Shown in pieces: positions 1 through 64,000 of a stretch of DNA of 64,000 bases. Under the pieces are notes generated by a model that saw only the letters and a program-made list of their open reading frames with translations, ran no database searches and was not told where the DNA came from. A program made the position numbers and the translations under genes. Numbering within the stretch: position 1 is the first letter of the stretch; each line of letters begins with the position of its first letter. Origin of the DNA: Geodermatophilaceae bacterium NBWT11 (GTDB lineage: Bacteria > Actinomycetota > Actinomycetes > Mycobacteriales > Geodermatophilaceae); the NCBI GenBank assembly GCA_014218215.1, contig CP043652.1, positions 2,666,001 through 2,730,000 of the forward strand, written 5' to 3'.

Positions 1-953
1 CCGTTGTCGATCTGGTCCTGGGTCATCCCGAGGGTGTTGATCAGGTAGCCCTCGAGGTAGTCGCAGAAGTACCCGCCCAGGGAGGCGTTCGCGCAGCCGT
101 TGACGGGGGGCTGGCTCTCGGCGGTGACGACGGGGGAGGCGGTGGTGTCGGCCAGTTCCTGCTCGGTGATGTGGCCGAGGTCGAACATCCGGTTGAGCAC
201 CTGGTCGCGCCGGATCTGCGCGTTCTCCGGGTTGGCCAGCGGGTCGTCGGCGGTCGGGCTCTGCACCAGGCCGGCGAGCACCGACGCCTGGGCCAGGTTC
301 AGGTCGATCGCGTTGACCGAGAAGTAGCGCTGCGAGGCGGCCTGGATGCCGTAGGCGCCGGCGCCGAAGTAGGCGATGTTCAGGTAGCGGGTGAGGATCT
401 CGTCCTTGGAGTAGGTCTCCTCCAGGGCGAGGGCCAGCCGGGCCTCGCGCAGCTTGCGGCCGACGGTCTGCTCGTCGGCGGCCTCGCGCTCCTCGACGGT
501 GTCCGCGGTCTGCAGCAGGGTCTGCTTCACCAGCTGCTGGGTGAGGGTCGACCCGCCCTCGGCGACGCCACCGGCGGCGATGTTGGTCGCCAGCGCACGC
601 AGCGTGCCCTGCACGTCCAGGCCGTTGTGGCTGTAGAAGCGGCTGTCCTCGATGTCGACGATCGCCTGCTTCATGATCGGCGAGATCTGCTCGGCGGTCA
701 CCGGGGTGCGGTTGTTCGTGTAGAAGTTCGTGATCGGCTGCCCGTCGGCGGCCAGCACCACGGTGTTGCCGTTGGGCGTCTGGTCGGTCAGCTCGACCGG
801 CAGCGCGTCCAGCAGCGAGGCGGAGTTCCGGGCGACCAGCCCGGTCCCGCCGACGAACGGGAGCATCATCCCGGCGACCAGCGCTCCGGCCACGACGATC
901 GTCGCGACGAGCTTGGCGAGGGCGCCGACCTTGGAAGCAGCGGTGTCAGACAT
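1..953 (-). CDS. ponA2: Penicillin-binding protein, PonA2 type (N-terminal part; runs off the window)
   Basis: Bifunctional peptidoglycan synthase; only the first 317 codons are present and the gene continues beyond base 1. One N-terminal membrane helix (about residues 10-36) is followed by a GT51 transglycosylase domain. Its signature parts are visible: the catalytic-Glu segment IEDSRFYSHNGLD (Glu about residue 102), GGSTLTQQLVKQ (133-144), RKLREARLA and KDEILTRYLN. The transpeptidase domain lies outside the window. The ATG start is supported by a TACCTT box 8 bases upstream and no Shine-Dalgarno, which fits a leaderless transcript. It follows the two ArsA-like genes on the same strand, as ponA2 does in mycobacteria. 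Family assignment is secure; the PonA2 subtype is inferred from synteny. Confidence 0.93.
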   Translation of the reverse strand, partial: MSDTAASKVGALAKLVATIVVAGALVAGMMLPFVGGTGLVARNSASLLDALPVELTDQTPNGNTVVLAADGQPITNFYTNNRTPVTAEQISPIMKQAIVDIEDSRFYSHNGLDVQGTLRALATNIAAGGVAEGGSTLTQQLVKQTLLQTADTVEEREAADEQTVGRKLREARLALALEETYSKDEILTRYLNIAYFGAGAYGIQAASQRYFSVNAIDLNLAQASVLAGLVQSPTADDPLANPENAQIRRDQVLNRMFDLGHITEQELADTTASPVVTAESQPPVNGCANASLGGYFCDYLEGYLINTLGMTQDQIDN

Positions 954-961
954 CGCAGGCC

Positions 962-967
962 AAGGTA
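962..967 (-). promoter_or_regulatory. -10 box for ponA2, leaderless type
   Basis: TACCTT on the minus strand ends 8 bases before the ATG at 953. The spacing would put the transcript start at or next to the start codon. Inferred from pattern only. Confidence 0.5.
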
Positions 968-983
968 CCTGTCGGACGGGTCC

Positions 984-1040
984 GTCCGGTGTGTCGCGCA
1001 CCGGACGCGCAGAGCCGTCCGGTGGGTTCGTTCCCACCCG
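984..1040 (-). terminator. Two hairpins between the ArsA-like gene and ponA2
   Basis: Two inverted repeats lie in the 109-base gap. GTCCGGTG and CACCGGAC pair perfectly around a 7-base loop (984-1006). A second stem pairs GGTGGG with CCCACC around a 6-base loop (1021-1038). They follow the stop of the 1063-2271 gene and probably end its transcript; neither has a U-run. Read-through into ponA2 cannot be excluded. Confidence 0.45.
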
Positions 1041-1062
1041 TCACAGGCCCCGCACAGCAGTC

Positions 1063-2271
1063 TCAGCGGCGGGCCGGCAGCACCCTCGTCCGCGGCGTGC
1101 CGGTGCGGGTGTCCCCGTCGGCTGCGGTGAGCTCGCCGGCCATCACCCGCAGATCGGCCAGGTCGTGCACGTCCCCGGCGGCCGCCGGCACGGTGCGGAC
1201 GGCGACCTCGGGGTGCGCGTGGGTGAACCGGTCGGCCAGCCGCTGCTCCCGCACGGCGAGGGCCATCCGCTCGGCGTGCACCCGCAGCGCCCCGGCGGCC
1301 AGCTTCGCGCCCTTGCCCCCGCCCTCGGCGACGGCCTCCGCGGCGGCCTCCGCCCGGGTGGCCGACAGCGCCGTCGTCGCCGGCGGGTGGGTGCGGTTGA
1401 GCACCAGCCCGGCCAGCGGCATGCCCTCGGCGGACAACCGGTCGACGAAGTAGGAGGCCTCGCGCAGCGCGTCGGGCTCGGGGGAGGCGACGACGAGGAA
1501 GGAGGTGCCGGGCTGGCGGAGCAGCTCGTAGGTCGCCGTCGCCCGCTCGCGGAACCCGCCGAACATGGTGTCCAGCGCGGAGACGAACGCGGAGATGTCG
1601 TTGAGCAGCTGCCCGCCGAGGATCTTGGAGATGATCCGGCTGAAGAAGGAGAACCCGGCGCCGACGATCCGCAGCCCGGCCTTGCCGCCGGCCCGGGCGG
1701 GGGCGGTGAGCAGCCGGATCATGGTGCCGTCGAGGAAGCGGCTCATCCGGTTCGGGGCGTCCAGGAAGTCCAGCGCCGACCGGGACGGCGGGGTGTCCAC
1801 GATGATCAGGTCCCAGACGTCGCTGGCCCGCAGCTGGCCCAGCTTCTCCATCGCCATGTACTCCTGCGTGCCGGCGAAGGAGGAGGAGAGCGCCTGGTAG
1901 AAGGGGTTCTCGAAGATCGTGGCGGCCCGCTCGGGCGTGGAGTGAGCGGCGACGATGTCGTCGAAGGTCCGCTTCATGTCCAGCATCATCGCGTGCAGCT
2001 CGCCGCCCGCGGAGCCGTCCAGCTCGGGCACCACGACCTGCCGCGGCTCGTTGTCCAGCTCCTCCAGACCCAGGCTCTGGGCCAGCCGGCGGGCCGGGTC
2101 GATGGTCAGCACGACCACCTTGCGGCCGGCCTCGGCGGCGGCCAGCGCCAGGGCGGCCGACGTCGTCGTCTTGCCCACCCCGCCGGCCCCGCAGCACACG
2201 ACGATGCGGGTGGCCGGGTCGGCGACGATCGCGGCGAGGTCCATCGCCGGGGCCGTGCGGGGGGCGGTCAC
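1063..2271 (-). CDS. ArsA/GET3-like ATPase, second of a pair (Rv3680-like)
   Basis: P-loop ATPase of 402 residues. The deviant Walker A reads CGAGGVGKTT at about residues 26-35, and VLTIDPARRLAQSLGL follows in the position of the ArsA switch region. Length and motifs fit the soluble actinobacterial anion-transporting-ATPase-like family rather than a plasmid ArsA, because no ArsB, ArsR or Cys-metal site is present. It starts with GTG inside the stop of the upstream paralogue (GTGA, 4-base overlap), so the two are co-translated. In mycobacteria the Rv3679/Rv3680 pair forms a complex linked to glycerol and nitrogen metabolism; applying that here is inference. Confidence 0.9.
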   Translation of the reverse strand: MTAPRTAPAMDLAAIVADPATRIVVCCGAGGVGKTTTSAALALAAAEAGRKVVVLTIDPARRLAQSLGLEELDNEPRQVVVPELDGSAGGELHAMMLDMKRTFDDIVAAHSTPERAATIFENPFYQALSSSFAGTQEYMAMEKLGQLRASDVWDLIIVDTPPSRSALDFLDAPNRMSRFLDGTMIRLLTAPARAGGKAGLRIVGAGFSFFSRIISKILGGQLLNDISAFVSALDTMFGGFRERATATYELLRQPGTSFLVVASPEPDALREASYFVDRLSAEGMPLAGLVLNRTHPPATTALSATRAEAAAEAVAEGGGKGAKLAAGALRVHAERMALAVREQRLADRFTHAHPEVAVRTVPAAAGDVHDLADLRVMAGELTAADGDTRTGTPRTRVLPARR

Positions 2272-3260
2272 GCGGCGACGCCCTGGGCCAGGTGGGCCTC
2301 GAGGCGGTCGGCGAGCTCGTGCAGGGCGCCCAGGTCGATCGGCCCGACCAGCATCGGCAGCTCGACGGTGGGCCGGCCCATCTCCCCGACCCGGTCGCGC
2401 AGCGCGTCCTGGGACTGCCAGCGACGGGCGTGCTCGACGGCCTCCACCACCAGGCCCTCGGCGATCGCCGGGTCGGCGGGCAGGCCGCCGGCGGCCAGCG
2501 CGGGGGCGAGCTCGGCGGCGGTGATCCGGCCCTCGGCGGCGCGGGCCAGCGACGAGGCCGGCAGCAGCGGCTCGGTGGCCATGTTGACCAGCACCGACCC
2601 GACGGGCAGGCCGGTCGCGGCGAGCTCGGTGATCGCGTCGGCGGTCTCCTGCACCGGCATCTCCTCCAGCAGCGTCACCAGGTGCACCGCCGTCTGGGGG
2701 GAGCGCAGCACGGCCATCACGCCGTCGCTCTGGGTCTTGATGGGCCCCGAGCGGGCCAGCCCGGCGACCTCGTCGGTGACGTTGAGGAACCGGGTGATGC
2801 GACCGGTCGGCGGGGCGTCGACCACGACGGCGTCGTAGACCTGCCTGCCGTCCACCCGGCGGGTGACGGCCTCCTTGACCTTGCCGGTGAGCAGCACGTC
2901 CCGCAGGCCCGGGGCGATGGTGGTCGCGAAGTCGATCGCGCCCATCTTGCGCAGCGCCCGCCCGGCCCGCTTCATCGAGTAGAAGAGCTCCAGGTACTCC
3001 AGGAGCGCCTCCTCGAGGTCGATGGCCAGCGCCTTGACCTCACCGCCCCCGCGGGCCACGGCGACCCGCCGCTCCTCGTAGGGCAGCGGCGGGGTGTCGA
3101 AGAGCTGGGCGATGCCCTGCCGCCCCTCGGTCTCCACCAGCAGGACGGAACGCCCGTCGGCGGCCAGCGCCAGGGCCAGGGCGGCCGCGACCGTCGTCTT
3201 CCCGGTCCCGCCCTTGCCGGTCACGACGTGGCAGCGCACGGGGAACGGCTCGAGGCTCAC
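2268..3260 (-). CDS. ArsA/GET3-like ATPase, first of a pair (Rv3679-like)
   Basis: 330 residues, with an N-terminal P-loop GKGGTGKTT at about residues 15-23 and VLLVETEGRQGIAQLF where the nucleotide-sensing switch is expected. It is the upstream member of a tandem ATPase pair and probably forms a heteromer with the product of 1063-2271. The GTG start at 3260 has a TACGCT box 6 bases upstream, typical of a leaderless actinobacterial gene. It is divergent from the DUF4177 gene at 3354 across a 93-base gap. ATPase activity is well supported; the substrate is unknown. Confidence 0.9.
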   Translation of the reverse strand: MSLEPFPVRCHVVTGKGGTGKTTVAAALALALAADGRSVLLVETEGRQGIAQLFDTPPLPYEERRVAVARGGGEVKALAIDLEEALLEYLELFYSMKRAGRALRKMGAIDFATTIAPGLRDVLLTGKVKEAVTRRVDGRQVYDAVVVDAPPTGRITRFLNVTDEVAGLARSGPIKTQSDGVMAVLRSPQTAVHLVTLLEEMPVQETADAITELAATGLPVGSVLVNMATEPLLPASSLARAAEGRITAAELAPALAAGGLPADPAIAEGLVVEAVEHARRWQSQDALRDRVGEMGRPTVELPMLVGPIDLGALHELADRLEAHLAQGVAA

Positions 3261-3266
3261 CGGACG

Positions 3267-3272
3267 AGCGTA
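3267..3272 (-). promoter_or_regulatory. -10 box for the ArsA-like pair
   Basis: TACGCT on the minus strand, 6 bases before the GTG at 3260, with no Shine-Dalgarno between. It faces the TAGCGT box of the divergent gene 67 bases away. Confidence 0.5.
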
Positions 3273-3339
3273 CGAGCGGGGACCGGGGTCCCGCCCGCTC
3301 GGACCGCCCCGCGCCCGGGCCGCGGGTCCGCCGCTGCGC

Positions 3340-3345
3340 TAGCGT
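3340..3345 (+). promoter_or_regulatory. -10 box for the DUF4177-RidA-NUDIX unit
   Basis: TAGCGT, 8 bases before the ATG at 3354. No ribosome binding site intervenes, so a leaderless start is likely. Confidence 0.5.
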
Positions 3346-3353
3346 CCGGCCCC

Positions 3354-3527
3354 ATGACCGAGTCGACCCGACGGACGTGGGAGTACGCGACCATCCCGCT
3401 GCTCACCCACAACACCAAGGCCATCCTCGACTCCTGGGGGGTCGACGGCTGGGAGCTGGTCACCGTGCTCCCGGGTCCCGGTGGCGGCGACCAGCTGGTC
3501 GCCTACCTCAAGCGGCCCTCCGCCTGA
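3354..3527 (+). CDS. Small DUF4177 protein
   Basis: 57 residues: a WEYATIPLLTHN strand, then a helix and the GWELVTVLP strand typical of DUF4177. The family is a small single-domain fold of unknown function. In this conserved block it occupies the place of mycobacterial Rv3678A, between the ArsA-like pair and RidA. The start is chosen for the TAGCGT box 8 bases upstream and because the family normally begins just before the WEY segment. It is 10 bases ahead of the RidA gene and probably in one operon with it. Confidence 0.8.
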   Translation: MTESTRRTWEYATIPLLTHNTKAILDSWGVDGWELVTVLPGPGGGDQLVAYLKRPSA

Positions 3528-3537
3528 GGCGCCGGCC

Positions 3538-4011
3538 GTGACAGAGAGCACGCCGCAGAGCTGGCACGCCCGCCTCGCCGAGCTGGGGCTGCGGCTCCCG
3601 CCGGTCGCCGCGCCGGTCGCCTCCTACGTGCCCGCCGTCCGCACCGGGCAGCTGGTGATGACCAGCGGCCAGCTGCCCTTCGTCGACGGTGGCCTGCGCC
3701 GCACCGGCAAGGTCGGCGGCTCGGTGGAGATCGAGGACGCCGCCCACGACGCGAAGGTCTGCGCGCTGAACGCGCTGGCCGCCGTCGACGACCTGGTCGG
3801 CCTCGACTCCGTCGCCCGCGTCGTCCGGGTCGTCGGGTACGTGGCCAGCGCCGAGGGCTTCACCGGCCAGCCCCGCGTCGTCAACGGCGCCAGCGAGCTG
3901 CTGGGCCGGGTCTTCGGCGAGGCCGGCAAGCACGCCCGCAGCGCCGTCGGGGTCGCCGAGCTGCCCCTGGGCTCCCCGGTCGAGGTCGAGCTCACCGTCG
4001 AACTCCGGTGA
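3538..4011 (+). CDS. RidA/YjgF-family protein (Rv3678c-like)
   Basis: 157 residues with the RidA fold; GQLVMTSGQLPFVDGGLRRTGKVGG matches the family segment and VVRVVGYVASAEGF the central strand. RidA proteins hydrolyse reactive enamine/imine intermediates from pyridoxal-phosphate enzymes. This longer actinobacterial subgroup is known mainly from its place beside ArsA-like ATPases and Crp, so the exact substrate is open. GTG start 10 bases after the DUF4177 stop; its own stop overlaps the NUDIX start (GTGA). Confidence 0.88.
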   Translation: MTESTPQSWHARLAELGLRLPPVAAPVASYVPAVRTGQLVMTSGQLPFVDGGLRRTGKVGGSVEIEDAAHDAKVCALNALAAVDDLVGLDSVARVVRVVGYVASAEGFTGQPRVVNGASELLGRVFGEAGKHARSAVGVAELPLGSPVEVELTVELR

Positions 4012-4802
4012 CCCAGCCGATCCGCCAGGCCGCAACGGTGCTGCTGCTGCGGGACGGCGACACCGGGCTGGAGGTCCACCTCCAGCGACGCACGCGGGGG
4101 ATGCCCTTCGCCGGCGGCATGACCGCCTACATCGGCGGCGGGGTCGACCCCCGGGACGCCGACACCGACGTCCCCTGGGTCGGCCCCAGCCCGGCCGAGT
4201 GGGCCACGACCTGGGGGTGCGACCCGTCCACGGCGCGCCAGCTGGTCTGCGCCGCCGTCCGGGAGACCTTCGAGGAGGCCGGCGTGCTGCTGGCCGGACC
4301 CGAGTCCGGCGGGGTGGTGCCCGACGTGTCGGGGGAGGAGTGGGAGGCCCAGCGGCAGGCCCTGCTCACCCGGGACATCGCGCTCTCGGAGCTGTTGAGC
4401 CGGCGGGGCCTGGCCCTGCGCTCGGACCTGCTGCGGCCCTACGCGCACTGGATCACCCCGCCGCAGGAGACCCGGCGCTACGACACCAAGTTCTTCGCCG
4501 CCCTCATGCCCGAGGGGCAGGAGGCGCGCGACGTGTCCGGGGAGGCCGACGAGGTGTCCTGGCTGACCGCCGACGCCGCTCTCGCCGAGCTCGCCGCCGG
4601 CACCCGGCCGATGCTGCCGCCGACGATCCACACCCTCACCCAGCTGCAGGCCTTCCCCGACGTCGCCGCCGCGTTGGCCGGCTGCCCCCCGGACCCGCTC
4701 GAGCCGATCAGCCCCACCTTCGAGGACGACGACGAGGGCCAGCGCTGGGCCGTGCTCCCCGACGGCACCCGCATCCGTCTCGTGGTGCCACTCCCGTCCT
4801 GA
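4008..4802 (+). CDS. NUDIX hydrolase, NUDT19-like
   Basis: 264 residues. The N-terminal ATVLLLRDGDTGLEVHLQRR strand and FAGGMTAYIGGGVDPRD lead into a NUDIX box split by an insertion of about 35 residues, with the catalytic helix RETFEEAGVLL. The inserted box resembles the NUDT19/coenzyme-A diphosphatase type. It hydrolyses a nucleoside diphosphate linked to an unknown group. It overlaps RidA by 4 bases and is the last gene of the unit; a strong hairpin follows at 4841. Mycobacteria carry a metallo-beta-lactamase-fold gene (Rv3677c) in the neighbouring place; none is present here. Confidence 0.85.
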   Translation: MTQPIRQAATVLLLRDGDTGLEVHLQRRTRGMPFAGGMTAYIGGGVDPRDADTDVPWVGPSPAEWATTWGCDPSTARQLVCAAVRETFEEAGVLLAGPESGGVVPDVSGEEWEAQRQALLTRDIALSELLSRRGLALRSDLLRPYAHWITPPQETRRYDTKFFAALMPEGQEARDVSGEADEVSWLTADAALAELAAGTRPMLPPTIHTLTQLQAFPDVAAALAGCPPDPLEPISPTFEDDDEGQRWAVLPDGTRIRLVVPLPS

Positions 4803-4838
4803 TCCCGTACTCCTGATCCCGTACTCCTGATCCCGTAC
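4797..4838. repeat. Three perfect tandem copies of a 14-base unit
   Basis: The unit TCCTGATCCCGTAC is repeated three times without mismatch. The first copy covers the stop codon of the NUDIX gene and the third ends just before the terminator hairpin. Each copy restates an in-frame TGA. Probably slippage-generated. Confidence 0.9.
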
Positions 4839-4840
4839 GA

Positions 4841-4877
4841 CGAAGGCCCCCGCTCCTGGTCGGAGCGGGGGCCTTCG
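4841..4877. terminator. Bidirectional terminator between NUDIX gene and crp
   Basis: A near-perfect stem: CGAAGGCCCCCGCTCC pairs with GGAGCGGGGGCCTTCG around a short loop. It lies between the converging ends of the NUDIX gene (4802) and crp (4891) and should stop both. No long U-run, as is usual in actinobacteria. Confidence 0.85.
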
Positions 4878-4890
4878 TGTCGTGCTGGAC

Positions 4891-5565
4891 TCAGCGGGCG
4901 CGGCGGCGGAGGCGCTCCTCGTCGAGGACGACGACGGACTTGCCCTGCAGCTGGATCCAGCCGCGGTGCACGAAGTCGGCCAGCGCCTTGTTCACCGTCT
5001 CGCGGGAGGCGCCGACGAGCTGGGCGAGCTCCTCCTGGGTCAGGTCGTGCTTGACGCGCAGGCCGTCGGACTCGCGGCTGCCGAAGCGGTCGGCCATCTG
5101 CAGCAGCGCCTTGGCCACGCGGCCGGGGACGTCGGTGAAGATCAGGTCGGCGACGGAGTCGTTGGTGCGGCGCAGCCGGCGCGCGAGCACCTGCAGCAAC
5201 CGCTCACCCACCTCGGGGTGCGCCTCGATCCACGGGCGGAGCATCGCCTGCGGCATCTTGGCCAGCCGCACGTCGGTCACCGCGGTCGCGGTGGCCGTGC
5301 GCGGGCCGGGGTCGAAGACCGACAGCTCACCGAACTGGTCGGAGGGGCCCATCACGGCCAGCACGTTCTCCCGGCCGTCGGGCGAGCGACGGGAGAGCTT
5401 GATCTTCCCGGACAGCACCACGTACAGGCTGTCACCGGGCTCGCCCTCGTTGAACACGACCCGGCCGCGGGGCAGCGACACCGTCTCGAGCCCGCTCGCC
5501 GTGGGCTCGGAAGCCTCCTCCGACAGCCCCTGGAACAGACCGGACTGGGCAAGGACCTCGTCCAC
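4891..5565 (-). CDS. crp: Crp/GlxR-type cAMP-responsive regulator
   Basis: Global transcription regulator of the CRP-FNR family. It has an N-terminal cyclic-nucleotide domain with the phosphate-binding cassette [16 protein letters not shown], a dimer helix, and a C-terminal helix-turn-helix ([20 protein letters not shown]). The GTG at 5565 gives 224 residues, the size of M. tuberculosis Crp, and has an AGAGG ribosome site 7 bases upstream; a longer reading from 5607 is possible but less likely. A TAGACT -10 box lies at 5622-5627, giving a leader of about 50 bases that contains an inverted repeat. Position beside nth and RidA fits Rv3676. Confidence 0.95.
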
Positions 5566-5590
5566 CAGCGCACCTCTCACCGACGTCGTC

Positions 5591-5611
5591 GTGGGTGCAG
5601 AGATCACCCAC
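5591..5611. promoter_or_regulatory. Inverted repeat in the crp leader
   Basis: GTGGGTG and CACCCAC pair perfectly around 7 bases between the probable transcript start and the crp start codon. It could be an operator or an RNA hairpin. The odd-numbered centre does not match the classic TGTGA-N6-TCACA Crp site, so autoregulation is only a guess. Confidence 0.45.
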
Positions 5612-5621
5612 GTCCGCAGGC

Positions 5622-5627
5622 AGTCTA
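5622..5627 (-). promoter_or_regulatory. -10 box for crp
   Basis: TAGACT on the minus strand about 57 bases before the chosen GTG start, implying a leadered transcript that carries the AGAGG ribosome site. Confidence 0.45.
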
Positions 5628-5689
5628 GGGCCTGTGGGCGCGCTCACCATGCGGAGCGTCACCACGGTGCCCACTCCGGGTGGGACCGG

Positions 5690-5947
5690 TCAGTCCGCCT
5701 CGGGTGCGGTGAGCGCGGTCTGGCGGGCCTCGACGGTGCGCGCGGACCGGCGGCCACGCCACCGCTCCATGGCGCGCCGGATGCCCGAGTGGGCCAGTTC
5801 GTCGACGTCGGCGGGGGTCGCCGTGGCGAGGAACTCCTCCACCTGGCGCTGGGACGTCGGCCGCCGCAGCGGCTCCTCCACCCGCTCCATGACGAGCAGG
5901 AAGGCGATCACCAGCGGGGGGAACAGGATGACGATGAGGGCGACCAC
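5690..5947 (-). CDS. Small single-span membrane protein (Rv3675-like position)
   Basis: 85 residues. An N-terminal hydrophobic helix ([19 protein letters not shown]) is followed by a charged cytoplasmic tail ending [16 protein letters not shown]. The GTG at 5947 is chosen because a GAGGAGG ribosome site lies 5 bases upstream; longer readings have no such site. It stands between crp and nth, the place of the uncharacterised membrane protein Rv3675. No enzymatic motif is visible, so no function is assigned. Confidence 0.7.
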
Positions 5948-6096
5948 CAGCACCTCCTCGGCGTGCGTCTCCGGGGGCTGGGGCAGTCCCCGGGGGGAGA
6001 GACGGACGACGTCGGCGGGTCGGGAGGCGACACCGGTGTGACGGGTGGGCCTGCCGGGACGAGCATGACAGGTCCGTGCGTGTCGGCCCCCCGGCC

Positions 6097-6102
6097 TACG
6101 CT
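6097..6102 (+). promoter_or_regulatory. -10 box for nth
   Basis: TACGCT, 7 bases before the GTG at 6110, without an intervening ribosome site. It would start a leaderless operon nth-TlpA-NUDIX-cupredoxin-marP. Confidence 0.5.
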
Positions 6103-6109
6103 CGACCGC

Positions 6110-6910
6110 GTGTCCGTCCCCGCCGCCCCGACCCGCACCGAACCGCCGGCACCCCCGCGGCGGGCCGCCCGGGCCGCCCGCCTGGGTGTGTCCCCGTACG
6201 ACCCGGGCGAGACGTCGCTGGGCCGCACCCGGAGGGCTCGTCGGATGGCCCGCGAGCTGGCGGTGATCCACCCCGACGCGCACTGCGAGCTGGACTTCAC
6301 CACCCCGCTGGAGCTGCTGGTCGCCACCGTGCTGTCCGCCCAGACCACCGACCGCACGGTCAACACGGTCACCCCGACGCTGTTCGCCCGGTACCGCACG
6401 GCCGCCGACTACGCCGGGGCCGATCGCGAGGAGCTGGAGACCATCCTCAAGCCGACCGGCTTCTACCGGGCCAAGGCGAACTCGGTGCTGGGCCTGGGGC
6501 GGGCGCTCGTCGAGCAGTTCGACGGCGAGGTGCCCGGCCGGCTGGCCGACCTGGTGACGCTGCCCGGGGTCGGCCGCAAGACCGCGAACGTGGTGCTCGG
6601 CGATGCCTTCGGGGTCCCCGGGCTCACGGTGGACACCCACTTCGGCCGGCTGGTGCGCCGGTTCGGCTGGACCGCCGAGGAGGACCCGGTGAAGGTCGAG
6701 ACCGAGGTCGCCGTGCTGGTGCCGAAGAAGGAGTGGACCGACTTCTCCCACCGGGTGATCTTCCACGGGCGCCGGGTCTGCCACGCCAAGAAGCCGGCCT
6801 GCGGCGCCTGCGGGCTGGCCCGCTGGTGTCCGTCCTACGGCACGGGGCCGATGGACCCCGAGACTGCGGGGAAGCTCGTGAAGAGCCCGGCCGCCTCGGA
6901 CACGCTGTGA
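6110..6910 (+). CDS. nth: Endonuclease III, base-excision repair DNA glycosylase/AP lyase
   Basis: 266 residues. The helix-hairpin-helix [18 protein letters not shown] carries the catalytic Lys, and VDTHFGR carries the catalytic Asp. The C-terminal iron-sulfur loop follows the exact C-X6-C-X2-C-X5-C spacing ([17 protein letters not shown]). It removes oxidised pyrimidines and cleaves abasic sites. About 35 residues of Pro/Ala/Arg-rich N-terminus precede the catalytic domain. First gene of a tightly overlapping rightward unit; its TGA overlaps the next GTG. Confidence 0.96.
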
Positions 6911-7494
6911 AGCGCCGGTTCCTGCTGGTGCTGGCGGCCTCGGCGCTGCTGGCCGGGTGCACCAGCGGCTCGGACGACGACGCAGCCGCACCGACGACCT
7001 CGGACGTGGACGTCCAGGGCCTGGACACTGCGCTGGAGTCCTGTCCTGAGCAGGACGGTCCCGACGTCACTGCCACCGAGGCACTCCCGCCGCTCGTCTT
7101 CGACTGCATCGGGGGCGGCACGCTCGACCTGGGGCGAGCTCCGGGCGTGCCCACCGTCATCAACCTGTGGGGGTCCTGGTGCCCGCCGTGCCGCGAGGAA
7201 CTGCCGATCGTGCAGCAACTCGCCGAGGCCGCGGGTGACCAGGTCCAGGTGCTCGGGCTCGTCAGCGTGGACACCCTGACCGCTGCCGACTCCTTCGCTG
7301 CCGATGCGGGTGCGACGTTCCCCAACGCGTTCGACCGGCAGGGTGACCTGTCTGCCGAGCTGGGCTACCGGGGCGCGCCGTACACGTTCTTCCTCGCCGC
7401 GGACGGCACGTTGACGTACACGGAGACCGGGGCAGTGGACTCGCTCGCGGAGTTCGAGCAGCTGGTCTCTGACCACCTGGGCGTCACGCTGTGA
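6907..7494 (+). CDS. Thioredoxin-like lipoprotein, TlpA/ResA family (Rv3673c-like)
   Basis: 195 residues. A lipoprotein signal peptide ends in LLAGCTSG (lipobox Cys about residue 18), then a low-complexity linker and a thioredoxin fold with the redox motif WCPPC in [19 protein letters not shown] cis-Pro segment (YRGAPYTFF) follows. It is anchored outside the membrane and should reduce or exchange disulfides of exported proteins. Two extra Cys lie before the fold (ESCPEQD and FDCIGGG). Downstream MarP is itself a disulfide-containing periplasmic protease, so a role in its folding is plausible. Confidence 0.9.
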
Positions 7495-8255
7495 CCGAGC
7501 TGCTCGACCCCGATCTGACCGGCGTCCCCGAGCACGTCCGCCGGCTGGTCACCGGCGCGGCGGACCTGCCTCTGCGGCACCGGCGCGCCGACGCCACCGA
7601 CAGCGCCCGCCGGTCGGCGGTGCTGATCCTCTTCGGCCACGGCCCGGCCGGGCCCGACGTGCTGCTGATCGAGAAGTCCGACCGGCTGCGCACCCACGCG
7701 GGCCAGCCGGCGTTCCCCGGCGGCGGCGTCGACCCCGGCGACGACTACCCGGTGGGGACGGCGCTGCGCGAGGCGCACGAGGAGGTCGGGGTGGACCCGG
7801 CCGACGTCCGGGTGCTGGCCACGCTGCCCGAGCTGTTCCTGGGGCCCTCGGACAACCTCGTCGTCCCGGTCGTGGGGTGGTGGGACGACCCCCGCGAGAC
7901 GGTGACCGGCGACCCGTTCGAGGTCGCCCAGGTCGCCCGGGTGCCCCTGGCGGCGCTGGTCGACCCGGTGAACCGCTTCCGGGTGCGGCACCCGTCGGGC
8001 TACGTCGGGCCGGCCTTCGCGGTGGCCGGGATGGTCGTGTGGGGCTTCACAGCCGGCGTGCTCGACGCCGTCCTCACCGCCTGCGGGCTCGAGCGGCCCT
8101 GGGACGCGACCGACGTGCGGCCGCTCGCCGCCGAGCAGGAGCGGGTGCGCGGGGCGCACGCGCAGGTCACCGAGGAGCCCGCCGACCGCGCCGCGCCGAC
8201 GGTCGCCGAGGCCCCCGGACGCACAGGTGCGCCGCGTACGGTCCGACGGCGATGA
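7491..8255 (+). CDS. NUDIX hydrolase, CoA pyrophosphatase type (Rv3672c-like)
   Basis: 254 residues. It has the CoA-pyrophosphatase signature LRTHAGQPAFPGGGVDPGDD and the NUDIX helix REAHEEVGV, plus LGPSDNLVVPVVGWW, typical of the NudL/YeaB group. Predicted to split coenzyme A or related dinucleotides into a 4'-phosphopantetheine derivative and a nucleotide. The last 35 residues are a low-complexity Ala/Pro/Arg tail beyond the fold. GTG start overlaps the TlpA stop by 4 bases; the stop overlaps the cupredoxin ATG. Confidence 0.9.
   Translation: MTELLDPDLTGVPEHVRRLVTGAADLPLRHRRADATDSARRSAVLILFGHGPAGPDVLLIEKSDRLRTHAGQPAFPGGGVDPGDDYPVGTALREAHEEVGVDPADVRVLATLPELFLGPSDNLVVPVVGWWDDPRETVTGDPFEVAQVARVPLAALVDPVNRFRVRHPSGYVGPAFAVAGMVVWGFTAGVLDAVLTACGLERPWDATDVRPLAAEQERVRGAHAQVTEEPADRAAPTVAEAPGRTGAPRTVRRR
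8237..8242 (+). promoter_or_regulatory. Possible internal -10 box before the cupredoxin gene
   Basis: TACGGT, 9 bases before the ATG at 8252 and inside the end of the NUDIX gene. It could give the cupredoxin and marP genes a separate leaderless promoter. Confidence 0.3.
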
Positions 8256-8701
8256 CTGCTTCCCCGCGCTCCGCCCGCGCCGTGCTCGTGGCGCTGCTGC
8301 TCGCCCTCGGCCTGCTCGCCGGCTGCACCAACGAGACCCCGGCGACCCCGGACGCGACCCGCACCCCCGACGCCGGGGTCGGGGTCGTGACCACCGACGA
8401 GGCGGGCGTCCAGGAGATCACCCTGGAGACCGGCGACGACTACGTCTTCACCCCGAACACCTTCACCGTGGCCCCGGGGGTGGTGCGGCTGACCGTGACC
8501 AACACCGCCACCCAGCTGACCCACAACTTCCTCTTCACCGAGGGAGCCGGCGTGGAGGACATCAGCGAGCAGATCCCGCTCCTGGCCCCCGGCGACAGCC
8601 AGACGATCGAGTTCACCGTGACGACGCCGGGCGACCACCCCTTCGAGTGCAGCTTCCACACCGCTCTGGGCCAGGTCGGCACGATGACCGTCAGCGGCTG
8701 A
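8252..8701 (+). CDS. Cupredoxin-like lipoprotein (type 1 copper site)
   Basis: 149 residues. Signal peptide ending in the lipobox LLAGCTNE, an Asp/Thr/Pro linker, then one cupredoxin domain. Type 1 copper ligands can be placed: His in QLTHNFLF, then Cys, His and Met in FECSFHTALGQVGTM. Likely an exported electron carrier or copper-binding protein. It is inserted between the CoA NUDIX gene and marP, where the mycobacterial block has nothing. Its electron partner is unknown; the TlpA-like thioredoxin is in the same unit. Confidence 0.85.
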   Translation: MTASPRSARAVLVALLLALGLLAGCTNETPATPDATRTPDAGVGVVTTDEAGVQEITLETGDDYVFTPNTFTVAPGVVRLTVTNTATQLTHNFLFTEGAGVEDISEQIPLLAPGDSQTIEFTVTTPGDHPFECSFHTALGQVGTMTVSG

Positions 8702-8711
8702 CCCCGCCGCC

Positions 8712-9893
8712 GTGTCCTTCGTCGACCTCGCGCTCATCGCGCTGGCCCTGCTGTTCGCGCTGTCGGGGTTCCGGCAGGGGCTGATCGTCTCGGCGGCGTC
8801 CTTCGTCGGGTTCTTCGGCGGGGCCGTGGCCGGTGCGCAGCTGTCGGGTCCCGTGGCCGACCAGGTCTCCGGGTCCAGCCTGGCCCGGGTGTTCGTGGCG
8901 CTGGTCGTCGTCCTCGCCGGGGCCCTGCTGGGCCAGCTGGTGTTCGGCGCGGTCGGGCGGGCCATCCGCAGGAAGGTCACCTGGGAACCGGCCAAGGTCG
9001 TCGACTCGGTGGCCGGGGCGTTCATCTCGGCCGTCGCCGTGCTGCTGGTCGCCTGGATGGTGGCCACCCCGCTGGCCAACTCGGCGTTCCCGGCGGTGGC
9101 CAGCCAGGTGCGCCAGTCGACGCTGGTGCAGGCCGTCGACCAGGGTGTGCCCGACGGTGTCCGGTCCCTCTACGACTCCCTGCGCGAGGCGATCGACCGC
9201 CGCGGCCTGCCCGACGTGCTCGACCCGCTCACCCCCACCCAGGTGCGCGACGTGCCCGCCCCCGACCAGGGCCTGCTCGCCAGCCCGGTGGTCACCCAGG
9301 TCCGCGGCTCGGTCGTCCAGATCAGCGGCATCGCCTCCTCCTGCTCCCGGCAGATCGATGGCTCGGGCTTCGTCTACGCCGACGAGCGGGTGATGACCAA
9401 CGCCCACGTGCTGGCCGGCGTCACCTCGCCCACGGTCAACGCCGAGGGCGAGAGCTACGACGCGGTCCCGGTCTTCGTCGACGAGGAGACCGACGTCGCC
9501 GTGCTGGCCGTGCCCGGCCTGCCGCAGGTGCCGTTGACCTTCGCCGCGCAGCCGGCCGACTCCGGCGCCGACGCGATCATCATGGGCTACCCCGGTGGCG
9601 GTGGCCTCTACGTCGGCCCCGCCCGGGTGCGCGACCGCGGCGACATCAGCGGCCCGGACTTCCGCGCCTCGCAGACCGTCGTCCGCGACGTCTACGCGCT
9701 CTTCGGCCAGGTGCGCGCCGGCAACTCCGGTGGCCCGCTGCTGGCCACCGACGGCACCGTGCTGGGCGTCGTCTTCGCCTCGGCCATCGACGACCCGGAC
9801 ACCGGCTACGCCCTCACCGGCGCCCAGGTCGCCGAGGCCGCCGCCGCGGGCAGCACCGCGCGCACCCCCGTCGACACCGGCCCCTGCGAGTGA
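8712..9893 (+). CDS. marP: MarP-type membrane serine protease with CvpA-like N-terminus
   Basis: 393 residues. Four membrane helices in the first about 150 residues form a colicin-V-production-like domain; a chymotrypsin-fold protease follows on the outer side. The triad is visible as His in TNAHVLAG, Asp in EETDVAVLAV and Ser in RAGNSGGPLL. Cys in ASSCSRQ and in the terminal GPCE match the two cysteines that form the structural disulfide in M. tuberculosis MarP (Rv3671c). MarP is needed there for acid and oxidative stress survival and cleaves RipA. GTG start 10 bases after the cupredoxin stop. Confidence 0.93.
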   Translation: MSFVDLALIALALLFALSGFRQGLIVSAASFVGFFGGAVAGAQLSGPVADQVSGSSLARVFVALVVVLAGALLGQLVFGAVGRAIRRKVTWEPAKVVDSVAGAFISAVAVLLVAWMVATPLANSAFPAVASQVRQSTLVQAVDQGVPDGVRSLYDSLREAIDRRGLPDVLDPLTPTQVRDVPAPDQGLLASPVVTQVRGSVVQISGIASSCSRQIDGSGFVYADERVMTNAHVLAGVTSPTVNAEGESYDAVPVFVDEETDVAVLAVPGLPQVPLTFAAQPADSGADAIIMGYPGGGGLYVGPARVRDRGDISGPDFRASQTVVRDVYALFGQVRAGNSGGPLLATDGTVLGVVFASAIDDPDTGYALTGAQVAEAAAAGSTARTPVDTGPCE

Positions 9894-9910
9894 CGGACCC
9901 CTCGCCCCGG

Positions 9911-9995
9911 CGTTGATCAGCTCCGACGACCACCGTGCGTCCTCCTCCACCGACACCGGCGGCTGAGGACGCACGCTGGTGGAGGAGGACGGGCG
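9911..9995 (+). repeat. Palindromic repeat family 1, copy A
   Basis: An imperfect palindrome of about 85 bases with the inner stem GTGCGTCCTC / GAGGACGCAC (9935-9944 and 9965-9974). Bases 9915-9952 are identical to 39829-39866 and, inverted, to 11204-11241. It lies directly between the marP stop and the stop of the converging AbiEi-like gene. It could act as a bidirectional terminator. Confidence 0.9.
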
Positions 9996-9997
9996 GG

Positions 9998-11047
9998 TCA
10001 GGCTGCGGCCGAGCTGGACGAGCCCGGGTCGGCGGTCCACGGCCGCGCTCGGGGCTCCCGGCGCAGTCCGCCTCGCCACTGCTCGATGCGCACGCCGGGC
10101 GGGAGCACCAGTGGCTGGGTCAGGAGGCCGCGCAGTCGGTCGACCTTGGGAGCGAGGGCTCGTCCCAGGTCCGGCTGGGCGAAGCGGACGCCGACCAGGC
10201 CGAGGTCCACGAGCGCGTCGTGCCGGCGCTTCTCCTCCCAGGCGACGTCCGCTGCTGACCGGCCCCGCCACGGGTCGGTCCACTTCACCCGGCCGTCGCA
10301 CTCGCCGAACGCGGGCGTGCCCTCCCACCACATGTCCAGGACCGCCAGCAGCCGGTCGTGCTGGAGGACGGCGGCCTGCAGGACCGGCTCGGGCAGGCCG
10401 GCCGCGACCAGGTCGAGCCGCGTCCTGGTCTCCAACGGGGAGTGGGCGCCGAGGCGGGCCAGCCCGACCGCGCCAGCGGAGTTGCCCACCCCGACCCAGT
10501 GTGTCTGCTCGAGGACGCCGTCCACCAGGTCCTGCAGCGTGATCCGACCGTCGGCGAGGGCGTCGTCCAGGGCGGTCACGGTGTCGACGACGTCCCACTC
10601 GCGGCCCAGGTCGAGCAGGGTGCGTCGGACGCTGGTGAGTCGGAGTGGGTCGCGGGTCTCGACTTCCCCGGCTGGCAGGCGCGCGGCGAGCACGCGGTAG
10701 CCGCGGCCGAGTCGGAAGCGCTCGGGATCGGTCAGGGTGACCCGGGTGTCGGCGTCCCGGGGGAGCACGAGGTCGTGCAGGCGACCGGCTGTCGCGTGGC
10801 TCAGGACGGTGCTCGGACGGCCCAGTCGGGCCAGCACGGCGGCAGCAGCCAGCCAGTGCGGGCTCCCGGCGTCCGTGTGCTGACGCCGCACGTGATCGGT
10901 CGTGTAGACGCCGAAGCGCACGCCGTGCCACGCGCCCGACCGGACGAGGGCGGCGATGGAGTGGCGGGTGTGCCCGACGGCCACGGCGTCGGCGGTGGTG
11001 AACACGCCTCCGCGTCGGAGCATCGCGGCCAGCAGCTGGGGGTGCAT
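9998..11047 (-). CDS. AbiEi-antitoxin-like winged-helix protein with C-terminal DUF559/Vsr-like nuclease fold
   Basis: 349 residues. The N-terminus (LLAAMLRRGGVFTTADAVAVGHTRHSIAALVRSGAW) matches the winged-helix start common to AbiEi-type antitoxin proteins. The C-terminal third resembles DUF559, a PD-(D/E)XK-like nuclease fold, with LLAVLDMWWEGTPAFGECDG and WEEKRRHDALVDLGLVGVRF. No partner toxin (AbiEii) is adjacent. It interrupts the conserved marP-ephE order and is bracketed by inverted copies of a palindromic repeat, so it is an accessory insertion. The exact catalytic residues are not certain from reading, and the function is unknown. Confidence 0.75.
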   Translation of the reverse strand: MHPQLLAAMLRRGGVFTTADAVAVGHTRHSIAALVRSGAWHGVRFGVYTTDHVRRQHTDAGSPHWLAAAAVLARLGRPSTVLSHATAGRLHDLVLPRDADTRVTLTDPERFRLGRGYRVLAARLPAGEVETRDPLRLTSVRRTLLDLGREWDVVDTVTALDDALADGRITLQDLVDGVLEQTHWVGVGNSAGAVGLARLGAHSPLETRTRLDLVAAGLPEPVLQAAVLQHDRLLAVLDMWWEGTPAFGECDGRVKWTDPWRGRSAADVAWEEKRRHDALVDLGLVGVRFAQPDLGRALAPKVDRLRGLLTQPLVLPPGVRIEQWRGGLRREPRARPWTADPGSSSSAAA

Positions 11048-11160
11048 GCCGGCAGCGTGGCGTGCCGCGTTGCCCCGTGGAGGCTCACGTCGAGGTCTGG
11101 GGACGGACCCCTCGGATGTGGACGGCGATCAGCCGATCCGGGCCGGAGTGGGGTAGCCGC

Positions 11161-11252
11161 GCGTCGTCCTCAGCCACCAGCGTGCATCCTCCGCCGGCGA
11201 CGTCGGTGGAGGAGGACGCACGGTGGTCGTCGGAGCTGATCGAAGCCCGGGG
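11161..11252 (-). repeat. Palindromic repeat family 1, copy B (inverted relative to copy A)
   Basis: Reverse-complement copy of the repeat at 9911-9995; 38 bases (11204-11241) are identical to it. It lies in the 215-base gap between the start of the AbiEi-like gene and the end of the ephE-like gene. Together with copy A it forms an inverted pair around a single gene, like the ends of a small element. The rest of the gap (11048-11160) shows nothing recognisable. Confidence 0.9.
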
Positions 11253-11262
11253 GGAGGGCGGG

Positions 11263-12204
11263 TCAGCGGGCCCAGGCGGCTATGGCGGCGCTGACCTCGT
11301 CGGGGGTCTCCTCGTGGGGGAAGTGGCCGATGCCGGGGAGCTCGCGCCACTCGTAGGCGCCGGCGACGTAGCGGCCGGACCCGTGGGCGGTGGCGGGCAG
11401 GATGCAGCGGTCGAGGGCGCCGTGCAGCTGCAGGGTGGGGGCGGTGACCGGGGCGGCCATCCGGCGGGCGTAGCGCAGACCGTCCGGACGCAGCTGGGAG
11501 CGGAACGCCCAGCGGTGGAACTCCATCGCGCCGTAGGCGGCCTGCGGGATCCGGGCGGCCTGACGGTAGCGCTCCACGGCCTCGGCGAAGTCGGTGGTGT
11601 GCACCCAGTCGGGGCCGGCCCAGCGGCGCAGCAGCTCGGCGACCGGGTCGTCGTCGTCCCGGGTCAGGCGGCGCTCGGGCAGCCGGGGAAGCTGGTAGCG
11701 CAGGGCGTACCGCGAGGCCCGGCGCTGGGCGCCCGAGGTCATCGCCGAGCGGAGCTCGCGGGGGTGCGCGGAGGACACGACGACCAGCCCGCGGACCGTG
11801 CGGGGGTGCAGCGCGGCCATCGTCCAGCCCAGCAGCCCGCCCCAGTCGTGCCCGACGACGACCGCGTCGGACTCACCCAGCGCCCGGACGACGGCGGCCA
11901 CGTCGGCGGACAGCGTGGGCAGGTCGTAGCCACGCGGGGGCTTGTCGCTGCCGCCGTAGCCGCGCAGGTCGACCGCGACGGCCCGGAACCCGGCGTCGGC
12001 CAGGGCCACCAGCTGGTGCCTCCAGGCCCACCAGAACTGCGGGTACCCGTGCAGCAGCAGGACCAGTGGGCCCTCTCCGGCCTCGGCGGCGTGCAACCTG
12101 ACCCCGTTGGCGGAGATGTCGCGGTGCCGCCAGGGCCCGGGCAGGAGCACGCTGGTCGCGTCGGGGGCGCCGTCCGGGACCCGCGGGGCCCCGGCGTCGG
12201 TCAC
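11263..12204 (-). CDS. ephE: Alpha/beta hydrolase, epoxide hydrolase EphE-like
   Basis: 313 residues of an alpha/beta hydrolase fold. LLLHGYPQFWWAWRHQ holds the oxyanion HG dipeptide, GHDWGGLLGW the nucleophile elbow with Asp as nucleophile (as in epoxide hydrolases and dehalogenases), and GIGHFPHEETPDEV the catalytic His. A cap domain lies between about residues 145 and 220. Position beside the holin-like gene and acs matches Rv3670 (EphE). The substrate is not known. GTG start 4 bases after the upstream stop. Confidence 0.88.
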   Translation of the reverse strand: MTDAGAPRVPDGAPDATSVLLPGPWRHRDISANGVRLHAAEAGEGPLVLLLHGYPQFWWAWRHQLVALADAGFRAVAVDLRGYGGSDKPPRGYDLPTLSADVAAVVRALGESDAVVVGHDWGGLLGWTMAALHPRTVRGLVVVSSAHPRELRSAMTSGAQRRASRYALRYQLPRLPERRLTRDDDDPVAELLRRWAGPDWVHTTDFAEAVERYRQAARIPQAAYGAMEFHRWAFRSQLRPDGLRYARRMAAPVTAPTLQLHGALDRCILPATAHGSGRYVAGAYEWRELPGIGHFPHEETPDEVSAAIAAWAR

Positions 12205-12208
12205 CGGG

Positions 12209-12712
12209 TCAGCCCAGGCGGGAGTGCGGGTCCTGCCGGGCGAACTGCCCGTCGCGCACCACGGGCAGGTCGCGCTGACGCTGGCCGGGGAGCTCGCGGC
12301 GCATGACGTCGGGCAGGTCCTTCAGCGTCTCGATCGTGCGCTCGGGCTTGCGCATCTTCTTGGTGAGCTTGACGCCGACCATGATCGCGAGCGCGGCGAA
12401 GAGCACCAGGGCGCCGAAGACGATGAAGTAGGAGACGAAGCGGGGCAGCCCCAGCCAGGTGATCAGCTCGGCCAGCCCGATGAACAGGAAGATCGAGGCG
12501 AAGGCCAGCATCACGGCGCCGGCCGCGATGAGCCCCCCGCCGATGCCGACCTTCTTCACCGACGAGCCGACCTCGGCCTTGGCCAGCTCGATCTCGCTGC
12601 GGATCAGGGTGGAGACGTCGGCCATGGCGCTCTGCGCGAGAGAGCCGATGGAGGGCTCCTGGGGACCGGCCGGCTCTCCGGACAGTCGGGTCGTCGGCGC
12701 GCTGTGGGCCAC
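12209..12712 (-). CDS. Holin-superfamily-III-like membrane protein (DUF1469, Rv3669-like)
   Basis: 167 residues. A polar N-terminus, an amphipathic helix (SLAQSAMADVSTLIRSEIELAKAEV), then two hydrophobic spans (GIGGGLIAAGAVMLAFASIFLFIG and FVSYFIVFGALVLFAALAIMVG) and a basic tail. This is the DUF1469 pattern of phage-holin-family-named proteins, which are ordinary chromosomal membrane proteins of unknown role. Operonic with the ephE-like gene (4-base gap). GTG start; no clear ribosome site was identified. Confidence 0.85.
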   Translation of the reverse strand: MAHSAPTTRLSGEPAGPQEPSIGSLAQSAMADVSTLIRSEIELAKAEVGSSVKKVGIGGGLIAAGAVMLAFASIFLFIGLAELITWLGLPRFVSYFIVFGALVLFAALAIMVGVKLTKKMRKPERTIETLKDLPDVMRRELPGQRQRDLPVVRDGQFARQDPHSRLG

Positions 12713-12823
12713 GGGGTCCTCCTCGAGTACTGCGGGTGCTGCCGTGGGTCGGCCCCGGTCTGGTCATGATCGTGCCTCATCGGCCAGTGCGCCGCGCGCC
12801 CCGAGCCGCGGGGCCACCCCTGA

Positions 12824-12863
12824 TGGAGTGCCAGGGACGCGAAAACCGCGCCCTGGCACTCCA
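12824..12863. terminator. Palindromic terminator family 2, copy 1, after acs
   Basis: TGGAGTGCCAGGG pairs exactly with CCCTGGCACTCCA; CGCG pairs with CGCG inside, leaving an AAAAC loop. It follows the acs stop by 10 bases. A closely related palindrome stands at 43373-43412. Confidence 0.8.
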
Positions 12864-12872
12864 CCGGCGGTG

Positions 12873-14840
<1,968 letters not shown>

Positions 14841-14949
14841 GGCGTCTCCTCGGGTCTCCGGCGTCGCGCGAGGGACCGGCGACGCTGCCTGGGGTCCGAC
14901 CCTAGGGCGCCGGGGCGCCGACCGGCAGGTCGGCGGTCAGACTGGGCCG

Positions 14950-15654
14950 GTGACCCTGCCGGACGACGCCCAGACGGCCGTCGCGGCCCGGTTCCCCGGC
15001 GCCGCCACCCTCGGGCTGCTGGTGCCCCCGGGCTCGCGGCCGCTGGCCGGGACGGCGTTGGCCGACGTCGCGTGGACCACCGAGCACCTGGAGCTCCAGG
15101 CGGTGACCGGCCGGACCGCGGACCGGCGGGTGCTGGCCACCCTCTGGTGGTACTCGGCGTCCCTGGTGCTGCTGGGTCCGGCGCTGGCCGGGCTGGTGGC
15201 CGGCCGGGCGCTGTCGGCGCGGCTGGAGGACACCACGCTGCACGTGGTCGGGGACCTGCCGTGGGCGGCCACCGCGACGGCGGCCACCGGGGACGTGGTG
15301 GTGGAGCTGCGCGACTCCCTGGCCGCGGTCGTGGCCACCGTGGCCGAGGCCGGCGGCCTGCGGGAGGCGCCGCTTCGGGCGATCGCCACGGACGCGCTGG
15401 CCAACAAGCTGCTCGCGCTGGGCCGGTCGCGGCGGGACGTCGGCGCGGTCACCGCCCTGGCCGGGCCGCTGGCCCGGGAGGCGGGTCTGCCCGCCCCGAG
15501 GTTCGTCGAGGCGGGCGGCCAGCGGTTCACCCGGCGGGCGTCGTGCTGTCAGATCTGGCGGGTGCCGCACGAGGTGCTGTGCACGTCCTGCCCGCGCCGG
15601 GACGCCGCCGAGCGGCAGGTCCTGCTGGAGGACACCGCCGCCCGGATGGGGTGA
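14950..15654 (+). CDS. FhuF-like (2Fe-2S) protein, possible siderophore-iron reductase
   Basis: 234 residues. The C-terminus has the FhuF cysteine pattern C-C-X10-C-X2-C in CCQIWRVPHEVLCTSCPRR, which holds a 2Fe-2S cluster used to reduce siderophore-bound ferric iron. The N-terminal two thirds is Ala/Val-rich, with LATLWWYSASLVLLGPALAGLV typical of the family. No siderophore transporter is adjacent. GTG start at 14950; no clear ribosome site. It converges with the SDR gene, 4 bases apart. Confidence 0.8.
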   Translation: MTLPDDAQTAVAARFPGAATLGLLVPPGSRPLAGTALADVAWTTEHLELQAVTGRTADRRVLATLWWYSASLVLLGPALAGLVAGRALSARLEDTTLHVVGDLPWAATATAATGDVVVELRDSLAAVVATVAEAGGLREAPLRAIATDALANKLLALGRSRRDVGAVTALAGPLAREAGLPAPRFVEAGGQRFTRRASCCQIWRVPHEVLCTSCPRRDAAERQVLLEDTAARMG

Positions 15655-15658
15655 CCGG

Positions 15659-16420
15659 TCAGGGCTGGGTCTGGTCGGTGGGGCGCACGAGCACCTCGTT
15701 GACGGCGACCGCGGCCGGCTGGGTGACCACGTAGAGGATGGCCCGGGCGACGTCCTCGGCCTGCAGCGAGCGCATCGACGCGTAGTTCTCCTTCGACGTC
15801 TTCCGGGCCTGCTCGTTAGTGATCTGGTCGTTCAGCTCGGTGTCCACGGCGCCGGGCTCGACCAGGGAGATCCGCACGCCCTGGGCGGTGACCTCCTGGC
15901 GGAGGGACTCGGAGAAGGCGTTGACCGCCCACTTGCTGGCGTTGTAGACCCCGGCACCGGACCGGGCGACCCGGCCGGCGACGCTGCTGATGTTCACCAC
16001 GTCGCCCGAGCCCTGGGCGACCAGGCCCTCGATCGCGGCGTGCGTGACGTACATGGTGCCCAGCACGTTGGTGGTGATCATCCGGCGCCAGTCCTCGGTG
16101 TCGGCGTCCACGATCGGGCCGAGCAGCATGAGGCCGGCGGAGTTGACGACGACGTCGAGCCCACCGAGCTCCTCCCGGGTGCGCGCGACGGCGGCCGCGC
16201 AGGCCGCCTCGTCGGTGACGTCGAGGTCGACGGTGAGCACGGTGGCGCCCTCGGCGCGCAGCTCCTGGGCGAGGGCCTCGAGCCGGTCGGCGCGACGGGC
16301 ACCGATCGCCACGGACGCCCCGGCGGCGGCCAGCGCGCGGGCGGTGGCCGCGCCGATGCCGGAGGAGGCGCCGGTGACCAGGGCGACCTTCCCGTCGAGG
16401 GGGGTGGTGGGGTCGGTCAT
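15659..16420 (-). CDS. Short-chain dehydrogenase/reductase
   Basis: 253 residues, classical SDR. Nucleotide-binding VTGASSGIGAATARA (TGXXXGIG), NSAGL, catalytic Ser in NISSVAGR and YNASKWA with Tyr and Lys. GARRADRLE after the second strand suggests NADPH preference. The closest described group is the YdfG/clavulanate-dehydrogenase-like oxidoreductases of broad substrate range, so the substrate is not assigned. The ATG has a GAGGAG ribosome site 6 bases upstream. A near-perfect palindrome ends 19 bases before the start, so TetR-type repression is likely. Confidence 0.92.
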   Translation of the reverse strand: MTDPTTPLDGKVALVTGASSGIGAATARALAAAGASVAIGARRADRLEALAQELRAEGATVLTVDLDVTDEAACAAAVARTREELGGLDVVVNSAGLMLLGPIVDADTEDWRRMITTNVLGTMYVTHAAIEGLVAQGSGDVVNISSVAGRVARSGAGVYNASKWAVNAFSESLRQEVTAQGVRISLVEPGAVDTELNDQITNEQARKTSKENYASMRSLQAEDVARAILYVVTQPAAVAVNEVLVRPTDQTQP

Positions 16421-16438
16421 GTCGAGCTCCTCGTGAAG

Positions 16439-16456
16439 TAGGTCGTGTACGACCTA
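16439..16456. promoter_or_regulatory. 18-base palindromic operator upstream of the SDR gene
   Basis: TAGGTCGT and ACGACCTA flank a 2-base centre. It lies 19-36 bases before the SDR ATG, covering the stop codon of the gene at 16454. Size and symmetry fit a TetR-family operator. No TetR gene lies next to it, so the regulator would be elsewhere. Confidence 0.6.
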
Positions 16457-17038
16457 ACTGCCCGCGGCGCCCGGCTTCGATGCCTCGGTGGGCCGGACCA
16501 GCTCGCGGTAGGCGCCGGCGTAGGCCCTCAGGTCGGCGGCGACCCGGGCCGCCTCGTCGCCGATGCCGTGCGCGGCCGGCAGGGCGGTCGAGGCCCGGAC
16601 GGCGGCGGTCACGTCGGCGACCACGGCGAGGTGGGCGCGGGCGGCCTCGTGGAGCTCGGTGGAGTGGTCGGAGGCCGTGGTGGTGACCAGGCGCAGCGCG
16701 CGGGACAGCGCGAAGCCCTCGTCGGCCAGCCGGGGGAGCACGGTGGGGACCTCGCCCAGGTGGGCACCGGCCCGGCGGGCGACGGCCACCTCACGCTGGA
16801 GGGTCACCGACGCCGCGGTCACCCGGGCGGCCAGGACGCCGGCGGTGCGGTCGACCCGGGCGGGGTGTCGGGCGACCCCGACGGCGAGGGTGGCGTAGCC
16901 GCCCAGCTCGCCGGCCCGGCGCACCGTGCTGCTGGACCGCAGCGCCCGGACGGCGCGGCGGGTGCCCACCACGGTGCCGGTCACGACGGTGCCGGCCACG
17001 AGCAGCATCAGCAGGACCAGGAGCAGCACGGGTTCCAC
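16454..17038 (-). CDS. Membrane-anchored protein of unknown function
   Basis: 194 residues: a single N-terminal membrane helix (VLLLVLLMLLVAGTVVTGTVVG) followed by an Arg/Ala-rich soluble part that should be largely helical. The GTG at 17038 is chosen for a GGAGG site 4 bases upstream and because the upstream extension is low-complexity. No domain recognised. It is upstream of, and may be co-transcribed with, the SDR gene, although the operator between them suggests separate control. Confidence 0.65.
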   Translation of the reverse strand: MEPVLLLVLLMLLVAGTVVTGTVVGTRRAVRALRSSSTVRRAGELGGYATLAVGVARHPARVDRTAGVLAARVTAASVTLQREVAVARRAGAHLGEVPTVLPRLADEGFALSRALRLVTTTASDHSTELHEAARAHLAVVADVTAAVRASTALPAAHGIGDEAARVAADLRAYAGAYRELVRPTEASKPGAAGS

Positions 17039-17132
17039 GGGACCTCCACAGGCCGGGCGGACGGACCCGCCGGTCCTCCCCGACGGTAGCCGACGCCGGA
17101 CGCCCGGGACCGATCCGTCACGAGTCCCGGAG

Positions 17133-17172
17133 TTGTCCGTCACCCGCGGACACAGCTGTCGTTGTCCGGTCA
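17133..17172 (+). promoter_or_regulatory. Repeated GTTGTCCG motifs upstream of the wall-protein gene
   Basis: GTTGTCCGTCA occurs at 17132-17143 and GTTGTCCGGTCA at 17161-17172; the first also forms an inverted repeat TGTCCG-N7-CGGACA. The pattern suggests a regulator binding site for the wall-protein/sortase unit. Unproven. Confidence 0.35.
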
Positions 17173-17226
17173 GCCGGGGCCTGCTGCGGGCCCCTCCGCC
17201 CGTCCCGACCAACGGAGGTCGCCGCC

Positions 17227-18084
17227 GTGCCCCAGTCCCACCCCTCGTCCCGCACCGGACGGCGGCTGCTCACCACCGGCCTGCTGTCCGCCGTCGTCGT
17301 GCTGGGCACCCCGGCGATCGCGTCGGCCGCACCCGCGCTGCCGAGCCTGCCGAGCCTGCCGCTGCCCGGCCTGCCGCTGCCCGCGGGGACCGCGACCCCG
17401 TCCCCGACGGTCTCGCCCGCCGTCCCCACGTCCGGCGCGGGTCTGCCCTCGCTCCCCGGCGCGGGCGCTCTCCCCGACCCGCTGGAGTCCGTCTCCGCCG
17501 GCGCTGCCTGCGTGGACGGCCTGGCCACCGGCATCCAGATGTCCATCACCGACGTCGTGGGCGGGTTGGCCGGCCTGGGCGGGCTGCTCGCCGGCCTGCC
17601 CGGCGGCGACCTGGTCCCGGTGCCGGGGACGTCGAGCACCTCGGCGGCGACCACCATCCCGCTGAGCATCGACGACCTGCGGGACCTCCTCGGTCCCGAG
17701 CGGCTGGCCGAGCTGCTGGCCGGTGGGCAGGAGGACGTGACCGCCCAGATCGAGGTCGTGATCGGCGGGGTGACCAGCCTGGTCCCCGTCGTCCTGGACT
17801 TCGTCTCCTGCCTGGCCGCGCTGATCCCGAGTGCCGCCCCGGCCGCGCCGACCACCACCGCGCCGGTCGCCCCGGCCGTCCCGGCCGCGCCGACCACCAC
17901 GGGCCCGGCCCCGACGAGCGCCCCGGCTGCCGTCCAGCCGGTCGCCTACCCCGGATACGCCCCCACCGGTGGCGCCCCGGGCGAGGAGAGCCACGCCCCG
18001 CTCGCGCTGGCCGGGCTGGGCGTGCTGAGCGCCGCGGGTGCGTCCGCGCTGTGGCTGCGGGGCCGTCGTGGCGTCACCGGCTGA
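17227..18084 (+). CDS. Secreted cell-wall protein with C-terminal sorting signal
   Basis: 285 residues. The N-terminal signal peptide has a twin-Arg-like GRRLLTTGLLSAVVVLG core and an Ala-rich cleavage region near residue 36. A Leu/Pro repeat (LPSLPSLPLPGLPLP) and a folded middle with two Cys (AACVDG and FVSCLAA) follow, then a Thr/Pro/Ala stalk. The end has YAPTGG, a hydrophobic stretch (LALAGLGVLSAAGASALWL) and RGRRG. This is the layout of a sortase substrate, with YAPTG in place of LPXTG. GGAGG lies 8 bases before the GTG. The sortase gene begins inside this gene, which makes it the likely substrate. Confidence 0.8.
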   Translation: MPQSHPSSRTGRRLLTTGLLSAVVVLGTPAIASAAPALPSLPSLPLPGLPLPAGTATPSPTVSPAVPTSGAGLPSLPGAGALPDPLESVSAGAACVDGLATGIQMSITDVVGGLAGLGGLLAGLPGGDLVPVPGTSSTSAATTIPLSIDDLRDLLGPERLAELLAGGQEDVTAQIEVVIGGVTSLVPVVLDFVSCLAALIPSAAPAAPTTTAPVAPAVPAAPTTTGPAPTSAPAAVQPVAYPGYAPTGGAPGEESHAPLALAGLGVLSAAGASALWLRGRRGVTG

Positions 18085-18685
18085 GGAAGGCGGCTCGAGC
18101 TCGGGCCTGGCCGTCCTCGTCGTCCTGTTGACCCTGGTCGGCGGCGGGTTCGTCTACGGCTACGACGAGGTGACCGATCCGGCCGCCGACGCAGCGGTCG
18201 CGTCCACCCCCATCGTCCCGGCCTCGCTCAGCGTGCCGGCGATCGGCGTGGAGGCACCGGTGGAGTCCCGGGGCACCGTGCAGTACGAGAACCCGTTCAC
18301 CGGGCAGCCGGTGACCGGCTACGGCGTCCCGGAGAGCATGGCCACCACGTCCTGGTGGTCCGACGGCCCGCAGCCCGGGTCCGGACAGATGGCCGTGGTC
18401 CTGGGCCACGACGTGCCCGGGGACGAGGCCGGCGTGTTCGACGGGCTCGCCGACCTGGAGCCCGGGGACGCCGTCGTCCTCACCGACGCCGCCGGCACCC
18501 AGCTGCAGCTCCAGGTGATCGAGGACCCGCTGACCGGCCTGGACAAGGCCACCTCGGACCTCTCCGACGCCCTCAACGGCCACCCCGAGGGTGCCGACGT
18601 CGCCCTGGTCACCTGCGGCGGGGAGTACGACTCCTCGGCCGGTGCCAGCGAGGAGAACGTGGTGGTGTTCGCCTCCGTCGTCTGA
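18068..18685 (+). CDS. Class F sortase lacking the expected catalytic Arg
   Basis: 205 residues. One N-terminal membrane helix (GLAVLVVLLTLVGGGFVYG), then a sortase barrel: SLSVPAIGVEAPVE, the catalytic His in VVLGHDVPGDEAGVFDGLADLEPGD, and the catalytic Cys in LVTCGGEYD. In class F enzymes the active-site Arg is expected about 12 residues after the Cys, just before D-N-V-V-V; here the segment is ASEENVVVF and no Arg follows the Cys at all. The gene overlaps its probable substrate gene by 17 bases. It may use another residue or be inactive. Confidence 0.85.
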   Translation: MASPAEEGGSSSGLAVLVVLLTLVGGGFVYGYDEVTDPAADAAVASTPIVPASLSVPAIGVEAPVESRGTVQYENPFTGQPVTGYGVPESMATTSWWSDGPQPGSGQMAVVLGHDVPGDEAGVFDGLADLEPGDAVVLTDAAGTQLQLQVIEDPLTGLDKATSDLSDALNGHPEGADVALVTCGGEYDSSAGASEENVVVFASVV

Positions 18686-18713
18686 GGGACACCCACCCGC
18701 TCCTGCCCCCCGG

Positions 18714-18781
18714 TGATCATGGGGTCGTTGCCGGCGGACACGCCGCACACCGGCGCGCCCCCGGCAACAACCCCATGATCA
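18714..18781. terminator. Long palindrome between sortase and the cobalamin operon end
   Basis: The 21-base arms 18714-18734 and 18761-18781 match at 20 positions (start TGATCATGGGGT, end CCGG) around a 26-base loop. It lies between the converging sortase and CysG-type genes and probably ends both transcripts. Its size is like that of the other dispersed palindromes here, but no second copy was seen. Confidence 0.75.
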
Positions 18782-18787
18782 ACACCA

Positions 18788-18827
18788 GGGGGAGGGGGAG
18801 GGGGGAGGGGGAGGGGGAAAGAGGGGG
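18788..18827 (+). other. G-run tract with G-quadruplex potential
   Basis: Six runs of five or six G (18788-18792, 94-98, 18800-18805, 07-11, 13-17 and 23-27) are separated by one to five bases, immediately past the stop codon of the cobalamin operon's last gene. The plus strand could fold into a G-quadruplex; the operon mRNA would carry the C-rich strand. Confidence 0.6.
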
Positions 18828-20063
18828 TCAGGCGCCCAGGGCGACGACGTCGCCGACCACCCAGACGGCCGGCGGGCGGACGGCCTCGTCGGTGAGGGTC
18901 TGCCCCAGGTCGGCCAGTGTCGTGCGGAGCAGGCGCTGGGTGGGGCTGGCGCCGTCCACGACGACGGCGACCGGGGTGTCCGCGGCCCGGCCGTGCTCGA
19001 CCAGGGACGCCGCGATGGCCGGTGCGGTGTCCACGCCCATGAGGACGACGAGGGTGCCGCGCAGCCGGCCCAGCGAGGGCCAGTCCACCAACGAGGCGGG
19101 GTGCCCGGGCGGGACGTGCCCGGAGACGACGACGAACTCGTGGGTCATCCCGCGGTGGGTGACCGGGATGCCGGCCAGCCCCGGGACGCCGATCGCGCTG
19201 GTCACCCCCGGCACGACCTCGACCGGGACACCGGCGGCCGCGCAGGCCTCGAGCTCCTCCCAGCCGCGGCCGAAGACGAACGGGTCGCCGCCCTTGAGCC
19301 GCACCACCCGCTTTCCGGCCAGGGCGTGCTCGACGAGGAGGGCGTTGATCTGCTCCTGGGCCATCGACCGGCCGCGGGGCAGCTTCGAGGCGTCGATGAC
19401 CTCCACGTGCGCGGGCAGCGAGGACAGCAGCGACTGCGGGGCGAGGTGGTCGGCGAGCACGACGTCGGCGGTGGCCACGGCCTGTCGGCCGCGGACGGTG
19501 ACCAGGCCGGGGTCGCCGGGTCCGCCGCCGACCAGGACCACGCTGCCGCGGCCGTCGGCGGGGCGGGAGACGGTGTCGGCGATGCTGCCGTCGGTCAGGC
19601 CGGCCAGCACCGCGTCCCGGACGCCGACGGCCCGCTGCGGGTCGCCGCCGCCGTGCACGCCGACGACGAGGTCGCCCTGCCGGCCGACCGCGGGGGTCCA
19701 GGCGCTGGACTGCGAGCGGTCGTCGGCGCGGGCGCAGAACACCCGCATCCGGTCGGCCTCGGCGGTGACCGCGGCGTTGACCTCGGGGTCGTCGGTGGCG
19801 GCGACGGCGTACCAGGCGCCGTCCAGGTCGCCGTCGGCGTAGGGCCGGGCCTGCCAGGTCAGCGACCCGGGCTGCACGAGCGCCTCCAGGGCCGGGGTGA
19901 CCTCGGGGCTGACCAGGACGACGTCGGCGTGCGCCTCGAGCAGACCGGCGACCCGCCGGTGCGCGACCTGGCCGCCACCGACGACGACGACGCGCCGGCC
20001 GGTGAGCCGCAGCCCGACGGGGTAGACGACGCCCAGGCGGGGGTCGACGGGGGTGGCCGGCAT
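18828..20063 (-). CDS. cobA: CysG-type fusion: precorrin-2 dehydrogenase + uroporphyrinogen-III C-methyltransferase
   Basis: 411 residues. The N-terminal domain has the NAD-binding VVVVGGGQVAHRRVAGLLEA of siroheme synthase. The C-terminal SUMT domain begins near residue 160 with VVLVGGGPGDPGLVTVRG and has VVRLKGGDPFVFGRG and VVPGVTSAIGVPGLAGIPVTHR. It makes precorrin-2 with S-adenosylmethionine and can oxidise it toward sirohydrochlorin/siroheme, so it serves both branches. ATG overlaps the cobT stop by one base (TGATG). Last gene of the riboswitch operon; a G-rich tract and a palindrome follow. Confidence 0.94.
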   Translation of the reverse strand: MPATPVDPRLGVVYPVGLRLTGRRVVVVGGGQVAHRRVAGLLEAHADVVLVSPEVTPALEALVQPGSLTWQARPYADGDLDGAWYAVAATDDPEVNAAVTAEADRMRVFCARADDRSQSSAWTPAVGRQGDLVVGVHGGGDPQRAVGVRDAVLAGLTDGSIADTVSRPADGRGSVVLVGGGPGDPGLVTVRGRQAVATADVVLADHLAPQSLLSSLPAHVEVIDASKLPRGRSMAQEQINALLVEHALAGKRVVRLKGGDPFVFGRGWEELEACAAAGVPVEVVPGVTSAIGVPGLAGIPVTHRGMTHEFVVVSGHVPPGHPASLVDWPSLGRLRGTLVVLMGVDTAPAIAASLVEHGRAADTPVAVVVDGASPTQRLLRTTLADLGQTLTDEAVRPPAVWVVGDVVALGA

Positions 20064-21115
20064 CAGGCCTTCTCGGTGACGCCGGCGGAGTCGAACGTGG
20101 CCACGTCCTGCAGCGCCCGGGCGGCACTGGCGACCAGCGGGTACGCCAGCAGCGCGCCGGTGCCCTCGCCCAGCCGCAGGTCCAGGCCGAGCAGCGGGCG
20201 CAGGCCCAGCGCGCGCAGGGCGAAGGCGTGCCCGGGCTCGGCGGAGACGTGTCCCGCCAGCGCGTGCTCCACCGCCGTGGGGCACAGCGCGGCCGCGACC
20301 AGGGCGGCCGAGCCCGCGATGACGCCGTCCAGCAGCACCGGCACCCGGGCGGCGGCCGCGCCCAGGACGAACCCGGCCAGCGCGGCGTGCTCGAGCCCGC
20401 CGACCTCGGCGAGCACGGTGAGCGGGTCGGCGTCGGCGTCCAGCCGGGTCAGCGCGCGGGTGACGACGTCGACCTTGCGGTCCAGCGTGGCGTCGTCGAC
20501 CCCGGTGCCGCGGCCGGTGGCCTGGGCGGGGGTGGCGTCGGTGAACGCGCAGACCAGCGCGGCCGACGCGGTGGTGTTGGTGATCCCCATGTCGCCGGTG
20601 ACCAGGCAGCCGTGGTCGGCGGCGAGCTGGGTGGCCACCGCGATGCCCACCTCGACGGCCCGGCGGGCCTCGTCCCGGGTCATCGCCGGGCCGACGGCGA
20701 GGTCGGCGGTGCCGCGGCGCACGTTGCGGTCCAGGAACCCCGGGGACGGTGCGGTGGGGGAGGCCACCCCGACGTCCACGACGACGACGTCGGCGCCCAG
20801 CTGCGCGGCGAAGGCGTTGACCACGGCGCCGCCGGCGGCGAAGTTGGCCACCATCTGCGCGGTCACCTCCTGCGGCCAGGGGGTGACGCCCTGGGCGTGC
20901 ACGCCGTGGTCACCGGCGAAGACGGCCACCGCGACCGGGGTGGGCAGCGGTGCGGGGCACACCCCGGCGGTGCCGGCCAGCTGGGCAGCGACGTCCTCGA
21001 GCACGCCCAGGGAGCCCGGGGGCTTGGTCATCCGGTCCAGGCGCTCGCGGGCGGCCCGCTCGGCGGCGGGGTCCCGGGGCGTGATCGCGGCGATCGTCTC
21101 GTCGAGCAGGCTCAT
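20063..21115 (-). CDS. cobT: Nicotinate-nucleotide:dimethylbenzimidazole phosphoribosyltransferase
   Basis: 350 residues, the usual CobT length. N-terminal RLDRMTKPPGSLGVLEDVAAQLAG, the glycine-rich GDMGITNTTASAAL, and near the C-terminus LDLRLGEGTGALLAYPLV with the catalytic Glu. It activates the lower-ligand base to alpha-ribazole 5'-phosphate for nucleotide-loop assembly. Overlaps the aminotransferase gene upstream by 4 bases and the CysG-type gene downstream by one. The next loop enzymes, CobS and CobU, are not in the window. Confidence 0.95.
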   Translation of the reverse strand: MSLLDETIAAITPRDPAAERAARERLDRMTKPPGSLGVLEDVAAQLAGTAGVCPAPLPTPVAVAVFAGDHGVHAQGVTPWPQEVTAQMVANFAAGGAVVNAFAAQLGADVVVVDVGVASPTAPSPGFLDRNVRRGTADLAVGPAMTRDEARRAVEVGIAVATQLAADHGCLVTGDMGITNTTASAALVCAFTDATPAQATGRGTGVDDATLDRKVDVVTRALTRLDADADPLTVLAEVGGLEHAALAGFVLGAAAARVPVLLDGVIAGSAALVAAALCPTAVEHALAGHVSAEPGHAFALRALGLRPLLGLDLRLGEGTGALLAYPLVASAARALQDVATFDSAGVTEKA

Positions 21116-22125
21116 GGTGACTCCAGGATCGCAGTGAGGGCGGCGGCGAAGGCAGCCGAGGTGTCGGGGTCGCGCACGGCGACCCGCAGGTGGTCGGGGG
21201 CCAGGCCCGGGAAGGTGTCGCCGCGCCGCACGGCCCAGCCGCGCCCGCGCAGCTCCCGGCGCACCCGGTCGGCCTCGGGGACGGCGAGCAGCACGTAGGA
21301 GGACCGGGGCTCCCCGACCACGGTGACCCCCGGCGGGAGGAGGGCGAGCAGGGCGGCCCGGTGCGCCGTCAGCTCGACGGCGACCGCCTCGGCCTCGGCC
21401 CGGGCGCGCTCGGAGGTGCAGGCGACCAGCGCAGCGAGCGCGGGGGTGGAGACCGGCCAGTGCGGCTGCGCGGCGGCCAGCATCGCGACCAGGTCGGGCG
21501 GGCCGAGGGCGTAGCCGACCCGCAGCCCGGCCAGCCCCCAGGTCTTGGTGAGGCTGCGGACGACGAGCAGCCCGGGCAGGTCACGCCGGCCGGCCAGCGA
21601 CCCCGGCTCCCCGGGCACGGTGTCGGCGAACGCCTCGTCGACCACGGTCACCCGGCCCGGGCGGCACAGCGCGGCGACCGCGTCGGCGGGGTGCAGCACC
21701 GAGGTCGGGTTGGTGGGGTTGCCCAGCACGACGAGGTCGGCGTGCTCGTCCGGGGCGGTGAGCGCGTAGGAGGGCGCCGCGAGCAGGTGCCGGTGCACCG
21801 CGTGGCCGGCGGCCCGCAGCGCGGCCTCGGGCTCGGTGAAGGAGGGGTGCACGACGACGGCGTGCCGCGGGGTGAGCGCCCGGGCCAGCAGGGTGAACGT
21901 CTCCGCGGCGCCGGCGGTGAGCAGCACCTCGTCCTCGGGGCGCCCGTGCGCGGCGGCGACCGCGGCGCGGGCGGCGTCCTGCGAGGGGTAGGCGGCGCTG
22001 TCCTCGACCGCGGCGTGCAGCACCGCGCGCAGCCAGGCCGGCGGTGCCCCGGCGCGCACGTTGACGGCGAGGTCGACCAGGCCCGGGGTGGCCTCGGCGT
22101 CCCCGTGGTGGTGCAGGTCGGTCAC
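21112..22125 (-). CDS. cobC: Cobalamin-pathway PLP aminotransferase/decarboxylase, CobC (threonine-phosphate decarboxylase-like)
   Basis: 337 residues, fold type I PLP enzyme. AYPSQDAARAAVAAAHGRPEDEVLLTAGAAE matches the histidinol-phosphate-aminotransferase-like start, NPTNPTSVL binds the cofactor, and the PLP lysine lies in SLTKTWGLAGLRVGYALG. In cobalamin operons this family provides aminopropanol phosphate from threonine phosphate. It could instead be a histidinol-phosphate aminotransferase relative, but the cob context argues against that. GTG start overlaps the cobE stop. Confidence 0.87.
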   Translation of the reverse strand: MTDLHHHGDAEATPGLVDLAVNVRAGAPPAWLRAVLHAAVEDSAAYPSQDAARAAVAAAHGRPEDEVLLTAGAAETFTLLARALTPRHAVVVHPSFTEPEAALRAAGHAVHRHLLAAPSYALTAPDEHADLVVLGNPTNPTSVLHPADAVAALCRPGRVTVVDEAFADTVPGEPGSLAGRRDLPGLLVVRSLTKTWGLAGLRVGYALGPPDLVAMLAAAQPHWPVSTPALAALVACTSERARAEAEAVAVELTAHRAALLALLPPGVTVVGEPRSSYVLLAVPEADRVRRELRGRGWAVRRGDTFPGLAPDHLRVAVRDPDTSAAFAAALTAILESP

Positions 22126-22460
22126 CGGAGCACGACCGCCACGGTGACCCGGCCGTGCACCGTGCGGGGGACGACGAGCTCGCCCCCGCCGACCAGCGCG
22201 GCCGCCTCGGCGACGCTCCCGGTGCCGACGGCGGCCCGCACCCGTGCCGAGGAGGTGGGGGTGGCGACGCCGTCCAGCTCGGTCGCGGCGTGCGCGGACA
22301 GCGCCCAGCCGCGCAGCGCGACGGCGTCCCGCAGCCCCGGCTCGGCCGCCCGCCGGTCGAGCGTGGCCACCAGGTCGACCGGCCCGCCGACGGCGTCGAC
22401 GGCGGCCAGCACCTCCTGGGCGCTCACCCCGCGGCGCGCCCCGATCCCGACGACCCTCAC
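22122..22460 (-). CDS. cobE: CobE / CbiG C-terminal-domain protein
   Basis: 112 residues, only the CbiG C-terminal domain: [22 protein letters not shown] at the start and [18 protein letters not shown] at the end. In aerobic-type pathways the stand-alone domain is called CobE, an assisting protein of unclear catalysis. The CbiG N-terminal (cobalt-precorrin-5A hydrolase) half is absent here, which fits the oxygen-dependent route. GTG start overlaps the cbiO stop by 4 bases and its own stop overlaps cobC. Confidence 0.85.
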
Positions 22461-23362
22461 CGCCCCGCACCCCCCGACGAAGGAGGCTCTGCACCCCCGG
22501 ACGAGCTGATGAGGGGGTGTAGAGCTTCCTTCGTCAGGGGGCCCAGGGCGGCGAGGAGGGCGGCGGTGTCGCGGGGGAGGACGCCCTCGGGCAGCAGGCC
22601 CAGCTCGCGGAGGCGGGCACCGACGGTGAGGGTCCAGGGGCGGTCGAGGCGGGCGCGGGCGAGCAGGTCGTCGTCCCCGAGCACGACCTCGGGGCGGCCC
22701 TGCACGACCCGGCCGTCGACGACGACGGCGACCTCGTCGGCCCAGCCCAGCGCGAGGTCGACGTCGTGGGTGCTCATCACCACCGTGGAGCCGGACCCCT
22801 GCAGCCGGGAGAGCGCGGCCAGCGCCTCGGTGACCGCGGAGGGGTCCAGACCGGCGGTGGGCTCGTCGAGCAGCAGCACGCAGGGCCGCATCGCGACCGC
22901 GCCGGCGATGGCGACCCGCTTGCGCTCGCCGAAGGACAGCTGGTGGGTGGGCCGGGCGGCCAGGCCGGTGACGGCGAGCAGCTCCAGGGCCTCGGCGACC
23001 CGGGCGCGCACCTCGTCGTCGGTGAGCCCCAGGTTGAGCGGGCCGAAGGACACGTCCTGGGCGACCGAGGCGCTGAACAGCTGGTCGTCGGGGTCCTGCA
23101 GCACGAGCTGGACCTCCTGGCGGTGCGCCTTGAGCCCGGCGCGGCTGTACCGCACGGGCGCCCCGTCGACGACGACCTGCCCGGAGGTGGGTTCCAGCGC
23201 CCCGGACAGGCAGCGCAGCAGCGTGGTCTTGCCCGATCCGTTGGCGCCCAGCAGGGCGAGCCGGCGGCCCTCGGGGATCGTCAGCGAGGCGCCGTCGAGC
23301 ACCCGTCGGCCCCGGGTGTAGCCGACGACCAGGTCGAGGGCGGCGAGCTGCTGGTGGCTCAC
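22457..23362 (-). CDS. cbiO: Cobalt ECF transporter ATP-binding subunit
   Basis: 301 residues. Walker A in [15 protein letters not shown]-loop [14 protein letters not shown], signature [14 protein letters not shown], Walker [13 protein letters not shown] and switch His in STHDVDL. Energises cobalt uptake with CbiQ, CbiN and CbiM. The protein is about 25-30 residues longer than typical CbiO; the extra tail ([13 protein letters not shown] and beyond) is encoded by a long palindrome at 22476-22535, so the reading frame has run into a repeat. GTG start overlaps the cbiQ stop. Confidence 0.94.
22476..22535. repeat. Long palindrome inside the 3' end of cbiO
   Basis: The 23-base arms 22476-22498 and 22513-22535 match at 21 positions (GACGAAGGA ... 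CACCCCC) around a 14-base loop. It is inside the last 30 codons of cbiO, just before cobE. The structure could attenuate transcription between the transporter and the enzyme genes. Confidence 0.85.
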
Positions 23363-24096
23363 GCGAGCACCAGCGTGGTCGCGACCAGCGCGGCGAGGCC
23401 GAGGACGGTGGCGGTCAGGAACAGCCGGGACGACGGGAGGACCTCGGGCAGCACCCGCAGGTCGGTCTCCATCCCGCGGCCGGCCAGGCCCTCCTGCAGC
23501 CGCCGGGCCCGGTCCCAGGAGCGGGTGAGGACGGCGGCGGTCAGCATGCCGGCGGAGCGGTAGGAGCGGCGGAACCCGGTCCAGCCCATCCGGGCGGTCT
23601 GCGCCTCGCGGATGGTGCGCAGCGACTCCAGCAGCACGAACAGCAGCCGGTAGGTCACCGACGCGACCTCGACGACGGCGCCGGGCACCCGGGCCCGGCG
23701 CAACGCGGGCAGCAGGTCCGACACCGGTGTGGTGGTGGCCAGCAGCATCACCGCGGCACCGCCGGCCAGGGCGTGCCCGACCAGCCCGCCGCCGACGGCG
23801 AGGGCGTCCGGCGCCCAGCCGATCCCGTCGCCGGACACCGATACGACCGCCGTCACCGCCCCGATGGTCACGAACACCAACGGCAGCCGGACGGCGCGGC
23901 CGAACACCCGGGCGGGCACCCGGGCCGGGCCGAGCGCGAGGACGACGGCGGCCACCCCGACCAGCACCGAGCCCGGCCAGACCGGCAGCACCAGGGCACA
24001 CAGCACCAGCCCGAGGGAGAGCAGCACCTTGTCGCCGACCGCGCGCGGACGCCAGGCCGAGGCCCAGGCCGCGTCGTCGATGGCGAGACCGGTCAC
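23359..24096 (-). CDS. cbiQ: Cobalt ECF transporter membrane subunit
   Basis: 245 residues with about five hydrophobic segments and the coupling signature [22 protein letters not shown], followed by the conserved [19 protein letters not shown]-type region typical of CbiQ/EcfT. Couples CbiO ATP hydrolysis to CbiM/CbiN. GTG start overlaps the cbiN stop (4 bases). The order cbiM-cbiN-cbiQ-cbiO is the classic one. Confidence 0.93.
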
Positions 24097-24407
24097 GGGG
24101 TGACGTCGTCCTTCGCGGTGGCCTCGCGCTGCGCCCGGCGGCCACGGAGGCGACCGAGCACGTAGCCCAGCACCCCGCCGCCGATGGCGGCCTGCAGCGC
24201 GAACAGGCCGGATTCGACCTCGGAGGAGCCGGGGGAGAAGACGTGGTCGAACCACGGCACGTAGTCGGGGTTGGACGCCTCGATGGCCTCGGTGGCCAGG
24301 CTGTCGGTGCCCGCGTAGTCGCTGGGGGCGCCGAAGAGCAGCGGCAGCGCGAACAGCGCCACCACCCCGAGCACCAGCGCGAGGGTGACCCAGTGCCGAC
24401 GGCTCAT
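24093..24407 (-). CDS. cbiN: Cobalt transport protein CbiN
   Basis: 104 residues: a first helix ([21 protein letters not shown]), an outside loop with the [19 protein letters not shown] segment typical of CbiN, and a second helix ([18 protein letters not shown]) with a basic tail. CbiN assists metal loading of CbiM. ATG overlaps the cbiM stop by 4 bases. Confidence 0.92.
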
Positions 24408-25090
24408 CGGGTGGCCTCCTCGGTGGGCTGGGGCTTCAGGACGCCGAGGCGTTCCAGCTCGGGCCGGGCGTTGACCGTCAGCACCCGGAACAGCAGCACG
24501 CCGAGCAGGCCCTCGGCGATCGCCAGCGGCACCTGGGTGACCGCGAAGACGCCGAGGAACTTCACGGCGGCACCGAGGAAGCCGGTGGAGGCGTCGGGGA
24601 AGGCCAGGGCCAGCTGCAGCGAGGTGGTGACGTAGGTGGCGAGGTCGGCGATGGCCATGCCGGCGAACACCCCGACCAGCAGCTGCCCGGAGGCCTTGCG
24701 GGCCAGCCGGTAGGCCCCGTAGCCCGCCCACGGTCCGACGATGGCCATGGAGAACGCGTTGGCGCCCAGCGTGGTGAGCCCGCCGTGGGCCAGCAGCAGC
24801 GCCTGGAAGAGCAGCACCACCGTGCCGAGCAGGGCCATCACCGGTGGCCGGAAGAGGATCGCGCCCAGCCCGGTGCCGGTGGGGTGCGAGGAGGAGCCGG
24901 TGACCGAGGGCAGCTTGATCGCGCTGAGCACGAACGTGAACGCCCCGGCCGCACCGAGCAGCAGGGTGGACTCGGGGTTCTCCCGGACCTCCTTGACCAC
25001 CGCCCGCGCACCGTGGACGACGAAGGGCGCCGCGGCGATGGTCCAGCCGATCGCGTGGACGGGGGGCAGGAAACCCTCAGCGATGTGCAC
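24404..25090 (-). CDS. cbiM: Cobalt ECF transporter substrate-binding subunit
   Basis: 228 residues. It starts with the obligatory [10 protein letters not shown], in which the N-terminal amine and His2 form the metal site, so the GTG at 25090 must be the true start. Conserved [26 protein letters not shown] and [12 protein letters not shown] follow. The start lies inside the end of cobB (14-base overlap): the cobB stop codon is within the IAE codons. Confidence 0.96.
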
Positions 25091-26465
25091 GGGCCACCTC
25101 CTGGACGCGGGCCGCCGCAGCGACGAAGCGGGTGGCCATGGTCGGTGACCCGGCCCAGTTCAGGTGCAGGTAGGAGGCGTGCACGGCGCCCTGCACGAAC
25201 CCCTCGGGCCCGTCGGCGTTCCACTGCCAGGCGGGGGTGGCACCCGCGCCGGGGTCGGTGCGGGTGCGGTGGAACTCGTGCCCGCGCACCCGCGTGCCGG
25301 CCGGGGCCAGCACGCTGTCGGTCAGCGCGACCGCCGAGCGGTACCCCAGGGTGAGCCGGGGGTGCATCGCGGCGCCGGCGTCCAGGACGCCGCACATCGG
25401 TTCGCCGTCAAGCTCGCGGGCCAGGTAGAGCAGCCCGGCGCACTCCGCGGCGATGGGGGCGCCCCGGTCGGCGAGGGCGGAGATCGCCGTCCGCAGCCCG
25501 ACGTTGGCCGCCAGCGCCGAGGCGTGCACCTCGGGGAAGCCGCCGCCGACCACGAGGCCGCAGGTGCCCGGGGGCAGGTCGGCGTCCCGGAGCGGGTCGA
25601 CGGTGACCACCTCGGCACCGGCGGCCGCCAACAGCTCGGCGGTCTCGGCGTAGCCGAAGGTGAACGCGGGTCCACCGGCCACGGCCACCACCGGGCGGCC
25701 CTCGGCGCGGGTGACCTCGGTGGCCGGGTCCCACGGGTCGGCGTGCAGGTCGGGGGCGGTGCGGGCGAGCCGGAGGACGGCGTCGAGGTCGACGCTGGAC
25801 TCCACCACCGCACCGAGCGCACGCACCGTGTTGATGGCCTCGGCCGACCGCTCCGCGGCGGGCACGAGGCCCAGGTGCCGGGACGGCGTCTGCAGCGCCT
25901 CGATCCGGCGGACGGCACCGAGCACCGGCACCCCGGCCGAGCCGAGGGCCTCGCGCAGGATCGCCTCGTGCCGGTCGGAACCGACCCGGTTGAGCACCAC
26001 CCCGCCGAGCCGGACGGTCGGGTCGAAGGTGGCGAACCCGTGCACGACGGCGGCGACGCTGCGGGCCTGCGCGGAGGCGTCGACCACCAGCACGACCGGG
26101 GCCTGCAGCTGGGCGGCGACCTGCGCGGTCGACCCGTAGCCGGGCTCCACCGAGGGGTGGCTGGCGCCGTCGAACAGGCCCATCACGCCCTCGACGACGG
26201 CCACGTCGGCCGGGGTCGGGTGGGTCGCGCCGCGCAGGAACAGCGGGACGATCCGGTCCTCGCCGACCAGCCAGTTGTCCAGGTTGCGACCGGGACGGCC
26301 GGCGGCCAGGCCGTGGTAGCCGGGGTCGATGTAGTCCGGGCCGACCTTGTGCGGGGAGACGGTCAGCCCGCGGGCGGTGAAGGCGGCGATGAGGCCGGTG
26401 GCGATCGACGTCTTGCCCGAGGACGAGGACGGCGCGCCCAGGACGATCCGCGGGACGGTGGTCAC
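25077..26465 (-). CDS. cobB: Cobyrinate (or hydrogenobyrinate) a,c-diamide synthase
   Basis: 462 residues. N-terminal ATP site [18 protein letters not shown] and [14 protein letters not shown]-terminal class-I glutamine amidotransferase with the nucleophilic Cys in [11 protein letters not shown] and His in [11 protein letters not shown]. Amidates the a and c side chains. Because cobalt uptake and a CobN-type chelatase subunit are in the same operon, the substrate is probably hydrogenobyrinic acid. GTG start overlaps the cobO stop. Confidence 0.94.
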
Positions 26466-27076
26466 CACTCGATCCCCCGCTGGCCCTTCTGCCCGGCGTC
26501 CATCGGGTGCTTGACCTTGGTCATCTCCACGACCAGGTCGGCGGCCTCGACGAGCGCCGGGTGCGCGGTGCGCCCGGTGATCACGACGTGCTGGTTCCCG
26601 GGCCGCGCGCGCATCGTCTCGACCACGTCCTCGACGTCCACCCAGCCCCACTTCATCGGGTAGGTGAACTCGTCGAGCACGTAGAACCGGTGCGCCTCGG
26701 CGGCCAGGTCGCGCTTGATCTGAGCCCAGCCCTCGGCGGCGTCGGCGGCGTGGTCGGTCTCCTCGCCGTGCTTGCGCGACCACGACCAGCCCGAGCCCAT
26801 CTTGTGCCAGACGACCGGCCCACCCTCACCGGTCTCGGTGTGCAGCCGGCCCAGGGTGGTCAGCACGTTCTCCTCGCCGACCTTCCACTTGGCGCTCTTG
26901 ACGAACTGGTAGACCGCGATCGACCAGCCCTGGTTCCAGGCGCGCATCGCCATCCCGAAGGCGGCGGTGGACTTGCCCTTCATCTCCCCGGTGTGCACGG
27001 CGAGCAGCGGCCGGTTGCGGCGCTGGCGGGTGGTGAGCCCGTCGACCGGAACGGCGGTGACCTGTCCCTGGGGCAT
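26462..27076 (-). CDS. cobO: Cob(I)yrinic acid a,c-diamide adenosyltransferase
   Basis: 204 residues, CobO/BtuR type. P-loop VHTGEMKGKSTAAFGMAMRA, then WSIAVYQFVKSAKWKVGEEN, VLDEFTYPMKWGWVDVEDVV and VVITGRTAHPALVEAADLVVEMTKVKHP, all family hallmarks. Adds the 5'-deoxyadenosyl ligand. ATG shares one base with the stop of the chelatase gene (TGATG). Its product matches the ligand sensed by the riboswitch upstream. Confidence 0.96.
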   Translation of the reverse strand: MPQGQVTAVPVDGLTTRQRRNRPLLAVHTGEMKGKSTAAFGMAMRAWNQGWSIAVYQFVKSAKWKVGEENVLTTLGRLHTETGEGGPVVWHKMGSGWSWSRKHGEETDHAADAAEGWAQIKRDLAAEAHRFYVLDEFTYPMKWGWVDVEDVVETMRARPGNQHVVITGRTAHPALVEAADLVVEMTKVKHPMDAGQKGQRGIEW

Positions 27077-29124
27077 CAGGCAGCCGCCTTCACGGTGCGG
27101 ACGAGCTGTTCGGCGCCGAGCTCGTCGAGGCGGAGGGTGCGGGCACCCAGGTGCGCGCCCAGGTCGCCGGCCAGGCCGAGCCGGACGTGCCCGGCCTCGC
27201 AGTCCACGACCACGCCCGCGGTCCCCGCGGCACGCAGCAGCCCGGCGGCCCGGCGGGCCTCGCCGAGGTGGTCGACCCCGCGGGCGCCGGTGGCCCGACC
27301 GTCGGTGACCAGCACCAGCAGCGGACGGCGCCGGGGGTCGCGGACGGCCTCCACGCGCAGCGTCTCGTGCGCCCGCAGCAGCCCGGCGGCGACCGGCGAA
27401 CGGCCGCCGGTCGGCAGGCCGGTCAGCCGGGCCGCGGCGGCCTCGACCGACCAGGTCGGCGGGAGGGCGAGCTCGGCGCCGGAGCCCCGGAAGGTCACCA
27501 GGCCGACCTTGTCCCGCCGCTGGTAGGCGTCCACGAGCAGCGAGAGGACGGCGCCCTTGACCGCGGCCATCCGGTCGGCGGAGCCCATCGAGCCCGAGGC
27601 GTCGACGACGAAGAGCACCAGGTTGCCCTCGCGGCCCTCCAGCGTGGCCTGCCGCAGGTCCTCCTTCTGCAGCCGCAGTCCCGGTCCGCTGCGGCCCCGC
27701 GCCCGCTGGTGCGGGGCGGCCGCGACGACGGTGTCGACCAGGTGCAGCCGGGTCACCGCGCCCTCGGGACGCCGGGAGCCGACCACGCGGCCGCGGTCGC
27801 TGCGCGCCTTGGACCGTCGTCCGGCCACGCCCTCGCCGATCCCGGGCACCTCGAGGCGGCGGGCGCGGAACGCCTCGCCCGGGTCGACGGCGGCCCGCTC
27901 GGGGGCCGGGACGGGCGTCGCGGTGTCCCCGTCGGTGTCGTCGGCCTCGCCCCGCGGGGGCATGGGATCCCCTGCGGACGGCGGGGCATCCGTGCTGTCC
28001 GCATCGGATTCCGTGCCGTCGCGGCCGGGTGGGGTCTCCCCGGCGCCCTCGCCGGTCTCCTCGGGCTGGCCGCCGCCGTCGCCCTCGGGCGGCGTCGGGT
28101 CGTCGTCGGGCTCCTCGGGGCGGGCGTCGTCCAGGGCCTGCTCGAGGGTGTCGGGGTCCAGGCCGGGGGCGTCGAAGGGGTTGCGCCGGCGGCGGTGCGG
28201 AAGCGCGAGGCGGGCAGCCACCCGGACGTCGTCCTCGGTGACGGTCTCCCGGCCCGACCAGGCGGCGTGCGCGATGGCGGCGCGGGCGGTGACGATGTCG
28301 GCGCGCAGGCCGTCGACCTCGAAGGCGGCGCAGACGGCGGTGACCTGGCGCAGCGCGTCGTCGCCGAGCACCACCCGGGGCAGGCGCTCGCGGGCCTCGG
28401 CGATCCGGTCGGCGAGCGCGGTCTCCTCGCCGTCCCAGCGGGCGGAGAAGCCGGCGGGGTCGGCGTCGGCGGCGAACCGGCGGCGGACCACCTCGGCGCG
28501 CAGCTCGGGCTCGCGCGGTGCGGCGACCTCGACGGTCAGCCCGAAGCGGTCCAGCAGCTGGGGGCGGAGCTCGCCCTCCTCGGGGTTCATGGTGCCGACC
28601 AGCAGGAACCGGGCGGCGTGCTGCACCGAGACGCCCTCGCGCTCGACGTAGGCCCGGCCGAGCGCGGCGGCGTCCAGCAGCAGGTCGACCAGGTGGTCGT
28701 GCAGCAGGTTGACCTCGTCGACGTAGAGCACGCCGCGGTGCGCGGCCGCCAGCAGGCCGGGCTCGAAGGACTTCACGCCCTCGGTGAGCGCCCGCTCGAT
28801 GTCCAGCGAGCCGACCAGCCGGTCCTCCGAGGCGCCGACCGGGAGCTCGACCAGCCGGGCCGGACGCTGCGGAGCGGGGGAGTCGGCGAGGTGCGGGCCG
28901 TCGGGGCAGTCCGGGTCCGGAGCGGCCGGGTCGCAGCCGAAGCGGCAGCCGGCGACGACGGCGACCGGCGGCAGGACCGCGGCCAACGCGCGGACGGCGG
29001 TCGACTTCGCCGTCCCCTTCTCCCCACGCACGAGCACGCCGCCGACGGCCGGGGAGACGGCGTTGAGCAGCAGGGCCAGACGCATGTCGTCCATCCCGAC
29101 GACAGCACTGAACGGGTACACCAC
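27076..29124 (-). CDS. Mg/Co-chelatase ChlI-ChlD fusion, putative cobaltochelatase subunit
   Basis: 682 residues. The N-terminal AAA+ domain has GEKGTAKSTAVRALAAVLP (Walker A) and GVLYVDEVNLLHDHLVDLLLDAAA (Walker B). An acidic Pro/Glu/Asp linker spans about residues 330-430. The C-terminal von Willebrand A domain has the MIDAS motif DASGSMGS. Actinobacteria use such fusions with CobN to insert cobalt; CobN is not in the window. The GTG at 29124 has GAGAGGA 8 bases upstream. First gene behind the B12 riboswitch. Confidence 0.9.
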   Translation of the reverse strand: MVYPFSAVVGMDDMRLALLLNAVSPAVGGVLVRGEKGTAKSTAVRALAAVLPPVAVVAGCRFGCDPAAPDPDCPDGPHLADSPAPQRPARLVELPVGASEDRLVGSLDIERALTEGVKSFEPGLLAAAHRGVLYVDEVNLLHDHLVDLLLDAAALGRAYVEREGVSVQHAARFLLVGTMNPEEGELRPQLLDRFGLTVEVAAPREPELRAEVVRRRFAADADPAGFSARWDGEETALADRIAEARERLPRVVLGDDALRQVTAVCAAFEVDGLRADIVTARAAIAHAAWSGRETVTEDDVRVAARLALPHRRRRNPFDAPGLDPDTLEQALDDARPEEPDDDPTPPEGDGGGQPEETGEGAGETPPGRDGTESDADSTDAPPSAGDPMPPRGEADDTDGDTATPVPAPERAAVDPGEAFRARRLEVPGIGEGVAGRRSKARSDRGRVVGSRRPEGAVTRLHLVDTVVAAAPHQRARGRSGPGLRLQKEDLRQATLEGREGNLVLFVVDASGSMGSADRMAAVKGAVLSLLVDAYQRRDKVGLVTFRGSGAELALPPTWSVEAAAARLTGLPTGGRSPVAAGLLRAHETLRVEAVRDPRRRPLLVLVTDGRATGARGVDHLGEARRAAGLLRAAGTAGVVVDCEAGHVRLGLAGDLGAHLGARTLRLDELGAEQLVRTVKAAA

Positions 29125-29132
29125 GGATGCGG

Positions 29133-29279
29133 TCCTCTCCCCGGGTGTCCGCGCCCGGAGATAGCAGGAGGCGACGGCTGGAGTTCCTGGCTCACCCCGG
29201 GGGGCTGACAGTGGCGGGACCGCGCCGGAGTCGCACCGGCTTCCTCCACTGCCGTCGCAGTTCGAAGGCCATCAGACCA
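29133..29279 (-). ncRNA. Adenosylcobalamin riboswitch with translational platform
   Basis: On the minus strand, the core at 29171-29258 is closed by a perfect 8-base P1 (GCGACGGC / GCCGTCGC). Inside are the conserved CCGGTGCGACTCCGGC, GGTCCCGCCACTGT and the B12 box GAGCCAGGAACTC. Bases up to 29279 may add an upstream stem (GGTCTGATGGCC). Downstream, CTCCGGG pairs with CCCGGGGAG, partly covering the ribosome site that ends near 29133, so control of translation is likely. It should switch off the chelatase-to-cobA operon when adenosylcobalamin is plentiful. Confidence 0.93.
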
Positions 29280-29312
29280 CGCGCCCCCCTCCGGGCGACA
29301 GGCCCGCACGAC

Positions 29313-29357
29313 TTGACGGATCGGAAAGTCACGGTGGAGACTTTCCGACATGGAAAG
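29313..29357 (+). promoter_or_regulatory. Operator-like palindrome and competing hairpins at the start of the membrane-protein unit
   Basis: TCGGAAAGTC (29321-29330) and GACTTTCCGA (29339-29348) form a perfect inverted repeat just before the ATG at 29350. The loop holds the GGTGGA ribosome site. CTTTCC (29341-29346) can instead pair with GGAAAG (29352-29357), burying the start codon. TTGACG at 29313 could be a -35 box. The winged-helix product of the same unit is the obvious candidate ligand. Confidence 0.55.
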
Positions 29358-29814
29358 CGACGAGGTGCACAGGGACCGTGCGGCGGCCGACCTGGCCGCC
29401 CTGCAGGCCGACCGGACGGCGCTGGCCGACCGGCTGCGGCAACCCGGCTGGTACGACCCGGCGCTCGGCGTGCTGGTCGCGGGGTTCTTCTCGACCTACT
29501 CCTTCGGCTACCCGTGGGTCACGCTCGTGGCTCTGCCGGTGTTCATGGCCGGTATCGCGCTGCTGGTCACGGGCTACCGCCGGCACACGGGGACGTGGGT
29601 GAACGGCTTCCACGGGGGGCCGGCCACCAAGCCGGTGATCCGTGCGTGGGGGGCTGCATGCCTGGCCGTGTTGGCGCTGGGGCTGCTGGGGGAGTTCGTG
29701 GTCGACGTCCGCTACTCGATGGTCGTGGCCGGCGTCGTCCTCGGCGTGGTCGCCGCACTGCTCAGCCGCCGGTGGACGACGGTCTACCAGCGCGAGCTGC
29801 GGGGCGAGCTGTGA
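29350..29814 (+). CDS. Four-helix membrane protein, first of a paralogous pair
   Basis: 154 residues: a charged coil (DRAAADLAALQADRTALADRL), then four hydrophobic segments (about 42-60, 66-85, 104-123 and 128-146) and a short basic end. The same layout and the motif DRAAADLAALxxDRxALA recur in the next gene, so the two are paralogues. No transport or enzyme motif seen. It may be a membrane partner controlled by, or controlling, the regulator encoded third in the unit. Confidence 0.75.
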   Translation: MESDEVHRDRAAADLAALQADRTALADRLRQPGWYDPALGVLVAGFFSTYSFGYPWVTLVALPVFMAGIALLVTGYRRHTGTWVNGFHGGPATKPVIRAWGAACLAVLALGLLGEFVVDVRYSMVVAGVVLGVVAALLSRRWTTVYQRELRGEL

Positions 29815-30245
29815 GCGCCGACCGCGAGCGGGCCGCCGCCGACCTCGCCGCGCTGGACCGCGACCGGGCCGCACTGGCCGAGAAGGTGCTGCAGCCCTGG
29901 TGGTTCGACGCCGCGCTCGGCCTGCTGCTCTTCGGCTTCCTCGCCGTCCAGGCGATCGACGCGGCCTGGGTCACCGCGCCCACGCTGCTCGTCTTCGCCG
30001 GGGGCCTCGCACTGCTCGTGCGGGTCTACCGGGCCCGGTCCGGGGTCTGGGTGCACACCCCGGCGCGGGTCATGGCCGCGTGGGGCGCGCTGGTGCTCGT
30101 CGTCCTGGTGCCCGCCTACCTGCTGTCCTCCCAGGGCCACCTGTGGGCGATGGTCCTCGCCGGTGCGGTGCTGGGGCTGGCCGTCGCGCTGCTCAGCCGG
30201 CACTGGGGCCGGGCCTGGCAGCGCGAGCTGCGGGAGGGCGTGTGA
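29811..30245 (+). CDS. Four-helix membrane protein, second of a paralogous pair
   Basis: 144 residues, paralogous to the preceding product: DRERAAADLAALDRDRAALAEKVLQPWW at the start, four membrane segments, and the shared ending LLSRHWGRAWQRELREG (compare LLSRRWTTVYQRELRGE). GTG overlaps the preceding stop, and its own stop overlaps the regulator gene, both by 4 bases. Function unknown; close duplicates in tandem suggest a heteromer. Confidence 0.75.
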   Translation: MSADRERAAADLAALDRDRAALAEKVLQPWWFDAALGLLLFGFLAVQAIDAAWVTAPTLLVFAGGLALLVRVYRARSGVWVHTPARVMAAWGALVLVVLVPAYLLSSQGHLWAMVLAGAVLGLAVALLSRHWGRAWQRELREGV

Positions 30246-30535
30246 CGGCCGTCGAGCCGCGCTTCGACCAGGTCGTGCACGCCCCGCCCCGGCTGCAGGT
30301 GTGCGGCCTGCTCGCCGCGGTGGACACCATGGAGTTCGCCGCCGTCCGCGACGCCGTCGGGGTGAGCGACTCCGTCCTCTCCAAGCACGTCAAGCAGCTC
30401 GAGGACGCCGGCTACGTCCGGGTCCGCAAGGCCACGATCGCCTCCCGGGTGCGCACCAGCCTGTCCCTCACCGCCGAGGGCCGGACGGCGTTCGGCGCGC
30501 ACGTCGCCGAGCTGAAGCGGATCACCGGGGGCTGA
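30242..30535 (+). CDS. Winged-helix transcriptional regulator, MarR/ArsR-like
   Basis: 97 residues, just a DNA-binding domain: QVCGLLAAVDTMEFAAVRDAVGVSDSVLSKHVKQLEDAGYVRVRK forms the helix-turn-helix and wing, as in the small 'winged helix DNA-binding domain' regulators. No ligand domain. It is the third gene of the unit with two membrane proteins and probably controls it through the palindrome at 29321-29348. Its 3' end overlaps the converging DUF1990 gene by 14 bases. Confidence 0.88.
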   Translation: MTAVEPRFDQVVHAPPRLQVCGLLAAVDTMEFAAVRDAVGVSDSVLSKHVKQLEDAGYVRVRKATIASRVRTSLSLTAEGRTAFGAHVAELKRITGG

Positions 30536-31043
30536 CCACCCCGAGGCCCCGCAGGGCGCGGGTGTAGCGACGCCGGTACACCCGCTGCGCGACCAGCAGG
30601 ACCGGGAAGACCACCCGCCAGGGCCCGCGGCCTGGCCCGGTGACCGAACGCAGGGTCAGCCGGACACGGCCGTCGGGGTCGCGGTGCAGCACGAAGGCCT
30701 CCTCGCCGGAGACCGGGTGGCCGGGTCGGGTGGCGTAGGCGAAGCCGCGGCGGTCGGGGGTGTCGACGACGGCGACCACGCGGACCGGCTCGTGCACCCG
30801 GAGCGGACCCACCACCGCGGTGAGCCTGAGGTCCTGGCCCACCCGGACGGGCCCGGGCGGCTCGACCCGGAAGCCGCTGCGGGTCTTGACGCCCCAGGCC
30901 AGCAGCGCGGCCGAGGCCGCCGCCCAGTGCGCGTCACCCCAGCCCGTCACGGTGGTCTGCTCGTGGGTGCGGCCGGGTGGCCGCGTCCACTGCCGGGCGG
31001 CCGGAGCGGTCTGCACGGTGGCGTCGGCCGGGTCTGTGCGCAC
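30522..31043 (-). CDS. DUF1990 family protein
   Basis: 173 residues from the GTG at 31043. Conserved DUF1990 parts are WAAASAALLAWGVKTRSGFRV, VVAVVDTPDRRGFAYATRPGHPVSGEEAF and the end VLLVAQRVYRRRYTRALRGL. The family is of unknown function. A longer reading starts at 31073, but that leaves only 2 bases before the divergent transporter start at 31076; the shorter start has AGGA 8 bases upstream. Its tail overlaps the regulator gene by 14 bases. Confidence 0.75.
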   Translation of the reverse strand: MRTDPADATVQTAPAARQWTRPPGRTHEQTTVTGWGDAHWAAASAALLAWGVKTRSGFRVEPPGPVRVGQDLRLTAVVGPLRVHEPVRVVAVVDTPDRRGFAYATRPGHPVSGEEAFVLHRDPDGRVRLTLRSVTGPGRGPWRVVFPVLLVAQRVYRRRYTRALRGLGVVSPR

Positions 31044-31075
31044 GGTGGGGATCCTGCCGGGCAGAGTGGGCACCC

Positions 31076-32131
31076 GTGGACGGGGGACGACGCACGCTGG
31101 TACTCGACTGGGTCGCCGTCCTCGCCGTCGCCGGGGCGCTGACCGCTGCCTTCGAGCTGCTCGGGGTGCCCTCGGCGACCCTGTTCGCCGGCCTGCTCGC
31201 CGGGCTGGGACGGGCGCTGCTGGTCCGCCGCCGGCTCGGGCTGCCCAAGCAGGGGATGACCGCCGCGCAGGCCGTCGTCGGCGTCTCGATCGGGGCCCTG
31301 GTCTCGGTCTCGACGCTGCAGACCATCGCCACCGACTGGGCCCCGGTCCTGCTGGTCACGGTCGGCACGCTGCTGCTCAGCCTGGTCGCCGGCCAGGTGA
31401 TGGCGCTGCGCAGGGACATCACCCGGGTGACCGGGGCGTTCTCGATGATCGCCGGCGGGGCCTCGGGCATCACGGTGATGGCCCGCGAGCTCGGTGCCGA
31501 CGAGCGCATGGTCGCCGTCCTGCAGTACCTGCGGGTGCTGATCATCGTGTTCGCGATGCCGGTGGTCGCCGCCGTCGGCTTCGGTGCCTCCAGCGCGGAC
31601 GCGGGGCCGGCCGCCGCCGACGGGCCCGGGTTCTGGGCCGGGGTGCTGTTCACCGTCGTCTGCATCGCCGTGGGCATCCCGCTGGGCCGGCTCACCCGGA
31701 TCCCGGTGGCCTCGCTGCTCGGGCCGATGCTGGTGGCGGCCACCCTGGACCTCACCGGGCTCTCCCAGGGCGCGCAGGTCCCCGCCGCGCTCGAGGGCCT
31801 CGGCTTCGTCGTCATCGGCCTGCAGGTGGGGCTGTCGTTCACCCGGGACAGCCTGCGCACGGTCGGCCGGGCGCTGCCCCTGGCGCTGGTCACCATCGTG
31901 GCGGTCATCGGGGCCTGCGCCGGGCTGGGGGCGCTGCTGGCCGCGACCGCCGACGTCAGCCCGCTCACCGCCTACCTGGCCACCACCCCCGGCGGGCTCT
32001 ACGCCGTGCTGGCCACCGCGACCGACAGCGACGCCGACGCGACGTTCGTGCTCGCCGTCCAGGTGTTGCGGCTGTTCGTCATGCTGCTCACCGCGCCGCT
32101 GGTGTCCAAGCTGCTCCTGCGGGGGCGCTGA
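31076..32131 (+). CDS. AbrB-type multi-spanning membrane protein (AbrB duplication family)
   Basis: 351 residues, mostly hydrophobic, with two homologous halves. Conserved GLLAGLGRALLVRRRLGLPKQGMTAAQAVVGVSIG and MIAGGASGITVMARELGADERMVAVLQYLRVLIIV mark the first half; the second ends with TPGGLYAVLATATDSDADATFVLAVQVLRLFVML. These are features of the E. coli AbrB membrane family, often misnamed as a regulator. A role as a transporter is inferred. GTG start; no clear ribosome site. Confidence 0.85.
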   Translation: MDGGRRTLVLDWVAVLAVAGALTAAFELLGVPSATLFAGLLAGLGRALLVRRRLGLPKQGMTAAQAVVGVSIGALVSVSTLQTIATDWAPVLLVTVGTLLLSLVAGQVMALRRDITRVTGAFSMIAGGASGITVMARELGADERMVAVLQYLRVLIIVFAMPVVAAVGFGASSADAGPAAADGPGFWAGVLFTVVCIAVGIPLGRLTRIPVASLLGPMLVAATLDLTGLSQGAQVPAALEGLGFVVIGLQVGLSFTRDSLRTVGRALPLALVTIVAVIGACAGLGALLAATADVSPLTAYLATTPGGLYAVLATATDSDADATFVLAVQVLRLFVMLLTAPLVSKLLLRGR

Positions 32132-32133
32132 GC

Positions 32134-32433
32134 GTGGACCCGGCCCGTGCCGACGAGGTCTTCGTCGCCGCCCTGGAGGCCCGGCCGGGCAGCCGCAACC
32201 GGCAGCGACTACGGGTGCTGGGTGCCTTCGTCGCCGAGCTCGCCTGGGGACTGCTGCCGCACCCCTCGGTCAGCGACCTCGTGGTCCGCCGGCGGGACAG
32301 CGGGGTGGAGGTGCTCCGGCTGGAGGCCGGCGACCCGCACACCAGCGGTGACCTGCTGCGCCAGGCCCGCGAGGCGATGGGCCGGCTCTCCCCGGCCGCC
32401 TTCGAGTACCAGTGGGGCCTCGACCGGCCCTGA
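32134..32433 (+). CDS. Small protein of unknown function
   Basis: 99 residues, soluble, mixed helix and strand, with a LRQAREAMGRLSPAAFEYQWGL end. No family recognised. It begins 2 bases after the stop of the AbrB-type gene and is almost surely co-transcribed with it. Its stop is 2 bases from the converging PemK-like gene end. Confidence 0.6.
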   Translation: MDPARADEVFVAALEARPGSRNRQRLRVLGAFVAELAWGLLPHPSVSDLVVRRRDSGVEVLRLEAGDPHTSGDLLRQAREAMGRLSPAAFEYQWGLDRP

Positions 32434-32435
32434 CC

Positions 32436-32996
32436 TCACCAGCCCAGGACGCGGCGGGCCTCGGTGGCGACGGCGTCGAAGCGGCGGCGGTCCAGGGTGG
32501 CGCCCTCGCGGCGGACGTCACCGGCGTCGATCTGCAGCACCCGGTCCACCCGGACCTCGCTGGGCCGGCCCTGCCGGTCCCAGTCACCGCTGCCGATGTC
32601 CACCCAGTGCCGGCCGTGCCGGGCCTCGTCGGCGGCGTCCCGGTCGTGGTCCTTGCTGGTCAGCATGAAGCCGAGGAGGTCGGTGCCGGTGCGCCCGACG
32701 ACGAGCACCGGTCGGTCCTTGCCGCGGCCGTCGCCCTCCTCGTAGGGCACCCAGGCCCAGACGATCTCGCCCGGGTCGGGGCGGCCGTCGTCCCGGGGGG
32801 CGTAGTCGATCTCGCCGCGGCCGCTGAACTCGCCCGCGCCCCGGGCCTGCGGGCGGGCCAGCGCATCGCGCGAGGGCCGGTCGGGGAGCTTCGCCGGGGC
32901 CCCCGCACCGGCAGACCGGCGGCGCAGTTCCTTCGACCCCTCCCGCACCACGGTCTGCACCACACGGGAGAGCACGGACTTCCAGCCGGTCGCCAT
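32436..32996 (-). CDS. PemK/MazF-like domain protein
   Basis: 186 residues. An Arg-rich N-terminal part of about 65 residues precedes a PemK-like barrel: GEIVWAWVPYEEGDGRGKDRPVLVVGRTGTDLLGFMLTSKDHDRD. The family includes mRNA-cleaving toxins, but this long form carries no antitoxin next to it and has an extra N-terminus, so a toxin role is not claimed. The ATG at 32996 has TAGCGT 8 bases upstream (leaderless). Confidence 0.8.
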   Translation of the reverse strand: MATGWKSVLSRVVQTVVREGSKELRRRSAGAGAPAKLPDRPSRDALARPQARGAGEFSGRGEIDYAPRDDGRPDPGEIVWAWVPYEEGDGRGKDRPVLVVGRTGTDLLGFMLTSKDHDRDAADEARHGRHWVDIGSGDWDRQGRPSEVRVDRVLQIDAGDVRREGATLDRRRFDAVATEARRVLGW

Positions 32997-33004
32997 GCCC
33001 CGCG

Positions 33005-33010
33005 ACGCTA
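33005..33010 (-). promoter_or_regulatory. -10 box for the PemK-like gene
   Basis: TAGCGT on the minus strand, 8 bases before the ATG at 32996. Confidence 0.5.
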
Positions 33011-33081
33011 GGGGACGACGACGCCGCGCGCGCCCCCACCCCGGTCGGCCGACACACCCGGACGGGAGGGGCACGCGGGGC

Positions 33082-33143
33082 GGGTGTGGCCCGATGGGAC
33101 GAACCGGTCACACCCCCGTTTGAGCTGGGCGTTCCCGGGTCAT
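33082..33143 (+). promoter_or_regulatory. Candidate SigB/SigF-type promoter and operator for the 84-residue protein
   Basis: GTTT (33118-33121), 15 bases, then GGGTCAT (33137-33143) resembles the actinobacterial stress promoter GTTT-N15-GGGTAT. Just upstream, GGGTGTG (33082-33088) and CACACCC (33109-33115) form an inverted repeat. About 46 bases separate the promoter from the start codon at 33190. Confidence 0.4.
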
Positions 33144-33189
33144 CCACCGAGCGGGCGGCGGTGCCGCTCCACCACGGGAGGCGGTCGTC

Positions 33190-33444
33190 ATGACCAGCGC
33201 AGAACCGGTCCGGCCGGCCACCACCACGACGGGCCTCTTCGGCACCACGAAGATCCAGGCCTCCGTGCTCGCCTCCTACCAGCTCGTCGAAGACGCCCGG
33301 CAGCGCACGCCCGAGCACGTCCGCAAGCGTCAGCGCGCCCGGGCCCGCGCCGAGCAGGTCGTCGCCGTCCGCAAGGCCGCCCGCGAGTTCGAGCGGGCCG
33401 AGCGTCCCGTCGTCCCCACCGTGGTGGCCTCCGACCTCAGCTGA
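33190..33444 (+). CDS. Small basic protein of unknown function
   Basis: 84 residues. A Thr/Ala-rich start is followed by an Arg-rich amphipathic helix (RTPEHVRKRQRARARAEQVVAVRKAAREFERAERP). Strong ribosome site GGGAGG 8 bases before the ATG and a possible stress promoter upstream support a real, expressed gene. No family recognised; binding to nucleic acid is a guess from charge. Overlaps the converging VOC gene by 8 bases. Confidence 0.65.
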   Translation: MTSAEPVRPATTTTGLFGTTKIQASVLASYQLVEDARQRTPEHVRKRQRARARAEQVVAVRKAAREFERAERPVVPTVVASDLS

Positions 33445-33865
33445 GGCAGAGCTCGTTGCCCTCCGGGTCGGCGATCGTGATCCACGAGGACGGCCCCTGC
33501 CGGCTGCGGTGCAGCTCCCGGGCGCCCATGCCGACCAGCCGGGCCAGCTCGCCCTCCTGCTGGTCGGCACCCACCCGCACGTCCAGGTGCACCCGGTTCT
33601 TGACCGTCTTGGGCTCGGGCACGAGCTGGAAGAGCACCCGGGGCGCGGCCGGTTCGTCGGGGTGCCGGATGGCCGCACCCTCCCGCCACACCAGCTCGCC
33701 CCGGTGCACGGCGGTGTCGGACTCCTGGGCGTGACCGGCATCGACCATCCGGCGGATGAACGCCTCGTCGCTGGGTTCGCGGGTCCAGCCCAGCGCTTCG
33801 GCCCACCAGTCGGCGAGGTCGTGCGGGGTGGGGGAGTCGACGGTGACCTGGAAGACGTGTGCCAT
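33437..33865 (-). CDS. VOC/glyoxalase-like domain protein
   Basis: 142 residues, two beta-alpha-beta-beta-beta modules: VFQVTVDSPTPHDLADWWAEALGWT and NRVHLDVRVGADQQEGELARLVGMGA, with the closing WITIADPEGNELCLS typical of the VOC superfamily. Members are dioxygenases, isomerases or resistance proteins; no specific activity can be named. Start supported by TAGCGT 6 bases upstream of the ATG. Confidence 0.88.
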   Translation of the reverse strand: MAHVFQVTVDSPTPHDLADWWAEALGWTREPSDEAFIRRMVDAGHAQESDTAVHRGELVWREGAAIRHPDEPAAPRVLFQLVPEPKTVKNRVHLDVRVGADQQEGELARLVGMGARELHRSRQGPSSWITIADPEGNELCLS

Positions 33866-33871
33866 GCCGGC

Positions 33872-33877
33872 ACGCTA
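33872..33877 (-). promoter_or_regulatory. -10 box for the VOC gene
   Basis: TAGCGT on the minus strand, 6 bases before the ATG at 33865. Confidence 0.5.
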
Positions 33878-33925
33878 GGACCACCCACCGACAGTCCTCG
33901 AGGGGCAGCGTCGCCGGGGCGACCG

Positions 33926-33931
33926 TAATCT
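33926..33931 (+). promoter_or_regulatory. -10 box for the methyltransferase gene
   Basis: TAATCT, 6 bases before the GTG at 33938; divergent from the VOC promoter 49 bases away. Confidence 0.5.
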
Positions 33932-33937
33932 CACCCG

Positions 33938-34447
33938 GTGCCGATCAGCTCGCCCGAGGGCAAGGACTGGACCCGTCAGAAGATCCGCGAGCTCGCGCCG
34001 GAGTCGCTGCTGGACGTGGGAGCCGGAGCCGGCACCTACGCCAAGCTCCTGGCCGAGGACCGGCCCGCGCGGCTGACCGCGCTGGAGGTCTTCGAGCCCT
34101 ACGTGGAGAAGTACGGGCTGCGCGAGCTCTACGACGAGGTGGTGCTGGGCGACGCCCGCACCACCGAGCTGCCCGCCGCCGACGTCGTCGTCCTCGGTGA
34201 CGTGGCCGAGCACATGACCGTCGAGGAGGCCCAGGACCTCTGGCGCCGGGCCGGCGAGGCCGCCGGGCGCGCGGTCTACATGAGCATCCCGATCGTGCAC
34301 TACCCGCAGGGCGAGCTGGAGCACAACCACCACGAGGTGCACGTGGTCGACGACTGGGACCACGACAAGGTCATGGCCGCCTTCCCCGGGATCACCGACA
34401 CCTTCCGCGGCGAGGTCGTCGGGGTCTACGAGCGCCGCACCGACTGA
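33938..34447 (+). CDS. Class I SAM-dependent methyltransferase
   Basis: 169 residues. The S-adenosylmethionine site LLDVGAGAGTYAKLLAED (motif I) is followed by LTALEVFEPYVEKY (motif II) and AADVVVLGDVAEHMTVEEA (motif IV). LEHNHHEVHVVDDWDHDKVM is a His-rich segment. Resembles small methyltransferases associated with glycosyltransferase clusters, but the substrate cannot be stated. Ends 2 bases before a strong palindrome. Confidence 0.88.
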   Translation: MPISSPEGKDWTRQKIRELAPESLLDVGAGAGTYAKLLAEDRPARLTALEVFEPYVEKYGLRELYDEVVLGDARTTELPAADVVVLGDVAEHMTVEEAQDLWRRAGEAAGRAVYMSIPIVHYPQGELEHNHHEVHVVDDWDHDKVMAAFPGITDTFRGEVVGVYERRTD

Positions 34448-34449
34448 TC

Positions 34450-34488
34450 GGAGGGTGGGGGCGCAGACTTCCTGCGCTCCCACCCTCC
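34450..34488. terminator. Palindromic terminator family 3, copy 1
   Basis: 17-base arms 34450-34466 (GGAGGGTGGGGGCGCAG) and 34472-34488 pair with one mismatch around ACTTC. It lies between converging genes, 2 bases from each stop. A relative with compensating base changes stands at 53882-53920. Confidence 0.85.
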
Positions 34489-34490
34489 AC

Positions 34491-35081
34491 TCAGAGCTCG
34501 AGGGCCAGTTCGGCGCGCATCTCGGTGTCGTCCTGGGCCGGGGTGGCGGCCTTGGTGTGCTCGCGCCAGACCTGGCCCATCGGCGGGAACACCGAGCGGT
34601 GCACCTGGGCGCCGGGGTCCCACAGCCTGGAGCGCATCACGGCCTTCGCGCAGTGGAAGTAGGCCCGCTCGACGTCGATCACGGTCACCGACAGCGGCTG
34701 CTTGCCGAACTCGGTCAGGTCGGCGTCGACCTCGGCCGGGGTGACCAGCCGGGCGCGGCCGTAGACCCGCAACGTCTCCTCGATGCCGGGCACGAAGAAC
34801 ATCAGCGCCACCCGGGGGTTGCCGGCCAGGTTGCGCAGGCTGTCGACCCGGTTGTTGCCCTGGCGGTCGGGCAGCGCCAGCGTGTGCTCGTCGACCACCC
34901 GGACGAAGCCTGGACCGCCACCGCGGGGGGAGACGTCGGGGAAGCCGTCGGGGTCCACCGTCGCCAGCGTGGCGAACGGCGAGAGCTCGATGAACCGGGC
35001 GCAGTGGTGGTCGACGTGGTCGATCACCTTGTCCACGGCGCGGGTGGACGCAGCGGGGTAGCTGGAGACGACGGTGCTCAC
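34491..35081 (-). CDS. Pyridoxamine-5'-phosphate-oxidase-like flavin/F420-binding protein (PPOX)
   Basis: 196 residues, split-barrel fold: FIELSPFATLATVDPDGFPDVSPRGGGPGFV, VRVVDEHTLALPDRQGNNRVDSLRNLAGNPRVALMFFVPG and HCAKAVMRSRLWDP are typical of this MSMEG-type oxidoreductase group. Probably binds FMN or F420; substrate unknown. The GTG at 35081 gives the usual start VSTVVSSY; a longer frame from 35099 exists. Divergent from the thioesterase gene. Confidence 0.85.
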   Translation of the reverse strand: MSTVVSSYPAASTRAVDKVIDHVDHHCARFIELSPFATLATVDPDGFPDVSPRGGGPGFVRVVDEHTLALPDRQGNNRVDSLRNLAGNPRVALMFFVPGIEETLRVYGRARLVTPAEVDADLTEFGKQPLSVTVIDVERAYFHCAKAVMRSRLWDPGAQVHRSVFPPMGQVWREHTKAATPAQDDTEMRAELALEL

Positions 35082-35126
35082 CTGCGCAGGAGAACACACC
35101 CCGGGTTGCGTCCGTGTTGCCCGGCC

Positions 35127-35132
35127 TACCGT
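35127..35132 (+). promoter_or_regulatory. -10 box for the thioesterase gene
   Basis: TACCGT, 8 bases before the GTG at 35141. Confidence 0.5.
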
Positions 35133-35140
35133 CTGCAGCC

Positions 35141-35530
35141 GTGTCCCTCACCTGGAGCGCCCCGGTCCGGTACAGCGAGTGCGACGACCAGCGGGTGGTC
35201 TTCAACGCGAACTACCTCGTCTGGGCCGACGAGGCCTCCAACGCGTGGTGGCCCTCGGTCGGGCTGACCTGGGACCCCGACGGCGTCGCCGGCGTGCAGC
35301 CGATGGTGAAGGCCTCGACGTTGGAGTGGACCGCCAGCGCCCGCTGGGGGGACGTCGTCGACGTGGTCTGCGCGCTGGACTCCCTCGGCCGGACCAGCCT
35401 CACGCTGCGCTTCACCGTGTGGGTGGGCGAGCGGCTGTGCTGCGTCGTCCGGACGACCTACGTCGCCACGTCGGACGGCGCGGCGGTGCCCTGGCCCGAC
35501 GTCGTCCGGGCCGCCGTCACAGCCGGCTGA
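35141..35530 (+). CDS. Acyl-CoA thioesterase, hot-dog fold (YbgC/FadM-like)
   Basis: 129 residues. VRYSECDDQRVVFNANYLVWADEASNAWW is the 4-hydroxybenzoyl-CoA-thioesterase-type start, in which the usual D of YxxxD...G/V-x-Y is present as CDDQRVVFNANY. The hot-dog helix and strands follow. Hydrolyses an acyl-CoA of unknown chain. Its 3' end overlaps the DUF1810 gene by 14 bases. Confidence 0.87.
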   Translation: MSLTWSAPVRYSECDDQRVVFNANYLVWADEASNAWWPSVGLTWDPDGVAGVQPMVKASTLEWTASARWGDVVDVVCALDSLGRTSLTLRFTVWVGERLCCVVRTTYVATSDGAAVPWPDVVRAAVTAG

Positions 35531-35924
35531 CGGTCTCCCGGTCCTCGACGCCGCGGTACCACTGGTCCAGCACCTGACCGAAGAGCGGCTGGTCGGGGTC
35601 GGCCCGGCCGAAGAGCGTCATCGACGAGCGCAACTTGCGGTCGTCGGGGGAGTGCAGGACCTCGAGCGCCGTGCGGTCGGGGTGGGCTAGCAGCAGCTCG
35701 GTGACCTCGAGCAGCCTCGGGCCGAGGACCGGGTGGGCCAGGTACTCGCGCGCGGCGTCGAGGTCGGGGATCGCGTAGCGGCGGTTCATGTCCGAGGTGC
35801 CCAGGCCGGCGAGCTGGGGGAAGACGAACCACATCCAGTGCGTCCGCTTGTCCCCGGCGCGGAGCTCGGTGCGGACGTCGTCCCAGAGCGGGTCCTGGGC
35901 GTCGACGAAGCGCTGGGTGTCCAT
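35517..35924 (-). CDS. DUF1810 family protein
   Basis: 135 residues beginning [42 protein letters not shown], the DUF1810 hallmark, and ending in a helical MTLFGRADPDQPLFGQVLDQWY. The family has unknown function (about 140 residues normally, so this is full length). ATG overlaps the cobQ stop by one base, so it is co-transcribed with cobQ; whether it takes part in cobalamin synthesis is unknown. Confidence 0.88.
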   Translation of the reverse strand: MDTQRFVDAQDPLWDDVRTELRAGDKRTHWMWFVFPQLAGLGTSDMNRRYAIPDLDAAREYLAHPVLGPRLLEVTELLLAHPDRTALEVLHSPDDRKLRSSMTLFGRADPDQPLFGQVLDQWYRGVEDRETVSRL

Positions 35925-37414
35925 CAGGAGCCTCCGGGTGGGAGCAGGGGGAGACCGGACGGGGCGCCGGCCTCGATCAGGCGCCACAGCGCGTCGGTGT
36001 CGGCGTGGTCGGCGATCAGGTCGCCCAGGGCGTCCAGGCGGGTCTCCCGGACGGCGGCGAAGTCGGTGTCCTCGGCGACGAGGAAGCGCCGGCCGGTGAG
36101 CCGGGCGACCTCGGTGAGGAAGGCCCGGCGGAAGCCGTCGTTCTCCAGCGCGCCGTGCCACGTCGTCCCGAAGACCGCCCCGACCCGGGTGCCGTCGAGG
36201 AACGGCTCACCGCCCTCGACGGTCACAACGCCGTGGTGTATCTCGTAGCCGCGCACCTCGTGGCCCAGCGCCTGTCCGACCGGGCGGCCCAGGGTCTTGT
36301 CCCGGGCGAAGACGACGTCGGTGGGCAGGAGCCCCAGCCCGTCGACGGCCCCGGCCCGGGACTCCACGTCGTCCACGATCGTGCGGGCCAGCATCTGGTG
36401 CCCGCCGCAGATGCCCAGCACCGGCTGGTCCGCCGCGGCCCGGCGGGCGAGCGCTGCGTCCAGGCCACGCTCGCGCAGCCAGGCCAGGTCCGACACGGTC
36501 GAGCGGGTGCCGGGGAGCACCACCAGGTCGGCGTCGGCGAGCTCCTCGGGGCGGGTGGCGTAGCGCACCAGCACGCCGGGCTCGGCGGCCAGCGCGTCCA
36601 GGTCGGTGAAGTTCGACAGCCGCGGCAGCTGCACGACCGACACCCGCAGGACGTCGTCCCCGCGTGGGGGGAGGGAGGGGCCGCGGTCCCCGGCGAGGTC
36701 CAGGGAGTCCTCGACGTCGAGCCACAGGCCGGGCAGCCAGGGCAGCACGCCGAACGTGGGCCGGCCGGTGAGCCGCTCGAGGGTCTCCAGGCCGGGGGCC
36801 AGCAGGCGGACGTCGCCGCGGAACTTGTTCACCAGGAACCCCGCCACCAGCGCCTGGTCGGCCGGTGGCATCAGCGCGACGGTGCCGTAGAGGGCGGGGA
36901 ACACCCCGCCGCGGTCGATGTCGCCGACCACGAGCACCGGCAGGTCGGCCGCGGTCGCCAGGCCCATGTTGGCGATGTCGGTGTCGCGCAGGTTGATCTC
37001 GGTGGGGGAGCCGGCGCCCTCGCAGACCACCACGTCGAACCGGCTGCGCAGGTCGGCCAGGCTGACCAGCACCTGCTCGAGCAGCGCGGCCTTCATCGGC
37101 CGGTAGCTGAGCGCGGTCACGTCGGCGACGGCCCTGCCCAGGACGACGACCTGGCTGGAGTTCTCGCCCCCGGGCTTGAGCAGCACCGGGTTCATCGCGG
37201 CCTCGGGCTCGACCCGGGCGGCGGCGGCCTGGAACACCTGGGCCCGGCCGATCTCCGCACCGTCGGAGGTGACGCCGGAGTTGTTGCTCATGTTCTGCGC
37301 CTTGAACGGCGCCACCGAGACGCCCTGGCGGACCAGCCAGCGGCAGATCCCGGCCGTGACGACGGACTTGCCGGCGTCCGACGTCGTCCCGGCGACCAGC
37401 AGCGCGCCGCTCAC
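35924..37414 (-). CDS. cobQ: Cobyric acid synthase
   Basis: 496 residues. ATP site [60 protein letters not shown] and [20 protein letters not shown]-terminal amidotransferase with the Cys in [10 protein letters not shown] and His in [11 protein letters not shown]. Amidates side chains b, d, e and g of adenosylcobyrinic a,c-diamide. GTG overlaps the plsC stop. It sits outside the riboswitch operon and has no riboswitch of its own in view. Confidence 0.96.
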
Positions 37415-38070
37415 CAGCCGGACTTGTCCTGGCCGGACAGCTCGGCGATGGCCTCCATGACCCGGTCGGTGACCACCCGGCGGGCCTTGCCGTTGCCGGC
37501 CAGCCCGCGCTGCTCGGGGAAGGTGATCGGCTCGCCGAAGGTGATGGTCACCTTGTGCGGGCGCGGCCAGCGGGCCCCGACCGGCTGCACGTGCTCGGTG
37601 CCGTGCACCGCGACCGGGACGACGGGGCAGTCGGCGGTGAGCGCCAGCCACGCCACCCCGGTCTTGCCGCGGGCCAGCTTGCCGTCGCGGGACCGGGTGC
37701 CCTCGGGGTAGATGCCGAACGCCTCACCGGCCTCCAGGGCGTGCAGCACCGTGTCCAGCGCGGCCTGCGCGGCCCGGTGGGTCTGCCGCTCCACCGGCCG
37801 GGCGCCCAGCGCCGTGAACAGCGTCTTCGAGGCCCACCCGCTGATCCCGGTGCCGGTGAAGTACTCGGCCTTGGCCAGGTACCCGACCTTGCGCGGGGCC
37901 ATCAGCGGGATGGCGATGGAGTCGATGAAGGACCGGTGGTTGCTGGCCAGCAGCAGCGGGCCGGTGAGCGGCAGCCGCTCCTTGCCGACCACGGTGGGCC
38001 GGCAGGTGAGGATGAACAGCGGTCTGAGCACGAACCGGGCGATGAAGTAGAACACCGCGCCTCCCTCCAT
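37411..38070 (-). CDS. plsC: 1-acyl-glycerol-3-phosphate acyltransferase (PlsC family)
   Basis: 219 residues. The catalytic HX4D motif is NHRSFID, the phosphate-binding motif is [14 protein letters not shown], and [12 protein letters not shown] follows, all in the PlsC order. A hydrophobic N-terminus ([17 protein letters not shown]) anchors it to the membrane. Probably makes phosphatidic acid. ATG at 38070; the GTG at 38055 is an alternative. Its stop overlaps the cobQ start. The 80 bases to the MocR gene show no clear signal. Confidence 0.9.
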
Positions 38071-38150
38071 CGCGTGCCCGACGACGGCGTCCGGGCAACC
38101 CCGGCAGTCTCCCCCACGCCCGGCGCCGACCGGGGGTGGGGCGGGTCACC

Positions 38151-39593
38151 TCAGACCACGGTGGACGACGGCGCCGGCCGCGGGGTGGCCTGTCCGCGCA
38201 GCTGCCGGTCCAGCCCGGCGAGCACCTCGACGGCGCTGCGCAGCTCTCCCGGGGGCCGGGTGAACGGCAGCCGCAGCCGGTCGTCGAAGGCCGCGCCGGT
38301 GCCGAACACCCGGCCCTCGGCGAGCAGCAGCCCGGCCGGGGCCGCCGCCGCGGTGAGCGCCGCGGAGCTGAGCCCGGGCGGCAGCTGCGCCCACACGCAC
38401 AGCCCACCCGAGGGGACCGTGAGCGACCAGTCGGGCAGCTGCTCCCGCACCGCGGCCACGAGGGCGTCCCGCTGGGTGCGCAGCTGCTCCCGGCGGTGGG
38501 CCAGCACGGCGTCCAGGTCGCGGACCAGCGTGGTGGCGGCGAGCTGGTCGAGCAGGCCGACCGACAGCTGCCGGTGCCCCAGCACGGTGGCCAGCCGCTC
38601 CACCAGCGCCGCGTCGGTGCGCAGCCACCCCACCCGCAGTCCGCCCCAGACGGACTTGGAGAGCCCGCCGACGGTGATCATGGCGGCGTCGGGCAGTCCG
38701 GCGGCGACGTGCGGAGCGGGGTCGCCGTCGATGACGAGCTCGGCGGCGATCTCGTCGACGACGGTGAGCACGCCCTGCTGCCACAGCGTCGCGGCCAGCC
38801 GGCGGCGGCCGGTGGCGCTCAGCGAGATGCCGGTCGGGTTGGCGTGGTCGGGCATCAGGTAGGCCATCCGCGGGGCGCTCTGCCGGGCGGCCAGCCGGGC
38901 CGCCTCGACCAGGGCGTCGGGGTCGGCGGCGTCGACCGGCACCGGGACGCAGCGCCCGCCGGCCAGCTCCACCGACCGGATCGCCCCGGGGTAGCTGGGG
39001 TGCTGCACCAGCACCCGGTCGCCGGGCTCCACCAGGGCGCCCCAGACCAGGGCCGCGGCGTCACCGGCCCCGGAGGTGATGAGCACCTGGTCGGCCGTGG
39101 TCGGCAGGCCCTGGGCGGTGTACCGGTCGGCGACCGCTGCCCGCAGTTCGGGCAGGCCGACCGGCACGTAGCCGCTGCCCCGCGTGTACGCCTCCAGCCG
39201 GGTGAGGGCGTCGGCGTAGGCCGGGGCGAGCAGCGGGGACGCCGGGGACGCGCCGTGGGCCAGGTCCACCACGCCGGGGACGTCACCGGACCGCCAGTTC
39301 CAGGCCGGTCGGTCGTCGGGCAGCTCCAGCACGGTGCCCGAGCCGTGCCGGGTGTGTGCGAACCCGGCCTCGCGCAGCGTCCGGTAGGCGCTGGCCACGG
39401 TCACCCGGCTGACCCCCAGGGCGGCAGCGAGGTCGCGCTCGGCCGGCAGTCGGGTGCCGACCGGCAGCTCGCCGGTGACCACCAGCTCCCGCACCCGGCG
39501 GGCCAGCGCGGCGTACCGGGGCGATCCGTCCGTGTCCCCGAGCTGAGCAGCGAGCTCGTGCGCAGGAGTGGACTGCTCGGTGACGACTGGCAT
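38151..39593 (-). CDS. MocR/PdxR-type regulator (GntR DNA-binding + aminotransferase-like domain)
   Basis: 480 residues. N-terminal GntR winged helix (PRYAALARRVRELVVTGELPVGTRLPAERDLAAALGVSRVTVASAYRTL), then a fold-type-I aminotransferase domain with HPSYPGAI, DHANPTGISLS, VVDEIAAEL and the PLP lysine in GGLSKSVWGGLRVGW. Such proteins sense pyridoxal phosphate or amino compounds. The ATG at 39593 is preferred over 39605. A 12-base direct repeat covers its start region. Divergent from a 52-residue membrane protein gene. Confidence 0.92.
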   Translation of the reverse strand: MPVVTEQSTPAHELAAQLGDTDGSPRYAALARRVRELVVTGELPVGTRLPAERDLAAALGVSRVTVASAYRTLREAGFAHTRHGSGTVLELPDDRPAWNWRSGDVPGVVDLAHGASPASPLLAPAYADALTRLEAYTRGSGYVPVGLPELRAAVADRYTAQGLPTTADQVLITSGAGDAAALVWGALVEPGDRVLVQHPSYPGAIRSVELAGGRCVPVPVDAADPDALVEAARLAARQSAPRMAYLMPDHANPTGISLSATGRRRLAATLWQQGVLTVVDEIAAELVIDGDPAPHVAAGLPDAAMITVGGLSKSVWGGLRVGWLRTDAALVERLATVLGHRQLSVGLLDQLAATTLVRDLDAVLAHRREQLRTQRDALVAAVREQLPDWSLTVPSGGLCVWAQLPPGLSSAALTAAAAPAGLLLAEGRVFGTGAAFDDRLRLPFTRPPGELRSAVEVLAGLDRQLRGQATPRPAPSSTVV

Positions 39594-39624
39594 GCGGACC
39601 ACCATGCCGGACTGGACTGCTCGG
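39569..39624. promoter_or_regulatory. Direct repeat, candidate MocR binding site
   Basis: TGGACTGCTCGG occurs at 39569-39580 and 39613-39624, 44 bases apart in the same direction, spanning the MocR start. MocR-type regulators typically bind direct repeats in their own promoter. The nearby GGACTGG/ACCAGTCC pair may be part of the site. Confidence 0.4.
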
Positions 39625-39654
39625 CACCAGTCCTCCGTGCGTCACGGTGGGTCC

Positions 39655-39813
39655 ATGACCTCGGGTGGAGTCCTCGCGCTGCTGTTCCTGCTCGGCTGTG
39701 GCTGGCTGCTGCTGGCCACCGTCCGGGCCGTCGTCCGCGGTGGCCTCGGCCCATCCGACCCGCCGGCCAGCCACCCCCGCGTCGACCCGGCCGGCTTCCT
39801 CGCCTCGCGCTGA
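39655..39813 (+). CDS. Small single-span membrane protein
   Basis: 52 residues: one membrane helix (VLALLFLLGCGWLLLATVRAVV) and a Pro/Arg tail. GGTGGG lies a few bases before the ATG. Divergent from the MocR regulator, which often controls a divergent membrane-protein gene (YczE in others), though this protein is far smaller than YczE. No family recognised. Confidence 0.5.
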   Translation: MTSGGVLALLFLLGCGWLLLATVRAVVRGGLGPSDPPASHPRVDPAGFLASR

Positions 39814-39822
39814 CCGGGCCCG

Positions 39823-39914
39823 GGCGTCGATCAGCTCCGACGACCACCGTGCGTCCTCCTCCACCGGCGTCGGTGGAGGAGGACGCACTCTGGTCGTCCC
39901 AGCTGATCAACGCC
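39823..39914. repeat. Palindromic repeat family 1, copy C (most complete)
   Basis: A 92-base palindrome. Paired blocks are GGCGT/ACGCC, GATCAGCT/AGCTGATC, GACGACCA/TGGTCGTC and the long GTGCGTCCTCCTCCACC with its complement, interrupted by short mismatched steps. Bases 39829-39866 are identical to copies A and B. It lies between the small membrane gene and cobD and covers the cobD stop codon. Confidence 0.92.
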
Positions 39915-40848
39915 GGGGGCGGGCCAGCAGGCGGGTGAGGACGGCGAGGGCGGCGGACGCCGTCCACACCGCGCGGGAGAGGGCGACCGCGCGGGCGACG
40001 TCGGCCCGGACCGGGGGAGCTCCGTCGCCCATCGTGGGGCGCTCCTCCACCCGGGTGCCGTAGACGTTGCGGCCGCCCAGCCGGATGCCCAGCGCGCCGG
40101 CGGCGGCGGCCTCGCAGCGGCCGGAGTTCGGGCTGGGGTGCGCCGCGCCGTCCCGCTGCCAGATCCGCAGCGCCTCACCTGCCGAGCCGCCGACCAGCGG
40201 CGCGACGGCGACGGTGAGTGCCGCGGTGAGCCTGGCGGGCAGCCAGTTGGCGACGTCGTCCGCCCGGGCCGATGCCCAGCCGAACCGGAGGTACCGGTCG
40301 GACCGGTAGCCGACCATCGCGTCCAGGGTGTTCACCGAGCGGTAGGCGACCAGCCCCGGCAGCCCGGCGACCGCACCCCACACCAGCGGGGCGACCGCGG
40401 CGTCGGAGGTGTTCTCCGCGACCGACTCCACCGTGGCGCGCACCAGCTCGGCCTCGCCCAGGGACGACGGGTCGCGGCCGGCGAGGGAGGACAGGTGCGC
40501 CCGCGCGGCGGGCAGGTCGTCGGCGGTCAGGTGCCCGGCCATCTTCGTCCCGGCCCGGCCCAGCGAGGTGCCGCCGAGCACCGACCAGGTGACGAGGGCG
40601 GTCAGCGCCGCGCGGGTGAGCGGCCGCGAGCGGGTGGACCGGTCGGCCGCCGTCCCCAGCGCGGTGACCGTGCCGACGCACACCGCCCAGTACGCGGCAC
40701 CGGTCGCCCGGTCGTCGCGCCAGACGCGTCGTTCCAGCGCTGCGGCGGCCTGGCCGAAGCCGGCGACCGGGTGCCGGCGGCGCGGGTCGCCGAGCGCGGC
40801 GTCGGCCAGCGAGCCCAGGGCGAGGCCGGCGGCGGTCGGGAGGTCCAC
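39907..40848 (-). CDS. cobD: Adenosylcobinamide-phosphate synthase (CobD/CbiB)
   Basis: 313 residues, integral membrane enzyme. Hallmarks are GLALGSLADAALGDPRRRHPVAGFG, ATVESVAENTSDAAVAPLVWGAVAGLPGLVAYRSVNTLDAMVGYRSDRYLRFGWASARADDVANW and PNSGRCEAAAAGALGI. Joins aminopropanol phosphate to adenosylcobyric acid. The GTG at 40848 gives the usual short N-terminus; a TTG at 40866 would add six residues. Its stop lies in palindrome copy C. Confidence 0.94.
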   Translation of the reverse strand: MDLPTAAGLALGSLADAALGDPRRRHPVAGFGQAAAALERRVWRDDRATGAAYWAVCVGTVTALGTAADRSTRSRPLTRAALTALVTWSVLGGTSLGRAGTKMAGHLTADDLPAARAHLSSLAGRDPSSLGEAELVRATVESVAENTSDAAVAPLVWGAVAGLPGLVAYRSVNTLDAMVGYRSDRYLRFGWASARADDVANWLPARLTAALTVAVAPLVGGSAGEALRIWQRDGAAHPSPNSGRCEAAAAGALGIRLGGRNVYGTRVEERPTMGDGAPPVRADVARAVALSRAVWTASAALAVLTRLLARPRR

Positions 40849-40867
40849 GAGGGGAGATGGTGCCAAC

Positions 40868-40873
40868 TACGAT
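40868..40873 (+). promoter_or_regulatory. -10 box for def
   Basis: TACGAT, 8 bases before the ATG at 40882, without a ribosome site. Confidence 0.5.
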
Positions 40874-40881
40874 CGGCCCCC

Positions 40882-41439
40882 ATGCGCCTGCCCGGCCGTT
40901 ACGACGGCGTCGCCCGGCCGATCGTCACCTACGGCAGCAACGAGGTCCTGCACCGTCCGTGCACGCCGGTGACCGAGTTCGGCCGCGACCTCAAGCGGCT
41001 GCTGCTGGACATGTTCGCCTCCATGGAGGCCGCCGACGGCGTGGGCCTGGCGGCCAACCAGATCGGCGTCGACGCCCGGGTGTTCGTCATCGACTGCCCG
41101 GACGCCGACGGCGAGGACGTCATCGGCTACGTGGTGAACCCGGTGCTCACCGTGCTCGAACCGCTGGACGGAGAGCCCGAGGTGGAGGTCACCGAGGAGG
41201 GCTGCCTGTCGGTCCCCGGCCCCTACGCCGAGCTCGAACGGCGCTTCCGCGCCCGGGTCGACGGCGTGGACGCCACCGGCCAGCCCACCTCGATCGAGGC
41301 CACCGGGATGGCCGCCCGCTGCCTGCAGCACGAGTGCGACCACCTCGACGGCACCGTCTACGTCGACCTGCTCCCCGAGGAGCTGCGCGAGCGGCTGCTC
41401 GCCGAGGCCGCCGGCCCCGGGGGCGAGCTCCCCGCGTGA
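40882..41439 (+). CDS. def: Peptide deformylase
   Basis: 185 residues. All three deformylase motifs are exact: GVGLAANQIG, EEGCLSVPG (metal Cys) and QHECDHLDG (HEXXH with metal His and catalytic Glu). Removes the formyl group from nascent proteins. First of a rightward unit with cobL and cobM, linked by GTGA overlap, so a housekeeping gene leads cobalamin genes. The start is set by the leaderless -10 box. Confidence 0.97.
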   Translation: MRLPGRYDGVARPIVTYGSNEVLHRPCTPVTEFGRDLKRLLLDMFASMEAADGVGLAANQIGVDARVFVIDCPDADGEDVIGYVVNPVLTVLEPLDGEPEVEVTEEGCLSVPGPYAELERRFRARVDGVDATGQPTSIEATGMAARCLQHECDHLDGTVYVDLLPEELRERLLAEAAGPGGELPA

Positions 41440-42635
41440 CCGTCGTCGTGGTCGGCATCGGCGCCGACGGCTGGGACGGGCTCGCGCCGCTGTCGAGGGC
41501 CGCCGTCGAGGCCGCCGAGGTGCTGCTCGGCTCGGACCGCCAGCTCGACCTCGTCCCCGCTTCGGTCACCGCGCACCGGCAGGCCTGGCCCTCCCCGATG
41601 GTCCCGGCGCTGCCCGGGCTGTTCGAGACGCACGCCGGGCGGGCCGTCGTCGTCCTCGCCTCCGGTGACCCGATGCTGTCCGGCGTCGGCACCACGCTGG
41701 TGCGGCTGCTCGGCCCCGGGCAGGTGCGGGTGCTCCCGGCGCCGTCCTCGGTCTCGCTGGCCTGCGCCCGGCTGGGCTGGGCGGTGGAGGAGACCGAGGT
41801 GGTCTCGCTGGTCGGCCGGCCCCTGGAGCTGCTGCACCCGCGCGTGCAACCCGGCCGCCGGCTGCTGGTCCTGGGCTCGGACGGCGACACCCCCGCCGCC
41901 GTCGCCGCCCTGCTCACCGCCCGCGGCTACGGGGAGTCCACGGTGACCGTGCTGTCGGAGCTGGGCGGTCCGGCCGAGGCCGTGCACACCGGTACCGCAG
42001 CAGCCTGGACACCGACCGCCGACCCGTTGGTGGTCACCGCCGTGGAGTGCCGGGCCACCCGCGGCACCGCCCCGCTGCCCACCACCCCCGGCCTGCCCGA
42101 CGGCGCCTACGAGAACGACGGCCAGCTGACCAAGAACGAGGTCCGCGCGGTCACGCTGTCCCGGCTGGCCGCCGTCCCCGGGCAGCTGCTCTGGGACGTC
42201 GGCGCGGGCGCCGGGTCGATCGGCATCGAGTGGATGCGCACGCACCCCTCCTGCCGGGCGGTCGCGGTGGAGTCGGTGCAGGAGCGGGCCGAGCGCATCG
42301 TCCGCAACGCCACCCGGCTCGGCGTCCCGCACCTGCGCGTGGTGCACGGCCGGGCGCCGGAGGTCTTCGGTCGGCTCGCACCGCCGGACGCCGTGTTCGT
42401 GGGCGGCGGGGCCACCACCCCGCTGCTGCTGGACGCCTGCTGGGACGCGCTGCGGGAGGGTGGCCGGATGGTGGTCAACGCGGTGACCGTGCAGAGCGAG
42501 GCCGTGCTCGCCGACTGGCACGCCCGCTTCGGCGGTGAGCTGGTGCGCATCTCGGTGCAGCGCGGCGAACCCGTCGGCGGCTTCACCGGCTGGAAGCCGG
42601 CCATGCCCGTGACGATCTGGAGCGGCACCCGATGA
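41436..42635 (+). CDS. cobL: Precorrin-6Y C5,15-methyltransferase (decarboxylating), CbiE-CbiT fusion
   Basis: 399 residues. The N-terminal CbiE half starts VVVVGIGADGWDGL and has VLASGDPMLSGVGTTLVRLLG. The C-terminal CbiT half begins near residue 215 with PGLPDGAYENDGQLTKNEVRAVTLSRLAAVPGQLLWDVGAGAGSIGIEWMR, ending in the SAM site. Methylates C5 and C15 and decarboxylates the acetate side chain. Overlaps def and cobM by 4 bases each. Confidence 0.96.
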   Translation: MTVVVVGIGADGWDGLAPLSRAAVEAAEVLLGSDRQLDLVPASVTAHRQAWPSPMVPALPGLFETHAGRAVVVLASGDPMLSGVGTTLVRLLGPGQVRVLPAPSSVSLACARLGWAVEETEVVSLVGRPLELLHPRVQPGRRLLVLGSDGDTPAAVAALLTARGYGESTVTVLSELGGPAEAVHTGTAAAWTPTADPLVVTAVECRATRGTAPLPTTPGLPDGAYENDGQLTKNEVRAVTLSRLAAVPGQLLWDVGAGAGSIGIEWMRTHPSCRAVAVESVQERAERIVRNATRLGVPHLRVVHGRAPEVFGRLAPPDAVFVGGGATTPLLLDACWDALREGGRMVVNAVTVQSEAVLADWHARFGGELVRISVQRGEPVGGFTGWKPAMPVTIWSGTR

Positions 42636-43372
42636 CCGTGCACTTCATCGGCGCCGGCCCCGGCGCCGCCGACCTGGTGACCCTGCGTGCTGCCCGGCTG
42701 ATCGCCGCCGCCCCGGTCTGCCTGTACGCCGGCGCCCTGGTGCCCCGCGAGCTGCTGGACACCGCGCCGGCCGACGCCCGGCTGGTCGACACCGCCGACC
42801 TGGACCTCGACCAGATCACCGCCGAGCTGGTCGCCGCGCACGAGGCCGGGCTCGACGTCGCCCGGCTGCACTCCGGGGACCCGTCGGTGTGGAGTGCGAT
42901 GGCCGAGCAGATGCGCCGGCTGGACGCCGCCGGGGTGCCCTACGACGTCGTCCCCGGCGTGCCGGCGTTCGCCGCCGCGGCCGCCTCGCTCAAGCGCGAG
43001 CTGACCGTGCCCGGGGTGGGCCAGACGGTGGTGCTCACCCGCACCTCGGCGCGGTCGACCGCCATGCCGCCCGGGGAGCAGCTGTCGGCCTATGCCGCGA
43101 CCGGGGCCACCCTGGTGCTGCACCTCGCCGTCCAGCGGATCGCGGAGCTGGCTCCCGAACTGGCCGAGCACTACGGCACCGACGGGCCGGTCGCCGTCGT
43201 CGCCCGGGCCAGCCGGGACGACGAGCTGGTGCTGCGCGGCACGCTGGGCGACATCGCCGAGAAGGTCGCGGCCGCGGGCGTCGTCCGGACGGCGGTGGTG
43301 GTGGTCGGCTCGGTGCTCACCGCCGGGGAGTTCCCGGACAGCCACCTCTACTCGACCTCCCGGACGCGCTAG
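42632..43372 (+). CDS. cobM: Precorrin-4 C11-methyltransferase
   Basis: 246 residues. VHFIGAGPGAADLVTLRAARLI, VARLHSGDPSVWSAMAEQMRRLDAAGVPYDVVPGVPAFAAAAASLKRELT and QTVVLTRTSARSTAMPPGEQL are diagnostic for CobM/CbiF. Transfers a methyl group to C11. ATG overlaps the cobL stop (ATGA). A palindrome starts right after its TAG. Confidence 0.96.
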   Translation: MTVHFIGAGPGAADLVTLRAARLIAAAPVCLYAGALVPRELLDTAPADARLVDTADLDLDQITAELVAAHEAGLDVARLHSGDPSVWSAMAEQMRRLDAAGVPYDVVPGVPAFAAAAASLKRELTVPGVGQTVVLTRTSARSTAMPPGEQLSAYAATGATLVLHLAVQRIAELAPELAEHYGTDGPVAVVARASRDDELVLRGTLGDIAEKVAAAGVVRTAVVVVGSVLTAGEFPDSHLYSTSRTR

Positions 43373-43412
43373 TGGAGTGGCAGGGGCGCGGGATCCGCGC
43401 CCTGGCACTCCA
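43373..43412. terminator. Palindromic terminator family 2, copy 2
   Basis: TGGAGTG pairs with CACTCCA, CAG with CTG, and the GC-rich centre GCGCGG with CCGCGC. Fills the whole gap between converging cobM and cbiD. The same outer sequence occurs after acs (12824-12863). Confidence 0.82.
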
Positions 43413-43413
43413 C

Positions 43414-44505
43414 CTACGCACGCCCCACGACGGTGCCGCCGCGGTCGATGACCACGACGTCGACCTCGACCGGGGCGCCGGCCAGGGTGCGCAGGCAGGT
43501 CTCCCGGGCGCCGGCCGCGACCAGGTCGCCCAGCGGGAGGCCGGCGGCCTGGCACTGCTGCAGCGCGTCCAGCGCGGTGTTCGCCGCGCGCACGCCGGCG
43601 GCCAGCTCGGCCGACCCGCCGGCGCCGGTGACCAGCTCGGCGAGGGCGTCGGTGGAGACCTGCGAGCGGGCCGAGTGCAGGTCGAGGTGGCCGTCGGCGA
43701 GCTTGGCCAGCTTGCCGATCCCGCCGGCGATGGTCAGCCGCGGCACGGGGTGGGTGCGCAGGTACTTCAGCACCGCGCCGGCGAAGTCGCCCATGTCCAG
43801 CAGCGCGTCCAGCGGCAGGCCGTGCAGCGCGGCCACGGTGTTCTCACTCGTCGAGCCGGTGCAGCCGGCCACGTGGGTGTGCCCGGCGGCCCGGGCGACG
43901 TCGATGCCCCGGCGGATCGAGTCGATCCACGACGCGCACGAGTAGGGGACGACGACGCCGGTCGTGCCCAGGATGCTCAGCCCGCCCAGGATCCCCAGCC
44001 GCGGGTTCCAGGTCTGCGCCGCGAGGTCCGCGCCGCCCTCGACGGACACGGTGAGGACGACGTCGCCGCTGCCGCCGTGCCGGGCCGCGACGGCCGCGAC
44101 GTGCTCGCGCATCAGCCGGCGCGGCACCGGGTTGACCGCCGGCTCACCGACCGCCAGCGGCAGCCCGGGCTTGGTCACCGTGCCCACGCCCTCGCCGGCC
44201 ACGAACACCACGCCGCTGCCGGGCTCGCCGTGGGTGACCGTGACGCCGATCAGCGCGCCGTGCGTGACGTCCGGGTCGTCGCCGGCGTCCTTGACGATGC
44301 TGGCGCTGGCGTGCGCCGGCCCCAGGTCCTCCCGGGCGAGGGCGAACGACGGGTGCCGGTCGCGGGGCAGGTCGATCTGCACCGGGTCGGGGAACGTGCC
44401 GGTGAGCAGCGCGGTGTAGGCCGCGGTGGTCGCCGCGGTCGCGCAGGCGCCGGTGGTCCAGCCGTGCCGCAGGCCCGTGCTCCCCTCGGTCCCGGCACTG
44501 GTCAC
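43414..44505 (-). CDS. cbiD: Cobalt-precorrin-5B C1-methyltransferase
   Basis: 363 residues. The signature LRHGWTTGACATAATTAAYTALLTG opens the protein; IVKDAGDDPDVTHGALIGVTV and GCTGSTSENTVAALHGLPLDALLDMGDFAGAVLKYL follow. CbiD performs C1 methylation with ring-contraction products of the cobalt-early route; actinobacteria use it in place of CobF. GTG start at 44505, divergent from cobK across 20 bases. Confidence 0.95.
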   Translation of the reverse strand: MTSAGTEGSTGLRHGWTTGACATAATTAAYTALLTGTFPDPVQIDLPRDRHPSFALAREDLGPAHASASIVKDAGDDPDVTHGALIGVTVTHGEPGSGVVFVAGEGVGTVTKPGLPLAVGEPAVNPVPRRLMREHVAAVAARHGGSGDVVLTVSVEGGADLAAQTWNPRLGILGGLSILGTTGVVVPYSCASWIDSIRRGIDVARAAGHTHVAGCTGSTSENTVAALHGLPLDALLDMGDFAGAVLKYLRTHPVPRLTIAGGIGKLAKLADGHLDLHSARSQVSTDALAELVTGAGGSAELAAGVRAANTALDALQQCQAAGLPLGDLVAAGARETCLRTLAGAPVEVDVVVIDRGGTVVGRA

Positions 44506-44525
44506 GGCTCCATGGTGCCCGGTCG

Positions 44526-45239
44526 GTGACCGTCCTCGTGCTCGGTGGCACCGGCGAGGCCCGGGCGCTGGCCGCGGCCCTGGTCGGGGACGGCGTCGAC
44601 GTGCTGTCCTCGCTGGCCGGTCGGGTGGCCGAGCCGCTGCTGCCGTTGGGCGGGGTGCGGGTCGGCGGGTTCGGTGGCGCTGCGGGGCTGGCCGCCTGGA
44701 TCGCCGAGCACCGGCCGACCGCCGTCGTCGACGCCACGCACCCCTTCGCCGCCACCATCACCGCGAACGCCGCAGCCGCCTGCGCCGCCAGCGGCACGCC
44801 CCTGCTCCGGCTGCAACGCCCGGGGTGGACGGCCCAGCCCGGCGACGACTGGCGGTGGGCCGACTCCCTCGCCGAGGCCGCCACGATGGTCAGCGGCACC
44901 GTCTTCCTCACCACCGGGCGGCAGGGGATCGGCGCGTTCGCCGCGCTGCCCGGCACCGTGCTGGTGCGCTCGGTCGACCCCCCCACCGAGCCGCTGCCCG
45001 CCGGGGCCACCCTGCTGCTGGCCCGGGGGCCGTTCACCCTGGACGACGAGCTCGCCCTGCTGCGGGAGCACGCCGTCGACGTCGTCGTCACCAAGGACTC
45101 CGGAGGGCACATGACCGAGGCCAAGCTGACCGCCGCCCGCACGCTCGGCATCCCGGTGGTGCTGGTCCGCCGGCCCGCGCTGCCCGCGGGGGTGGCGGTG
45201 GTCGACACCGTCGAGGCGGCCCTGGCGTGGCTCCGGTGA
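44526..45239 (+). CDS. cobK: Precorrin-6A reductase
   Basis: 237 residues. VLVLGGTGEARALAAAL is the nucleotide-binding start, with VVDATHPFAATITANAAAACAASGTPLLRLQRPGW and VVTKDSGGHMTEAKLTAARTLGIPVVLVRRP as CobK/CbiJ hallmarks. NADPH-dependent reduction of the macrocycle before CobL acts. GTG start; its stop overlaps the HAD phosphatase start (GTGA). Confidence 0.95.
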   Translation: MTVLVLGGTGEARALAAALVGDGVDVLSSLAGRVAEPLLPLGGVRVGGFGGAAGLAAWIAEHRPTAVVDATHPFAATITANAAAACAASGTPLLRLQRPGWTAQPGDDWRWADSLAEAATMVSGTVFLTTGRQGIGAFAALPGTVLVRSVDPPTEPLPAGATLLLARGPFTLDDELALLREHAVDVVVTKDSGGHMTEAKLTAARTLGIPVVLVRRPALPAGVAVVDTVEAALAWLR

Positions 45240-45877
45240 GGCTCGTCCTGTTCGACCTGGACGGGACGCTGGTCGACTCCTCGCCCGGCATCCACGCCAG
45301 CATCCGGGTCGCCGCCGACGCCCTCGGGCTGCCCGCACCCACCGCCGACCAGCTCACTGCGATGGTCGGCCCGCCGCTGCAGGACGGCTTCGCCGCCGCG
45401 TTCGGGCTCACCGGCGCCGACGTCGACCGCGCGGTGGCCGCCTACCGGGCGCACTACGCGGCCGGCGCGATCCTCGACGCCCCGGTCTACCCGGGCATCG
45501 CCGAGCTGCTCGACGTACTCCGGGCCGACGGGGCGGTGCTCGCCGTCGCCACCAGCAAGCCCGAGGAGTTCGCCCGCCGGATCCTCGACCACGTCGGGCT
45601 CACCGACGCCGTCGCGAGCGTGCACGGCGCGACGATGGACGGCCGGGTGCGGCACAAGCAGCAGGTCGTCGGGCTGGCCCTGGCCGCCCACGCCGACGGC
45701 GAGCGGCCGGTGCTCGTCGGGGACCGCGCCCAGGACGTCGTCGGCGCCCGGGTGCACGGTCTGCCGTGCATCGGCGCAGGCTGGGGGCCCGCCCGGCCGG
45801 GCGAGCTCGCCCAGGCCGGGGCCGCCGTCGTCTGCGCCGTCCCGGGGGACGTGCCGGCCGCGCTGGCGGACCTGTGA
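45236..45877 (+). CDS. HAD-family phosphatase, phosphoglycolate-phosphatase-like
   Basis: 213 residues. HAD motif I FDLDGTLVDSS, motif II VATSKPEEFA, motif III Lys in RHKQQVV, motif IV GDRAQDVVGAR, with a helical cap at about residues 18-80. Close to Gph-type phosphatases. Overlap with cobK suggests it may dephosphorylate a cobalamin-pathway phosphate (for example alpha-ribazole phosphate), but no sequence feature proves this. Confidence 0.88.
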   Translation: MRLVLFDLDGTLVDSSPGIHASIRVAADALGLPAPTADQLTAMVGPPLQDGFAAAFGLTGADVDRAVAAYRAHYAAGAILDAPVYPGIAELLDVLRADGAVLAVATSKPEEFARRILDHVGLTDAVASVHGATMDGRVRHKQQVVGLALAAHADGERPVLVGDRAQDVVGARVHGLPCIGAGWGPARPGELAQAGAAVVCAVPGDVPAALADL

Positions 45878-45884
45878 CTCCCCT

Positions 45885-45896
45885 GGGTGATCACCC
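45885..45896. promoter_or_regulatory. Perfect 12-base palindrome before the PilZ gene
   Basis: GGGTGATCACCC stands 8 bases after the HAD stop and 88 before the PilZ start. It may be part of an operator. The half-site GGGTG also appears in the crp leader repeat. The rest of the 106-base gap shows nothing clear. Confidence 0.3.
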
Positions 45897-45983
45897 GTCC
45901 GGCGACTGTTCCGTGGGGCATCCGCAGCCGATGACCTGACCAGCGGGGCACTCCGGTCCCGGACGTCGTCGGGAGGTGTGTGC

Positions 45984-46598
45984 GTGCTGCCGGGTGCCGA
46001 GCTGCCGCTGCCGCGTGCGCTCGTCGACGTCGTCGTCGGCGGGGTGGTCGTGACCGGTCGGGTCGAGCGACTGCGCCCCACCGGCCTGGTCGTCGAGCTG
46101 CCCGGCGCGCTGCCCCCGGGCGACGGCGTGGAGCTGTACTGGAACGGGGCGGACGGCGTCCGCGTCGTCCCGGCCCGGGTGGTGCTGTGCTGGACCGTGC
46201 GCACCGGCGTGCGGGTGCAGCTGGTGCCCAGCGGCCCGGCCGAGGCCGGCAACCGGCGGGACGCCGTGCGCGCGGACCTGCGGCTGCGCGCCCAGCTCAC
46301 CGAACGGGAGTCCGGCGCGGTGTTCCTCGGCCGCACCCGGGACGTCAGCGAGACCGGACTGCGCTGCCTGCTGTCCCCCGGCCCGCTGGCCCCGACGACC
46401 GGCGCCGAGGTCGACGTGGGCCTCACGCTCCGCGGCGCGGTGTTCCCGGTGCCCGGACGGCTGCACCGGGTGAGCCCGGACGAGCACGGCTGGGACGTCG
46501 TCGTCGCCTACGCCGGGCTGTGCGCGAGCATGGCCGACCTGCTGCGCGCCCAGGTGTTCGCGGCCCTGCGGGAGCAGCGGCGGCTCAGTCTGCGGTGA
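45984..46598 (+). CDS. PilZ-domain protein, probable c-di-GMP receptor
   Basis: 204 residues. The N-terminal half is a YcgR-N-like barrel; the C-terminal half is a PilZ domain with the c-di-GMP-binding pattern RXXXR (NRRDAVR) and DXSXXG (RDVSETGLR). Both binding motifs are intact. The GTG at 45984 has GGGAGG 7 bases upstream, better than a longer reading at 45978. Target process (motility or wall) unknown. Overlaps the converging MFS gene by 14 bases. Confidence 0.88.
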   Translation: MLPGAELPLPRALVDVVVGGVVVTGRVERLRPTGLVVELPGALPPGDGVELYWNGADGVRVVPARVVLCWTVRTGVRVQLVPSGPAEAGNRRDAVRADLRLRAQLTERESGAVFLGRTRDVSETGLRCLLSPGPLAPTTGAEVDVGLTLRGAVFPVPGRLHRVSPDEHGWDVVVAYAGLCASMADLLRAQVFAALREQRRLSLR

Positions 46599-47793
46599 CG
46601 AGCGCCCGGGCCGGTGCCCCGCGCTGGTGCACCAGGAGGCCGACCACGGCCGACAGCGCGAGCACGATCACCGCCACCCCGTAGACCTCCGCGGTGGTGG
46701 TCAGGCCGATGTGCGTGCTGGCCACCCCGGCCGCGATCGCCGGGATGCTGAACGCCAGGTAGCTGACCGTGAAGACCGCCGACAGCAGCCCGGCGCGCTG
46801 ACCGGGGTCGACCCCGCGGGTGACGGTGGCCATCGCGCCCAGGAACGCCGACCCGAAGCCGAACCCCGACACCACCGCGGCCACGAAGAAGAAGGCCAGC
46901 GACCCCGCCAGGAGCGCGGCCACCGTGCCCGCGACCCCGACGGCAAAGACCAGCGCCCCGGTGATCATCCCGCGGGTGGGCTCGAGCCTCTGGGTGAGCA
47001 GCGAGCCGACCAGCCCGGTGCCGTTCAGCGCCAGGATCAGCAGGCTGCCCACCACGTGGTTCTCCACCCCGTAGACCCCGGCGACCAGCGAGGGCCCCAG
47101 CGAGGCGTAGAGCCCGCCGAGCGCCCAGGTCGCGGCCAGGCACGGCAGCACGACCACGAACGCCCGCCGGTTGGCCCGCGGCACGTGCATGCTCGGCCGC
47201 AACGACGCCCACGCGCCCGGCCGCCGCGGCGAGGACTCCGGCAGGCCCAGCCACACCGCGGCAGCCGCCACCAGGAACACCACGGTGAGGACGCCGAAGA
47301 CCCATTCCGTGGGCGAGGGCACGAACTGCACGGCGATCCCCGCGCCGACCGCGCCCGCGCTGAGCCCGAAGCCCGGCGACGCGCTGTTGACCAGCGGGCC
47401 CAGGGGCTTCTCCGGCCGCTGCAGGTCCAGCAGCGCCGCCCCGAACGCCCCGGTCATCGCGCCGGTGGCCAGGCCCTGCACGACCCGGGCGGCCAGCAGC
47501 CAGCCCACGCCGTCCGCGGCCAGGAACAGGCCCATCGCCGCGGCCTCGAGCACCAGCGCGACGGCCAACACCGGGCGTCGTCCGACGTGGTCGCTGAGCC
47601 CGCCCACCACCAGCAGCGCCCCCAGCAGGGCGAAGGCGTAGACGGCGAACACCACGGTGATCACGCCCGAGGAGAAGCCGAACTCCTCGGCGTAGACCCG
47701 GTACAGCGGCGAGGGCACGCCGCTGGCGGCGAGGACCAGGACCAGCAGCACCGCGACCGACCAGAACGCCGCCGGCCGGGAGAGTGTGCGCAC
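46585..47793 (-). CDS. MFS transporter
   Basis: 402 residues with about 12 membrane helices. VFAVYAFALLGALLVVGGLSDHVGRRPVL carries the MFS loop 2-3 motif (GGLSDHVGRR). Resembles drug-efflux-type MFS proteins of actinobacteria; substrate unknown. The upstream 97 bases hold a palindromic repeat that also ends the DUF559 gene. Confidence 0.9.
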   Translation of the reverse strand: MRTLSRPAAFWSVAVLLVLVLAASGVPSPLYRVYAEEFGFSSGVITVVFAVYAFALLGALLVVGGLSDHVGRRPVLAVALVLEAAAMGLFLAADGVGWLLAARVVQGLATGAMTGAFGAALLDLQRPEKPLGPLVNSASPGFGLSAGAVGAGIAVQFVPSPTEWVFGVLTVVFLVAAAAVWLGLPESSPRRPGAWASLRPSMHVPRANRRAFVVVLPCLAATWALGGLYASLGPSLVAGVYGVENHVVGSLLILALNGTGLVGSLLTQRLEPTRGMITGALVFAVGVAGTVAALLAGSLAFFFVAAVVSGFGFGSAFLGAMATVTRGVDPGQRAGLLSAVFTVSYLAFSIPAIAAGVASTHIGLTTTAEVYGVAVIVLALSAVVGLLVHQRGAPARALVTAD

Positions 47794-47835
47794 TCGTTGC
47801 GCAAGCCACCGGCCCCCCGGTCTGTTCCCGGCGCG

Positions 47836-47892
47836 CCGAGTGCACGCTCGCTCTTCCCCAGGGAGCCGCGGGACCAGATCAAGCGTGCAGTC
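47836..47892. repeat. Palindromic repeat family 4, copy L
   Basis: GAGTGCACGCTCG (47838-47850) pairs imperfectly with CAAGCGTGCAGTC (47880-47892). It overlaps the stop codon of the DUF559 gene. The left half CCGAGTGCACGCTCG is identical to that of copy R at 48903, and both right halves carry ACCAGA followed by GCGTGCA. Confidence 0.7.
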
Positions 47893-48844
47893 AGTGCATG
47901 GGGACGCCGAGAGCGGAGGCGCGGGCGGCCAGCGCAGCAGCGATCCTCTCGACGAGGCCCCTCATGTCGTGCGGGTCCGGTGCGGTGACGTAGAACAGCT
48001 GCCACCCCAGCTCCTGGACCTCGTTCAGGACGCGGCGGTCCTTCGGCAGCCGGAACCGCTGCTCCGGGCGGGTCGAGGTGCTCACGTGGGTCGACCCGTC
48101 GTACTCCACCGCGAAGCGCAGGTGCGGCCACGCGAAGTCCAGCGTCTTCACCGTCTGACCCGACGGCTTGCGCAGCCGGTGTTGCGCGACGGGGTCCGGG
48201 AGCCCGGCTGCGCGCATCGCCAGGCGGAGCACGGTCTCGGGAGGTGACCCGGCGAGCCCGTCGGCGTCGGCGAGAGCGGCCCGGAGGCCGCGACAGCCAC
48301 GCCCGGACCAGAGCGCGCCGGCCGCCCGCAGCTGCGCGAGGGTCACCGGCGCCGACTCCACGAACTGGTCCAGCACCACGACCGACTCGGTGTGACCGCG
48401 GGCGGGGTCGGCCGCCAGCTCGAGCGCCGCGTGCACCGGCCACAGCGCGGGCACGTCCCGCATCCAGGGCACGCAGCCGATGTGGTCGGGGTGCAGCGCA
48501 CGGCGCCGGATGTGCAGGCCCCGCACCTGGCGCCCGTCGCCGGGGGGCACGGTGACCTCCACCGGGTGGCCGCGGAGCGCGCCGTCCGGACCGTCGACGT
48601 CCACGCCCCAGAGCCAGGCGGCGCTGCGGCCGCTGACAACCGCCGAGGGCAGCAGCAGGTGGGCGGCCTGCGCCCGGACGTCGTGGGTGACCGTGGTGCC
48701 GGCAGCCACGTAGACGTCCCACAGGACGCGTTCCCAGCCTGGGCCGTGCAGCTCGTTGCGGGTCAGGAGACCGGCAGCGAGGGCCCGCGACCCGCGGAAC
48801 GGTCCGGTCGCGAGCTCGGGGACCGGGCGGAGGCGGAGAGGCAC
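47891..48844 (-). CDS. DUF559-domain protein, AbiEi-like relative
   Basis: 317 residues. The N-terminal half resembles the AbiEi-like group (FRGSRALAAGLLTRNELHGPGWERVLWDVYVAAGTTVTHDVRAQAAHLLLPSAVVSGRSAAWLWG). The C-terminal DUF559 part has FAWPHLRFAVEYDGSTHVSTSTRPEQ...KDRRVLNEVQELGWQLFYVTA, where the D/E-rich VEYDG and the later polar residues fit a Vsr-like nuclease fold. It is a distant relative of the product at 9998-11047 and, like it, is bracketed by related palindromes. No toxin partner is visible. Function unknown. Confidence 0.78.
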   Translation of the reverse strand: MPLRLRPVPELATGPFRGSRALAAGLLTRNELHGPGWERVLWDVYVAAGTTVTHDVRAQAAHLLLPSAVVSGRSAAWLWGVDVDGPDGALRGHPVEVTVPPGDGRQVRGLHIRRRALHPDHIGCVPWMRDVPALWPVHAALELAADPARGHTESVVVLDQFVESAPVTLAQLRAAGALWSGRGCRGLRAALADADGLAGSPPETVLRLAMRAAGLPDPVAQHRLRKPSGQTVKTLDFAWPHLRFAVEYDGSTHVSTSTRPEQRFRLPKDRRVLNEVQELGWQLFYVTAPDPHDMRGLVERIAAALAARASALGVPMH

Positions 48845-48902
48845 CGCCGGAGAGTGCCGGACGTCGTCCAGGCGACGGGGCCGCTGTCCACAGGCGCAGC
48901 GA

Positions 48903-48961
48903 CCGAGTGCACGCTCGGTCTGGTTCCCGGGCCTCTCGAACCAGACGGGGCGTGCACTCGG
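48903..48961. repeat. Palindromic repeat family 4, copy R, after cobIJ
   Basis: 24-base arms 48903-48926 (starting CCGAGTGCACGCTCGGTC) and 48938-48961 match at 22 positions around an 11-base loop. Starts 4 bases after the cobIJ stop, so it probably ends the cobG-H-IJ transcript. Related to copy L at 47836. Confidence 0.85.
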
Positions 48962-48965
48962 CGAG

Positions 48966-50456
48966 TCAGCCCGGGTAGTGGCGGCTGGTGTACACCTGGC
49001 CGGACGGGGTCACGCGCGTCTGGGTCGAGCCGATCATCACCAGGCAGCGCATGTCGACGGTGCCGGGGTCGAAGGCGCCCAGGGTGGTGACCACCAGCGA
49101 CTCCTCGGGGCCGCCGACGTCGCGGCCGACGACGACCACGGTGTCGGGGGAGCGGACCTCGAGCAGGGCGTCGCGGGCCTCGAAGAGCTGCTGCGGGCGC
49201 GCCTTGGAGCGCGGGTTGTAGAGCGCGATGACCAGGTCGGCCTGCGCCGCGTGCCGCAGCCGGTCCAGGACGACGTCGAAGGGCTTGAGCACGTCCGACA
49301 GCGACAGGATGCAGAAGTCGTGGCCCAGCGGGGCGCCGACCCGGGAGGCGACGGCCTGGGCGGCGGTGATGCCGGGCAGCACCCGCACCGGGACGTCGGG
49401 GAAGTCGGCGGCGGCCACCTCGAGCACGGCCGCGGCCATCGCGAACACCCCCGGGTCGCCCGAAGACACGACTGCGACCCGGCGGCCCGAGCGGGCCATC
49501 TCCAGCGCTGCGGCCGCCCGGAGAGCCTCCACCCGGTTGTCGCTGGGGTGCTTGACCTGGCGCGGGTTGGCCGGCACCCGGTCCAGGTAGGGGCCGTAGC
49601 CGACCAGGTCGTCGGCCTCGGCGAGCGCGGCGGCGGCCTCGGGGGTGGTCCAGGCGCGGGAGCCCGGTCCCAGCCCGACCACGGTGACGCCGGGCTCGGT
49701 GGGCGGACCGGCGAACGACTCGGGCGCGTTGCCCGGCCCGGTCAGCTCCGAGGGCAGCAGGGCGAGCGAGAAGTACGGCACGCTCTCCGGGTCCACGTCG
49801 GCCAGCGGCAGGACGCGCTGACGCGTGGTCGTGGCCCGCTCCACGTACCAGGCGCGGTCGAGCACGCCGGCGGCCTCGAAGGCGTCCCGGACGCCGGGGA
49901 AGGTGCGGCCCAGCTTCATCACCGCGGCCGAGTCGGTGGTGGCCAGCCACTCGGCGAGCTCGTCGGAGGGCAGCGTGCCGGGCAGCACGGTGAGCACCTC
50001 GTCGCGCTCGACGAGCGGCCGGCCGAGGACGGCCGAGGCGCCGCTGACGCTGGTCACCCCGGGCACGACCTCGGTCTCGTACCGGTGCGCGAGCCGCTTG
50101 TGCATGTGCATGTAGGAGCCGTAGAAGAACGGGTCCCCCTCGGCGAGGACGACGACGTCCCGGCCGGCGTCCAGGTGCGCGGCGAGCCGGGCGGCGGCGG
50201 TCTCGTAGAACTCGTCGATCGCGCCCTGGTAGCCGCCGGGGTGGTCGGTGGTCTCGGTGGTCACCGGGTAGACCAGCAGCTCCTCGACCTGGCCCGCGCG
50301 CAGGTACGGCTCGGCCAGCCCGCGGGCCACCGAGCGGCCGTGCCGGGCGGCGTGGAAGGCGACGACGTCGGCGGCACCGATCAGCCGGGCGGCCTTGACG
50401 GTGACGAGCTCGGGGTCGCCGGGGCCCAGGCCGACGCCGTAGAGGCGGCCGGTCAC
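48966..50456 (-). CDS. cobIJ: CobI-CobJ fusion: precorrin-2 C20- and precorrin-3B C17-methyltransferase
   Basis: 496 residues, two tetrapyrrole-methylase domains. Cob[47 protein letters not shown] and [13 protein letters not shown]. CobJ begins near residue 250: [84 protein letters not shown] and VALYNPRSK-type ending. The fusion is usual in actinobacteria. GTG overlaps the cobH stop. Confidence 0.97.
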
Positions 50457-51082
50457 TCCGCGGTGCTCGCCAGCGCGTTGACCGCGGCGGCGGTCATCGC
50501 CGAGCCACCCCGGCGGCCGCGGACGACGAGGAAGTCCAGGTCGGAGGCGGCCAGGGCCTCCTTGCTCTCCACCGCGCCGATGAAGCCGACCGGGATGCCC
50601 ACGACGGCGGCCGGGCGCGGGCCACCGGCGGCGACCATCTCCAGCAGGTGGAACAGCGCGGTGGGGGCGTTGCCGATCGCGACGACGGCGCCCTCGAGCT
50701 TCTCGCCCCACAGGTGCAGGGCCGCCGCGGTGCGGGTGGTGCCCATCTCGCGGGCCAGGTCCGGGGTGCGCGGGTCGTTGAGCGTGCACACCACCTCGTT
50801 GAAGGCCGGCAGCCGCTTGCGGGTCACCCCGGCGGCCACCATCTGCGCGTCGCACAGCACGGGGGCACCGAGCTCCAGTGCGGCCCGCGCCTTCCCCACC
50901 ACGCCGTCGGACCAGGCGACGTCGGAGACCAGGTCGACCTGTCCGCAGGCGTGGATCATCCGCACCGTCACCTGGGCGACGTCGGCGGGCAGCCGGTCCA
51001 GCGCCGCCTCCCGGCGGATGGTCGCGAAGGACTGCCGGTAGATCTCGGCGCCGTCGTGCTCGTACTCGTACTGCGCGCTCAC
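50453..51082 (-). CDS. cobH: Precorrin-8X methylmutase
   Basis: 209 residues. Catalytic His in [55 protein letters not shown], and [21 protein letters not shown] near the end. Moves the methyl group from C11 to C12 to give hydrogenobyrinic acid. GTG start overlaps the cobG stop; its own stop overlaps cobIJ. Confidence 0.96.
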
Positions 51083-52227
51083 ACCGCTCCGATCGTGTAG
51101 CCGTCACCGGTGGCGACCACGTCCAGGGCCCCGGCGGGGCGGCCGCAGCGTCGTCCGCAGCCGGCCCAGTGCTGCCGGGCACCGTCTGCAGGCAGTCTGC
51201 CCGCCGTCACCGCGGCCCCTGCATCCGCCCGGACGTCGGCGAGGGACTTCGCGCACCCGGGCCGGCCGGCACACGTGGTGACCTGCAGCCACGGGCTCGA
51301 CTCGTCGAAGACGAACCCGGTGCGGAACAGGTCGACGGCGGCGTCGTCCACGGCCTCCTCGGCCAGGTCCGGGACGACGACGGTGCGCCACGGGGTGATC
51401 CGCACGCCGTCGGCCAGCTCGGCGAGCAGCTCGGCCTGGTCGGCGCTCAGCCGGCCGAGGGGGACGACGCCGACCAGCGCGGTCCGTCCATCGGGCTGGG
51501 CGACCGCGCCCACCTGGCCCACCAGCGGCGCGGCGGGCACCTCGACCGGGGTGCCGCGGCGGGCGGTGAGCCGGGCGGCGACCCGGGCCGGTCCGTCGTC
51601 CAGCTCGGCCAGCCGCCAGGCCTGCGAGTCCTGCGCGGCGCGTTCGGCGAGCAGGGCGCGGGCGGCCTCGAGCGCGAGGTCGACGGCGCCGCCAGGGTCG
51701 GTGCGCAGCCCGGAGTCGACCCCGCCGAGCACCAGCGCGACCTCGGTGGCCGACAGCGCCAGCAGGCCGACGTCGGCACCCAGGCCGATCACGTCGCCGC
51801 GGCCGTCGTCCAGGGAGACCAGGAAGCGGCCGGGCAGCTCGGCGAGGGCGGGGTCGGCGACCAGACCGGCGTCCAGGGCCCGCACCCAGGGGGAGGCGTT
51901 GACGTGCCCCTCGTCGTCCAGGCCGGTGAGCGCGCTGGCCAGCACGTTGCGGACCCGCTCGTGGGTGGCGCTGGGCAGCAGGCCGGCGTCGGCCAGCCGG
52001 TCGCCGAGGTCGTGGACCACCGGGAGACCACGCAGCTGCAGGTTGCCGCGGCTGGTCATCTCCAGGTGGCCGTCGCCGAGCTCGCGGGACGCGAGCGCCA
52101 GCACCCGCAGCTGGTGGGCGCTCAGCGACCCGCCGGGCACCCGCACGCGGGCGAGCTCGCCGTCGGCGGCGGTGTGCGTCTGCAGGGCGCCGGGGCAGGC
52201 GTCGACGCGGTCGCGGGGTGAGGTCAT
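51079..52227 (-). CDS. cobG: Precorrin-3B synthase (oxygen-dependent)
   Basis: 382 residues, sulfite/nitrite-reductase fold. N-terminal ferredoxin-like half ([39 protein letters not shown]). The 4Fe-4S/siroheme cysteines are in [16 protein letters not shown] and [12 protein letters not shown]. CobG uses O2 to make precorrin-3B, which marks the pathway as aerobic. ATG overlaps the MFS stop by 4 bases, so the transporter and three cob genes form one unit. Confidence 0.93.
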
Positions 52228-53474
52228 GACCCGGGCGAGGTTACGTGCGCGCCCTTCAGCAGCAGCACGGCCAGCGGGACCAGCAGCACCCCGGCGGCGA
52301 CGGCGACCGTGCCGTAGCCACCGGCCGACAGCACCGGTCCGGCCAGCGCGCCGGCGGTGGCCCCGGCCAGGCCCATCACCAGGTCCGAGCTGCCCTGCAC
52401 CGGGGTGCGCACCTCGGCGGGGACGGACTCCGAGAGCAGCGTGGAGCCGGCGACCAGCCCGGCCGACCAGCCGAGCCCCAGCAGCAGCATCGAGACGGTC
52501 ACCCAGCCGTGGGCCTCGGCCGGGGCGAGCCCGCCGACCAGCAGCGCCACGGCGAGCAGGCCCACCCCGAGCCCGAGGGTGGGCACCCGGCCGAACCGGT
52601 CGGCCAGCCAGCCCATCACCGGGGAGGCGGCGTACATGCCGGCCACGTGCACGCTGATCACCAGCCCGACCAGCTGCAGCGAGGCGCCGCCGTGGCCCAG
52701 GTGCACCGGGGTCATCACCATCACCCCGACCATCACCGCGTGCGACGTGGCGATCGCGACCAGCCCGAGCCGGGCGGCCGGCAGGCCCCACACCACGCCG
52801 AGCGTGGTCCGCAGGGAGGGCCGTGGACCGGTCGGCGCGCCGGGCCCGGCGACCACCAGCGGGTCGGGCCGCAGCAGCACCCAGACCAGCACCGCGCCGG
52901 CGGCGAAGGCGGCCGCGGCGAGCAGGAACGGCCCGGCCAGCGGGGTCACCCCGACCGCCTCGCCCAGCCGGCCGCCGACGCCGGACAGGTTGGGGCCGAG
53001 CACCGCGCCGGCCGTGGTCGCCCACACCACGGTGGACAACGACCGGCCGCGGGTCGCCGGCGTGGCTGCGTCGGTGGCGGCGTAGCGGGCCTGGAGCCCC
53101 GACGCCGTGGCCCCGCCGACCAGCAGCAGACCGGCGACGAGGAGCACGAACGAGCCGAGGACGGCGGCGAGCACCACCAGCCCGGCGCCGGCCAGGCCCA
53201 GCCCGTACCCGGTCGCCAGCGCCGGACGTCGTCCGCGGGCGGCGGCCAGCCGGGCCATCGGCACCGCGAGCCCGGCCGCGCCCAGCACGGTGGCGGTCTG
53301 CGCCAGACCGGACAGCGCCGTCGACCCCGACACCTGCTCGGCCAGCAGACCGCCGACGGCGATCCCGCCGGCCACCCCGACGCCGCCGAGCACCTGGCTG
53401 CCCACCAGCACGGGGACCGCCCGCCGGCGGGCCTGCTCACGGCTCGCGGTCGGGGTCTCGACGGCACGGGTCAC
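52224..53474 (-). CDS. MFS transporter co-transcribed with cobG-cobH-cobIJ
   Basis: 416 residues, about 12 membrane helices; the MFS loop motifs appear as MARLAAARGRRPAL and MGWLADRFGRVPTLGLG. It begins the cobG unit (ATGA overlap), so its substrate may be linked to corrinoids or their precursors; no substrate signature is known. GTG start at 53474, divergent from the TPR gene. Confidence 0.88.
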   Translation of the reverse strand: MTRAVETPTASREQARRRAVPVLVGSQVLGGVGVAGGIAVGGLLAEQVSGSTALSGLAQTATVLGAAGLAVPMARLAAARGRRPALATGYGLGLAGAGLVVLAAVLGSFVLLVAGLLLVGGATASGLQARYAATDAATPATRGRSLSTVVWATTAGAVLGPNLSGVGGRLGEAVGVTPLAGPFLLAAAAFAAGAVLVWVLLRPDPLVVAGPGAPTGPRPSLRTTLGVVWGLPAARLGLVAIATSHAVMVGVMVMTPVHLGHGGASLQLVGLVISVHVAGMYAASPVMGWLADRFGRVPTLGLGVGLLAVALLVGGLAPAEAHGWVTVSMLLLGLGWSAGLVAGSTLLSESVPAEVRTPVQGSSDLVMGLAGATAGALAGPVLSAGGYGTVAVAAGVLLVPLAVLLLKGAHVTSPGS

Positions 53475-53554
53475 CCGGAGGATCCTGCCCCGTGGACGGC
53501 GGGAAGGGCAGCGGCCCGTGGCGCGTTGTGCCCCCGCCTGAGAGGAGGCCCCCC

Positions 53555-53878
53555 ATGACCGACATCGACCTGCACTCCGAGTTCCTCCGCGCCGAGCTGT
53601 TCCTGACCAGCGGGCAGCCGACCGAGGCGGTGGCGATCCTGGCCCCGGTCGTGGCGGCCGAGCCGACCAACGTCGCCGTCCTCGAGCTGCTGGGCCGGGC
53701 CTGCTTCGAGTCCGCGCAGCTGGTCAGGGCCGAGCAGGCGTTCGAGGCCCTGGTGGGCCTGGCGCCGGCCGACGGCTGGGCCCGCCGGGCGCTGGCCCGC
53801 ACGCTGGAGCGCCAGCACCGGGCCGACGAGGCCGCACTGCACCACCGGCTGGCCGACGCCCTCGGCGCGGCGAGCTGA
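53555..53878 (+). CDS. Tetratricopeptide-repeat protein
   Basis: 107 residues with about two and a half TPR units: FLTSGQPTEAVAILAPVVAAEPTNVAVLELLGRACFESAQLVRAEQAFEALVGLAPADGWARRALARTLERQHRADEAALHHRLADAL. Predicted all-helical scaffold for protein contacts. Strong ribosome site GAGGAGG 6 bases before the ATG. Common as a single-copy small TPR protein in actinobacteria; partner unknown. Followed by a perfect palindrome. Confidence 0.88.
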   Translation: MTDIDLHSEFLRAELFLTSGQPTEAVAILAPVVAAEPTNVAVLELLGRACFESAQLVRAEQAFEALVGLAPADGWARRALARTLERQHRADEAALHHRLADALGAAS

Positions 53879-53881
53879 GGT

Positions 53882-53920
53882 GGAGGGCCGGAGCGCAGGA
53901 GACCTGCGCTCCGGCCCTCC
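53882..53920. terminator. Palindromic terminator family 3, copy 2
   Basis: Perfect 18-base arms (53882-53899 GGAGGGCCGGAGCGCAGG, 53903-53920) around AGA. Sits between converging genes. Compared with 34450-34488, bases differ in pairs that keep the stem. Confidence 0.9.
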
Positions 53921-53922
53921 GC

Positions 53923-54459
53923 CTACGCGGTGCGGCCCAGGCGGGCGAGCACCCGGGTCTGCCGGTCGGCGCCGTCCGGGGCGGGGACGGCGGGGGCGCA
54001 GATGCCGTCCATGTGCAACGCCTCGCCGAAGCCGTCCGCGCCGGCCTCGGTGCGCGCCAGCTCGGCGTCGGTGAGCGTCTCGTCGCCGCCGGTGGCCCGG
54101 GCGACGTCCCAGCGGTGCACGACCATGTCCCAGACGTAGAACTGCTCGAGCGTGGCGCCCACGGTGGTGGGGCCGAAGAACCCGTCGTAGGTCCGGTCGG
54201 CCAGCTCGCCGGCCAGGCCGAGCAGCTCGATGCTGTGCGCGCGGAAGGCCGCGGCCGGGTCCGCTAGGTCGGGCGCCGGACCGAGCGCGGCGCCGTGCGT
54301 CGTCAGCAGCTCGCGCTGGGTGGTGACCACGTGGGCGACGACGTCGCGGGCCGACCACCCGTCGCACGGGGACGGCGCGTCCCAGGCGGTGGCCGGGACG
54401 GCGTCGAGGACGGCGGACAGGGGTCGGGCGGCGGCCTCGTAGGCGGCGGTGGCGTTCAC
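53923..54459 (-). CDS. TIGR03086-type metal-binding protein, mycothiol-dependent maleylpyruvate isomerase-like
   Basis: 178 residues, DinB-like four-helix bundle. SPCDGWSARDVVAHVVTTQRELL has the first metal His, and FYVWDMVVHRWDVARATG the later His pair, as in the MDMPI N-terminal family. These proteins often use mycothiol. The GTG at 54459 has GGAGGG 8 bases upstream; longer readings lack one. Divergent from the AraC regulator. Confidence 0.87.
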   Translation of the reverse strand: MNATAAYEAAARPLSAVLDAVPATAWDAPSPCDGWSARDVVAHVVTTQRELLTTHGAALGPAPDLADPAAAFRAHSIELLGLAGELADRTYDGFFGPTTVGATLEQFYVWDMVVHRWDVARATGGDETLTDAELARTEAGADGFGEALHMDGICAPAVPAPDGADRQTRVLARLGRTA

Positions 54460-54497
54460 GCCACGGACCCTCCTGCGTGCGGCAGGGTGGCGTCTTG

Positions 54498-55337
54498 ATG
54501 GAACCCGACACCCCACGCCGCTCGGTGGACGCCGTGGAGCGCGCCCACCTGCGGGCGCCCGGCGACCGCTCGCACGTGATGCACCGCTACCCGCCGCCGC
54601 CCGGGCTGGAGCCGCTGGTGCAGCGGTTCTGGGTGCCGGTCTGGTCGGTGCCGGCCGGGGAGGAGTCGGTGCAGCGGGTGCTTCAGTACCCGGTGTCGCT
54701 GCTGGTCGTCGCGCACGACTACGCCCGCTTCTACGGCGTCCGCACCGGGCTGTCGGAGACCACGCTGGCCGGGGACGGCTGGGCCGTGGGCGTGATGTGC
54801 ACGCCGGCCGCCGGGTCGCTGGTGGCCGGCGGGTCGATGGCCGCGTTCACCGACCGGCACGTGGACCTGGGTGAGGTGCTCGACTCGGCTGAGCTCGTCG
54901 ACAGGGTGCGGACGGCGATGGCCGTCGACCCGCTCGCCGCGACCGCCCACGAGGCCTCCATCGCGGCGTTCGCCGAGGCGCTGACCCCGCTGCTGCCGGT
55001 CGACCCCGAGGGCGAGCTGGTCGACCGGGTGGTCGCGCTGGTGGAGGGCCGGCCCGACCTGCTGCGGGTGGCCCAGCTGTGCGAGGAGACCGGGCTGGGC
55101 GAGCGTGCCCTGCAGCGGCTGCTGCAGCGGCGGCTGGGGCTGACCCCGAAGTGGCTGGTCCAGCGGCGCCGGCTGCAGGAGGCCGCCGACCTGCTGCGGC
55201 ACGACGGCGCCCCGCTCGCCGAGACCGCCGCGGTGCTGGGCTACGCCGACCAGGCCCACTTCGTCCGCGACTTCTCCCGGGTCACCGGCACCACGCCCGG
55301 CCGGTTCGCCGCGTCACACCGTGAGGCGCAGCGGTAG
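54498..55337 (+). CDS. AraC-family transcriptional regulator
   Basis: 279 residues. The N-terminal domain (YPPPPGLEPLVQRFWVPVW) is of the DUF6597 type; the C-terminal HTH_18 domain has LRVAQLCEETGLGERALQRLLQRRLGLTPKWLVQRRRLQEAADLL and AVLGYADQAHFVRDFSRVTGTTPGRF. Probably controls the divergent MDMPI-like gene or itself. ATG at 54498; a GTG at 54477 is possible. Overlaps the converging P450 gene by 24 bases. Confidence 0.9.
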   Translation: MEPDTPRRSVDAVERAHLRAPGDRSHVMHRYPPPPGLEPLVQRFWVPVWSVPAGEESVQRVLQYPVSLLVVAHDYARFYGVRTGLSETTLAGDGWAVGVMCTPAAGSLVAGGSMAAFTDRHVDLGEVLDSAELVDRVRTAMAVDPLAATAHEASIAAFAEALTPLLPVDPEGELVDRVVALVEGRPDLLRVAQLCEETGLGERALQRLLQRRLGLTPKWLVQRRRLQEAADLLRHDGAPLAETAAVLGYADQAHFVRDFSRVTGTTPGRFAASHREAQR

Positions 55338-56510
55338 CGAGTCCCAGGCGCGCAGGGTGTTGTTGAGGTGTCGCACCGGCTCGCCGGTGAGCTCCAGCCG
55401 GGTGACCCGGGCCAGCAGGGCGGTGAGCAGCGACTCGGCCTCCAGCCGGGCGACGTGCTGGCCGACGCACTGGTGGATGCCCATCCCGAAGCCGACGTGG
55501 CCGGAGGGGTCGCGGGTGAGGTCGAAGGCGTCCGGGTCGGCCCAGTGCCGGGGGTCGCGGTTGGCGGCGGCGAAGAACACCAGCACCTTCGCCCCGGCCG
55601 GGACGACCGCGTCGGCGACCGGGACGTCGCGCACCGTCGTCCGGAAGAACGCCTGGACCGGCGACTCCCACCGGACGGCCTCGTCGAAGGCCACCCGCAC
55701 CAGCTCGGGGCGGGCGCGCAGCAGGTCCCAGGCGCCGGGGGTGGCGGCCAGGGCGTGCAGCACCGCGCCGATGCCGTGCACGGTGGTGTCGACCCCCGCG
55801 GTGAGCAGCGAGCGGACGACGAGCGGGGCCTGGGCGTGGGTGAGGTCGCCGCGGTCGGCGGCGGCCCAGATGTCGGCGCCGAAGCCGGCCGGGGCCAGGT
55901 TCTCCCGCAGGCACTGCTGCCCGACCCAGCCGGCGTGCTCGGCCATGTGCTCGTTGCCGGCCAGCACCAGCGGGTTGTCGGTCGGCCCGAAGGCGTTGAA
56001 CGCGTGGTCGCCGTAGGGGAGCAGGTGCTCCCGGCCGTCGGCCCGCAGGCCCACCGCGTCGGGGAAGACCCGCAGCGGGAAGGCCGCGGCCAGCGTCGGG
56101 ACGGCGTCCACCTCGACCTCGGACCGGCCGCCCAGCAGGTCGTCGACCAGGGCCACGGCGTCGGCGGCCCAGTCCTCGCGCAGCCGGCGCAGCGCCCGCG
56201 GGCCGAGGATCCTGGCCAGCACCGTGCGCGGGGCGTCGTGCGCCGGCGGGTCGGCCTCCAGCAGCAGGGACGGCGGGCGCCACGGCGTCTCGGTGCGGAA
56301 GTTCGTCAGCCCCACCCCGGCCGAGGACTCGAAGGACTGCCAGTCGCTCAGCGCCGCCCGGACGTCGGCGTACCGGGCGATCGCGTACGTGTCGTACCGC
56401 GGGAGGCGGACCAGCGGGCCGGCGTCGCGCAGCGCGGCGTGGGCGGGCAGCGGGTCGCGCAGCACCTCGGGGTCGAAGGGGTCCAGGTCCAGGGCCGGCA
56501 GGGCGCTCAC
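55314..56510 (-). CDS. Cytochrome P450, CYP199A-like (para-substituted benzoate O-demethylase)
   Basis: 398 residues. Heme loop FGMGIHQCVG with Cys about 348, I-helix AGVDTT, EXXR in EAVR. Segments PWRPPSLLLEADPP, FPLRVFPDAVGLRADGREHLLPYGDHAFNAFGP and LVVRSLLTAGVDTTVHGIG closely follow CYP199A enzymes, which oxidise 4-methoxybenzoate and related acids. The Arg/Ser of PWRPPS and Arg-Ser of LVVRSL, which I recall as carboxylate-binding in CYP199A4, are kept. GTG overlaps the reductase stop, so electrons probably come from that protein. Confidence 0.9.
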   Translation of the reverse strand: MSALPALDLDPFDPEVLRDPLPAHAALRDAGPLVRLPRYDTYAIARYADVRAALSDWQSFESSAGVGLTNFRTETPWRPPSLLLEADPPAHDAPRTVLARILGPRALRRLREDWAADAVALVDDLLGGRSEVEVDAVPTLAAAFPLRVFPDAVGLRADGREHLLPYGDHAFNAFGPTDNPLVLAGNEHMAEHAGWVGQQCLRENLAPAGFGADIWAAADRGDLTHAQAPLVVRSLLTAGVDTTVHGIGAVLHALAATPGAWDLLRARPELVRVAFDEAVRWESPVQAFFRTTVRDVPVADAVVPAGAKVLVFFAAANRDPRHWADPDAFDLTRDPSGHVGFGMGIHQCVGQHVARLEAESLLTALLARVTRLELTGEPVRHLNNTLRAWDSLPLRLTV

Positions 56511-57463
56511 AGGTCCAGCACCAGACGGTCGCCGCGGGAGCGGGAGACGCAGACGAACAGGCAGTCCCCGGCGGCACGTTCGGCCTCGTCGAGCACCGAG
56601 TCTCGGTGGTCGGGCTCCCCGGCGAGCACGGTCGTCTCGCAGGTGCCGCAGGTGCCCTCCCGGCAGGAGGACAGCACGTCCACCCCGACCGACCGGACCG
56701 CCTCCAGCACGCTGACGTCGGGGGTGACCACCACCTCGACGCCGGTGCGGTCGAGCACCACGGTGAACGGGGTGTCCCGGGCCGGGGCGCCCTGCTCCTG
56801 CGCAGCGAACCGCTCGGTGCGCAGCACTCGCGGGGGGAGGTCGAGGCCGGCGACGGCGTCCAGCAACGGGGCGGGGCCGCAGCAGTAGACCCGGGTGTCG
56901 GCGTCGACCCCGGCGAACAGCTCGGCCAGCGGCAGGTGCCCGTGTTCGTCCTGGGGCAGCACGGTCACCCGGTCGCCGTGCACCGCGAGCTCGTCCAGGA
57001 AGGCCATCGAGTCGCGGGTGCGGCCGCCGTAGACCAGCCGCCAGTCCGCGCCGAGCCGACGGACGGCGTCGATCATCGGCAGCAACGGGGTGATCCCGAT
57101 GCCGCCGGCGATGAAGAGGTAGCGCGGCGCGGGGACCAGCCGGAACTGGTTGCGCGGGCCGCCGACGCCGACCAGGTCGCCGACCGCGAGCTCGTCGTGC
57201 ACCCAGGCCGAGCCGCCGCGTCCGATCGGCTCGCGGAGCACCGCGACCCGGTAGGTCGAGGCGTCCCAGCGGTCCCCGCACAGCGAGTACTGCCGGGTCA
57301 GCCCGGTGGGCAGCACCAGGTCGACGTGCGAGCCGGGCGTCCAGTCGGGCAGCCGGGCCCCGGCCGGGTCGGCCAGGGTGAGCGCGACGACGCCGTCGGC
57401 CACCGTCTCCCTGGCGGTCACCCGCAGCGTGGCCTGCCGCGGCGCTGCGGCGGTCGGTGTCAT
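56507..57463 (-). CDS. VanB/phthalate-dioxygenase-reductase-type oxidoreductase
   Basis: 318 residues, three domains in order: flavin-binding barrel (LTRQYSLCGD at the RXYS motif), NAD-binding domain (FIAGGIGITPLLPMI, YCCGPAPLLDAV) and a C-terminal plant-type 2Fe-2S ferredoxin with CREGTCGTCETTVL and a fourth Cys in CLFVCVSRS. One polypeptide can thus pass electrons from NADH to a P450. Start ATG 57463; an earlier ATG (57475) is possible. Directly upstream of, and overlapping, the P450 gene. Confidence 0.94.
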   Translation of the reverse strand: MTPTAAAPRQATLRVTARETVADGVVALTLADPAGARLPDWTPGSHVDLVLPTGLTRQYSLCGDRWDASTYRVAVLREPIGRGGSAWVHDELAVGDLVGVGGPRNQFRLVPAPRYLFIAGGIGITPLLPMIDAVRRLGADWRLVYGGRTRDSMAFLDELAVHGDRVTVLPQDEHGHLPLAELFAGVDADTRVYCCGPAPLLDAVAGLDLPPRVLRTERFAAQEQGAPARDTPFTVVLDRTGVEVVVTPDVSVLEAVRSVGVDVLSSCREGTCGTCETTVLAGEPDHRDSVLDEAERAAGDCLFVCVSRSRGDRLVLDL

Positions 57464-57512
57464 GCCGCGGAGCATCTCCGGATGCACGTGACGGCTGCCA
57501 TGCCGTTCTCGC

Positions 57513-58247
57513 TCAGTGAGAGACGAGCTGTCGGCCGATCCCTCGGGCCGCCGCCCGCAGCGCCGGGACCTGGGTCCGGGCATCGGCGTCGTTGGGCACG
57601 ATCACCGCCAGCGCGGCGACGACGGCACCGGCCGGGTCGCGCACCGGGACGGCGATCCCGCAGGCGTCGGCGTGGATGTGCCCGGGGCAGAACGCCACGC
57701 CCTCCCGGCGCACGTGGTCCAGTGCCGCCCGCAGCCGTGCCGGGGTGCCGATCGTGGCCGGGGTGAAGGTGCGCAGCGGCCCGGCCAGGGTGCGTTCCTG
57801 CAGGTCGGGGCCCGCATGGGCGAGCAGCACCAGCCCGGAGGACGAGGCGTGCAGCGGCAGCCGACCGGCGATGCGGGTGTAGTTCACGACCGCGCCCGGG
57901 GCGGACAGCCTTTCCAGGAACAGCACCTCGGCGCCGTCGAGCACGCCCAGCTGGGTGTGCTGGCCGACCACGGCGTGCAGGTCCTCCATCAGCGGCATGG
58001 CCACCTCACGCAGCGACAACGCCGGCGAGGCCCGGGCGCCCAGCTCCCACAGCCGCAGGCCCAGCCCGACCCTGCGGTCGGTGTCCCGCCGGAGCAGCCC
58101 CAGCTCGACGAGCTCGGCGACCAGCCGGGACGTCGTCGCCACGTGCAGGCCCGACCGGCGGGCGATCTCGGAGACCCCGAGCGTGGTCTCGCCGGGCCGG
58201 AAGGCGTCGACCACCCGCACCGCCCGGCTGACCACCGACTCGCTCAC
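57513..58247 (-). CDS. IclR-family regulator of the P450 module
   Basis: 244 residues. N-terminal winged helix (TLGVSEIARRSGLHVATTSRLVAELVELGLL) and a C-terminal effector domain with HASSSGLVLLAHAGPDLQERTL and VREGVAFCPGHIHADACGIAVPVRDP-like segments. IclR proteins often control aromatic-acid catabolism and bind an aromatic effector. It lies 49 bases upstream of the reductase gene on the same strand. GTG overlaps the stop of the next gene by 4 bases. Confidence 0.92.
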   Translation of the reverse strand: MSESVVSRAVRVVDAFRPGETTLGVSEIARRSGLHVATTSRLVAELVELGLLRRDTDRRVGLGLRLWELGARASPALSLREVAMPLMEDLHAVVGQHTQLGVLDGAEVLFLERLSAPGAVVNYTRIAGRLPLHASSSGLVLLAHAGPDLQERTLAGPLRTFTPATIGTPARLRAALDHVRREGVAFCPGHIHADACGIAVPVRDPAGAVVAALAVIVPNDADARTQVPALRAAARGIGRQLVSH

Positions 58248-60019
58248 CGGCTGAACAGGTCCGCGCCCTCGCGGGTCACCGTGCCCGGCACCCCGTCGGC
58301 GGAGACCTCGGTGAACGCGTCGGCGTCGGCGACGACGAAGCCCCACCCGCGGTCGAGCCCGGGCGTGACGGTCGTGCCGCCCGCAGCGATGCCGAGCACC
58401 ACGGGCACCCCGGGCGGGGCGGCGACCAGCAGCGTCACCCCGAACGTGGAGCCGTCGCCGGCGTAGGAGCCGCAGCGGGCGGCCACGGTCAGCGAGGCCG
58501 GGTCGGTGCCCGCCGGGTGCCCGGTGCTGCCGCAGCTGCCCCAGCTGGTGGTCTGGGTGCCCACGCTCGCCCAGGCCGTCGTCGTCACGAGGCCGCCGTC
58601 GGGCAGCACTGCAGCAACGGAGACGGCGTCGGCGTCGGTGCCCCCGGGGAGCGGGAACGTGCCGGCGCCGAGCACGGTGACGTCGAGCTGCTCGGGGGCC
58701 CAGCCGGTGGCGTCGCCGATGGTCGACAGCGCGACGGCCAGCGCCCGCGCGGAGCTGGTCGCCGCCCCGGACCGGGACGGCGGCCCGGCGGGGGTGGGGG
58801 GCTCGGCGCCGTCCCCGAGGTCGGCGACGACGGCCGGGCCGTCGGGGTCGAACGGCACGGCCGGGTCGAAGAGCAGGTCGTCCCGGACGACCTGGTACCG
58901 CACCGCGTCCCCGTCGGGCCGGACGGCGACGGCGGCCACGCCGTCCTCGGACACGGGGACGTCGGCGAACACCTCGCTGGTGCTGCCGTCGGCCGCCACG
59001 TCCAGGCCGGGGGAGACCCGTAGCTCGTCACCCGGGCGCCCGACGACCAGCAGGGTGGGGTCCGCGACGCCCTGGTCGGGGCCGACCACCACCGCGGCGG
59101 CCTCCGGGGCCTGGCCGGGGGACCACGCGACGGAATCCAGCTCGCCCGCCGGGGCGCCCGCCGGGCCGGTCAACCAGGTCAGCTCGGTGGTGTCGGGAGC
59201 GCCTCGGCTGAGCAGGACGGCGCGCACCCCGGACAGGTCCCCGGCGAACTCCACGGTCCAGCCGTCAGCGCCGGTGCTGCGCCAGCCCGGGTCCAGGGCG
59301 GTGCGGACGTCGCGGAGGAACCCGTCGTCCGCGGCCAGCGACCCGCGGGTCGGCGAGGCCGTGGGGGTCGCCGAGGGTGCCGCCGCCGTCGGGGCGTCCC
59401 GCGTCGTGAGGCCGGGCGCCAGCACCGCGCCCACGGCGAGGACGGCGACCGCACCGACGGCCAGTGCGACCCGGCGACGCCGGTCGGTGGTCACCCCGCG
59501 GACGCCCAGCGCCACGGTCTCGTCGGTGAGCGTCCCTGCGTCCGACAGCGCGGCCAGCCCGTCGAGCCGGGCCGGGAGGTCGGCGGGGTCGGGGACCTCG
59601 TCGGCGAGCAGGGCCGCGGCGGCGACCGGGTCGGTGTCGGGCACCAGGGCGGTGGTGTCGGGCACGCCCTCGTGGAAGCGCAACACCACCGCGGCCCGCT
59701 GGGCCGGGGTGAGCCGGTCCAGGGCCGCGGCCAGCCGCGCCGCGGACGCGGCGTCGGCGGGGGAGACCCAGAACGGCGGGGTCGGGGTGCCGACGAGCGT
59801 GCCCGACCCGCGGAGCCGGCGTCGCAGGTGGGCCCGGACCAACCCGCGCAGCGCGGCGTCCCGGTCGTCGCCGTCCCGCACGGCGGCCAGCCCGCGCAGC
59901 AGCAGGTCGCGGGCCTCGGCGTCGGAGCCGGTGAGCAGGTGTGCGGTGGGGAGCAGGGCACGCCACTGCTCCGTGACCACCCGCCCGGACCCCCGCACGC
60001 CGCCAGTGAACCCGGTCAC
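58244..60019 (-). CDS. Degenerate ECF sigma-like domain fused to a membrane helix and extracellular domain
   Basis: 591 residues. The first about 120 resemble an ECF (SigE-type) sigma factor: WRALLPTAHLLTGSDAEARDLLLRGLAAV (region 2) and LDRLTPAQRAAVVLRFHEGVPD (start of region 4). The DNA-recognition helix that should follow is replaced by an Asp/Ala/Pro-rich stretch. RRRRVALAVGAVAVLAVGAVLAP is one membrane helix (about 190-210); about 375 outer residues follow with a Thr/Pro stalk, many acidic residues and two Cys (GSCGS, ARCGS). Looks like a membrane sensor derived from a sigma factor. No family known to me. Confidence 0.75.
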   Translation of the reverse strand: MTGFTGGVRGSGRVVTEQWRALLPTAHLLTGSDAEARDLLLRGLAAVRDGDDRDAALRGLVRAHLRRRLRGSGTLVGTPTPPFWVSPADAASAARLAAALDRLTPAQRAAVVLRFHEGVPDTTALVPDTDPVAAAALLADEVPDPADLPARLDGLAALSDAGTLTDETVALGVRGVTTDRRRRVALAVGAVAVLAVGAVLAPGLTTRDAPTAAAPSATPTASPTRGSLAADDGFLRDVRTALDPGWRSTGADGWTVEFAGDLSGVRAVLLSRGAPDTTELTWLTGPAGAPAGELDSVAWSPGQAPEAAAVVVGPDQGVADPTLLVVGRPGDELRVSPGLDVAADGSTSEVFADVPVSEDGVAAVAVRPDGDAVRYQVVRDDLLFDPAVPFDPDGPAVVADLGDGAEPPTPAGPPSRSGAATSSARALAVALSTIGDATGWAPEQLDVTVLGAGTFPLPGGTDADAVSVAAVLPDGGLVTTTAWASVGTQTTSWGSCGSTGHPAGTDPASLTVAARCGSYAGDGSTFGVTLLVAAPPGVPVVLGIAAGGTTVTPGLDRGWGFVVADADAFTEVSADGVPGTVTREGADLFSR

Positions 60020-60034
60020 CGGCAGCGCGTCACC

Positions 60035-61135
60035 TCACGACGTCGCGTGGATGGCCTCGATCGCCGCGAGGGCCTCCTCGCGCAGCGCGTCGGAGATCGG
60101 CGCCGACCCGGCCACCTCGGCGGCGGCGTCCTGACCCTCCTCGCTGACCACGTAGGAGAGGAACGCCTGCAGCAGCTCGACGGTCTCCGCGTCGTCGTAC
60201 GCCAGGCACCCGACGTGGTAGCTGACCAGCACGATCGGGTACTGGTCGCCCGTCGTGGTGTCCCGGGCCAGCTCGATCGCGCGGTCGTGCTCGCCGCGGC
60301 CGGGCAGCAGCTGGGACTCCTCGACGACGGCCGCGGCGGTCTCCGCCGACGGCGCCACGAAGGTCTCGCCCACCCCTATCGAGGCCACGCCCAGCTCGCC
60401 GACCTGGCTGAGGTCGGCGTACCCGACGGTGCCGCTGCCCCCGCGCACGGCGGCGACCACCCCGGAGTTGCCCTGGGCGGCCTCCCCGCCGCTCAACGGC
60501 CACTCGCCGGAGGCGGCGGCCGGCCAGGCGTCGCCGGCCGCGGCCACCAGGTAGTCGGTGAAGTTCTCCGTCGTCCCCGAGTCGTCGCTGCGGTGCACCG
60601 GGGCGACGGCGAGGTCGGGCAGGGCCACACCGGGGTTGTCGGCAGCCACGGCCGGGTCGTCCCAGCGGGTGATCGCGCCGGAGAACAGCCCGGCCAGCGT
60701 GGCCGGCGCCAGCTGCAGGTCCGGCACGTCCAGGCTGTGCACCACGGCGATCGGGGCGATGTAGTCGGGCAGCTCGAACACCCCGGCCGGCCCGCAGCGC
60801 TCGGTGGCCTCGGCCAGCTCCGCGTCGTCCAGGGCGGCGTCGGAGCCGGCGAAGACGATGCCCCCGGCCAGGAACTGCTCGCGGCCACCGCCGGACCCCA
60901 CCGGGTCGTAGTCGACGGAGACGCCGGGCTGCAGCGCGGAGAAACCCGCCGTCCAGCCCTGCATGGCCGCCTGCTGGGCGCTGGACCCCGCGCCGACCAG
61001 CGACCCGGTCAGCTGGGGTCCCTCAGCGGTGCCGGTCCGCCGTTCGTTGACCGGGGTGAAGGTCGCCGCGAAGGCGACGAACCCGCCGAGGGCCAGCACC
61101 ACGGCGCCGGCGCCGAGCTTCCTGCCGAGAGTCAC
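60035..61135 (-). CDS. pstS: Phosphate-binding protein PstS-like, orphan
   Basis: 366 residues, periplasmic phosphate-binding fold: LTGSLVGAGSSAQQAAMQGWTAGF, VDYDPVGSGGGREQFLAGG and VHRSDDSGTTENFTDYL match phosphate-contact regions of PstS. An N-terminal hydrophobic segment (GAGAVVLALGGFVAFAATF) has no lipobox Cys, so it is secreted or membrane-anchored rather than a lipoprotein, which is unusual for an actinobacterium. No pstC, pstA, pstB or phoU lies near. The sigma-like fusion gene follows 15 bases after its stop. Confidence 0.9.
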   Translation of the reverse strand: MTLGRKLGAGAVVLALGGFVAFAATFTPVNERRTGTAEGPQLTGSLVGAGSSAQQAAMQGWTAGFSALQPGVSVDYDPVGSGGGREQFLAGGIVFAGSDAALDDAELAEATERCGPAGVFELPDYIAPIAVVHSLDVPDLQLAPATLAGLFSGAITRWDDPAVAADNPGVALPDLAVAPVHRSDDSGTTENFTDYLVAAAGDAWPAAASGEWPLSGGEAAQGNSGVVAAVRGGSGTVGYADLSQVGELGVASIGVGETFVAPSAETAAAVVEESQLLPGRGEHDRAIELARDTTTGDQYPIVLVSYHVGCLAYDDAETVELLQAFLSYVVSEEGQDAAAEVAGSAPISDALREEALAAIEAIHATS

Positions 61136-61165
61136 CCGGCCCAGTGTGCCCGAGGCCGGCCGGGG

Positions 61166-62146
61166 TCAGGCCGACCAGTCGGGGTCGGTGTCCGCGCGGT
61201 GCAACGGGTCGGCCGAGGCCCAGACGCCGACCGCCACCCCGCCGGTGCGGGCCCGGTGCAGGGCGTCCCGGACCGTGACCGGTCCGCCCGGGGGGTCGGG
61301 CACGAAGTCGGTGATCCGGTGGTCGTGCGAGGCCATGCTGTTGGGCAGGCTCATGATCAGGTCGGCGGCCAGCTCGTGCGGCAGCGGGGTGAGCCGGGAC
61401 GCGATGGCCGCGACCAGGCGGGCAGGGACCGGGGGCATCGGCACCCAGAGCCGGCGCAGCCCGGCGTCCGCCGCGTAGGCCTTGATCAGGTCGGCGTAGG
61501 AGGGGTCCTCGCCGTTGGACACGTCGTAGGCCCCGGCCGGCAGCACGTCCCGCTCGGCGGCGGCGACCAGGTGGCGCAGCACGTCGGAGACCGCGATCGG
61601 GGAGACCGGGTGACGCATCCAGGTCGGCAACGGCACCACCGGCACCCGGTCGGCGATGTGCCGGACCAGCTCGTAGGACGTCGAGCCGCCACCGAGCACG
61701 ATCGCCGTACGCAGCCAGACCAGCTCGACGCCGGCCTCGCCCAGGGCGTCGCCGACGTCGGCGCGGCTCTCCAGGTGCTCGGACAGCTCCTCCTGCTGCG
61801 GCACGAACCCGCCCAGGTAGACCAGCCGGCGCACCCCGGCACGGTGCGCGGCGGCGGCGAACTGCCGGGCGCTCTCCAGGTCGTGCTCGGCGAAGTCGCC
61901 CTCGCCGATGGAGTGCACCAGGAAGTAGGCGACCTCGACCGGGCCGGCCTCGGCGAACGCCCGGTCGCAGGAGGCCGGGTCGGACACGTCGAGCTCCACG
62001 GCCGGGACGTCGTCGGGCCAGTCGAAGGCGGCCAGCTTGTCGACGTCACGGGCCGAGGCGGCGACCTCGTGCCCGGCCCGCACGAGCTGGACCACCAGCC
62101 GGGATCCGATGTAGCCCGTCGAACCGGTCACCAGGCAGCGCGTCAC
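61166..62146 (-). CDS. NAD(P)-binding Rossmann protein, NmrA/atypical SDR
   Basis: 326 residues. CLVTGSTGYIGSRLVVQLVRAGHEV is the dinucleotide site (TGXXGXXG). VEVAYFLVHSIGEGDFAEHDLESARQFAAAAHRAGVRRLVYLGGFVP is typical of the DUF2867-related group found in actinobacteria, here without the DUF2867 C-domain. Substrate unknown. GTG start at 62146; divergent from the methyltransferase gene across 57 bases. Confidence 0.85.
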   Translation of the reverse strand: MTRCLVTGSTGYIGSRLVVQLVRAGHEVAASARDVDKLAAFDWPDDVPAVELDVSDPASCDRAFAEAGPVEVAYFLVHSIGEGDFAEHDLESARQFAAAAHRAGVRRLVYLGGFVPQQEELSEHLESRADVGDALGEAGVELVWLRTAIVLGGGSTSYELVRHIADRVPVVPLPTWMRHPVSPIAVSDVLRHLVAAAERDVLPAGAYDVSNGEDPSYADLIKAYAADAGLRRLWVPMPPVPARLVAAIASRLTPLPHELAADLIMSLPNSMASHDHRITDFVPDPPGGPVTVRDALHRARTGGVAVGVWASADPLHRADTDPDWSA

Positions 62147-62203
62147 CGGTGGGTCCTGTCCGTCGCGGGGGGAGGTGGAAACGGCGCGGGCGACACTGGC
62201 GAC

Positions 62204-62983
62204 GTGATCCTCGACCTGCGCACGCGCACCGTGGCCCGGCTGCGGGCGGCCGGCTGCGTGTTCGCCGAGGACGAGGCCGAGCTGCTGCTGGAGGCCGCCG
62301 GGGGCGCCGCGCTGGACGCGCTGGTGGCCCGCCGGGTCGCCGGCGAGCCGCTGGAGCACCTGCTCGGCTGGGTCGAGTTCGCTGGGCAGCGGGTGCCCGT
62401 CGACCCCGGCGTCTTCACCCCCCGCCGGCGCACCGAGCTGCTGGTGGAGCTGGCCGTGGCCCACGGGGGCGCCGTGGTGGTCGACCTGTGCTGCGGCGCC
62501 GGCGCGGTCGGGGCCGCCGTGCACCGCCAGCTCGGTGGCGGGGAGCTGGTCGCCGCCGACGTCGAGCCGGCCGCCGTCGCCTGCGCCCGCCGCGCGGTCG
62601 AGCCCCTCGGTGGCCGGGTGGTGGCCGGCGATCTGTACGCCGCCCTGCCCGCCGACCTGCGCGGCAGGGTGGACCTGCTGTGCGTGAACGCGCCCTACGT
62701 GCCGAGCGCGGCCGTCGCGGACATGCCGCCCGAGGCCCGTGACCACGAGCCGCTCGTCGCCCTGGACGGTGGGGACGACGGCCTGGACCTGCACCGCCGG
62801 GTCGCGGCCGGCGCGGCCGACTGGCTGGCCGAGGACGGGTTGCTGCTGCTGGAGACCAGCCGCGGCCAGGCCGACCGGACCGCCGCCCTGGTGCGGGAGG
62901 GCGGGCTGACCGCCGAGGTGGTCACCGACCCCGACGAGGACCGCGGCGGCACCGTCGTGGTCGGGCGGTCAGCGCGCCGGTGA
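62204..62983 (+). CDS. HemK-like putative protein N5-glutamine methyltransferase
   Basis: 259 residues. N-terminal helical domain, then VVDLCCGAGAVGAAVHRQLG (SAM site) and the active motif NAPYVPS, with Ala where release-factor methyltransferases have Pro (NPPY). ARDHEPLVALDGGDDGLDLHRRV continues the PrmC pattern. It is the actinobacterial paralogue group, so the target may not be a release factor. GTG at 62204. Overlaps the converging zinc-ribbon gene by 15 bases. Confidence 0.87.
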   Translation: MILDLRTRTVARLRAAGCVFAEDEAELLLEAAGGAALDALVARRVAGEPLEHLLGWVEFAGQRVPVDPGVFTPRRRTELLVELAVAHGGAVVVDLCCGAGAVGAAVHRQLGGGELVAADVEPAAVACARRAVEPLGGRVVAGDLYAALPADLRGRVDLLCVNAPYVPSAAVADMPPEARDHEPLVALDGGDDGLDLHRRVAAGAADWLAEDGLLLLETSRGQADRTAALVREGGLTAEVVTDPDEDRGGTVVVGRSARR

Positions 62984-63181
62984 CCCGGTGTCGTTGACCG
63001 CGCCGCACCGCGGGCAGCGCAGCAGGCCCTCCCCGGCCGGCCGCGGGCGACGGGCCAGGGCCAGCACCTGCCCGCACTCCCCGCAGACCAGCTGGTCGGC
63101 GGTGTCGGACCCGCGGGGGAGCGAGGTGCGGACGCCCTCGCCCGGGTCGGGGACGACGGTGAGCCGGTGGTCGGTGGGCAC
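62969..63181 (-). CDS. Small zinc-ribbon protein
   Basis: 70 residues. Two CXXC pairs (LVCGECGQVL and LRCPRCGAVN) 20 residues apart form a zinc ribbon; the rest is basic. Function unknown; such proteins may bind nucleic acid or act as a metal module. GTG start. Lies between the HemK-like gene and the reductase-like gene. Confidence 0.6.
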   Translation of the reverse strand: MPTDHRLTVVPDPGEGVRTSLPRGSDTADQLVCGECGQVLALARRPRPAGEGLLRCPRCGAVNDTGSPAR

Positions 63182-63242
63182 GGGGCTCCAGGTCTGACAC
63201 GGGCGTTCCGGCCGGGCGACCGATCGAGCCGATCCTCCCTGC

Positions 63243-64000
63243 TCAGGCTCGGGCGCGCGCGGCAGCCACCAACGCCCGGGTCTCCTCGGCGACCAGGTCG
63301 GCGTTCACCATCGCGCCGGCCTGCAGCCCCGAGGCCATCGAGGAGACCACCTGGGCCATCGGGTCGGTGGTGTTCCCGGCCACCCAGACCCCGGGCACGC
63401 TCGTCCTGCCGGTCGGGTCCGCGGCGATCTTGGTGCCCAGCACCGCCCCGGCGTGCACCAGGTCCTCGGCGACGAGCCCGAGCGAGGCCAGGTGGGTGTC
63501 GCGGGCCCGGAACTGCGGGGCGACCACGAGCGCGGCCCGGGGGACGACCTCCCCCGACGCCAGCCGCACACCGCTGAGCCGGTCGTCGGTCACCTCGACA
63601 CCGACCACCTCGCCCTCGACCACCCGCACCCCGCGGGCGGCGAGGGCCTCGGCGTCCTCGGCCGACAGCGCCGGCCCGGTGTGCGCGAAGTAGACGACGT
63701 CCGCGGTGAGCTGGGAGAACAGCATCGTGCCGTGCACCGCCATGGGGGTCGTGGCCAGCACGCCGACCGGGGTGTCCCGCACCTCCCAGCCGTGGCAGTA
63801 CGGGCAGTGCAGGACGTCGCGGCCCCACCGCTCGCCCAGCCCCTCGACGTCGGGCAGCACGTCCTGCAGCCCGGAGGCGATCAGCAGCCGCCGGGCCCCC
63901 AGCGAGGTGCCGTCGGCCAGGTCGACCCGGAAGCCGCCGTCGGGCAGGGCGACGGCGTCGGTGACCCGCCCGGAGCGGACCTGCCCGCCGTAGGCCGCGA
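63243..64000 (-). CDS. FAD/NAD(P)-dependent oxidoreductase, thioredoxin-reductase-like (N-terminus cut by window end)
   Basis: The last 251 codons of a gene that starts beyond base 64000. The redox-active pair is in LHCPYCHGWEVRD (CXXC), followed by the NAD-domain strand VGVLATTPMAVHGTMLFSQ and the FAD-closing VPGVWVAGNTTDPMAQVVSSMASGLQAG. The CPYCHG variant belongs to thioredoxin-reductase-like proteins found next to regulators, possibly using bacillithiol- or mycothiol-related substrates; the true partner is unknown. The FAD-binding start lies outside the window. Confidence 0.88.
   Translation of the reverse strand, partial: AAYGGQVRSGRVTDAVALPDGGFRVDLADGTSLGARRLLIASGLQDVLPDVEGLGERWGRDVLHCPYCHGWEVRDTPVGVLATTPMAVHGTMLFSQLTADVVYFAHTGPALSAEDAEALAARGVRVVEGEVVGVEVTDDRLSGVRLASGEVVPRAALVVAPQFRARDTHLASLGLVAEDLVHAGAVLGTKIAADPTGRTSVPGVWVAGNTTDPMAQVVSSMASGLQAGAMVNADLVAEETRALVAAARARA

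Follow-up and report, generated by a model that had tools for sequence, protein, structure and literature searches.

An AbiEi/DUF559-type nuclease gene bracketed by its own scattered palindromes suggests a new kind of mobile-DNA system

Introduction

Why should a single nuclease-like gene lie between two inverted copies of a palindrome that recurs elsewhere in the same genome? The locus raising this question belongs to a 64,000-nucleotide stretch of actinobacterial DNA (here, the window), which was analyzed in the context of its whole genome (G000; 4.59 Mb, one contig). A sequence-only reading had likened the arrangement to REP sequences and their RAYT transposases. In the available portions of two accounts (PMC8266576 and PMC3733652), REP/RAYT systems consist of palindromes dispersed between genes and bordering one dedicated, mostly single-copy gene, with several REP types occurring within one organism. 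For DUF559 or AbiEi proteins, we found no description of a link to palindromic repeats in the open-licence PMC literature; a term search of PMC12306157 gave no hit for DUF559, AbiEi, RAYT, or nuclease. The present work addresses how the gene and its palindromes are related. A REP/RAYT-like pairing, but with an unrelated enzyme, is well supported, and the findings suggest a new kind of mobile-DNA system composed of a nuclease gene and its own scattered palindromes.

Results

Anatomy of the cassette and its protein

The gene sits between a marP-like gene (Colicin_V plus Trypsin_2; ending at 9893) and a gene for an ephE-like alpha/beta hydrolase (stop at 11263), and the features of the cassette are collected in Table 1. 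The arms at 9891 to 9991 and 11165 to 11265 are complementary (84% over 101 nt). Each gene-side element has three segments. The outermost is X (GATCAGCTCCGACGAC), the middle one a palindromic core of 40 nt, and the gene-facing one Y, which repeats the second arm of the core in part. The pair stands in inverted orientation, and X-core forms the terminal inverted repeats of the cassette. The sequence-only reading had described two facing palindromes of roughly 90 bases with 38 identical bases in their arms. The inverted copies and the long identical run are both present, but the run in the outer arms measures 40 bases, and the gene-side copies have the composition X, core, and Y rather than being full 90-nt palindromes. 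They fold moderately (z of -2.5 and -1.9). The GATCAG arm of X is common to the cassettes of orthologous groups A and B and to 15 solo copies described below, while Y occurs in other group A cassettes and is less regular in group B. A search of the window against Rfam at the gathering threshold returned a cobalamin riboswitch alone (29159 to 29288, minus strand, 43.9 bits) and no RNA family for the palindrome.

Table 1. Positions, within the window, of the cassette's parts and of a solo copy of the element
Feature	Position	Strand	Remark
Stretch holding the whole cassette, marP stop to ephE stop	9891..11265	.	
Outer arm X, element on the gene's 3' side	9915..9930	+	Read from sequence
Palindromic core, 3'-side element	9935..9974	+	
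Y, partial direct repeat of core arm, gene-facing, 3' side	9978..9992	+	Read from sequence
AbiEi/Vsr-like nuclease gene, 349 aa	9998..11047	-	Between marP-like and ephE-like genes
Y, element on the gene's 5' side	11165..11178	-	Read from sequence
Palindromic core, 5' element	11182..11221	-	
Outer arm X, 5' element	11226..11241	-	
Solo X-core-X copy of 80 bp, lying between the ends of two genes	39829..39908	.	Element match at 39809-39928

The predicted protein joins an AbiEi-like N-terminal half to a nuclease half, whose predicted fold is closest to those of the homing endonuclease I-Bth0305I and of Vsr. PADLOC AbiEi models match the window protein (E of 6e-23), and a Pfam search of 36 family members at E ≤ 0.01 returned AbiEi_4 (29 members), AbiEi_1 (2), and Phage_attach (1), with neither a Y1/HUH (RAYT-type) domain nor any other transposase domain. 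An HUH fold is likewise missing from the PDB structure matches listed for the protein, which excludes nothing. Four members tested against NCBIfam at E 0.1 matched no family. With the PF04480 (DUF559) profile, the window protein is unreported at E ≤ 1, and two homologues from the same genome exceed the cut-off. Within the family, D238, D251, E272, and K273 are invariant and E206 and K255 nearly so; dN/dS for the nuclease gene is below 1, indicating purifying selection. The nearest homologue in the same genome is 56% identical and has palindromes of its own.

Matching repeats bracket related genes

To assess bracketing, the two flanks of a gene were compared by blastn. The flanks match at E ≤ 1e-6 in 36 of 38 related 13-kb loci, which come from at most 20 genomes and about ten ortholog groups and are therefore not independent; the same comparison for other genes in these loci gave 0/72 at 1e-6 and 1/72 at 1e-4. 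Repeats are thus commoner beside family genes than beside others, in keeping with the pairing that the sequence-only reading proposed. Mismatched flank pairs among the 13-kb loci match in 30 of 300 cases and, because most of the 20 shown come from one ortholog site, the gene control is the one relied on here. The two negatives are L126 and L129, the latter with a miscalled ORF and palindromes present on both sides. Two of the 40 13-kb loci, L113 and L114, had been left out for lack of a gene call; tested by hand, the flanks of L114 match weakly (9e-6) and those of L113 do not (2.7e-5). All 19 loci tested from named genomes also match, 15 of them being already in the first set. A wider tally, 41 of 53, was set aside because it takes in 15 loci with an assumed strand.

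For more distant loci, ranging from other genera of the family up to the phylum, 25 of 40 have matching flanks at 1e-5, compared to 1/400 mismatched pairs; L053 and L218, among 27 initial positives, had been dropped as short-contig artefacts. Eleven DUF559 places occur in G000, one of which is L114. Six of the other ten, all above the DUF559 Pfam cut-off, have matching flanks (mismatched pairs, 0/90). The homologues whose flanks do not match (L126 of the 38, 15 of the 40 distant loci, and 4 of the 10 DUF559 loci) count against the explanation we favor below. Across the phylum, 296 genomes were sampled, and the family profile itself has a match in 87 of them (E of 1e-12). As a negative for the family boundary, L303 (G000:C1:466402) has no matching flanks and reads like a true Vsr mismatch endonuclease.

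Two simpler accounts of the palindromes were rejected. A pure terminator reading does not fit the missing two-sided repeats at the other genes in the same loci (0/72 at 1e-6), and for plasmid or phage carriage, tblastn at E 1e-10 gave no match in 72,556 records of plasmids and 50,697 of phages.

Scattered copies in the genome of the window

The window element occurs at no fewer than 25 places in G000, including the two beside the gene; this count may be a lower bound, as scoring covered 40 of the 165 initial candidates. One of these places, 71% identical, more closely resembles the palindrome of the site-B paralogue. Within the window, the third copy that had been noted about 29 kb from the gene was recovered (Table 1); it forms a near-perfect single long hairpin (-59.4 kcal/mol, z of -10.8). 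Fifteen copies have the form X-core-X, each exactly 80 bp and running from GATCAG to CTGATC, and seven further copies are X-core-Y, as at the gene. Among 17 copies from other species, the X-core-X form, again of 80 bp, was recognized in 12 and no such frame in the remaining 5. The consensus of the 15 window-family copies holds no GTAG; CGTCC is found within the core, which is paired, and CGTC within the arm, neither of them forming an unpaired tag at one end.

In all but one of the 15 X-core-X copies, two positions of the X arms fail to pair. Around them, the next five pairs inwards form in 15/15 copies and the two outwards in 13/15 and 9/15. We interpret this pattern as a retained mismatch that lends the element a polarity. 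It also led us to reject the idea that solo X-core-X copies are simple deletion products of the cassette: both cassette ends share the same X, so that their fusion should pair throughout, and 14 of 15 solo copies do not. At 22 of 23 scattered sites, the element is no more than about 30 bp from the stop of a called gene, a count that is approximate because genes were called by codon GC (the neighbors of L001 were missed by the ORF rule).

Other hairpins occur in the window. The long hairpin at 22455 to 22556 is a 77 to 79% copy of the palindrome bracketing L298, a DUF559 gene of the same genome, and represents a second gene/palindrome family within the window. A near-perfect 59-nt hairpin at 48903 to 48961 matches none of the retrieved loci against which it was searched at E 1e-4.

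Scattered copies are mostly cognate to the genome's own gene

Palindrome sequence varies between nuclease genes. Elements flanking 17 genes, one from each of 17 genomes that range from the same genus to other classes of the phylum, were joined and searched against all of these genomes. Among the matches listed, all but 15 fall on the segment of the genome's own gene; the exceptions are 14 matches in G010 to the G023 segment, the two genomes sharing one ortholog site across two genera, and one in G019 to the G021 segment. Eight of the 17 genomes have at least 5 own places among the matches listed, namely, G181 (at least 23), G023 (at least 15), G021 (at least 14), G040 (at least 12), G005 and G019 (at least 11 each), G138 (at least 8), and G015 (at least 5), while G010 has at least 12 places on the G023 segment. 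Together with the bracketing of 36 of 38 loci, these cognate copies uphold the likeness to REP/RAYT pairing from which the analysis set out. In G000, elements of other genes are also scattered: that of site B at 6 places, that of site E at 3, and those of the DUF559-like L112 and L114 at 4 and 2, respectively.

Several observations on copy number weigh against the explanation favored below. Eight of the 17 genomes have one or two places among the matches listed, and G222 has its two flanks only; site F in G000 has two flanks and no scattered copy; the site-E element is rare (8 of 41 genomes, with 1 to 8 matches each); and G008, without the site-A gene, nevertheless holds two clear and two short partial element matches. 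In G040, two cognate palindromes lie 1.1 kb apart (G040:C1:81838-83064) with no nuclease among the matches listed, perhaps a second or decayed cassette.

Across ten genomes, palindrome distance tracks nuclease distance (Mantel r = 0.72, p = 0.0001), and its correlation with marP distance is r = 0.20 (p = 0.13). Linkage alone could be a sufficient cause of this codivergence at the gene. The scattered copies bear on whether the palindromes are moved by another transposase, for example an HUH enzyme elsewhere, with the nuclease genes as passengers or favored landing places. REPs elsewhere are tied to HUH enzymes in the available portions of PMC3733652 and PMC8266576, which lends this alternative some ground. 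One shared outside transposase would not, however, predict a separate palindrome for each nuclease lineage, whereas the palindromes on either side differ from one nuclease gene to the next and, among the matches listed, the scattered copies correspond to the genome's own gene, with the 15 exceptions given above. We consider outside mobilization unlikely.

Presence and absence of the cassette across relatives

The relatives compared here were taken as Klenkia brasiliensis (G001), K. taihuensis (G002), K. marina (G003), K. soli (G004), Modestobacter sp. Leaf380 (G005), K. terrae (G006), Klenkia sp. PcliD-1-E (G007), and a Klenkia metagenome-assembled genome (G008). Among 16 family genomes with the marP-ephE locus (site A), the cassette is present in 4 (G000, G004, G006, and G007) and absent from 12. 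The insertion between marP and ephE is thereby borne out, and the gene is far from universal at this site in relatives. In G008, the marP and ephE stops lie a few bases apart, and the marP protein is 98% identical to that of G000.

At site B, the flanks of G000 and G008 are 82 to 100% identical in 60-bp windows and the cassettes 43 to 78%, the change in identity falling at the palindromes, with 98 to 100% identity directly outside on one side. As G008 is a metagenome-assembled genome, its empty site A and different site-B cassette could partly be assembly artefacts. In quick trees with several forks open, marP groups G000 with G008 and G007 with G001 and G002, the site-B nuclease groups G000 with G005 and G007 with G003 and G006, and the nucleases of sites A and C nest inside the site-B clade. 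The dS of the site-A gene (0.70 to 0.73) is about twice that of marP (0.35 to 0.39), which counts against the favored explanation.

Different site-B cassettes in sister genomes would also be expected of a defence or toxin-antitoxin gene swapped by ordinary homologous recombination, with the palindromes as hot spots that bound it by chance, and the PADLOC AbiEi matches fit such a gene. Yet no AbiEii toxin partner is adjacent, its place being taken by the marP-like and ephE-like genes; near-complete identity resumes directly outside the palindrome on one side of site B; and the scattered cognate copies are left unexplained. The probability of this account is accordingly low, and we regard it as very unlikely.

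Presence and absence of scattered copies

Seven scattered sites of G000 were sought in the genus. For five of them (L003, L004, L007, L012, and L017), a relative has both flanks and lacks the element; this tally leaves out L006 in G008, which falls at the end of a contig, and L002 in several relatives, where the flanks are hundreds of bases apart. Elements or hairpins also stand at some of these sites in relatives: L017 has its element between the same flanks in K. terrae, L002 has its element behind the same left flank in G007, L012 in G008 has a different hairpin at the site, and L004 in K. taihuensis has an element resembling that of this genome's own site-B gene. At the window's cbiB site, K. 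brasiliensis and K. taihuensis likewise carry elements of their own site-B type. Several empty sites consist of a C run followed by a G run behind the stop codon, and others do not (e.g., L007 in K. marina). Visual inspection of the empty/filled alignments, in which the flanks are GC-rich and align poorly, revealed no target-site duplication.

Two related loci are more complex. L162, at the cbiB 3' end of K. brasiliensis, is a tandem of two elements with different cores at one intergenic site, and L246 (G006:C4:1721582-1723523) has about 1.2 kb of extra DNA between the flanks where G000 has a solo element.

The position and the presence or absence of these copies bear on a possible regulatory role, in which the protein would be an AbiEi-type autorepressor, the palindromes its operators, and the scattered copies a regulon or bidirectional terminators. 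An AbiEi-like N-terminal half and elements placed directly behind genes, nearly always within about 30 bp of a called stop, are what such a role would lead one to expect. Against it, the copies are found at the 3' ends of genes, not at promoters, and come and go as units between related species, X-core stands at both ends of the gene instead of the promoter side alone, and the residues of the nuclease half are conserved with dN/dS below 1. On balance, a purely regulatory protein seems quite unlikely.

Discussion

None of the three alternatives predicts that different nuclease genes should each have their own cognate palindromes, at their flanks and farther away. We infer instead that the nuclease moves the palindromes, and the best mechanism, to which we give a probability of roughly 0.58, is homing-like cutting with copy-in repair, the gene and its two flanking elements forming a small mobile cassette. 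The protein would be a sequence-specific nuclease in which an AbiEi-type DNA-binding half is joined to a Vsr/I-Bth0305I-like nuclease half. It would recognize the X-core element that belongs to it, probably extruded as a hairpin, and would cut or nick DNA at GC-rich terminator-like sites directly behind genes. Host repair may then copy the element (80-bp X-core-X, or X-core-Y) into the break or, at a homologous locus, copy in the whole cassette. The palindromes would thus be non-autonomous and depend on a single-copy gene, in the way that REPs depend on RAYTs, with a homing-type nuclease standing where REP systems use an HUH transposase.

A broader proposal is that AbiEi/DUF559 nucleases form a phylum-wide mobile class in Actinomycetota, spreading and maintaining their own palindromes and exchanging cassettes via structure-guided cutting and copy-in repair. 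We advance it tentatively, at slightly under even odds. If true, it would mean that evolution reached the REP lifestyle a second time, independently, through an enzyme with a chemistry unlike that of known transposases; the pairing of an unrelated enzyme with dispersed palindromes throughout a phylum would point to more than one origin of this lifestyle. It would also give a testable role to many actinobacterial proteins annotated only as AbiEi or DUF559 and would provide a compact nuclease with its likely target encoded beside it.

The cassette can be compared with several known classes. Like miniature inverted-repeat elements (MITEs) and insertion sequences, it involves short elements with inverted ends, and the cassette has the same ends outward; unlike them, it has no transposase domain by Pfam (36 members) and no target duplication seen by eye. 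An AbiEi-type protein is shared with AbiE type IV toxin-antitoxin systems, but AbiEi antitoxins and Rv2827c differ from the present protein, which has an extra nuclease domain, no adjacent toxin partner, and two-sided repeats. The predicted fold of the catalytic domain is that of Vsr-like (EDxHD) homing endonucleases, e.g., I-Bth0305I; in contrast to enzymes of that type, the gene described here lies outside any intron or intein, is fused to an AbiEi half, and is bracketed by palindromes with scattered copies. In organization the cassette resembles REP/RAYT systems (REPtron, REPIN), without being one of them, in that the gene is flanked by its own cognate palindromes (36/38 versus 0/72 controls) and a window gene that is single-copy (next homologue, 56% identical) has at least 25 cognate places in G000. 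The differences are that an AbiEi plus Vsr-like nuclease is found here and no Y1 domain (Pfam, 36 members), that the 15-copy consensus of the window family has no GTAG tag, that the elements are 80 bp long with pairing outer arms, and that the cassette at one fixed site differs between sister genomes.
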